IMG/VR virus record: IMGVR_UViG_3300008218_000038
Location: 1-27,271 of that record
Origin: a virus
Length of the DNA stretch: 27,271 nucleotides
Reading direction: 5' to 3' (one strand)
Both the position numbers and the translations under genes were made by a program. Numbering within the stretch: the first letter of the stretch is position 1; each line of letters starts with the position of its first letter. Below, piece by piece: positions 1-27,271 of this stretch. The notes under the pieces are model-generated. The model was given only the letters and a program-made list of their open reading frames with translations, ran no database searches and was not told the DNA's origin.

Positions 1-35
1 ATATATATACCGCGCGCGTAGGCGTACGTGGTAGA

Positions 36-650
36 ATGCCGGGCATGAAAGTATCTCAAAAGGTCGCCGAGTATGTTGGCAGTATCAACCGTGGCAACGT
101 TCAACGGGCGCTGCAGACGTGTCTGTTGTCGCCCGACATTGACACAAGCCTGTTTCGTCAACTGGCAGCGTTAGACGTTCAACTCGAAGTAGAGCAGACG
201 GCGCTACTCCACATCGACGACAAGGCGCGCAACTTCAACAACCCCGCAAGGCTAGCTAACACGTACTCAACGGTGCGAGACCTGCTCAAAGCGGATGACG
301 GCGAGAAACAGCGAGTAGACGACGGTTGGGATGACCTACTAACAGACAACAGCGACAACGCACAGTCAGAGTCTACGCCACAACTGACAGTGGTAGAGCC
401 TGACGACAGTGACACGCCCCCTACGGGGGTAGGTGTGGGTTCGGGCAGTGGGGTTGATAGTGCTTGTGGGTTAGTCCTTTCTCACGCGCCCCCTGCCAAG
501 CGCCACCGCCTTGATACCCTCACACGTCGCAGAATTGAGATAGCCTTACGCGGTCCGCGACCCAACAAGGCAGAGATTGCGCGCACTGTCGGAGTGTCTC
601 GCTCCACAGTGGACAGAATCTCCAAGGACCTCCAAAGCCACAGCACCTAG
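36..650 (+). CDS. Putative DNA-binding protein with C-terminal helix-turn-helix
   Basis: A 204-residue protein. Residues about 164-200 form a basic helix-turn-helix of the transposase/resolvase or sigma-like type, with AEIARTVGVSRSTVDRI as the core. The N-terminal ~100 residues look helical and match no family I can name. They are joined by an acidic, then Gly/Ser-rich linker (about residues 100-155). The DNA coding the linker contains a G-quadruplex-type motif. No strong Shine-Dalgarno precedes ATG 36, and an in-frame ATG at 45 is an alternative start. A large symmetric inverted repeat begins 23 bp after the stop, so it may be a regulator acting on nearby DNA. A small-terminase role is possible but less likely, because terL lies 3.2 kb away behind a leftward operon. 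Function unproven. Confidence 0.6.
   Translation: MPGMKVSQKVAEYVGSINRGNVQRALQTCLLSPDIDTSLFRQLAALDVQLEVEQTALLHIDDKARNFNNPARLANTYSTVRDLLKADDGEKQRVDDGWDDLLTDNSDNAQSESTPQLTVVEPDDSDTPPTGVGVGSGSGVDSACGLVLSHAPPAKRHRLDTLTRRRIEIALRGPRPNKAEIARTVGVSRSTVDRISKDLQSHST
425..453 (+). other. G-quadruplex-type motif inside the HTH gene
   Basis: Four runs of at least three guanines (425-429, 437-439, 443-445, 450-453) are separated by loops of 7, 3 and 4 nt, which fits the usual G3+N1-7 rule. It codes the Gly/Ser/Val linker between the two parts of the protein, so codon choice alone may explain it. A short CCCCC-TAC-GGGGG hairpin (417-429) overlaps its 5' edge. Whether it folds is unknown. Confidence 0.4.
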
Positions 651-672
651 CAAGAACGATGCCAGGCTACCA

Positions 673-715
673 TTGGCACACCCCTTGCATGTGGTCCATG
701 CATCTTCCGTGCCAA
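673..715. promoter_or_regulatory. 43-bp nested symmetric inverted repeat (operator or structured RNA candidate)
   Basis: Outer arms TTGGCAC (673-679) and GTGCCAA (709-715) are perfect complements. Inner arms TGCATG (686-691) and CATGCA (697-702) are also perfect. Both pairs share the same centre at base 694, with equal 6-nt spacers on each side. An extra TGCCA lies at 660-664. There is no T-run, so it is not an ordinary terminator. The geometry suits an operator for a dimer or tetramer, or a stem-loop with a symmetric internal loop. The HTH protein encoded just upstream is the obvious candidate ligand, by inference only. Confidence 0.5.
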
Positions 716-829
716 CACCCTCAATGACGCGCTGCGTTACCCACCCCCACCAGCCCGTTTTCGCGTCCGCCGCCCTCCATACGACTGTGCGGTTAACCAC
801 AACCATACACAGCAGTTTTGAACCCCCCT

Positions 830-861
830 AGGAGTCCCAGGCCGGGGGCGCAGGAGTCCCA
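830..861. repeat. Short direct repeat, two copies
   Basis: AGGAGTCCCA occurs at 830-839 and 852-861, each followed within 1-2 nt by CCGG. The copies are 22 bp apart, about two helical turns. With only two copies the significance is uncertain. Confidence 0.35.
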
Positions 862-984
862 TCCGGCCTCTGGGTGCAGGTCACCTATGACCTTCCCTGT
901 TTAGCAAAGCGGGTTGCCTGTATGTAGCGCAAGGGTCCCGAGCTGGCAGTGGCACGCCATCTTATGGTGTTGCGGGATCTAGAT

Positions 985-1071
985 TTAATTGAATTGAAAG
1001 TAACTAACTCTATAGATAGATATCTATATCTCTATTTAAGTTAAGGTTAACTAAATTACTTCCCATCACCG
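985..1071. promoter_or_regulatory. AT-rich block with 12-bp palindrome and promoter-like hexamers
   Basis: This stretch is far richer in A+T than its surroundings. It contains the perfect palindrome ATAGATATCTAT (1016-1027) and TTAA/GTTAAC-type sites. On the plus strand, TTGAAA (994-999) and TAGATA (1017-1022) are 17 nt apart, a sigma70-like arrangement. A plus-strand promoter here would read antisense into the leftward operon. An origin or DNA-unwinding element is equally possible. Confidence 0.3.
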
Positions 1072-1114
1072 TCTTACTTAGTATTCCTTAGGGGAATTCT
1101 TCCATGGATGGATC

Positions 1115-1372
1115 CTATGGGTCAAGGAGTATCAGTACTTTATTGGGTAGTGATATTGAGATGTGGGTGCGGTGGTGGTTGCATTGCACCCATGGTGGCT
1201 TCAGGCCGGCAGCCCTGAGGCAGCTGAGGGCGTAGGTGGATTGGGAGCTGTGTAGGAGCGGCCCGGAGTCCAGGAACCACCAGTGGTAGGGCTCTTTGGT
1301 GGTCCCTGTGACAAAGCACTCGTACCTGATGGTGGAGCGCCCGAGCCCGGGGATGGTTACTGGTTGAGATAT
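1115..1372 (-). CDS. Small hypothetical protein, non-canonical start or frameshift product
   Basis: A stop-free leftward frame of about 85 codons with protein-like composition, including the segments RYECFVTG, YHWWFLDSG and CNHHRTHISISLP. It has no ATG, GTG or TTG in its N-terminal part. The most natural start is ATA at 1372-1370, preceded at 9 nt by AAGGA. It would overlap the end of the 56-residue gene by 16 nt, in line with the tight packing of this operon. The alternative is a -1 frameshift out of that gene, giving a fusion. No classical slippery heptamer is visible. No family recognised. A sequencing error or decayed gene remains possible. Confidence 0.4.
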   Translation of the reverse strand: MSQPVTIPGLGRSTIRYECFVTGTTKEPYHWWFLDSGPLLHSSQSTYALSCLRAAGLKPPWVQCNHHRTHISISLPNKVLILLDP

Positions 1373-1527
1373 TCTTTGAATTCCTTGTCCCAGTTGTGGG
1401 GCTTGTTGACTACGCCTATCAGCTCAGTGGCGTCAAAGCCCTTCTCTTGGGCGAGGTAGCGCAGGAACCCGGCCAGGCGGTTGTCTACTACGAGGGGATG
1501 GTGTTCTAGGGTCTGAATGTTGTCCAT
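1357..1527 (-). CDS. Small hypothetical protein, 56 residues
   Basis: Leftward gene starting at ATG 1527 and stopping at TAA 1357. It has a Shine-Dalgarno-like AAAGGA 4 nt ahead of the start. The product starts MDNIQTLEHH and is soluble and mixed-charge, with the segment RLAGFLRYLAQEKGFDATEL predicted helical. No family recognised. It lies 38 bp downstream of the 46-residue gene and overlaps the next frame downstream (1115-1372). It looks like a typical small early phage protein. Confidence 0.6.
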   Translation of the reverse strand: MDNIQTLEHHPLVVDNRLAGFLRYLAQEKGFDATELIGVVNKPHNWDKEFKEYLNQ

Positions 1528-1565
1528 AGTATCCTTTGTTGTGGTTATTGAGTTAGACGTGAGAG

Positions 1566-1706
1566 TCAGAGATATCTGACAGGCTTATGTTGTTTTTCTT
1601 TCCACATGGGTTCGACGGCGGCGCGCTCTATGTATGATCGCTTCATCTGCCCTTCTAGCGCCTTCCCGTACTTAAGTCTTAGTGTCTCGCCAAAGTTCTC
1701 ACTCAT
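1566..1706 (-). CDS. Small basic hypothetical protein, 46 residues
   Basis: Leftward gene from ATG 1706 to TGA 1566. Its start overlaps the stop of the upstream gene by 8 nt, and its Shine-Dalgarno GGAGG lies inside the last codons of that gene, 7 nt before ATG. The product begins MSENFGET and is Lys/Arg-rich, with MKRSYIERA in the middle. Those MKRSYIERA codons are antisense to a 23-bp stretch identical to part of terL (4466-4488). No family recognised. The start module is almost identical to that of the 95-residue gene, which supports it being translated. Confidence 0.6.
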   Translation of the reverse strand: MSENFGETLRLKYGKALEGQMKRSYIERAAVEPMWKEKQHKPVRYL

Positions 1707-1986
1707 TTCGCTCCCTCCATTCTTTTATAAGGTCTTCTTTGAAGCCCTTAACCTCAACGTCCAGTGCGTGCATGAACGCGCCCTGGTGTCTCTCTTCAAA
1801 CGATTGCTTCATTCGGTCGCCGTGCTTCTCCATCCACGACTTATAGAAGCGCTGAAGCGCCGGGTCACTCAACACCTCGTCATCAGTTCGGGCATACCGC
1901 TGGCGCATCTTCTCTAGCAGCGCCTTGTCTCTTTCATCTTCAGAGCCCCAGGCCCTATCAAGCAACGCTTTTTTGTCCTCACTCAC
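1699..1986 (-). CDS. Hypothetical protein, 95 residues
   Basis: Leftward gene with a GTG start (1986-1984), chosen because GGAGG lies 7 nt upstream and the start overlaps the nuclease stop by 8 nt (GTGAGTGA). The product is highly charged and predicted all-helical: MSEDKKALLDRAWGSEDERD, then KMRQRYARTDDEV and SWMEKHGDRMKQSFEERHQG. Its C-terminus EDLIKEWRERNE is nearly the same as that of the nuclease (EDLIKEWRERGE), because the DNA at the two gene ends is duplicated. No family recognised. Confidence 0.7.
   Translation of the reverse strand: MSEDKKALLDRAWGSEDERDKALLEKMRQRYARTDDEVLSDPALQRFYKSWMEKHGDRMKQSFEERHQGAFMHALDVEVKGFKEDLIKEWRERNE
1708..1737 (-). repeat. Gene-junction repeat, copy 2
   Basis: Thirty bases identical to 1988-2017. 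With two mismatches the match extends to 39 bases (1699-1737 versus 1979-2017). The unit carries the last codons of one gene (EDLIKEWRER), the Shine-Dalgarno, the stop, and the start plus first codons (MSE) of the next gene. Confidence 0.85.
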
Positions 1987-2311
1987 CTCGCTCCCTCCAT
2001 TCTTTTATAAGGTCTTCAAAGTCTTCTAGTGGCATAACGATGTAGGGCTCCCGCCGGTCCTCTTTGATGACGGCCACAGGGACCATGCCTTTGGGGCAGG
2101 TGGTCACCGCGGTCTCTAGAGCTGTTCGGATGGGTGGCTTTTTGCCTACCTTGCACTCTATGTGGAAGGGGCCGGCGCTGACGTCTGGGCACTCAGCGGC
2201 ACCACCTCTCATCTGGAAACCTCTTTTGGCGTCTGTAAAGCCGATGGCCTTGAGCCGGTTGACGACGTCTCTTTCCCACCGAGCTCCTTTTTGGCGCTGC
2301 ATCTTACCCAT
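1979..2311 (-). CDS. PD-(D/E)XK nuclease, Holliday-junction-resolvase-like
   Basis: A 110-residue protein. It shows GARWERD near the N-terminus (Glu13), PDV at residues 42-44 and IECK at 51-54, giving the D-X8-E-X-K catalytic pattern of small phage PD-(D/E)XK nucleases. The following ALETAVTTCPKGMVPVAVIKEDRREP resembles the rest of the fold in phage and archaeal-type Holliday junction resolvases. The likely role is cutting branched DNA in replication or recombination; a restriction-type role beside a methyltransferase is a weaker alternative. The ATG directly abuts the stop of the WPTP frame (TAAATG) and overlaps the methyltransferase stop by 8 nt. Shine-Dalgarno GGAG lies 6 nt upstream. Confidence 0.7.
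   Translation of the reverse strand: MGKMQRQKGARWERDVVNRLKAIGFTDAKRGFQMRGGAAECPDVSAGPFHIECKVGKKPPIRTALETAVTTCPKGMVPVAVIKEDRREPYIVMPLEDFEDLIKEWRERGE
1988..2017 (-). repeat. Gene-junction repeat, copy 1
   Basis: Thirty bases identical to 1708-1737, 280 bp away. It spans the end of the nuclease gene and supplies the Shine-Dalgarno of the 95-residue gene. Both copies sit in the same reading frame of their upstream gene, so the duplication moved a working translational-coupling junction. Confidence 0.85.
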
Positions 2312-3335
2312 TTAGTCTCCTGTTAAGTTCGATATATGCGAGTGCAGCCTGCGCAGGTACGACGCCATTTCCAAGGGCTGTGAGTCTGTCGGTTCTAGAC
2401 AGGTCCAGCTGGGCGGCATGCCCATTAGTAGCTCTACGAACCGCGGGTTCAAACGACGGGTGCGATCCGAGTAGCGTTGGCCACCTGGAGTCTCGCGGAC
2501 CTGGAGCGAAAAGGGGAACTGACACGCCGCAACCGTCAGCGGTTTCCCTGCGCCATTCGAGTTGTTGTGCTTCGCCTTCAACCTCATCGCCCGCGCCTCC
2601 CACGTCTCGGGCGTCTCCCTGTCGTTTGCCACGCTCGCTGCTGGCGTCGGCCAACTCCCCGCTTCCCCGGCTAACGTCTTGCCGTGGGTTTTGCCGTGAC
2701 TCGGAGCATTCCGAGTCGTCCTGTTTTCGTTTGCACTTGCCCTTGGCGTGGGCCAGTGTCGGGCCTGCTGATCCAGTCCCGCCTCGTTCTTGCGGTCCCC
2801 TCCCCTGCTCCTGAAGCTGTCGGTCCCTGGCGTTTGCCAGGATAAAGACCCGTTCCCTGCGGTGGCTGGCGCCTGCCCAGCTGGAAGCTCGAAAACTTCC
2901 CCAGACAGCATCATACCCCATTTCGGCCAGGGGCCCGAGAACGTGTCCAAGCCCGGTAGCAAGCAAACCTGGCACGTTCTCCAGGAAGACTTGACCGGGT
3001 CCCACCACAGAAATGGCGTTGCAGATGTCACCGAAGATGTGGCGCTCGTCTTCAAGCCCTTTCCCTGGCCCCGCAATCGACCACGGTTGGCACGGGAACC
3101 CCGCGGTGATGCAAGAAACTCGACCAGTGAACGCAGCGTAATCGACGTCAGCGAGATCGCCGCACCATATAGGCGCTGCTTCCAGGCTCTGGTCTTCCAT
3201 CCTCGCCAAGAGGCAGGCCGCCGCTGCACTGTTCCGCTCGATCCAGCATATAACTCGGGCGTCTGCTCTGGCGGCTGCAAGTCCAAGCTCAAGTCCGCCG
3301 ATGCCCGAGCACATAGAGAGGACGGTAAAAGCCAT
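2304..3335 (-). CDS. dcm: DNA (cytosine-5-)-methyltransferase
   Basis: A 343-residue C5-cytosine methyltransferase that transfers a methyl group from SAM to cytosine in DNA. Motif I is MCSGIGGLELG (residues 8-18). Motif IV is GFPCQPWS (79-86) with catalytic Cys82. Motif VI is ENV (119-121). Motif VIII is HRRERVFI (158-165). Motif X is GNGVVP (322-327). The ~130 residues between motifs VIII and X, normally the target-recognition part, are hydrophilic and low-complexity (Gln/Arg/Gly/Ser). That is odd and may reflect the second gene read in the +1 frame of the same DNA. The MAFTV start is preferred because GGAG lies 11 nt upstream; the longer frame up to 3434 adds 33 residues with no motif. A probable role is protecting phage DNA from host restriction. 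Confidence 0.9.
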   Translation of the reverse strand: MAFTVLSMCSGIGGLELGLAAARADARVICWIERNSAAAACLLARMEDQSLEAAPIWCGDLADVDYAAFTGRVSCITAGFPCQPWSIAGPGKGLEDERHIFGDICNAISVVGPGQVFLENVPGLLATGLGHVLGPLAEMGYDAVWGSFRASSWAGASHRRERVFILANARDRQLQEQGRGPQERGGTGSAGPTLAHAKGKCKRKQDDSECSESRQNPRQDVSRGSGELADASSERGKRQGDARDVGGAGDEVEGEAQQLEWRRETADGCGVSVPLFAPGPRDSRWPTLLGSHPSFEPAVRRATNGHAAQLDLSRTDRLTALGNGVVPAQAALAYIELNRRLNG

Positions 3336-3340
3336 GTCAT
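2312..3340 (-). CDS. WPTP-type phage protein nested in the methyltransferase gene (+1 frame)
   Basis: A 342-residue frame on the same strand, almost exactly co-extensive with the methyltransferase. Its ATG (3340) has the best-placed Shine-Dalgarno, GGAG with a 6-nt spacer. Residues (numbered from the upstream ATG 3346) show SSWRTCQ (120-126), FSGPWPKWGMMLSGEVFEL (136-154), WPTP twice (198-201, 232-235) and LNPRFVELLMGMPPSWT (299-315). From memory these match a common phage protein family often annotated loosely as DNA methylase, with SSW(R/K)TSQ, FS-TWP-SG, repeated WPTP and LNP-(F/W)VE-LMG-P-GWT. The first ~115 residues are low-complexity. Function unknown; a partner or specificity role for the methyltransferase is a guess. 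It could still be a translation shadow, but the conserved-looking motifs lie where the other frame is least conserved. Confidence 0.6.
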   Translation of the reverse strand: MTWLLPSSLCARASADLSLDLQPPEQTPELYAGSSGTVQRRPASWRGWKTRAWKQRLYGAAISLTSITLRSLVEFLASPRGSRANRGRLRGQGKGLKTSATSSVTSATPFLWWDPVKSSWRTCQVCLLPGLDTFSGPWPKWGMMLSGEVFELPAGQAPATAGNGSLSWQTPGTDSFRSRGGDRKNEAGLDQQARHWPTPRASANENRTTRNAPSHGKTHGKTLAGEAGSWPTPAASVANDRETPETWEARAMRLKAKHNNSNGAGKPLTVAACQFPFSLQVRETPGGQRYSDRTRRLNPRFVELLMGMPPSWTCLEPTDSQPLEMASYLRRLHSHISNLTGD

Positions 3341-3359
3341 TTTCATCTCCCGGTGTACC

Positions 3360-3377
3360 AGTGCTCATATGGGCACT
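3360..3377. promoter_or_regulatory. 18-bp near-palindrome in the divergent promoter region
   Basis: AGTGC-T-CATATG-G-GCACT reads the same on both strands except for one mismatched pair (16 of 18 positions symmetric). It lies between the leftward methyltransferase start (3335) and the rightward gene start (3413), the natural place for an operator controlling both. Candidate ligands in the window are the RHH-like protein at 3413 and the HTH protein at 36. I could not assign firm -35/-10 boxes. Confidence 0.45.
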
Positions 3378-3412
3378 ATACCATACAATGAAACGTAGCA
3401 TAGGATAAAAGG

Positions 3413-3847
3413 ATGACAACTGAATCAACGACATCGACTTTCAAGGTAGACGGGACGGTCTATCACGACCTGCAACTGTTGAAAGAAAAGACAAAGATAC
3501 CGCTGCGGGTCATCATTGACTTGTTGGGCGAGCTGGCTATTGCTGCTTTGACGGTCAGGGTGCGCCCCGAGTGGGATACGCCGCAGCAGCGCCACAGCCC
3601 GAACGGCGGCGCCAAGATAGTTCACATGAGCAACCACATCTACAAGCGGCTGAAAAAGCTGACAGAGCAGATTGGCCTCAACCCTACCACCGCGGTCAAT
3701 GAGGCGTTTTACGCCAAGCGCTCTGACATCAACAGGCTCAAGGGGATCCGCCTGGAAAACCTAAACCAGTGCTGGAACGCAACCTGTGAGACGGCGCGAC
3801 TGGCAAGCCAAAACAGAATCATCCAAGCGCAGAGCCAAGTCCATTGA
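3413..3847 (+). CDS. Tandem ribbon-helix-helix-like protein in the small-terminase slot
   Basis: A 144-residue protein. Two segments look alike: residues 11-43 (KVDGTVYHDLQLLKEKTKIP onward) and 68-99 (VHMSNHIYKRLKKLTEQIGL onward). Each reads as a short strand followed by two helices, as in CopG/Arc ribbon-helix-helix DNA-binding units. A tandem copy would act as a single-chain dimer. The stop overlaps the TTG start of terL by 4 nt, so the two are translationally coupled. Position suggests the small terminase, which recognises the packaging site and feeds DNA to TerL. A transcriptional regulator of the divergent promoter is the alternative. AAAAGG immediately precedes ATG 3413. Confidence 0.55.
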   Translation: MTTESTTSTFKVDGTVYHDLQLLKEKTKIPLRVIIDLLGELAIAALTVRVRPEWDTPQQRHSPNGGAKIVHMSNHIYKRLKKLTEQIGLNPTTAVNEAFYAKRSDINRLKGIRLENLNQCWNATCETARLASQNRIIQAQSQVH

Positions 3848-5619
3848 CCAAGGCGGAGTTTTGGAACAGATGCCGCCATGACAGGCGGTTCTTTTTCAAG
3901 AAGTGTATCCGCATCCGCGTTCAGCTCGAAGACGGTTCGTATCGCATGATGCCGTTTATACCCAACCCAGAGCAGAAACTGGTCATTGATTGGATGGAAG
4001 AGCAGGAGCGCCAGCAGCTGCCCATCAGGTTCATTATCCTCAAGGCGCGGCAGCTGGGCATGACAACGCTCGCGATGGCCATCTGGTTTCACTTGTGTGT
4101 GTTCAGAGACCTTATCCGTTGTCAGGTGGTGGGTCACCGCCAAGAAGACACTCGGAAGATCTCCGAAATGCCGTTGCTGATGAACAGCAACCTGCCAGAA
4201 CCCATCAAGGAGCGGTGCGCGGCTAAAAAGGTGAGGCTCAACCTGTACTGGGAGAACGGCAGTTGGCTTGAGCTGACAACGCAGGGCGGTGAAGAGGGTG
4301 GCCGTGGCGCTACGCCTACGGCTGTTCACGCTACTGAGTTGTCGTCTTGGGACATTTTGCGTGTACAGTCCGAAGCAGAGAAGGTGCTACAGGGTTACTT
4401 CAGCCCCGTCAATATCGTGGCCGGCACCTATTTGGGGTGCGAGTCTACCGCCGGAATGGCCGCGGGCTCTATGTATGATCGCTTCATCGACACCCACACA
4501 GGTCCGCCCGGGTTGTGGAAGAGCTTCTTTTTCTCGTGGCAAAACGTTCCCAAGTACTGCCTCAAGAGCACCCACGAGCAGCAAGAAGTGGATGCGCTGA
4601 TGAAGGTGCACTACAAAAAGGGTAACGTGGCCGCCGCTAAAAAGATTGCCGACAAGCTGGGTTACACGCAGATATGGTTTGAGCGCGCTATTCAATACGA
4701 TCTATTAGTGGGTGAGGTGCTCTGGGCCATGGCCAAGGTGCGGGAGATGAAGGGCGATCTACGCCGCTTCGACCAAGAGTTCCCGCTATCATGGCAGGAT
4801 GCGTTTGTCGCCGGCGGGCGCCCGGTGTTTGACCAAAACACCGTCAGCTGCTGGGACAAAACAGAGCCGCCTGAGACCACGATAATGGGATCGCACCTGG
4901 AGCAAAAAGGCACCAACATATCACTCCACCCCGTGGGCTCAGACTGGACAATCTATATTCCACCCAGAGACCACCACGAGTATGTGGTAGGCGTTGACTG
5001 CGCCTCCGGTGTTCAGGACGGTGACTACTCCACAGCGGTGGTGTTTGACCGTCACACAAGAGAGGTTGTGGCCCAGATGTACGCCAAACTGCCACCAGAC
5101 CAAACGGCAGACCAGGCGGTGTTGGCGGCAAAGTGGTACAACTCGGCATACCTTATCCCCGAAATAAACAACCACGGCTATGCGTGTGTAAGTAGAATAC
5201 TTGAGCTGCACTACCCAATGCACAGAAGACACCCCAACCGCGAGCTCTCGCCGCAGACGCCCTGGAGTGAGGCGTTCGGGTTCATGACAACGCGCTCAAC
5301 GCGGCAGATGATTATTGACGTGTTGGCTCAAGCCGTAAGAGAAGACTCCATTACAGTATGGAGCAAAGAACTGATAACCGAGATGCGCACCTTTGTATAC
5401 GATGCGCGCGGCAGAGCGGACCACATGAGCGGCCGCCACTCAGACGCCATCATCGCAACATGTCTTTGTTTGTACGCCGATGCGATCAAGGCGCCGCCAC
5501 ACCCACTACACCACGAGATAGAAGAAACGGACTACGCATCTGAGCTGGACCGGTGGCGCGCTGGCCGCAGGAGCGGCAAAAGCGACAAGGGCCATCCACG
5601 CCTTGGGACGTTCGCATGA
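3844..5619 (+). CDS. terL: Terminase large subunit (DNA-packaging ATPase and nuclease)
   Basis: A 591-residue motor that pumps DNA into the prohead through the portal and cuts concatemers. The ATPase half shows a Walker A-type loop KARQLGMTT (67-75) and a Walker B/catalytic Glu region VHATE (161-165). The RNase H-fold nuclease half shows VVGVDCASG with Asp385, PEINNHG around Glu440, and HSDAIIA with Asp534. Length and motif order are normal for TerL. The start is TTG, chosen from the 4-nt overlap with the upstream gene. Residues SMYDRFI (209-215) are coded by the 23-bp stretch also present at 1625-1647 in the leftward operon. Confidence 0.93.
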   Translation: MTKAEFWNRCRHDRRFFFKKCIRIRVQLEDGSYRMMPFIPNPEQKLVIDWMEEQERQQLPIRFIILKARQLGMTTLAMAIWFHLCVFRDLIRCQVVGHRQEDTRKISEMPLLMNSNLPEPIKERCAAKKVRLNLYWENGSWLELTTQGGEEGGRGATPTAVHATELSSWDILRVQSEAEKVLQGYFSPVNIVAGTYLGCESTAGMAAGSMYDRFIDTHTGPPGLWKSFFFSWQNVPKYCLKSTHEQQEVDALMKVHYKKGNVAAAKKIADKLGYTQIWFERAIQYDLLVGEVLWAMAKVREMKGDLRRFDQEFPLSWQDAFVAGGRPVFDQNTVSCWDKTEPPETTIMGSHLEQKGTNISLHPVGSDWTIYIPPRDHHEYVVGVDCASGVQDGDYSTAVVFDRHTREVVAQMYAKLPPDQTADQAVLAAKWYNSAYLIPEINNHGYACVSRILELHYPMHRRHPNRELSPQTPWSEAFGFMTTRSTRQMIIDVLAQAVREDSITVWSKELITEMRTFVYDARGRADHMSGRHSDAIIATCLCLYADAIKAPPHPLHHEIEETDYASELDRWRAGRRSGKSDKGHPRLGTFA

Positions 5620-5816
5620 CCGCAGTGTGGGTGGCTATCGGTTGTCTTACCTTTCTATTTGGGTGGCTGTTGGGTTATGTTATGCGAGTGCAGGAGCGCT
5701 TGGACAGGGTTTTGATTGAGCGTGCAGAGCACATGCAGAAGCGGGTCCAGCAGTGGGCTGCGTATAAATCAACCGGGAACCGCAAGCAGTTTGAGCAAGC
5801 AATGAGGAGGCGCTAA
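5616..5816 (+). CDS. Small single-pass membrane protein
   Basis: A 66-residue protein. An N-terminal hydrophobic segment (VWVAIGCLTFLFGWLLGYVM) is followed by a highly charged helical tail with RVQERLDRVLIERAEHMQKR. ATG 5616 overlaps the terL stop by 4 nt (ATGA); this start is preferred over an in-frame start at 5553 inside terL. It also overlaps the next gene by 1 nt. Topology fits a small inner-membrane protein with a cytoplasmic coiled tail. A lysis or DNA-ejection role is possible, but no family is recognised. Confidence 0.65.
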   Translation: MTAVWVAIGCLTFLFGWLLGYVMRVQERLDRVLIERAEHMQKRVQQWAAYKSTGNRKQFEQAMRRR

Positions 5817-6190
5817 TGCCAGGTTTTGGGAACGTATCGTTGATGCCGAGCGCGCAACCGCGAGGTTTGCAGGGCCTGGTTCAGGCCCCCATGTTGAGCG
5901 GTCCCGCGGGGGCGGGGCAGGGGCTTCAGGGGATGGCAACAGGTGGAATGCTTGGGGCACAGGGGTTGGCCCAGCCGACGCCACCCGGTCTTCCCGACCT
6001 TGGCGCGTCCGCTTTGTCGCCCAACGTTGGCATGATGCTTGGTCAGTTGATTGCAAACAGCCTGAACCCGTTTCTCCTGAACGCGCTTAGGCCTGAAGAT
6101 CCGGGGCCGCCGATGCCGCCGAGACAACCCCAGCCTCCGCAGCCAAGGCAGTTTTTGACCCCGACAAACTTTATGGGCGGGGGTCGCTAA
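5816..6190 (+). CDS. Gly/Pro-rich hypothetical protein, 124 residues
   Basis: The first half is rich in Gly, Leu, Met and Gln. It is followed by one likely helix (NVGMMLGQLIANSLNPFLLN) and then a proline tract (PPMPPRQPQPPQPRQF). It starts in a TAATG overlap with the upstream gene, and the next gene begins on the base after its stop. The disordered composition and position between terL and portal suggest a minor virion or portal-associated protein, but no family is recognised. Confidence 0.65.
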   Translation: MPGFGNVSLMPSAQPRGLQGLVQAPMLSGPAGAGQGLQGMATGGMLGAQGLAQPTPPGLPDLGASALSPNVGMMLGQLIANSLNPFLLNALRPEDPGPPMPPRQPQPPQPRQFLTPTNFMGGGR

Positions 6191-6541
6191 ATGGATCCTT
6201 TTTCACTTATGGCACTAGCTGCCGTTCTTGGCGTTGCCGGCCCCGCTATCGCAGCTGGGCTTCAGGAGCCGCCAAAGTACCCAACGTATCCAGAGCAGGA
6301 GCCCGTTGAGGCCCCTCGCCAGTGGGCGCGGCCCTCTCAGATGGCAACCGCGGCCGGGTTGGCGATGATGCAGCCCCAAGAGGATCGGCAAATGCTGCCC
6401 TACCCCGACCTGTCTCAGCCGCCGCCGATGCCCACGCCGCCAGAGCAGCGACAACCCTCGCTGTACCCGCAGCAACAAGGCGCTGGCATGGTTCAGCCAG
6501 AGCAGGTCTTTGGTTCGCTGTACCCGGGTATGGGCGCTTGA
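6191..6541 (+). CDS. Proline-rich hypothetical protein, 116 residues
   Basis: A hydrophobic N-terminus (SLMALAAVLGVAGPAIAAGL) resembles a signal or membrane segment. A long Pro/Gln/Glu-rich region follows (for example QPPPMPTPPEQRQPSLYPQQ). It ends PEQVFGSLYPGMGA, and the PEQVFG motif recurs in the disordered C-terminus of the portal protein (PPEQVFGPGEGMP). The start follows the previous stop directly. Function unknown; probably a minor structural protein. Confidence 0.6.
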   Translation: MDPFSLMALAAVLGVAGPAIAAGLQEPPKYPTYPEQEPVEAPRQWARPSQMATAAGLAMMQPQEDRQMLPYPDLSQPPPMPTPPEQRQPSLYPQQQGAGMVQPEQVFGSLYPGMGA

Positions 6542-6542
6542 C

Positions 6543-6797
6543 ATGGCGTTTGATTTCATGCCCGCGGACGAAGAGCGCTCGGAGCGCAGGCCGCAGGGGT
6601 TGTTAGACCTTGCGTTTGACCCTGAGTTTTTGCGCAACCTCTCGGCAACCCAGATGCAGTACGGGATCACTTCAACCGCCAAGCCACCACAACCACCTGG
6701 AAGTTTTCGCCCGGACGTGGCACTCAACAGGCTAAAGCACACAGACATACTGCCGCCAGGTCTTCTTGCGGCGCTCACAAGAAGGGGAGAAGTGTAG
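6543..6797 (+). CDS. Hypothetical protein, 84 residues, upstream of portal
   Basis: ATG 6543 is chosen because it lies right after the preceding stop (6541); an in-frame start at 6510 would add 11 residues overlapping that gene. The product is MAFDFMPADEERSERRPQGL, then LDLAFDPEFLRNLSATQMQY and a Pro-containing tail. It is soluble, with no recognised motif. The portal ATG follows its stop directly. Perhaps a small head-assembly factor, from position only. Confidence 0.6.
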   Translation: MAFDFMPADEERSERRPQGLLDLAFDPEFLRNLSATQMQYGITSTAKPPQPPGSFRPDVALNRLKHTDILPPGLLAALTRRGEV

Positions 6798-9053
6798 ATG
6801 CGGGGCCAGTCGCCAATACGGCAGCAGTATGCAAAAAAAGATCAACAGAAAAAGCAACACGTAGCGACCACCGACGAGCAAGACCTTCTCTCATATGTCG
6901 AGCAGCAGTTTGGTGCGTGTGAGTCGTACAAAAAAGGCCGCGTTGCAGACTCGTGGGTCCATCTGGCAATGTATATGGGCAAACAGTGGGTCAAGTGGAA
7001 CGACACCGCGGGCCGGGTAGAAGAGATAGCCCGGGAAGACTGGCAGGTTCATCTTGTTTTGAACTACATCCGCCCAGTCATCCAGCAGCTGGTTGGAAAG
7101 ACCACCGAAAACCGGCCCACCGTAATCGTGTTGCCTGCGACCGATGACTCTGACGATAGAGACAAAGCGCGCGCGTGTGAGAAGCTTATAAGCAGCCACT
7201 TGTGGCACAGGCTGCGCATGCAGCTGAAGATACAAGAGTTTTCGCGGCTCATCTTTCAGACAGGGCTCGGCGTGTTCAAGGTGTCTTGGGATCCAGAGGC
7301 CGGCGACGACTACGAGATGGAGCTGCCGTTGTCTGAAGAGCAGCAAAAGACGGTTGAGGGTTTTGAGCGGTATGACATCGACCCTGGCATTGAGCCAGAG
7401 ATCCAGTCTGGCAAGACGGGTGCCCCGGTTGTCGATGTGCTCTCGGTGTTCGAGGTGGGCTGGGATCCAGGCGCCACAAGCATGGACACCAGCCGGTGGG
7501 CCTATCACGTCAACGCGATGCACATAGACGACGTGCGTGAGCGATGGAAAAAGGGTAAACACGTCAACCCCAACACTGCTTTTGACAATGACATGTTGTC
7601 ACTGCGCGTGCTTCGCTCTGCCACCCACCAGCGTGGCGACAAAAACACCCTCATGTCAGATCGTGTCAAGGTTATAGAGTACTTTGAGAAACCATCGCCC
7701 AGATACCCCAAAGGGCTATACGCGGTGGTTGCTGGCGGTGTTGTGCTGGAGTCCCAAAAAGAGCTGCCGCTGGGCGAGTTGCCTTTTGTTGTTGCGCGCC
7801 ACCTGCCGGTACATGGTCGGGTGGACGGTGACGGCGCCATTCAAGACTTGATTGCACCGCAGGAAGAGGTTAACAAAAAGTGCAGCTCGCGGATTGAAAA
7901 CGCCAACCAGATGCTCAACCAGAAGTGGTTGGTGGTCAAGGGTTCGCTGGTCAACGGTGAGATAACGGACCAGCCCGGTGAGATCATAGAGTACGACGCT
8001 CAGTATCCACCTCCGCGGCCAATATCGCCCCCGGCCATGCCGTCTGAGGTTGGCAGGCTTCAAGACGAGATGCTTGTCCACATGAGAAACATCTCAGGCG
8101 TGAACGAAGTCCAGCAGGGATCTGTTCCCGCCGGCATCAGCGGCCGCGCCATCGGCATGATGGCAGACGCACAAGCCACGGTGCTCGGGCCAACCGTTCG
8201 CGAGATAGAGGTGGCCCTTGAGGACGTATGCTCAAGACTGCTGCGCTACTGGCGAGACAACATGCCAATGCCCGTCACGATACGAGCGCTCGGCCAAGAG
8301 GCTGCGCCAGAGATCATGACCTTTTATGCGACCGACATCCGCTCTACAGATGTCGTCATTCGGCCCAACAGCCTGCTCCCAAAACAGCCCTCATACCGCA
8401 GAGAGCAGGTAATGATGGCGTTTACGCAGGGGATATTTGGCGACCCAAGCAGCCCTGAGTCGCAGATGAAAGTACGAAAGATGCTTGAATGGGGCGAGCT
8501 CGACGACCTGTTTGGCGACAACAGCAGGGACCGGATCTACGCACGAGAGATGCTGCGCCTTATCAGCGGTGGTGGCCAGGTTAACCCGGAACCATGGGAA
8601 GACCACGTTACAATTATCGATGAGTTTCACGACATGATGACGTCTGTGACGTACCGGTTGCTGGCGCAGCCTGTTCAGGACGAGGTCAAACGGAACTTCG
8701 CGTGGCACTACTACTACCAGTCACAGTTGCAGCAGGGCATCCCATGGTGGGAGATGCCGCAAAGCAACGGCTGGCCGCCCTCACAACAGCAACAGCAACA
8801 GCAGCAACCGTTTGCGCCAGAACCCGTGCCACCCGAGCAGGTGTTTGGGCCAGGGGAAGGAATGCCACCCGAAGGAATGCCGCCCGAGGGGGTGCCGCCC
8901 GAGCAGGGTCCCGGCATGGGCGACATACAAGCAATGCTCCAACAGATGACCGGCGGCGCCAGCGCCCCGTATGGCGGGCCACCCGAAATGAACGCCTCTG
9001 TTCATGGTCCCGGCGTACCGGCGGCAGAGCTTGGCGGGTTGTTCGGAGAATAA
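6798..9053 (+). CDS. Portal protein
   Basis: A 751-residue portal, the dodecameric ring at one capsid vertex through which TerL packages DNA. It resembles P22-type podovirus portals in length and motifs: VHLVLNYIRPVIQQLVGKTT (about 84-103), a helical wing with ACEKLISSHLWHRL, the core segment PQEEVNKKCSSRIENANQ, and GISGRAIGMMADAQATVLGP followed by a long helix. The last ~100 residues are low-complexity, with an eight-to-nine-Gln run, MPPEG-type repeats and PEQVFG, followed by MNASVHGPGVPAAELGGLFG. A Rho-independent terminator follows the gene. Confidence 0.88.
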   Translation: MRGQSPIRQQYAKKDQQKKQHVATTDEQDLLSYVEQQFGACESYKKGRVADSWVHLAMYMGKQWVKWNDTAGRVEEIAREDWQVHLVLNYIRPVIQQLVGKTTENRPTVIVLPATDDSDDRDKARACEKLISSHLWHRLRMQLKIQEFSRLIFQTGLGVFKVSWDPEAGDDYEMELPLSEEQQKTVEGFERYDIDPGIEPEIQSGKTGAPVVDVLSVFEVGWDPGATSMDTSRWAYHVNAMHIDDVRERWKKGKHVNPNTAFDNDMLSLRVLRSATHQRGDKNTLMSDRVKVIEYFEKPSPRYPKGLYAVVAGGVVLESQKELPLGELPFVVARHLPVHGRVDGDGAIQDLIAPQEEVNKKCSSRIENANQMLNQKWLVVKGSLVNGEITDQPGEIIEYDAQYPPPRPISPPAMPSEVGRLQDEMLVHMRNISGVNEVQQGSVPAGISGRAIGMMADAQATVLGPTVREIEVALEDVCSRLLRYWRDNMPMPVTIRALGQEAAPEIMTFYATDIRSTDVVIRPNSLLPKQPSYRREQVMMAFTQGIFGDPSSPESQMKVRKMLEWGELDDLFGDNSRDRIYAREMLRLISGGGQVNPEPWEDHVTIIDEFHDMMTSVTYRLLAQPVQDEVKRNFAWHYYYQSQLQQGIPWWEMPQSNGWPPSQQQQQQQQPFAPEPVPPEQVFGPGEGMPPEGMPPEGVPPEQGPGMGDIQAMLQQMTGGASAPYGGPPEMNASVHGPGVPAAELGGLFGE

Positions 9054-9121
9054 ACCTGTGTTACGTTGGTTGTGCTAAACCCGTCCACGAGCCGGGAGCC
9101 ATGCCCTTGTTTGTGGATTTT

Positions 9122-9162
9122 GCCCCAGTGCGCATCCCCTGTGAACGCGCTGGGGCTTTTTT
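9122..9162 (+). terminator. Rho-independent terminator after portal
   Basis: An 11-bp stem: arm 9122-9132 (GCCCCAGTGCG) pairs with 9146-9156 (CGCGCTGGGGC) with one G-U pair. The loop is 13 nt and six T residues follow at 9157-9162. It separates the packaging genes from the scaffold/coat unit. Confidence 0.85.
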
Positions 9163-9167
9163 CATAC

Positions 9168-9197
9168 TTGCGAACATAAATAACAATGGTTTATGCT
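9168..9197 (+). promoter_or_regulatory. Candidate sigma70-type promoter for scaffold and coat genes
   Basis: TTGCGA (9168-9173) and TATGCT (9192-9197) are 18 nt apart, each matching consensus at four of six positions, in an AT-rich patch directly after a terminator and ahead of the scaffold gene. A small hairpin (AGCCC 9220-9224, GGGCT 9232-9236) lies close to the ribosome-binding GGGG before ATG 9246. Confidence 0.45.
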
Positions 9198-9245
9198 TTG
9201 TTCATCCTTCGAGTCGGCTAGCCCACGACACGGGCTGGGGGATTT

Positions 9246-9953
9246 ATGACTACGACAACAGATAATGTTGCCATGGGCGAGACGGGTGTAGAGCCCGGCG
9301 CAGGTTCGCCACCTGTTGATGCTGGTGAAGGCGCAACAGCCACCGAGGGCGGCACCTCGGGCGACGGAGCTGGTGATGAGAAGTTTGTGCCGTATGCGAG
9401 GTTCAAAGAAGTTATTGATCAGCGCAATACGGACAGAGAAGAATTGTTACGTGTCAAAGCGGATCAAGATCAGCTCCTGACCTGGGTTCACCAAAAGGTG
9501 GTTCCGGCGATGGACAAATTGGAAAGCGGCGGCGGTAATGTGGCAGCTGAGGAAGAGTATGTCGATCCAATGGAGCGGCAGGTTCAGGCTCAGGCGGATG
9601 AGATAAAGCAGCTTCGCGCGGAGATCCAAAAGGACCGCCAGAGTTCCCACACCAAGGAATTCACCAAGCGAATTGAGGTACTGTGCGACAAACACAGCCT
9701 CGCATCGCCGGCGGAAATTGTGGACGCATACCTCAAAAACGGAAGGTCAAACTTCGACTTTGAGGCAGCGGCAAAGGTTTCGCACGAGAAGAACCTTCGC
9801 AAGATGGACGCCCACTATAAAAAACGGGGCGAAACAGCGAAGGCCAAGAAGTTGATGTCATCCACCCCAGCGTCACTTGCCGCCGAGAGTAAGCCGAAGA
9901 CCATGAAAGATGCCCGCGAAATGGCACGAGCGTTCTTCCGAAATCAACAGTAA
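9246..9953 (+). CDS. Capsid scaffolding protein
   Basis: A 235-residue protein encoded just before the coat gene, the usual scaffold position. The N-terminus is acidic, Gly/Ala/Thr-rich and probably disordered (1-45). The middle is a likely coiled coil (FKEVIDQRNTDREELLRVKA and MERQVQAQADEIKQLRAEIQ). The C-terminus is basic and helical (KDAREMARAFFRNQQ), as in scaffolds that bind coat through a basic C-terminal helix. It would template prohead assembly and leave the mature capsid. ATG 9246 has GGGGG 4 nt upstream. Confidence 0.8.
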   Translation: MTTTTDNVAMGETGVEPGAGSPPVDAGEGATATEGGTSGDGAGDEKFVPYARFKEVIDQRNTDREELLRVKADQDQLLTWVHQKVVPAMDKLESGGGNVAAEEEYVDPMERQVQAQADEIKQLRAEIQKDRQSSHTKEFTKRIEVLCDKHSLASPAEIVDAYLKNGRSNFDFEAAAKVSHEKNLRKMDAHYKKRGETAKAKKLMSSTPASLAAESKPKTMKDAREMARAFFRNQQ

Positions 9954-10001
9954 CACCGCCGGAGGCACGAGCTTTCCGGTTAACCTGATTGGAGAACTTG
10001 T

Positions 10002-11294
10002 ATGCCTACAACAACTGACGGCACTGGTGGCAGTACCGGTGACTTTTCGGCGGCCCTAAAGGAATTTTACGGTCCCGGACTTATTGGATCCCTGAACAAG
10101 GATATCGCTTATTTTGACGCCTTGAGTGAGGCCGGAGCCGAGGTTGAACTTGGCGGCCGCGGTCTCATCTGGCCTGTGCACACCAAATGGTCTGGTGGTG
10201 TTGGTGCGATTGGCGAAAACGCCACGCTGCCTACCGCTGGAACGCAGACCCGTACCCGGGCCACTGCCAACGCCAAAGAGATTTACGGTCGCATCGAGCT
10301 GACCCGAAAGGTCATGGCGTCGAGCAAAACCAGCAAGATGGCGTTCGTTGACGCGCTTGATTCAGAGATGGACGCGCTTGAGTCCGAGCTGAAGAAGCAA
10401 CTCAACCGACAGCTCCTGGGCAACAACGCGGTTGTCGGCTCAGGCGGAAGCGAGCCCAACACCGGTATTTTGACGAAGATCACAACGGGTGCCGGCTCCG
10501 GCACTGCTCACACGGTTGACACGACCCATCAGCTGCACAGCGGCATGAAGCTCCGTATTGGTGTTGCGGGTGATATTCCAACGCACGCCGGCTCTGTTGT
10601 CACCGCGGTGATTGATAGCGTTGACTCAAGGACGGGGATTACTCTTACGAGCTCAACCGCGACCGTGACCGGCGACTTGGTGACCGTTGGCGACGACGAC
10701 TTTACCTCGTTCACGCACGAGTTGTTTGGGCTTGACCACCTTATTGAAGAAGACGACGACGACCTGTTTGAAATTGACGTAAGCGCAACCGGCTCCAGCT
10801 GGAAGGCACATGTTGATGACAACGGGGGCACCAACCGCTCGCTCAGTCACGAGCGCATGGATGCCATGTTTGACGGCGTGTATGAGCGCGGCGGGCAGCG
10901 ACCTAACTTTGTCATTGGCCACAACAGCTTCGCACGCGAAGTCAAAAAGCTGATGGAAGGCGACGTGCGCTACGAGCCGCAGACCTATAAGGGCGGTTTC
11001 CAGCGCAACATGTTGGTCTGGAACTCAGGCACCCAGGACGTGGTCATTATGAGCGACCACATGTGTTTGCCGAACCGGGCCTACTTCCTCAACCTTGAGT
11101 TCATTAAGATGGCCTACTTGGACCGTTTTGATTGGCTGGACGAGGACGGTGCGGTGTTGAGCCGCATCAGCAACAAGGCTAACTTTGAGGCTGCTTATGG
11201 CGCCATGCTTGAGCAGATCGTTACCAAGCGAAACGCTCACGGCGTACTCAAAGATATCTCAGTAAACGAGGACACGCTGGTTACTCCTGCGTAG
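10002..11294 (+). CDS. Major capsid protein (HK97 fold)
   Basis: A 430-residue coat protein. It follows the scaffold gene with Shine-Dalgarno GGAG 7 nt before ATG. The N-terminal arm region (FYGPGLIGSLNKDIAYFDAL), the extended-loop-like GRGLIWPVHTKWSGGVGAIG, the long spine-helix-like stretch ALDSEMDALESELKKQLNRQ with LLGNN, and the late NFVIGHNSFAREVKKLMEGD and NRAYFLNLEFIKMAYLDR segments resemble HK97-fold coat proteins of uncultured podophages. Residues about 165-235 (SGMKLRIGVAGDIPTHAGSV onward) look like an inserted beta domain. A terminator follows. Confidence 0.88.
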   Translation: MPTTTDGTGGSTGDFSAALKEFYGPGLIGSLNKDIAYFDALSEAGAEVELGGRGLIWPVHTKWSGGVGAIGENATLPTAGTQTRTRATANAKEIYGRIELTRKVMASSKTSKMAFVDALDSEMDALESELKKQLNRQLLGNNAVVGSGGSEPNTGILTKITTGAGSGTAHTVDTTHQLHSGMKLRIGVAGDIPTHAGSVVTAVIDSVDSRTGITLTSSTATVTGDLVTVGDDDFTSFTHELFGLDHLIEEDDDDLFEIDVSATGSSWKAHVDDNGGTNRSLSHERMDAMFDGVYERGGQRPNFVIGHNSFAREVKKLMEGDVRYEPQTYKGGFQRNMLVWNSGTQDVVIMSDHMCLPNRAYFLNLEFIKMAYLDRFDWLDEDGAVLSRISNKANFEAAYGAMLEQIVTKRNAHGVLKDISVNEDTLVTPA

Positions 11295-11310
11295 CCTCTG
11301 TCTCCTGATG

Positions 11311-11347
11311 CCCCGGGGCCATGACGGCTCCGGGGTGTCTTTCTTTA
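11311..11347 (+). terminator. Rho-independent terminator after major capsid gene
   Basis: A 10-bp stem (CCCCGGGGCC 11311-11320 with GGCTCCGGGG 11326-11335, one G-U pair) with a 5-nt loop. A T-rich tail (TGTCTTTCTTT) follows from 11337. It would limit expression beyond the coat gene. Confidence 0.82.
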
Positions 11348-11393
11348 CTAAGTATCCCCGGTCGCGGGGGGCAAACTGTGGAGTGGTTTACCA

Positions 11394-11990
11394 ATGATTC
11401 AAGACAGAAACATGGGCTACAAGTACAAGATTGACACCGTTGAGGTTGCCAGTTTTTCATCAATGCACGAGACGACAAGCGGCGGCGCTATTACGCCTAT
11501 CCACACCGACGATATTGAGTTTGAAATAATAAACTCTGTCGGGCAGGTTGGCCTGAAGATGGCTGCCACTGAGATCGCCAGGACAGCAATGTACTCACCG
11601 ACACACATTGACTGGGCCAATGATGTGTTCTTTAGGCTTTTGCATGCTAGCGCGTCAACTACCGACACTGACACAATCGAGTGGGTTGTTACCATTGACA
11701 AGGTAGACGCCAATGGCACTTTTTCAAACCCCGCAACGGGAGCGCTGAGCACAGTCGTTCCAGTGGACACCAACGTTGCCGCAGCGAACGCCATTCAGTT
11801 CACACAATGGGGAACGCTTGACGGCGGGACCCTTGCGCCCGATGAAAACGACTTCCTTAGCGTTGATATTGAGCTAGAGGCACTTGATCACGGAGAGGAC
11901 ACGTTTCTCATGGCCTTGCAGATAGCTTACCTGCCCAAGTTCACGGACGGCGCACAGAATAAGCTGACTGACATGCCAACGGACGCTTAG
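11394..11990 (+). CDS. Putative virion protein, 198 residues (decoration/head-fibre candidate)
   Basis: Predicted mostly beta, Thr/Ala/Asp-rich and acidic. It begins MIQDRNMGYKYKIDTVEVAS and includes DDIEFEIINSVGQVGLKMAA and FLSVDIELEALDHGEDTF. GGAG lies 10 nt before ATG 11394; ATG 11412 (MGYKYK) is an alternative. It is the first gene after the coat terminator, a place often taken by capsid decoration or head-fibre proteins. No family is recognised, so the role is inferred from position only. Confidence 0.6.
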   Translation: MIQDRNMGYKYKIDTVEVASFSSMHETTSGGAITPIHTDDIEFEIINSVGQVGLKMAATEIARTAMYSPTHIDWANDVFFRLLHASASTTDTDTIEWVVTIDKVDANGTFSNPATGALSTVVPVDTNVAAANAIQFTQWGTLDGGTLAPDENDFLSVDIELEALDHGEDTFLMALQIAYLPKFTDGAQNKLTDMPTDA

Positions 11991-11991
11991 T

Positions 11992-12525
11992 TTGAACGGG
12001 CCGCGCTTCATTTCTAAGGATCGGTACGACCGGGCAAAGAGGATCCACTGGAAGAACCCCCACACTTCTCGTATCCAACAAATCGTTGGCGACGATAAGC
12101 TGTACGTGGGTTTTGACGAGAAGATCAAAAAGTGGGTCATTGCCAGGCTCTGCAAGCGATACATCGTTGAACAGTGGGGCCGGCGTGAACTCACGTCAGA
12201 AGTGAACGTGCCTGTTATCTGGAAGACATGGGAAGAAGGGGTGAATGGCCGCGCATTGCCGGTCACTCATCCCGATCTCCCGAAATACATCATGAAGTGT
12301 GACCGCTGGCGCCGAGCCAAAGAGCTAGACCAGGGCTGGGCATACAACGACCAGAAGGCTGCGTGGGCACAGCAGGCAAGAAAGCGTGAAAGAAAGGACC
12401 TTGCCAAAGAAATCTGGAGCACCGGCACCTTCCAAAAAATGGCAGACGAGAAGGTGGGCACCGTGTCTGCGGCAGGGCCTGGGCGCGGGAGTTGGAGTTT
12501 TCTGGCTGATACCGGGAGGGCATAA
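11992..12525 (+). CDS. Hypothetical protein, 177 residues
   Basis: TTG start one base after the preceding stop; the ribosome site is weak. The product is basic and Trp-rich, with KLYVGFDEKIKKWVIARLCK near residue 35-55 and a highly charged helix (AAWAQQARKRERKDLAKEIW) later. The C-terminus is Gly-rich. It sits between the putative decoration gene and the adaptor, so it may be a head-completion or minor structural protein. No family recognised. Confidence 0.6.
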   Translation: MNGPRFISKDRYDRAKRIHWKNPHTSRIQQIVGDDKLYVGFDEKIKKWVIARLCKRYIVEQWGRRELTSEVNVPVIWKTWEEGVNGRALPVTHPDLPKYIMKCDRWRRAKELDQGWAYNDQKAAWAQQARKRERKDLAKEIWSTGTFQKMADEKVGTVSAAGPGRGSWSFLADTGRA

Positions 12526-13232
12526 TGGCTTTTGCCGGGCTCAGTCGAGCTGACATCATACGGTTTGCAAAGGCCGATCTTGACGAAGAGGGCACCACCT
12601 TTTGGGACTCAACCACCCTCGAAGACTACGCCGACCGCGCTAACCGCATGGTGCACCGTGAGCTGCTCAAGGTGGCGCCGGGGTTATTCCTGAGCACGGT
12701 TCAATACAGCTGGGCGGCCAACAAGGTATCCGAGAGCATTGAGACAATTCTCAGTGATGAGCCAGCGCTCATGCTTGATATTGAGCACACACCCAGCTCC
12801 GGCAACATCAGCGAAAGCAATCTACCAAGCCTGCTTACGCCCATGCGGTTTATTGAGCGGCCCATGCGCTACAGAAGCCACTGGCGAAACACCTCGCTGA
12901 TAAGCTCGTACTCGTGGGAGCTCCAGGGCAACACGTTGTTTATCGCCAAGGTGCCAAGCCAAACGCTCAACCTTCACCTTCACTATGTTGCGCAGCTGGA
13001 CGAGTTTACCTCAGGTTCCGGTGGCGACAGTTCGCTGGTGCTGGGAGGCGAGGCAGAGCCATACCATGACGCGGTGGCCGCGTGCTTGGCCTATCTGATG
13101 AACATGAAGCAAGAGGGCGAAAACCCAGAAGTCATCAAGGCCTGGTATCAGTGGAAGCAGGATATTGCAGCCATGGCATCGAGGCGGCGCGTTGATGGGC
13201 CTAAACACATAACCATAACCCGGAATCGTTAA
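12525..13232 (+). CDS. Putative head-tail adaptor protein
   Basis: A 235-residue protein. The layout recalls the phage adaptor family that docks under the portal ring: an N-terminal helix plus FWDSTTLEDYADRANRMVHR, then a LPSLLTPMRFIERP-type segment, a beta region SSYSWELQGNTLFIAKVPSQ ending in LHLHYVAQLDEF, and a C-terminal helical region with EAEPYHDAVAACLAYLM. It starts in a TAATG overlap, with GGAGGG 4 nt upstream of ATG. Position between head genes and the tail hub supports a connector role. Confidence 0.65.
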   Translation: MAFAGLSRADIIRFAKADLDEEGTTFWDSTTLEDYADRANRMVHRELLKVAPGLFLSTVQYSWAANKVSESIETILSDEPALMLDIEHTPSSGNISESNLPSLLTPMRFIERPMRYRSHWRNTSLISSYSWELQGNTLFIAKVPSQTLNLHLHYVAQLDEFTSGSGGDSSLVLGGEAEPYHDAVAACLAYLMNMKQEGENPEVIKAWYQWKQDIAAMASRRRVDGPKHITITRNR

Positions 13233-15107
13233 ATGGCACAAAACCGGGTTGTTGACTATCCCGCTCCGGTGGGTGGTATTGAGTGGCGGGCGGGTCGCCA
13301 AAAGGAGAACCACGCCCAGGCGCTGGTGAACGCCGATCTCTCTCGCGGCATCCTGCAAGCGCGACGCGGGTTCAAGGGCATCTCCGCCACAAACATGACG
13401 CTCGCCAGGTTACATGTGTGCAGGCCATCAACAGACGACCGGCAAATCATAGCCATCGGCAGCAACGGCCCAACCGACAACGACGTGAAGTTCAAAGCGT
13501 TTGATGAGTGGGGCAATGTGTTGGGCGCTGCTCAAAACCTAACCACTGAGTTTGGTGAGCCAGAGCAAGAGATAGTGCTGTGCTCTTTTGTTGAGCAGAT
13601 CATTGCCAGCAGCGGTGAAGAAAAACCCCACTTCTCAACCGTGATATCAACGCAGTACAACACCTATATCTACGAGCCGTGGAAGAACAAGACCAAGGTG
13701 CGCCTGGCCAACACCGCCAAAGTGGCCGACGGCGGCGACTCGTTTCGCCCGCAAGACCTTATCTATGGGTACAGCGTCACAAGGCCTCACGGGTACATTG
13801 CCACCGAGTTCGCCGGACAGGTGATCTATGCGGGGCTGCGAGAGGGCGACCAGTTTTGGTTTTCAGCAGCCGCAGAGAGCGACCAAACCGCCCTCAAAGA
13901 AGCGGTCATCAACTCCAACCGCTACGCCGAAAGCTTTGGCGCTGACTTCTTTTGCTTTAGCGAGGTGAGCGACCCGATAGCGATACCCGAGTGGGGGTTT
14001 CAGGCGGTGGCCGAGTGCGAGAAGATAACGGGGTTGCGCTCCTTTCAGGAGAACCTTGTTATCTTTACCGACAGCGGCATTAGCGTCTTGACGGGCATAT
14101 TGCTCCCCGGCGGGTTCAACATAATAAGGGTGGCCTCCGGCGTTGGCTGCGCGGCCCACAACTCAATCGTTGAGGCCAACGGCATACTGTATTTCATGGG
14201 CCATGATGGCGTTTATGCCTTTGGTGGTTTAGCCAACCCGCAGGCCATCAAGATATCTACGCCGATAGACGCGCTGTGGTCTGGCCGCCACGACGCCGGG
14301 TGGACCCCAGAGGCCGCCAACGCAACGCTCATTGAGGAGATGCACTGGCCATGGACCGTTGCCCACGATCAACTGAAATACTGTAACGTTGTGCACTACA
14401 AGGAGCTCAATCAAATTTGGTGGTCAGTGCCGGTGCAGTCGCGGGAACCCTACACGTTTCCAGTAACGCTGGTGTTTGACTACGCCAACAACGCCTGGAG
14501 CTTCCACGTGATGAACGAGCGCTCGGGCTCAAATGGCACCAAATTGAGCTGCATGTACGATGGCGTGTCGATTCGCGGCCGCGGCAATGAGCGCATTATC
14601 ACCTCTCAGGCCCGCGGTGAGGTTCAGATGTACGGCTGGTACAGAGATGAGGCGTCGTCAACATACTCAAACGACGGCGCAGGCATCCCCATGGTCTGGG
14701 TGTCGGTGCCGTTGAGCGACGAAGGCTCAAACCAAGACCGCATGAAGGATCTACGCTTCCACATCTTGTCCACAGGCAAGAAACCCTCAACCAACCCGCC
14801 CAAGTGCTTTATCAGCGGTCAGGACTCCCACTACGACATGCAGCGCACAACCAGGGAAGAGAAGTCTGCTAGCCTGGACATGCACCCAGAGGAGACGTTG
14901 TCTGAGTTCTTTTTTGACGCGGCAAAGTTCAACGACAGCGACAGTTTCTTTACCGAACCTGATTGGTTTCTGTCTAAGCTTTCGGCCCGGGTCAAGTCAA
15001 CCGCGTGGCGGGTGGGAATTGTGGATGACGCCGGCACGCAGGACCGGGCGCCAATGGTGAGCATGAAAGCGTTTAGTGCCGAGGTCAAGCGGATGGGCAC
15101 TGAATGA
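13233..15107 (+). CDS. Beta-propeller-like tail hub/nozzle protein
   Basis: A 624-residue protein, probably the podovirus tail hub (role of T7 gp12 or P22 gp10). It opens MAQNRVVDYPAPVGGIEWRA and carries repeated beta blades typical of this family: YIATEFAGQVIYAGLREGDQ, FQENLVIFTDSGISVLTGIL, NGILYFMGHDGVYAFGG and NQIWWSVPVQSREP with FVFDY-like TLVFDYANNAWSFH. The FMGHDGVY signature is common in phage hub propellers. It follows the adaptor gene without a gap and its stop overlaps the next start by 4 nt. Confidence 0.75.
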   Translation: MAQNRVVDYPAPVGGIEWRAGRQKENHAQALVNADLSRGILQARRGFKGISATNMTLARLHVCRPSTDDRQIIAIGSNGPTDNDVKFKAFDEWGNVLGAAQNLTTEFGEPEQEIVLCSFVEQIIASSGEEKPHFSTVISTQYNTYIYEPWKNKTKVRLANTAKVADGGDSFRPQDLIYGYSVTRPHGYIATEFAGQVIYAGLREGDQFWFSAAAESDQTALKEAVINSNRYAESFGADFFCFSEVSDPIAIPEWGFQAVAECEKITGLRSFQENLVIFTDSGISVLTGILLPGGFNIIRVASGVGCAAHNSIVEANGILYFMGHDGVYAFGGLANPQAIKISTPIDALWSGRHDAGWTPEAANATLIEEMHWPWTVAHDQLKYCNVVHYKELNQIWWSVPVQSREPYTFPVTLVFDYANNAWSFHVMNERSGSNGTKLSCMYDGVSIRGRGNERIITSQARGEVQMYGWYRDEASSTYSNDGAGIPMVWVSVPLSDEGSNQDRMKDLRFHILSTGKKPSTNPPKCFISGQDSHYDMQRTTREEKSASLDMHPEETLSEFFFDAAKFNDSDSFFTEPDWFLSKLSARVKSTAWRVGIVDDAGTQDRAPMVSMKAFSAEVKRMGTE

Positions 15108-15886
15108 AAACCCGTCCACTAAGAGCTCCAGCTGCGTGGGCCAGGCCAGGGCTTGATCCCAGGATCAGAAACCTGACCAATGCGCTCAACCTGCTGTCGA
15201 ACAAGGTTATGGATCACGGCCTGGTTGCCACGCCAGACATGTCAATGGGCGATGTCATTGCGCACTGCGGGACGGTTGTGACCGGTGGTGATCTCAACGT
15301 CTTTTTCTCAGAAGGCACCTGGAGCTTCAAAGAGGGCTACACAATAAACCGGCCTAAGGTGTACTTTTGGGGGATCCCCGGCGCCACCGTGTTTGAGCGC
15401 CACATCGACAACACCGCGCCACTGCTAACCCTTGCCGGCAGAGAGGTGAGCATCTCTGGCATTCGGTTTGATGACACCGCAGAGGACACGGAAGCGACGG
15501 TAAAGATCACCGGCTCTCGCGCGGTTGTTTCCGGGTGCGTTTTTGAGGACTGCTTCCAGGCAATAGAGGCCAACGGCGGCACCGGCATACGAATACTTGA
15601 CAACTATGTTATCTCATGCCGCGCAACGACGTGTGCCATCAACATAACAAACAACTCAACTGACGGCATCGTGATGGCAAACATCATTGAGCAGGCGGGG
15701 CTGTCGGCAGACATCTGCCTTGACGCTGGCTCTGCCCGGTGGGCCATTGTTGGCAACCAAACGTTCAACGGCAGCATTCGGTATACAGACACCGATGGCC
15801 ACTCAGAGGCCGGGAGCCCCGGCGCCGCCGCCGAGGAGTTTGTTGAGACCGAGAGTGAAGTGGTGGCCAGAGAGGTATTTAGGTAG
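15104..15886 (+). CDS. Right-handed beta-helix tail protein (pectate-lyase-like)
   Basis: A 260-residue protein. After ~50 N-terminal residues it shows the rungs of a parallel beta-helix: VNVFFSEGTWSFKEG-like turns, PLLTLAGREVSISGIRF, ATVKITGSRAVVSGCVFEDC, IRILDNYVISC and GIVMANIIEQAG. Such folds occur in tailspikes and in pectate-lyase-like proteins that bind or cut surface glycans. It is short for a full tailspike, so it could be a tail accessory protein. The start overlaps the hub stop by 4 nt. Confidence 0.65.
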   Translation: MKTRPLRAPAAWARPGLDPRIRNLTNALNLLSNKVMDHGLVATPDMSMGDVIAHCGTVVTGGDLNVFFSEGTWSFKEGYTINRPKVYFWGIPGATVFERHIDNTAPLLTLAGREVSISGIRFDDTAEDTEATVKITGSRAVVSGCVFEDCFQAIEANGGTGIRILDNYVISCRATTCAINITNNSTDGIVMANIIEQAGLSADICLDAGSARWAIVGNQTFNGSIRYTDTDGHSEAGSPGAAAEEFVETESEVVAREVFR

Positions 15887-16236
15887 TGGCGGTTTACTCC
15901 AAGGAGTTCCTCACCGGAACGGGAAACGGGACTGGGCTTAAGGTCACAGCAACCGCAGCTGGATCGGCTGTTACGGTGCACACCGTGCCGTCCAGTGTAA
16001 AAGATGAGATCTGGCTCTATGCCACCAACGACGACGCATCAAGCAGCGTTACGCTGACCGTGTTGTTTGGCGGGACGGACGACCCTGACGACTACAGTTA
16101 CCACACGGTCACCCCAAGGCGAGGGCTGCTGGCGGTGATCCCTGGGTTTATGTTGGGCGCTGGGCTTGTGATCAAGGCGTTTGCCTCAAGCGCCAATAAG
16201 GTTGTGTTACACGGCTTTGCGAATAGGATAACCTAA
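15886..16236 (+). CDS. Small beta-rich virion protein, 116 residues
   Basis: GTG start sharing one base with the preceding TAG. The product is MAVYSKEFLTGTGNGTGLKV, then VTVHTVPSSVKDEIWLYATN, SVTLTVLFGGTDDPDD, and a hydrophobic stretch GLLAVIPGFMLGAGLVIKAF. Predicted beta-sandwich. It lies in a run of small tail genes, and a minor tail or fibre-attachment role is likely. No specific family recognised. Confidence 0.6.
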   Translation: MAVYSKEFLTGTGNGTGLKVTATAAGSAVTVHTVPSSVKDEIWLYATNDDASSSVTLTVLFGGTDDPDDYSYHTVTPRRGLLAVIPGFMLGAGLVIKAFASSANKVVLHGFANRIT

Positions 16237-16718
16237 TGGCAACCTTCAACTACACCAAAGCATCTTTCTCAAGCGGAGAAACCGTTGACGCTGCCGACTT
16301 CAACAACAACTTCAAGGACGTGCGCACGTTCCTGGTAACAACGGGTATCGACGGCGACAACCTGCAACAAGAACTCGCGGGGACAAAGCTGGAGTTTTTT
16401 GTTGAGTCGCTTCAAGACACAACAGAGCGGCTTCACTTCAAGGTTCCGGCAGGCGTAGCGCTCGAATGGAAAGAGATCCAACTTGGGTTTGAGTCCGGGT
16501 CTGGGACGCTGTCCCTCAACATTACCGACGACGGCTCAACAATCTTTACAGGCGGCGTGTTGACCAACAACACCGCGGGCACAGTAACAACAGACGCACA
16601 CCTCATTACCAGCTCTGCCGCCGGCTCGCAGATTGCGCTGGGGATAAGCGAAACGGCGGACCAGCTGTGCAGTGATATAATGATAACGCTATGGGTTGGG
16701 TCTGAGGTGAGAAGCTAA
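16236..16718 (+). CDS. Virion protein, 160 residues, first of a tandem paralogue pair
   Basis: It begins MATFNYTKASFSSGETVDAA, followed by DFNNNFKDVRTFLVTTGID, then a beta-rich C-terminal part with FKVPAGVALEWKEIQLGFES and ITDDGSTIFTGG. The next gene is the same length and aligns end to end. The layout, a short helical N-terminus then a beta-sandwich, suits small tail or head-fibre proteins. It starts in a TAATG overlap. Function unknown beyond a structural role. Confidence 0.65.
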   Translation: MATFNYTKASFSSGETVDAADFNNNFKDVRTFLVTTGIDGDNLQQELAGTKLEFFVESLQDTTERLHFKVPAGVALEWKEIQLGFESGSGTLSLNITDDGSTIFTGGVLTNNTAGTVTTDAHLITSSAAGSQIALGISETADQLCSDIMITLWVGSEVRS

Positions 16719-17200
16719 TGGCAACCTTCAACTACACACATCACTTTCTGAGCGGCGGCAGCATCTCGGCAGCTCAGGTTCAGCAAAACTTCAACGACGT
16801 GCGTAACTTCATTTTGACGACGAAGGTGGACACGTCAAACCTGCAAACCCCGTACACCAACGAGGCGATGGCGTTTAACTTCAACAGCATTACCTCTGGC
16901 GCCACAGAAACACGCCGCTTCAAGGTGCCGGCGGGAGTTACCATTGTCTGGACCGAGGCCCAGGTGTCGTTTGAGTCTGGCGCAGGCGCTACGGTTTCGC
17001 TGCAATTCACCGACGACGGCACCAACGTGCTGACGAGCGCGCTGACACAGGCCACCGCCGAAGCGACTAACCAGTCAACCGGGTTTGATGTATCTTCGAG
17101 CGAGGGTGGTTCAGTGATCGCAGTTGCAGTGTCTTCCAGTGGGGCGACGGCAACAAATGTTACAGCGGTGCTTTGGTACAAGACTTTATTGAGGACGTAA
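16718..17200 (+). CDS. Virion protein, 160 residues, second of a tandem paralogue pair
   Basis: It begins MATFNYTHHFLSGGSISAAQ and then FNDVRNFILTTKVDTSNLQ. The core RFKVPAGVTIVWTEAQVSFE and FTDDGTNVLTSAL match FKVPAGV, FESG and TDDG in the preceding protein. The first 18 bases of the two genes are identical, and so is the overlap with the previous stop. It arose by gene duplication with strong later divergence; the two may form mixed oligomers or serve as alternative fibres. Confidence 0.65.
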   Translation: MATFNYTHHFLSGGSISAAQVQQNFNDVRNFILTTKVDTSNLQTPYTNEAMAFNFNSITSGATETRRFKVPAGVTIVWTEAQVSFESGAGATVSLQFTDDGTNVLTSALTQATAEATNQSTGFDVSSSEGGSVIAVAVSSSGATATNVTAVLWYKTLLRT

Positions 17201-17201
17201 A

Positions 17202-18917
17202 ATGGCACAGAAACCACGATATGGCGGCTCATTCATGGCGAAGAAGGCCACCAACCTAACGGACACATCAAAGCTTCCGAACAACATGCGTCAACCCATA
17301 AGCGCACCACCGCGCGGGGCTCAACCGCAGGCTGGTCTCGTTGAGCGCGCAGCCCAGGCAAGGGCAAAGTCGCCCGCCGCAGGAGCACCACCCATCCCAT
17401 CAACCGGACTGCCAGCGAGGGCGGGCGGCGGGATGCCTGATATCCCCCAGGAGATCAAGGATAAATTTACAGCCTTCACGCCTACCGGCACACCATCGGC
17501 ACCAGCTGCACCGACAGGCGCACCCGTGGGGGCGGTCCCGGCGGGTGCCACCGCCGGCGTGCCAGCCGGGGCGCCACCGCCAAGCGAGCGCGTTATAGAG
17601 GGCGCCGTTGGCGGGCCACCGCCAACCTATGGCGGCAAGGTTATCGACCTGGAGGGCGTGGACCTTGAGCAGCTCAAAAAGGCGTGGAGTGGGTTCGCCC
17701 CCACCGCCCCGGCGCCGCAGTGGGAGCAGGACGACGCGGCGCGAGAGGCGCTTATGGCGCTACAGGCCATCAAGGAGAAGGGTCCAGAAGGCTATCAGTG
17801 GACCGAGGAAGAGGCGGCGGCCCAGTGGTTGGAGTCGCAGCAGCAGTCCCAGTGGATGAAGCTTGAGCAGGCCAAGCTCGGCGGCAAACAGAAGTCGGCA
17901 AGAGGCAAGCCATACATGGTGAGCCAAACAATGATCGATATTGAAACGATCAGATCGTACAACGACAAGGTTCTCAAGGACAAGATCTCGGCCAACGACC
18001 AGTACCTCAAAGAGTTGCAAACGTGGATGAGTTTCTACGGCAACACCGTCAGCGAAGAAAACCGCCAGAAGATTTACGAGGACATGGCCAAGCGACAGGA
18101 TGAACAGTGGGCGCTACAGAAAGAGGGCGAGGCGTGGATGCACTATGCCAACTGGCTAACGGGTGAAGAGGCCACCCGCAGCGAGTCGGGTGTGATTGGT
18201 TGGATCTTTGAACAATGGGGCAAGGGTGCGCCCTGGTGGTGGATACAAGAGAACCTCTCAACCGCCGGATCTGGCGACAACAAGTACGGCGTCTTGGTGG
18301 ACCCGGACGCCGAGTGGGAGGGCGAGGGCGGGAAAGGCTCTTACGAGGACTACCAGTCTGACCTTTATAATTGGCTAGAGACGGGAGAAGGCGAGAAGCC
18401 TGATCCGAAAGACTATGGCCACAGCGGCGCCAGCACCCTTGGCCCCGGTGGCCAAAAACCAGCAGGGAAGAAAACGGCCGGCAACAAGATGAAAGACATG
18501 TTCCTCGGGGAGGATGACGAGGCGCTTGACGACGAGGGGGCTTACACCGGCGCTCCCGGCGCCACGTTTGACGAGGCGTGGGACAGCCTAACTCAATCTG
18601 AAAAGGACAAAGAGGTAAACGACGCCGCCGAGGAGATGGCCAAAGGCCTACTCAGCGACCCAGACTTCATGTGGGACAAAGAGCACATGCTAGGCGGCAA
18701 CATGAATGAGCGGATCTCGTACTACCTGGCCCAAAAATGGGGCCTGCCGGTGGGCAAGGGGGGTGGAACCGAGTACAACACCGCTCTCCACTGGATGATG
18801 CTCGACCCAAAGGGCGCAGAGCAGTACAACGCAGTGTGGCAGGCAATCAAGGAGAAGATGGACGCCCACCTGGACGATCCAGAGTTCAAGGCGAAACACG
18901 GAGGCTATGACTACTAA
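17202..18917 (+). CDS. Large hypothetical virion protein, 571 residues
   Basis: The N-terminal ~130 residues are Pro/Ala/Gly-rich and disordered. The rest is helical, Trp/Gln/Glu-rich and acidic, for example QWLESQQQSQWMKLEQAKLG and DAAEEMAKGLLSDPDFMWDK. No catalytic motif is seen. ATG 17202 has GAGG 7 nt upstream. It is the first of three consecutive large genes after the tail proteins, where podoviruses keep internal (ejection) proteins that are injected with the DNA. That assignment rests on position and composition. Confidence 0.6.
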   Translation: MAQKPRYGGSFMAKKATNLTDTSKLPNNMRQPISAPPRGAQPQAGLVERAAQARAKSPAAGAPPIPSTGLPARAGGGMPDIPQEIKDKFTAFTPTGTPSAPAAPTGAPVGAVPAGATAGVPAGAPPPSERVIEGAVGGPPPTYGGKVIDLEGVDLEQLKKAWSGFAPTAPAPQWEQDDAAREALMALQAIKEKGPEGYQWTEEEAAAQWLESQQQSQWMKLEQAKLGGKQKSARGKPYMVSQTMIDIETIRSYNDKVLKDKISANDQYLKELQTWMSFYGNTVSEENRQKIYEDMAKRQDEQWALQKEGEAWMHYANWLTGEEATRSESGVIGWIFEQWGKGAPWWWIQENLSTAGSGDNKYGVLVDPDAEWEGEGGKGSYEDYQSDLYNWLETGEGEKPDPKDYGHSGASTLGPGGQKPAGKKTAGNKMKDMFLGEDDEALDDEGAYTGAPGATFDEAWDSLTQSEKDKEVNDAAEEMAKGLLSDPDFMWDKEHMLGGNMNERISYYLAQKWGLPVGKGGGTEYNTALHWMMLDPKGAEQYNAVWQAIKEKMDAHLDDPEFKAKHGGYDY

Positions 18918-21157
18918 TGGCGGTTGTACCAGGAATAGCGAGCCAATTACTCCCAGCGCGCCAGCTTAAGTTTCAGAAAGAGCAAGCAGCTGAGCAACGC
19001 AAGTTCGCCCTTTCGCAGCGCGCGTGGCAAGAGCGGATGGCCGGCGAGCAGTTTAACCGGCAGCTCCTGGGCAACCTCTTTGGGGGCCTTATCAACCTGG
19101 GCGTACAGGCCGCGGCAAGGCGAGTGCCAAGCGCAGACGCAGAGGCGAGGCTCAAGGCGCAAGAGGCGCAAAGAGACCTGCAAATGGGCGTCTCCGCGGC
19201 GAAGATGGGGGTCCCCCCGCAGGGCCTTATGGCGGCTGGAGCCCAACTCCAGCAGGCACAGGCGGCGCTGCCGCTAGCGCAGGAGGCCGCGGCGCAGCGG
19301 CGACAGGAAGAAACTAGGTTTGCCGAGCAGACGGGCGCAATGGTGCGTCCAGGGGAGGTCTCCCGGAGGGCGGCCCAGGCAGAGGCGGGGCCGCGAGGGG
19401 GCACCATTGCGCCCACGCCATTCATGGGGCCGCCTGCGCCCGTAGAAACGCCACGGCCTCTTGTGCCACCTGTGCGACCTGATCCCGTACCTGATGACAC
19501 CCCCATGACACCTGAGGAGATCCGTGCGCAGGCCTTGTGGAACAAGGGGGAACATCCCTCGCAAATAGAGTTCAGGGAACGGCAGCGGCGCACAGCGCAA
19601 AGGCCGACCCGTGTAGAGCCGCCCACAAGGGAGGCCCCCGCCGGGCCAGAGTTTATCGTGCCGCCCCGGGTGCAAGAGATGATCACGGCGCGGGAGGGCG
19701 CGGGCACCGTTGTTGAAAGGGCCGCCCTTGAGCAGGCAAAGCTGGGATATGAGACCGAGGCGGCCAAACCCTTGTCCCGGATGGCGCTTGCCGCACGCGG
19801 CAAACAGACGCGGGAAATAAAGAAAGAGGCCCGGGCGGAGAAGATTGAGAACGTGCGCCTGCAAATGGAAATCCAGTCGCACAACATAAAGCTGTCCGAG
19901 AGCGCCTTGGCCATGGCCGACAAGGGCCGACAAAGCAAGCTCAAGGTGGCCCAGGTGGTTTCTTCCTACATCCCTGAGTATGAGAAGGGGAAACTGAAGA
20001 AGGTGCCCATGATTCTGCCTATGCCCTATCAGATTGAAGAGGGGCCGCTCAGGGGGATGTGGGACATAAAGTTCAAGGAAATGACCGCAGACTCGTGGAA
20101 GCGGCAGATGGCCGGCAAGGGGATGAAGATCAACCCAGACAAGGGCACGGTCACCCCAACAAGCAAGCTTGACTACCCAACCCTGCGGCTCCAGAGAAAA
20201 CAGGGTAGCATAACAGGGAAAGACTTTAGCCGGGGCCTGGCGACAGCCAAAGACGTTAGGGCGGCGATAGCGGCGCTGACAAGGACAAAGGACCCATACG
20301 CCTTCCCATCGGGTAAGAAAACAAAAGCCGTGGACCACCTAAAGGCGATCTTAAAGCACGAGCCGGAGTCCGTGGAGTGGAACGAGGCGGCAAAGACTGC
20401 GACCGGGTTCATCAACCCGGAAAGCACAACGGCGGCAAAAGGGGTGACGTCTCCGGCGCAAGTGGCGGCGGCAGAAACAAAGGCGGCGGCAGAAGCAAAG
20501 GCAGCGGCCGACAAAGAAGCGAAGGCAAAGATAGCAGCAACAGCCAAAAGAGAGGGCCAGGAGGGCAAGCTCAGTACGATGAGGCTGGAGCAGAAAAAAA
20601 TGGTGGAGGCCCGAGACGAGAAGGCCAGGAAGGCAGCGAGAAGGATTAAGAAGGTGCCGGTCCTGGGCTATACGATGGACGTAAATATAGGCGATTACGA
20701 GGGGCTCTTCAGAAAAGGCCCCGGCCCCGCGCCGGTAAAGCTGCCAAAAAAAGATATTGCAAAATGGAAGAGGGATAACCCGAAGCTTAACAAGGCATAC
20801 CGAAAATGGAAGGTGAGAGAAACCGTATACAAGGCGTACAAAGGCGCCCTTCAGCGCGACAGGGCACCGGAGCGGCTTGAAAAAGAGCTCAGGCGCAGAT
20901 ACAAAAAGACGCACAAGCAAGGCTACGATCAGTTTCTCAAGGGCGGCGGCTTTCCAGACGTGACGCGCGGTAACCCGGCAAACACCGGGCGCGCAGCGCT
21001 GGCGGCGATAGGCGGAACCCCTGAGCCCGTGCGGGAGTGGGCCAACATTCAGAGGCAGGACTGGTCAAAGGCAAAGAAGCAGCGCGTGTTTGATAACCTT
21101 GCAAAAACACGGGGCTGGGTAACAGGGCCCGGGCAGGCGGGGCGTCTCCTTGGCTGA
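18917..21157 (+). CDS. Large helical virion protein, 746 residues (internal/ejection protein candidate)
   Basis: Strongly helical and rich in Ala, Lys, Gln and Arg, with likely coiled coils at the N-terminus (LKFQKEQAAEQRKFALSQRA) and around residues 515-575 (Ala/Lys-rich, AAAETKAAAEAKAAADKEAK). A Pro-rich stretch lies around residues 165-200. The basic C-terminal part includes KRDNPKLNKAYRKWKVRETV. No enzyme motif. It starts in a TAATG overlap and its stop overlaps the next gene by 8 nt. High basicity and helicity fit a DNA-associated internal virion protein; exact role unknown. Confidence 0.6.
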   Translation: MAVVPGIASQLLPARQLKFQKEQAAEQRKFALSQRAWQERMAGEQFNRQLLGNLFGGLINLGVQAAARRVPSADAEARLKAQEAQRDLQMGVSAAKMGVPPQGLMAAGAQLQQAQAALPLAQEAAAQRRQEETRFAEQTGAMVRPGEVSRRAAQAEAGPRGGTIAPTPFMGPPAPVETPRPLVPPVRPDPVPDDTPMTPEEIRAQALWNKGEHPSQIEFRERQRRTAQRPTRVEPPTREAPAGPEFIVPPRVQEMITAREGAGTVVERAALEQAKLGYETEAAKPLSRMALAARGKQTREIKKEARAEKIENVRLQMEIQSHNIKLSESALAMADKGRQSKLKVAQVVSSYIPEYEKGKLKKVPMILPMPYQIEEGPLRGMWDIKFKEMTADSWKRQMAGKGMKINPDKGTVTPTSKLDYPTLRLQRKQGSITGKDFSRGLATAKDVRAAIAALTRTKDPYAFPSGKKTKAVDHLKAILKHEPESVEWNEAAKTATGFINPESTTAAKGVTSPAQVAAAETKAAAEAKAAADKEAKAKIAATAKREGQEGKLSTMRLEQKKMVEARDEKARKAARRIKKVPVLGYTMDVNIGDYEGLFRKGPGPAPVKLPKKDIAKWKRDNPKLNKAYRKWKVRETVYKAYKGALQRDRAPERLEKELRRRYKKTHKQGYDQFLKGGGFPDVTRGNPANTGRAALAAIGGTPEPVREWANIQRQDWSKAKKQRVFDNLAKTRGWVTGPGQAGRLLG

Positions 21158-24100
21158 TCCACCCGCCACCGGGAGCCTTCTTGCCACAGGAGAGGTCTTT
21201 GGCAAGACCCCACCAACCTACGCTCCGGTTGAACAATCGGCAGAGCAGATGGCCCTTGAGCACCTGGGCGGCCTCATAGAAAACCCAGGCGCCGAGGGGC
21301 GGAGAATGGTTCAACAGCTGCGCTCCTTTGGCGCCAGCGACGACATTATTACCATGACCCTGCCGTCCATGATGGCCGAGAAGGCGGCGAGACTTCAGTC
21401 AGGACAGTTTCAGGCAGATGCCCGCAGCAAGGCAAGGCTTCGGACGGCCATTGCCGCCGAGACCCCAGAGGGGAAGAAGTATAAAAAAGAGTTCATCGAG
21501 GCAAAGGTTGGCGCCGTTGTACCAAAGGTCCCCCAGCTGGCGCCGCAGATGCCACAGGCGACTGCGCCCGGGTTTCCAACGCTCGGAGCAAAATGGACGC
21601 CCGAGCTCCTTGAGCAGCAGCCGCACATGGGGCTTGTTGATCCCGACACCAACAAGCTTCTGCCTGGCGCATACCACTCGCTGATGGGCCGGTTCACCGA
21701 GGGTGGCACTGCCCGCATTGGAGAAACCCAGTTTGAGCGCACAGGCGAATACTTTGAAGACGCCCCAGAGGCGGTTCGGCGCCACCTTAAGGCGCGAGAG
21801 GGGAAGTTCAGAGAAGAGGAGGTCTACGCGCCGCGGGCAAAGAAGATAGCCGAGCTCACAGAGAAGTATCGCGCAGGCGAAACGGTTACCCTGCCCGGCC
21901 GCCTGACGGAAGAGCCCGAGATGCCCGGCGAGATGGCCATGTTGGAGGAGATTGGTGGCATACAGCGCGCCGGTATCGCCATCCCAGAGGCAGCGCTCGG
22001 CGCTGTGTATGAGCTGGTAGACGCGCTCTCTGCTGACGACCCAGACAAGTTTTTTAAGGAACTGGCAGTCGCCATCACCAAGCAGCCAGAGATGCTCATG
22101 AACTTCACGAGAAACGTCGTCAAGGCGCCAGAGGTCTTGGTGGAGTCGATAGCGGGCATGGCCGGGGATGTTTCGCAGGGGGCGCCGCTGCTCAGGAAAG
22201 ACGTTGACCGGTTATACACCAAGTTCAAAAAAGAGTACGACAGGGACCAGGACCGCTTTGAGAAGATGCCGGAGCGTAGCCTTGGTCAAGAGGCGTACCA
22301 AATGGCGCACGGCATGGTTGTGGGCATGGCCGACATTACGCTGCGCATGGCCGAGGGCGTTACAACCGATCAAGATCTCCACGAGATGGCGCGCGAGTTT
22401 ACCGACGGCGCCGTAGAGTTCACCGCGCCGATGGCCGCCTCGGCTGTGCGCAGTGCCACCAGCCCGCTGGTCATGGCAAAGAAATCACCGATTGAGCACG
22501 CAATGAACCTCATGATGCTGCGCGCCCCAGTGGTGGGCAAGATCCGAGGCAAGGCCGCGGCGCTTGAGCGGCGGGTCAAGTCCGATGGTTACAGGATAGC
22601 CAAGGAGTTGCAGCGTGAGCTTGGGCAGGCCAGGGCAATGGGGCCGGATCTCCCGCAGCACATTGCCCGCTATCCAAAGGCGTGGGCAGAACAACACGCA
22701 ACCGCAAAAAGGAAGCGCGCAGACGTTGCACAGGTCGCGGCGCAGAAAGCAATAAAGGCGCTGGATCCAATAATAGACAAGGCCGGAAAGCTCAACACGC
22801 TTGCGGACATCATTGACGCCTCCGGCATGTTGCTGGGTGACGTGGGGTTTGGGTTTCGCGGCTCGGGGATCTCAACGCTCTCGTTGGTGCGCACCGCCTA
22901 CCGGCGAGCCCTATCTGACAAGGTTGGTGGCGCGGGGCTCCGGTGGTGGTTGGCGCCAAAGGACGCGCGACTCCCGCGCATGATGCAGGCGCTTGAGCGC
23001 GAGTCAGCCGCCTCGCACAACGCGGGTATATTGCGCCTTCAGGATGCGATCCACATGGTTCCAAAGCACCTCCGCCCAACCATAGAAGAGTTTATGTGGA
23101 TGGAGCACGAGCCACTGTTTAATGCAAACCCCGCCCTGTCGCTTATCAAGTGGGTAGATGACGCGCACGGCGGGCGGTGGCAGCTGACCCGCGCAGGCCA
23201 AGAGCGGGCGGGGATACAGATGGGCGAGGCGGCCCTGTACGAGCAGGTTGCAGAGGCCGCGACTAATTTGTTTGAGCAGGCCGAGGGGCGGTTCTTCAAA
23301 AAAGGCGCAACGCTGGCCGAGCTTGAGCAGGTTGTGCCACAAACAACCAACTGGGACAAGCTGTCGCCAGAGCAGCGCGCGTTTCGTATCCAGGCTGGAT
23401 CTAAAATTGCCGCCAACAACAGGTATGGCCGAAACCTTGTGAGAACGGTCAACACCGTCACAGAAGAGGCCATTGGGCTGGGGATGTTTGCCGACCCACT
23501 GTCACTGCGTCAGACCTACTGGGCAAACCTATACGACAAACCATCAATAGCGGGCGCCGGCATTGAGAAGTGGCGCGCATGGAAAGAGCGGCGCGCAAGA
23601 AAAGGAGAGGTTGAACTCTCGGGTTCCCCGGATGGCGGTGAGTTTATGCGCAACAAGCTCAGGGCGTTGGAGATACCCATAGAGGCGCGGCTTGTTGAGC
23701 TGGGGCGAACGATACCTGACGAGATAATAAACAAAACCAAGAACGAGTGGATACAAATTGACGAGGGGCTAAAGGGTTACGCAATGGACCCACCCTTCCG
23801 AAAGCAGTCAGGCGAGCGCTGGTTCAACCCGCAAGAGTTTTTGAAGCGCCGCAACGACAGCGGCCGTGGCGGGTTTGGGCTCAAGCAGGGGCTGATACAA
23901 AACGCATCTGATGGCATTGGGCGGCTCATCTGGGACGTAGAGATGTTCAAGCTGTATAAGAAGATGGACGCGAGCGGCCTTGTTTCAGATGTCTCGAAGC
24001 CTGGATACATCTTCCTAGAGGACAAGTTTCTGCGCGGCTCCAAAGACACGTGGAAGACCATGTTTTCAAAGATGGGCATGGACGAGCTGCTTGGGCGGGC

Positions 24101-26237
24101 CAGGGAGCTGGGGTTTGATGAGTCACGCCTGGAGAGAGTGGGCAAGGGGAAGCTGCTGCGAAGCGCGCTTGAAAACGACATGTCGAGACACGCGCCAAGA
24201 AAGTATGGCGCCATCGGCGGCAAGTTTCTGCAAGAAGATATCTGGCACGAGATGGTTAACACGGCAAAGTTTGCAGATGACGCCGGCAAACTGTTCCCGC
24301 AGCTTATTCGTAAATGGAAAGTCGGAAAGACGGCCTGGTCGCCAACCACGACAGCGCGCAACGTCCTTACCAACGTGCTGCTGTTCGCCCCAATGGCTGA
24401 GATATCGATACTGAACCCGCTCAACCTCAAATACTATAGGCAGATAATTTCAGATCTCTCAAAGCCAGAGCACAAGCGATCTAGGCACTGGCGCGAGGCG
24501 TTTGAGGACGGCGTGTTTGATGGCACCATGCACCGCACCGAGCTGGGAGTAAAGTCAACTGCATCCACCCGGTTCAACAACATCAACTGGAACCAAGACA
24601 AGGGCGCAGTGGCGCGGGACCTTGCGTGGGAGATGCTGAACTACACAAAAGACCTCTCCCACGGCAGGACGCCCGGCTGGCAAATACCCGGCCACCTCTA
24701 CGGGGTTGTTGACGATGTCTTCCGCGGCGCCTATCACCATAAATTCAAGGACACGCTTGGCCGAACGCAGGCCAGGGCAAACGCCCGCAAGTTCTTTATT
24801 GACTACGAGTCTGTTCCCGGCTTTGTTCAGCTGCTGCGCGCACCGTTTAATCCAATGATGCACGTCAAGGGGGCGGAGCGGTGGAAGAAGCCGGGGCACG
24901 GGGAAACGATTGCGCGGGAGTCGGCACTGGGCAAATCGACCTTCATGATAGCGGGCCAGCCGTTCCTTGCGTTTACCGCCAGGGCGTTGCCACTGCTGCT
25001 GGACTGGATGAGAGACAACCCACACAAGGCCCAGCTGTACATGAACCTGCACGAGTGGCTCACCCGACTGTCCATGAAGGAAAGCGGGATAAGCGAGGAC
25101 GCGGTCTACGCCTCTTTGGCGTCGTCTCCTTTTTGGGAGCGCATGAGGTACTCGCCGGTAACAACCTTGACCTCCCTGCTTGGTATAGACAAAAAGCGCG
25201 GTGTTTCGGTGCCAACGCCAAGGGGGGTTGTTGAGGAGTACGCATACCCAACCATGGACGTGGCGTGGATGACGCCGTTGGATATCTTTACGGGACAGCT
25301 CGACCAGTACACCAAAGAAGAGGGCATGGTTGAGATGCTGGATATTTTAGATCCAGAAAAGCGGAAAGAGACGCTTGGCCGAAAGGTGGTTGGTTTTGTG
25401 GACTGGGCCAGCCGGGTGGGCTTTGGCAACGATCCAGTGTCGGCGCCTATTTTTAACTTGATTCGCAACGAAGACCCTTACGAGGCGGGAAAGATATACA
25501 ACACAAGCAGGCCAGCCTGGGAGCAGTTTGCCCAGATGGCCGGCTACCTTACTCGAAAACTGTTGCCGCCGGTGACACCGAGCCCGTCTGACGTATACGA
25601 TCTAATAGCCGGCGACATATCCCCAGACCTGCTCGACCCTAAAAAGCGGGTGCTGCAAGAGGAGGGGCGGTTTAGTGGCGGTACGCTGTACGAGACAATG
25701 CGCGCGTCAGCGCTCAAGATACCCGACCTGCGCGGCCGGATCCTTGAGCTGTCTGACGCCATGTACCGGCTGGTGGGCTTCAAGATAAGATACCACTCCC
25801 CCACCGAGCTCGCTGTATACAACGCAAAGCTGGCAAAGAGCCACATAATGAACGCAATGGCCGGCGCTAAAGATAACTTTGGGCTGGGCGGCGTAAGAGA
25901 TCTTGCCACGCTTGAGGGTCCGGCAGGCGATGCCGCCCGCAAGGACATCGCCCAAAGCGCACGCCGGTTCACGGTCAAACTCGTGGCGCGGCTAACCGAA
26001 CTGGACCCAGACGAGGCAAGCCCGGCGACCGAGGAGCTTATTGCAGAAGCAAATGAGTTTTTGAGCGCCGACGACTGGGATGGTAACATCTCAGCGGACC
26101 CGGATGCGTCGTTTGAAAAGCTGTCTCGCCTTCTGGCCAAGATAGGAACCTACTCGGCGGCGGCGTCTGACGCGGTGAGTGAAGAGATAAGGCGACAGTC
26201 ATCGCCAGAGTACATTGAAGAGGAGCCTGAAGAATGA
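21150..26237 (+). CDS. Giant virion protein, 1695 residues (internal/ejection protein candidate)
   Basis: The largest gene here, nearly a fifth of the window. The start is TTG, chosen because it overlaps the upstream stop by 8 nt (TTGGCTGA); the next in-frame ATG is 33 codons on. Mostly helical. A segment near residues 1050-1080 (WKVGKTAWSPTTTARNVLTN) recalls the K-x-x-KT-x-x-NP-T-x-x-x-N pattern I associate with large internal proteins of uncultured podophages. A hydrophobic helix follows near residues 1265-1288 (FLAFTARALPLLLDWM). I see no lysozyme or transglycosylase signature, unlike T7 gp16. Probably injected with the genome. Confidence 0.65.
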   Translation: MADPPATGSLLATGEVFGKTPPTYAPVEQSAEQMALEHLGGLIENPGAEGRRMVQQLRSFGASDDIITMTLPSMMAEKAARLQSGQFQADARSKARLRTAIAAETPEGKKYKKEFIEAKVGAVVPKVPQLAPQMPQATAPGFPTLGAKWTPELLEQQPHMGLVDPDTNKLLPGAYHSLMGRFTEGGTARIGETQFERTGEYFEDAPEAVRRHLKAREGKFREEEVYAPRAKKIAELTEKYRAGETVTLPGRLTEEPEMPGEMAMLEEIGGIQRAGIAIPEAALGAVYELVDALSADDPDKFFKELAVAITKQPEMLMNFTRNVVKAPEVLVESIAGMAGDVSQGAPLLRKDVDRLYTKFKKEYDRDQDRFEKMPERSLGQEAYQMAHGMVVGMADITLRMAEGVTTDQDLHEMAREFTDGAVEFTAPMAASAVRSATSPLVMAKKSPIEHAMNLMMLRAPVVGKIRGKAAALERRVKSDGYRIAKELQRELGQARAMGPDLPQHIARYPKAWAEQHATAKRKRADVAQVAAQKAIKALDPIIDKAGKLNTLADIIDASGMLLGDVGFGFRGSGISTLSLVRTAYRRALSDKVGGAGLRWWLAPKDARLPRMMQALERESAASHNAGILRLQDAIHMVPKHLRPTIEEFMWMEHEPLFNANPALSLIKWVDDAHGGRWQLTRAGQERAGIQMGEAALYEQVAEAATNLFEQAEGRFFKKGATLAELEQVVPQTTNWDKLSPEQRAFRIQAGSKIAANNRYGRNLVRTVNTVTEEAIGLGMFADPLSLRQTYWANLYDKPSIAGAGIEKWRAWKERRARKGEVELSGSPDGGEFMRNKLRALEIPIEARLVELGRTIPDEIINKTKNEWIQIDEGLKGYAMDPPFRKQSGERWFNPQEFLKRRNDSGRGGFGLKQGLIQNASDGIGRLIWDVEMFKLYKKMDASGLVSDVSKPGYIFLEDKFLRGSKDTWKTMFSKMGMDELLGRARELGFDESRLERVGKGKLLRSALENDMSRHAPRKYGAIGGKFLQEDIWHEMVNTAKFADDAGKLFPQLIRKWKVGKTAWSPTTTARNVLTNVLLFAPMAEISILNPLNLKYYRQIISDLSKPEHKRSRHWREAFEDGVFDGTMHRTELGVKSTASTRFNNINWNQDKGAVARDLAWEMLNYTKDLSHGRTPGWQIPGHLYGVVDDVFRGAYHHKFKDTLGRTQARANARKFFIDYESVPGFVQLLRAPFNPMMHVKGAERWKKPGHGETIARESALGKSTFMIAGQPFLAFTARALPLLLDWMRDNPHKAQLYMNLHEWLTRLSMKESGISEDAVYASLASSPFWERMRYSPVTTLTSLLGIDKKRGVSVPTPRGVVEEYAYPTMDVAWMTPLDIFTGQLDQYTKEEGMVEMLDILDPEKRKETLGRKVVGFVDWASRVGFGNDPVSAPIFNLIRNEDPYEAGKIYNTSRPAWEQFAQMAGYLTRKLLPPVTPSPSDVYDLIAGDISPDLLDPKKRVLQEEGRFSGGTLYETMRASALKIPDLRGRILELSDAMYRLVGFKIRYHSPTELAVYNAKLAKSHIMNAMAGAKDNFGLGGVRDLATLEGPAGDAARKDIAQSARRFTVKLVARLTELDPDEASPATEELIAEANEFLSADDWDGNISADPDASFEKLSRLLAKIGTYSAAASDAVSEEIRRQSSPEYIEEEPEE

Positions 26238-26638
26238 AGCGAGAGAACTTTTTAGAGCGCGCCACATTTAGCGAGGATGGCCACTCCCATACGTTTAAAC
26301 CACTAACGCAGGGCGTTTCCCCCGAGATCTACCAAGTCAGCTTTACTACGTCAGAAGTAGTAACGGCCAAGCTTGAGTTTCAAGACGTTCTCGATGACGG
26401 CGACACAACGCTCTTCAAGCACGAGTTCACGGTGGGAGATGTAGACAGCGAAGGCGCCTACATTGCGGGCACAGCGAACTTTGACAGCAGCTTCCAAACG
26501 CGCCACAACCAGCTTAAGGTTACGATTACTGCTGATGACGGCGACCTGGGTTCGTCCGTTGAGGTGCGCTGCATCGCGGGGCCTACCATTGGCGGCGTAA
26601 ACGGCAAGGGCTTTGGCACCGCTATAGCGGCAGCCTAG
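26234..26638 (+). CDS. Small beta-rich hypothetical protein, 134 residues
   Basis: ATG 26234 overlaps the giant gene's stop by 4 nt, with GAGGAG upstream. The product has regular beta-strand patterning: VSFTTSEVVTAKLEFQDVL, LFKHEFTVGDVDSEGAYIAG and LKVTITADDGDLGSSVEVRC. It ends in a Gly/Ala-rich tail. It lies just ahead of the tail-fibre gene, so a fibre-associated or receptor-binding accessory role is plausible. No family recognised. Confidence 0.6.
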   Translation: MKRENFLERATFSEDGHSHTFKPLTQGVSPEIYQVSFTTSEVVTAKLEFQDVLDDGDTTLFKHEFTVGDVDSEGAYIAGTANFDSSFQTRHNQLKVTITADDGDLGSSVEVRCIAGPTIGGVNGKGFGTAIAAA

Positions 26639-26647
26639 GAGAGAGAC

Positions 26648-27271
26648 ATGACACGCAGACTTCTTAGTACTCAAGCGGCCTCCGCGGCAGAAGACCTTGC
26701 AGCTGGAACGCTCACAGAGACAACGATTGAAATCCAGTCAACCACTGTCACCATCGATGACAAGAACATCGAGCTGGGCTCAACCGACAGCCCGAGCGAC
26801 AGCACTGCGGATGGTGGTGGTATTACGCTCAAAGGAACAACGGACAAGACGATCCTTTGGGAAAATGACGACGACTCCTGGCACTTCAACCAAGGTATCG
26901 ATGTTGTTGGCGCCGGATCGTTCGCGGGAGCGGAGGCATCCCTATCCCAGGGAATTGTTCAGGTAGGTGTCGATTCAGGCGGCGATCCGGGCGGCGAGTT
27001 GATGTTTCATACCGATGATTATGTCGGCATTCGGTGCGCCCACGCCGGGGCTTTGCCTCTTGCGGTGAAGCCATCCGGCAACGTGGGGATCGGCACAACG
27101 GCACCGGCTGTAGCCTTAGATGTGATTGGTATAGGCTCTTTTGCGGGAGCGGAGGCATCCCTATCACAGGGCAATGTTCAGATTGGCGTTGACTCGGGCG
27201 GTGACCCCGGTGGCGAAGTAATGTTTCACACTGATGACTACATAGGCATCCGCTGTGCTAATTCAGGCGCA
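26648..27271 (+). CDS. Tail fibre protein, N-terminal part (runs off the window)
   Basis: ATG 26648 with GGAGAGA upstream; 208 codons are present and open to the window end. The N-terminus (MTRRLLSTQAASAAEDLAAG) leads into a Gly/Asp/Thr-rich beta region. A block GSFAGAEASLSQG, then Q-V-G-V-D-S-G-G-D-P-G-G-E and MFHTDDYVGIRCA, recurs 73 residues later. Between copies lies GNVGIGTTAPAVALDV, a signature common in trimeric phage fibres with many repeats and often a C-terminal self-cleaving chaperone. The rest of the protein is outside the window. Confidence 0.7.
   Translation, partial: MTRRLLSTQAASAAEDLAAGTLTETTIEIQSTTVTIDDKNIELGSTDSPSDSTADGGGITLKGTTDKTILWENDDDSWHFNQGIDVVGAGSFAGAEASLSQGIVQVGVDSGGDPGGELMFHTDDYVGIRCAHAGALPLAVKPSGNVGIGTTAPAVALDVIGIGSFAGAEASLSQGNVQIGVDSGGDPGGEVMFHTDDYIGIRCANSGA
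26921..27271 (+). repeat. 219-bp in-frame repeat of the tail fibre gene
   Basis: The unit beginning at 26921 is repeated from 27140, an offset of 219 bp or 73 codons. The first ~30 bases are nearly identical. Later positions differ mainly at third codon positions, so the protein repeat is better kept than the DNA. The second copy is cut by the window end. Confidence 0.75.

Follow-up and report, generated by a model that had tools for sequence, protein, structure and literature searches.

The window analysed here is a stretch of 27,271 nucleotides (positions 1 to 27,271 of the IMG/VR virus record IMGVR_UViG_3300008218_000038) that encodes terminase, portal, major head and internal virion proteins. 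On its minus strand, two long reading frames are nested in the same DNA. The first, alpha (2304..3335), is a C5-cytosine methyltransferase chain of 343 aa when read from the ATG at 3335, and matches PF00145. The second, the ‘WPTP’ chain or beta (2312..3340), has 342 aa from the ATG at 3340, or 344 aa from an in-frame ATG at 3346, and matches phrog_1008. Beta occupies the +1 frame of alpha, and both frames are open where a preliminary description of this DNA had placed them (within 2304-3346).

The two ATGs lie 5 nt apart in a twin-start region (3333..3351, minus strand) that reads GGGAG-ATGAAA-ATG(beta)-AC-ATG(alpha)-GCT. The GGGAG at 3351-3347 is spaced 6 nt from the beta ATG and 11 nt from the alpha ATG, in agreement with the earlier claim that beta has the better-spaced ribosome site. 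The alpha frame contains no stop from 3434 to 2304, and its start is probably the ATG at 3335. A longer, 376-aa form of alpha would overlap head-to-head, at 3413-3434, with the start of the plus-strand open reading frame 3413-3847, which immediately precedes the terminase gene.

At the other end of the locus, the TAA of beta directly adjoins the ATG of the next gene (TAAATG), also as described before. This small PDDEXK/Holliday-junction-resolvase-like gene (1979..2311, minus strand; PF24608 at 3e-5, below its cut-off, and phrog_244 at 5e-20) has its start against the beta stop and overlaps the end of alpha. As far as is known, it stands outside the enzyme discussed below. A 43-base stretch is present twice in the window (1695-1737 and 1975-2017, about 93% identity). 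The products of the 110-aa PDDEXK gene and of the small gene after it share the C-terminal sequence DLIKEWRER(G/N)E, which looks like the duplication of a 3’ end.

Motif content of the two chains

Alpha matched PF00145 with an E-value of 2e-27 over profile positions 1-169 of 324 only, the match stopping after motif VIII. On the minus strand, PCQ of motif IV lies near 3095-3087, ENV of motif VI near 2981 and GASHRRER of motif VIII at 2873-2850. Motif X (LGNGVVPAQAAL..., with GN near 2372) follows at 2304..2375 and is modelled as a helix with pLDDT >90. Motifs I, IV, VI, VIII and X are combined in one chain, as in the catalytic part of single-chain C5-methyltransferases, and the earlier identification of this frame stands. 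Alpha has no motif IX and no small domain that can be recognised, whether in its sequence, its Pfam match or its AF2 model. Sequence and model resemble M.HhaI and M.HaeIII over the catalytic domain only. In this model, for which rows from annotated phage records were left out of the alignments, residues 36-211 and 357-375 (the motif X helix) are confident, and residues 214-293 are disordered (pLDDT < 50). The model suggests that residues 214-293 form a linker spanning just the part of the gene that is owned by beta.

Beta carries none of the catalytic methyltransferase motifs and has zero Pfam or NCBIfam matches; its match among the PHROGs is phrog_1008 (2e-21). A block running from SSWRTCQ to FSGPWPKWGMMLSGE (2897..2989, minus strand) lies over alpha motifs VI-VIII and is constrained in both frames. 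Downstream lies a WQTP/WPTP/WPTP region (2453..2839, minus strand, with blocks at 2839, 2755 and 2653), the proposed target-recognition part, whose DNA reads as a low-complexity linker in the alpha frame. It is followed by a motif IX, LNPRFVELLMGMPPSW (2405..2452, minus strand), recognised by HHalign to canonical motif IX; the C-terminal end of beta, RRLNPRFVELLMGMPPSWT, takes the form of this motif (compare RRLTPRECARLMGF in E. coli Dcm). The WPTP blocks had previously been placed between motifs VIII and X, where alpha is of low complexity. The low complexity holds, and the position needs correction to between VIII and IX/X, with motif IX in the beta frame. In the single-chain arrangement the catalytic chain also includes the recognition domain and motif IX; this is not what we find here, as motif IX sits in beta.

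HHalign was run on hand-cut segments because Pfam and NCBIfam miss the IX-X part, even in relatives that have both motifs in one chain. With this procedure, motif IX of beta alone aligned in register with canonical motif IX at a marginal P of 0.0016, and the IX-X module of the type B and C relatives described below matched canonical methyltransferases with a probability of 94.7% and an E-value of 6e-8, both values being indicative given the hand-cut segments. The AF2 model of beta alone reached a pLDDT of 59 and a pTM of 0.27, and gave no solved-fold match in Foldseek/VIA searches. The number of WPTP-like blocks per beta chain ranges from 0 to 7 among relatives, a variability expected of a modular recognition part. 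On the basis of its motifs, we propose that beta is a subunit carrying target recognition and motif IX.

Relatives and selection on the two frames

A tblastn search with beta retrieved 13 annotated phages. Four of these were examined; the overlap was present in each, and the depositors had annotated a single frame, in some cases alpha and in others beta. When viral contigs and genomes were scanned with the beta alignment, 160 further loci emerged, and beta lay in the +1 frame of a same-strand alpha in 169/169 entries at that stage. A second set comprised 160 more loci chosen by the alpha frame only. Altogether, both frames were found in 328 locus entries from phages, prophages and bacteria, corresponding to about 291 distinct overlap sequences as some contigs were matched by more than one scan, with beta in +1 of alpha in all 328. 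In a few loci the beta frame is without its N-terminal part or without motif IX.

Several individual relatives deserve mention. In Acidovorax phage Alfacinha3, gp46 (L001 2039-3205), annotated as a ‘cytosine-specific methyltransferase’, is the beta frame, and the catalytic frame is unannotated. Salmonella phage S9-5 (L331 1997-2745) has a compact member, a close relative of which is present in the chromosome of 4 of 5426 complete E. coli genomes.

Beta had initially been taken for a WPTP protein of a separate phage family. All of the relatives found lie in the +1 frame of alpha, its C-terminal motif corresponds to methyltransferase motif IX, and no free-standing beta was found in the viral contigs, the genomes or the inspected annotated phages (a few of the 55 phage matches); we have rejected the separate family. 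One sign that had been named as speaking against a second gene, a lack of homologues outside methyltransferase genes, is formally present, every relative found being read in +1 of a C5-methyltransferase.

We then considered whether beta is coding. Against the +1 frames of the 160 alpha-selected loci, the beta profile scored medians of 146 and 178 bits, compared with 46 and 61 bits for synonymous shuffles, and the real +1 frame exceeded all 20 of its shuffles in 159/160 loci. Canonical methyltransferases of the same genomes contained no comparable beta frame, the best scoring 23 bits. The other two such signs, stops in relatives and free variation at alpha third positions, were not observed. 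From PCQ to 20 codons before motif X, the +1 frame is stop-free in 139/142 alpha-selected loci, over about 194 codons each, and from the beta start to PCQ it is stop-free in 110/111 loci. In the stretch from motif VIII to motif IX, the first, second and third positions of alpha codons differ 141/35/25 times, a concentration on the wobble base of beta; this order is seen in 19 pairs vs 1. These counts were made on independent pairs of relatives at a local identity >= 80%, using nucleotide alignments in place of protein-guided ones, which misaligned the variable region and blurred the codon-position signal.

The direction of constraint changes along the gene. Over motifs I-VIII the order is of the alpha type (77 pairs vs 6), and judged by these substitutions alpha is the conserved frame there. 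The motif IX region returns to a beta-type order (165/40/54), and at motif X third-position variation in alpha reappears (23/17/90). Between the window and its nearest relatives (L113, L007 and L008), the WPTP region differs by 45/17/12 at the three alpha positions. Substitution rates follow the same pattern: beta has a dN/dS of 0.07-0.18 in the VIII-IX region, and its dSN/dSS stands at 0.065 for the VIII-IX and IX regions, with a value of about 0.23 over I-VIII, whereas control pairs of non-overlapping genes (29 pairs) show no such effect (1.15). For alpha, dNN/dSN in the VIII-IX region is 1.34 (95% 0.94-2.49), near neutral by that ratio, and dNS/dSS is 0.48, calculated on few sites and leaving room for weak constraint. 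The frame-by-frame check proposed earlier accordingly places constraint on beta in VIII-IX and on alpha over I-VIII.

The starts are conserved as well. The rule among relatives is a pair of starts separated by 2-5 nt. Where alpha begins with ATGAATGAG, its Asn codon 2, which creates the ATG of beta, is AAT in 105 cases and AAC in 1, whereas AAT makes up just 40% of the Asn codons elsewhere in the same genes, a difference whose significance is overstated because the sequences are related. The shuffles, the open +1 frames, the codon-position differences and the kept starts all uphold the original observation of two fully overlapping coding frames. Within the reach of comparative sequence data, we consider it confirmed that both frames are under selection and that the overlap is real.

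A proposed two-subunit enzyme and alternative readings

The motif content of the two chains is complementary, and the way in which it is divided varies. In type A, which includes the window and comprises 263 entries, motif IX is in beta and motif X in alpha. In type B (L195, L132, L140, L037, L143, L049, L076 and mycobacteriophage Catdawg gp5), beta has X, with or without IX, and alpha usually stops soon after VIII; both motifs are in beta in L195, L132, L140, L037, L143 and Catdawg gp5. In type C, from Streptomyces and related actinobacteria (L138, L152 and L136, and by eye also L115, L148 and L356), IX and X are both in alpha and beta terminates after the WPTP blocks. Finally, in L103, L106, L123, L121 and L077, alpha is stopped just after VIII and motif X lies in a further short downstream frame, perhaps giving a three-piece enzyme; L103, L106 and L123 are related alphaproteobacterial loci in which beta stays open. 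Such stops are expected if the linker is dispensable. This exchange of IX and X between the chains is most simply explained if the two frames hold between them the parts of a single enzyme.

We propose a function for the pair. As beta is in +1 of alpha in every entry found, matches motif IX and takes part in the trading of IX and X, it most likely supplies what alpha is missing, and the nested frames very probably specify a C5-cytosine DNA methyltransferase made of two subunits, in the manner of M.EcoHK31I, a reading that draws on sequence comparison, structural models and analogy. Alpha, with motifs I-VIII and X, would bind AdoMet and carry out catalysis, and beta would provide target recognition, through the SSW and WPTP blocks, together with motif IX. 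Ribosomes may start at either of the neighbouring ATGs on one message, so that both chains would be co-produced and could assemble into a single enzyme. Between VIII and X, alpha would be a flexible linker, in effect the recognition DNA of beta read out of frame. The pair likely arose from a single-chain methyltransferase that was split by frameshifts after VIII and near IX/X, after which the alpha frame would have stayed free of stops to link through to motif X and the beta frame would have grown upstream as far as the shared start region. For this pair we infer the heterodimer, its activity and specificity, and its origin.

Alternatively, beta could be an overprinted protein with a separate job, such as a regulator or an anti-restriction factor, inside a methyltransferase gene. 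Selection on beta is seen without a function having been shown, and beta has no fold match, both as such a protein might have it; we nevertheless think this improbable, since alpha is without motif IX and the small domain whereas beta has motif IX, motifs IX and X swap between the chains and no beta was found apart from alpha in the contigs, genomes and phages inspected. Less probable again is a single chain made by programmed frameshifting, in which ribosomes would leave the alpha frame for that of beta past VIII and return ahead of X. This would string the parts together in their canonical sequence (I-VIII, recognition, IX, X), but most loci would need two opposite shifts, beta keeps its own start codon, and it is constrained over I-VIII, upstream of any shift (0.23 against 1.15 in the control genes). 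That beta is a shadow frame, thrown up by alpha’s composition and conserved motifs, has next to no plausibility and was rejected, for although every relative is a methyltransferase gene and shuffles alone score about 46-61 bits, the real sequence beats every shuffle in all but one locus, variation falls on the beta wobble base, canonical methyltransferases are without such a frame and the control genes show no comparable ratio.

Beyond the two-subunit enzyme itself, we entertain a wider reading, to which we give slightly less than an even chance: that a large class of phage and prophage C5-methyltransferases is dual-coded, born of a split by frameshift into a catalytic frame, with a neutral linker over the recognition segment, and a modular recognition frame of 0-7 blocks. 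On this reading the WPTP-like blocks would be shuffled and rapidly changing, specificity could evolve in one frame with the other largely unaffected, and the trading of IX and X would amount to repeated natural re-splitting of one enzyme.

The practical implications are substantial. Hundreds of phages and prophages have the nested arrangement, and databases usually list one half only; annotation pipelines retain a single frame, sometimes the non-catalytic one. If the two-subunit reading is right, a great many cytosine methyltransferases of phages and prophages have annotations that omit one half or mislabel it, and cloning of alpha without beta would yield an enzyme that is inactive or lacks specificity. 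The family would also supply a large number of testable gene pairs, on the same strand and nested almost completely, in which the direction of selection is specific to each segment; these could serve work on overlapping genes, on the natural splitting of proteins and on translation from twin starts.

Comparison with known systems

An arrangement of this kind is already known from one characterised enzyme, M.EcoHK31I (YGGCCR). Its small chain, of 176 aa, is encoded in another frame within the gene for its large chain, and window beta is similarly placed within the alpha gene. The window pair, likened to it by description, further shares a large chain with I-VIII and X but without IX, and a small chain with IX, as reported for the two polypeptides of M.EcoHK31I (PMC3404938). 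Unlike in M.EcoHK31I, window beta (342 aa) is about as long as alpha, its start is 5 nt away, and no restriction enzyme partner was identified; nothing relevant was found in the literature on EaeI. The predicted recognition domain of M.EcoHK31I was placed in its large subunit (PMC3404938), whereas in the window constraint on the VIII-IX segment falls on beta, alpha being nearly neutral there, which places the recognition part in beta. If this is right, the recognition part of M.EcoHK31I-type enzymes moves to the second subunit.

M.AquI (CYCGRG) also divides a catalytic half from a recognition and motif IX half on two polypeptides. Its motif X is with IX in the small subunit (PMC3404938), unlike in the window, where motif X is in alpha. 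The AquI-like distribution is found in type B relatives (L195, L132 and Catdawg gp6/gp5). In Catdawg, I-VIII are in gp6 and a SGTWPTSG block with IX and X is in gp5, in overlapping frames; gp6 and gp5 look like the alpha and beta halves. The overlap differs from that of the window in extending over 209 nt only, with stops in the upstream part of the beta frame. Corndog-type mycobacteriophages (Catdawg gp6/gp5, L329 1538-2489) are already annotated with two adjacent ‘DNA methyltransferase’ genes.

The same label on phrog_1008, which is the beta family and matches beta chains of all types, is wrong as regards catalysis: its members have the recognition part and IX, sometimes X, without catalytic motifs. 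In phage ShiLan, an HNH endonuclease is hidden in another frame of a methylase gene (PMC11855218); that case differs in being a mobile insertion encoding an endonuclease, not an enzyme subunit. The literature searched, which lay largely outside subscription journals, contained no description of the nested family beyond M.EcoHK31I and M.AquI. What appears to be new, and is absent from the papers found, is the breadth of the arrangement in phages and prophages, the near-identical starts, a recognition segment selected in beta and nearly neutral in alpha, and the exchange of motifs IX and X between the two chains.

Follow-up and report, generated by a model that had tools for sequence, protein, structure and literature searches.

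A 27-kb phage record in IMG/VR (IMGVR_UViG_3300008218_000038), analysed here over its whole 27,271-nt stretch (the window), holds a C5-cytosine DNA methyltransferase gene (D) with a second long open reading frame (W) nested in its +1 frame. The question raised by this locus is what the nested protein does. The first-pass annotation had noted that the DNA for the catalytic VFLENV of D, read one base later, gives the SSWRT of W, and had proposed that the entire WPTP/SSWRT family may have been born by overprinting of a phage dcm gene and separated later. In our analysis, W looks like the target-recognition half of the methyltransferase itself, composed of WPTP repeats and an LNPxFVEWLMGxPxGWT block and belonging to a large phage family; this reading looks preferable to that of an unrelated newborn protein.

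All features of the locus lie on the minus strand. The D gene (2304–3335) encodes 343 amino acids starting from MAFTV, within an ORF spanning 2304–3434 that stays open upstream of MAFTV to 3434. Its PF00145 match (2.1e-27) covers residues 36–209, and D contains motifs I–VIII of a C5-cytosine DNA methyltransferase, among them PCQ of catalytic motif IV (3087–3095, 114 nt upstream of ENV), VFLENV of motif VI (2973–2990) and GASHRRERVF of motif VIII (2844–2873). A recognition domain and motif IX preceding motif X are absent from this chain: the recognition and IX blocks sit in W, and GNGVVP, the motif X block (2355–2372), alone is in D. The C-terminal blocks of W and D are here called IX and X, after the motifs of these enzymes. 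The W gene (2312–3346) encodes 344 amino acids and matches phrog_1008. It carries FSGPWPKWGM (2912–2941) over the VII–VIII part of D, a region that in relatives is free of W-frame stops and conserved in W, followed by WQTP (2828–2839), the first WPTP-type repeat, and two WPTP repeats (2744–2755 and 2642–2653), where D reads LANA, LAHA and LADA, respectively. Finally, LNPRFVELLMGMPPSWT (2402–2452) stands at the position of C5-methyltransferase motif IX, its canonical counterpart being LTPRECWRLQGFPDWA. The start codon of W is likely the ATG at 3346 or 3340, and GGGAG (3347–3351) is a candidate Shine-Dalgarno sequence that may serve this ATG and the D ATG (3335) alike. Upon synonymous shuffling, 4.9 W-frame stops were expected and only that of W itself was present (p 0.008); over the last 175 codons of W, D had no stop compared to 4.9 expected (p 0.0002).

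An ORF for a PDDEXK/RusA-like nuclease (1979–2311, minus strand; phrog_244 5.2e-20; PF24608 3.4e-5, under the curated cut-off) begins right after the W stop codon, which gives D, W and the nuclease the appearance of a single operon. Elsewhere in the window, a large ORF (6798–9053, plus strand) upstream of scaffold-like genes encodes a long glutamine run, with repeated PPEGMPPEG units near the C-terminus.

Related loci were gathered from both sides of the overlap. A W-ascertained viral set consisted of the best 80 of at least 562 relatives, among at least 600 stretches, selected by the W-frame motif, and a D-ascertained set of the best 80 of at least 589, chosen by D-frame catalytic patterns only. 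From the best 80 genome loci, six duplicates and two loci cut by contig ends were removed, leaving 72 usable. L001 and L064 were left out since no core was found, and L013 and L085 were excluded as duplicates from the analyses of the start of W, as were loci with a D stop inside the tested stretch. All 80 best-scoring W-ascertained viral loci had motif VI in the D frame, in one and the same register and ahead of the W motif; 78 of them had motif IV too (exceptions L041 and L064). The overlap was present in 72/72 usable genome loci (70 recognised by script, the remaining L228 and L230 by eye), which come from diverse bacteria of many groups and from one Euryarchaeota MAG; two plasmid records matched W. 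The single +1 register claimed for the family was thus borne out at every usable related locus examined. A free-standing W, which a later separation from dcm would have left, was found in none of the 152 usable motif-ascertained loci, the best-scoring of larger sets in which rare exceptions are possible.

Two loci sets in this collection deserve mention for other reasons. A Roseovarius chromosome record contains five D/W loci (L281–L285) with identical match scores, perhaps several copies of one prophage. In a Gallionella MAG (L230), motif VI of D is not in the same frame as motifs I–IV, likely owing to an indel or sequencing error.

Both frames are kept open by selection over the same DNA. 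When D codons were shuffled, 161 of the 172 loci had a significantly open W (p<0.05) and 5 a significantly open third frame; in 107 loci, none of 500 shuffles matched the openness of W. In the best 80 D-ascertained loci, W reached at least 150 amino acids in 79, with p<0.05 in 73, and the third frame at least 150 codons in two. Conversely, when W codons were shuffled, D showed 59 stops over the repeat region versus 589 expected (third frame: 1002 versus 964), and 145 of 153 loci had no D stop there at all. In L125, L129, L160 and L014, D is interrupted in the repeats with W intact and the GN block still in D, by assembly error, decay or reinitiation.

The constraint on the two frames changes along the locus, as seen from 68 disjoint locus pairs with positions given in nt relative to ENV. 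Between −330 and +130, amino acid identity was.74–.83 in D,.53–.65 in W and.52–.59 in the third frame; between +130 and +400, it was.74–.80 in W,.59–.64 in D and.55–.56 in the third frame; beyond +400, D and W were roughly equal. The most variable D codon position shifts from 3 to 1 downstream of +130, and codon periodicity switches from D to W just past motif VIII. Taken with the stop counts, these identities indicate that in either chain one half is constrained and the other is kept open under only weak constraint. Further upstream, between −450 and −330, W-frame identity was.815 versus.738 for D (412 codons, from some of the 68 pairs), which is perhaps due to an upstream gene in the W frame.

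That W belongs to the enzyme was first suggested by phrog_1008 ("DNA methyltransferase"), as it bridges both frames: it matches W residues 80–322 (2.2e-21), and its last positions match the motif X/GNGVVP end of D (6e-5). All 43 W proteins tested matched this profile. The W repeats and block also aligned with the corresponding region of fused, single-frame enzymes (hhalign probability 97.6, E 4.2e-12), so this part of W has a homologous non-overlapping counterpart, and W as a whole does not qualify as a product of de novo overprinting. The IX-like block occupies the place of LTPRECWRLQGFP in canonical enzymes. Against canonical C5-methyltransferases, hhalign sets LNPxWVEWLMG on LTPRECWRLQG at a profile similarity that is not significant (E 0.42, probability 0.1%), and the position in fused enzymes agrees with this placement. 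No convincing Pfam match was obtained for W, and a PDB search with the W profile returned chance-level ribosomal-protein matches only (best E 0.71). A folded recognition domain was looked for with AlphaFold, which returned confident models neither for W (mean pLDDT 61, pTM 0.28, repeats unstructured) nor for the repeats of the fused enzyme (pLDDT 22–35 across most of the array). It is from the occurrence of the same blocks in split enzymes and, at the recognition position, in fused ones, together with this alignment and the place of the block, that W is read as the recognition/IX half.

The distribution of these blocks between the frames varies among phages. The window type, in which W holds the LNPxFVEWLMG block and D holds GNxV, was found in 138 of 172 loci; both blocks were in D in seven and both in W in four, the remainder being truncated, unclear, mixed or broken. 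At the level of sequence, conserved motifs are hence divided between two polypeptides in 138 of 172 loci, plus the four with both blocks in W. In the split pairs of Toaka (gp83/82), DarthPhader (gp80/79), Murai (gp6/5) and Lilbooboo (gp32/33), D goes no further than motif VIII, W bears the repeats, the IX-like block and GNxV, and each gene is annotated as a DNA methylase in the deposited records. DLane gp65 is fused: a single frame encodes motifs I–VIII together with four LPTP repeats, the block and GNGV. Among the relatives of DLane, L186 has the blocks at 414/504/597/822/906 in D, and L194 at 415/505/598/823/907 in W, one base later. Judging from such sequences, blocks are shifted between frames by single-base changes in close relatives. 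The single-frame F-cluster mycobacteriophages (L184–L209) mostly retain a short W ORF, with the FSET-type block and the first LPTP repeats, that ends immediately ahead of the point where the repeats pass into D.

W does not begin at the same place in all lineages. Across 168 loci, W-frame stops were at chance level upstream of −150. From −150 to −30 only 16 were present where 147 were expected, and from −30 to +150 there were none where 260 were expected. W is protected from the D start, i.e. from −300, in the GN[GA]QVP class (64 loci), and likewise from the D start in the LRLLGNGVVP class, whose 28 loci had 0 stops in the stretch tested where 74 were expected. In the other two classes, of 133 and 11 loci, protection set in at about motif IV, and in the actinophages (28 loci) only past about +60, the frame often being closed at motif VI. 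Among 57 loci whose W start must fall just before motif IV, an ATG preceded by a Shine-Dalgarno sequence was present there in 29, compared to 10.2 expected and none in the third frame; this strong signal was missing at the expected place in the other 28. Together, onset pattern and start signals fit internal initiation rather than slippage at motif VIII, and W appears to be initiated independently from its own start. A single start codon conserved throughout the family was rejected, as the start varies by clade. The idea that WRGxVD of D encodes a shared Shine-Dalgarno and gATG start was dropped as well, with an ATG there in just 16 of 169 loci.

This variable onset bears directly on SSWRT. 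The reported correspondence is exact: GTCTTCCTGGAGAACGTG at 2973–2990 encodes VFLENV (D residues 116–121), and from 2989 the W frame reads TCT TCC TGG AGA ACG, with DTFSGPWPKWGMM coming next in the same frame. The window W continues as SSWRTCQ, not SSWRTSQ. The frame is no local coincidence, being open for 344 codons, and given VFLENV and the codon usage of D, SSWRT arose in 1.4% of draws. Motif VI constrains its last two places (165 loci: R/K in 164, T:M 84:81). Among 258 distinct loci, seven had exact SSWRT and 23 had SSW[RK][TM]. Compared to codon-usage expectation, the tryptophan of SSWRT was in excess (94 versus 39.9, z 10.5), as was the first S (134 versus 88.1, z 6.5); E to R was not enriched, and N to T was depleted overall (z −3.4) and enriched in the subset with V before EN (42/44 versus 29.3 expected). 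On these sequence counts, SSWRT is partly forced by D, partly selected in W, and limited to some lineages. SSWRT alone was dropped as proof of overprinting, because half of the pentapeptide is forced by motif VI. As the W frame of actinophages is frequently interrupted at motif VI and protected only downstream of it, SSWRT would be an optional extension and not the origin of the family; the variation of the onset by lineage makes it part of a lineage-specific upstream extension. What survives of the proposed overprinting origin is this upstream extension with SSWRT, the only part of W that looks overprinted; the birth of the whole family in this way finds no support.

A FastTree phylogeny of D motifs I–VIII comprised 151 rows with an assigned state (WD 131, WW 10, DD 10) and was rooted with two canonical rows, canonical L181 being left out. 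The arrangement changes at least 10 times on this tree, the frame of the IX-like block at least four times and that of the GN block at least nine times. The window arrangement is the commonest and, as rooted, basal, and the single-frame forms are nested inside, mostly among actinophages; the direction of change is weak, as the root relies on two distant sequences. On this rough tree, the non-overlapping form thus falls inside the overlapping ones, where the single-frame enzymes in question are not free-standing W proteins. A possible history is that the recognition/IX part of an ancestral methyltransferase was displaced into the +1 frame, that the W N-terminus including SSWRT would then have been extended upstream over the catalytic domain by overprinting, and that this growth may have reached different lengths in different lineages.

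We consider it probable that D and W are the two chains of one C5-cytosine methyltransferase, encoded at this locus in overlapping frames. D would provide the catalytic domain (motifs I–VIII) and, in the window, the terminal GNGVVP of motif X; W, started independently near the D start, would provide the recognition region with the WPTP repeats and the motif-IX-like block. Both chains would be produced and associate with each other, and their modification of phage DNA would probably be directed against host restriction. The short open W in single-frame phages is a point against this model, which also offers no account of the D stops in the repeats of L014, L125, L129 and L160 with the GN block in D. 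The low-confidence AlphaFold models, the non-significant or unconvincing matches of W to canonical C5-methyltransferases, Pfam and PDB, and the 28 of 57 loci with no strong Shine-Dalgarno-ATG likewise count against it. A newborn, unrelated W would agree with the one invariable register and with the N-terminal parts of W over motifs I–VI, which occur only as an overlapping frame. We regard it as quite improbable, given the lack of free-standing members in the loci above and the often closed actinophage frame over motif VI, and because single-frame F-cluster mycobacteriophage methyltransferases bear the same repeats, with LAAAFPEWMMG as the block, at the target-recognition position.

Programmed frameshifting, in which D is read, the ribosome slips +1 into W and, in the window type, slips back for motif X to yield one chain, is unlikely in our view. 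The fused enzymes indicate that the blocks can work in one chain, and the accessible part of the PRFect paper counts methyltransferases among genes known to frameshift. Slippage, however, requires neither a W frame kept free of stops well ahead of motif VIII, from an onset that varies by clade and coincides with Shine-Dalgarno-ATG starts, nor a D frame open through the entire repeat region, and two opposite slips would be required in 138 of 172 loci. That W is a separate functional protein outside the enzyme, e.g. for anti-restriction, merely sharing its DNA, would suit its apparently independent initiation and the lack of a convincing Pfam match; it is very unlikely, since split enzymes, with a D that reaches only as far as motif VIII, have the motif X block on W, and fused enzymes contain the W repeats within D. 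We give hardly any credence to an untranslated W kept open through codon bias and dcm conservation. Motif VI does force part of SSWRT, but third-frame controls were at chance where W was not, periodicity switches to W, W start codons are enriched, and three canonical dcm genes without W show many W-frame stops.

The small chain of M.EcoHK31I is read from another frame inside the gene of the large chain. This enzyme and M.AquI, two-polypeptide C5-methyltransferases and the closest precedents for the D/W pair, are described in the accessible text of PMC3404938. According to that text, the larger chain of M.EcoHK31I holds motifs I–VIII and X and the smaller one motif IX, the same motif split as between D and W in the window; the large chain is also credited with the recognition domain, in contrast to the phage loci with a conserved recognition region in W. 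For M.AquI, the same source places motifs I–VIII in the large chain and the distal variable region with motifs IX–X in the small one, a division resembling the split forms of Toaka, DarthPhader, Murai and Lilbooboo, whereas the window holds motif X on D and its D/W overlap is nearly full-length. Artificially split C5-methyltransferases are also reported there to reassemble, best with a C-terminal piece starting between motif VIII and the recognition domain.

Two-polypeptide enzymes of this type are therefore already known, and it is the family-wide, two-frame nested arrangement that looks new. A literature search, largely without subscription journals, found no description of a family-wide D/W overlap; the accessible parts of the Tweety and Paenibacillus papers list methylases without remarking on it. 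The phrog_1008 entry as shown is a sequence cluster without mention of overlap or two chains. The same +1 nested pair was annotated singly in Shelly (gp56, "g55 internal gene") and K1ind2 (ORF28, "Mte8-like", over ORF29), in records that, as shown, make no statement on function or on a family. Annotated records often name D alone or W alone.

It seems somewhat likely that a common phage C5-methyltransferase is a heterodimer from two frames, with repeats that hop between them by single-base changes and a second N-terminus growing upstream by overprinting, as a graded natural series of overlap expansion. If D and W form a single enzyme, many annotated phage methylases would have their specificity encoded in a frame that is not read, and the "hypothetical proteins" of the W family would gain a function. 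The nested, split and fused forms, together with the three start positions of W, would then provide a series for studying how overlapping genes originate, extend and are resolved.
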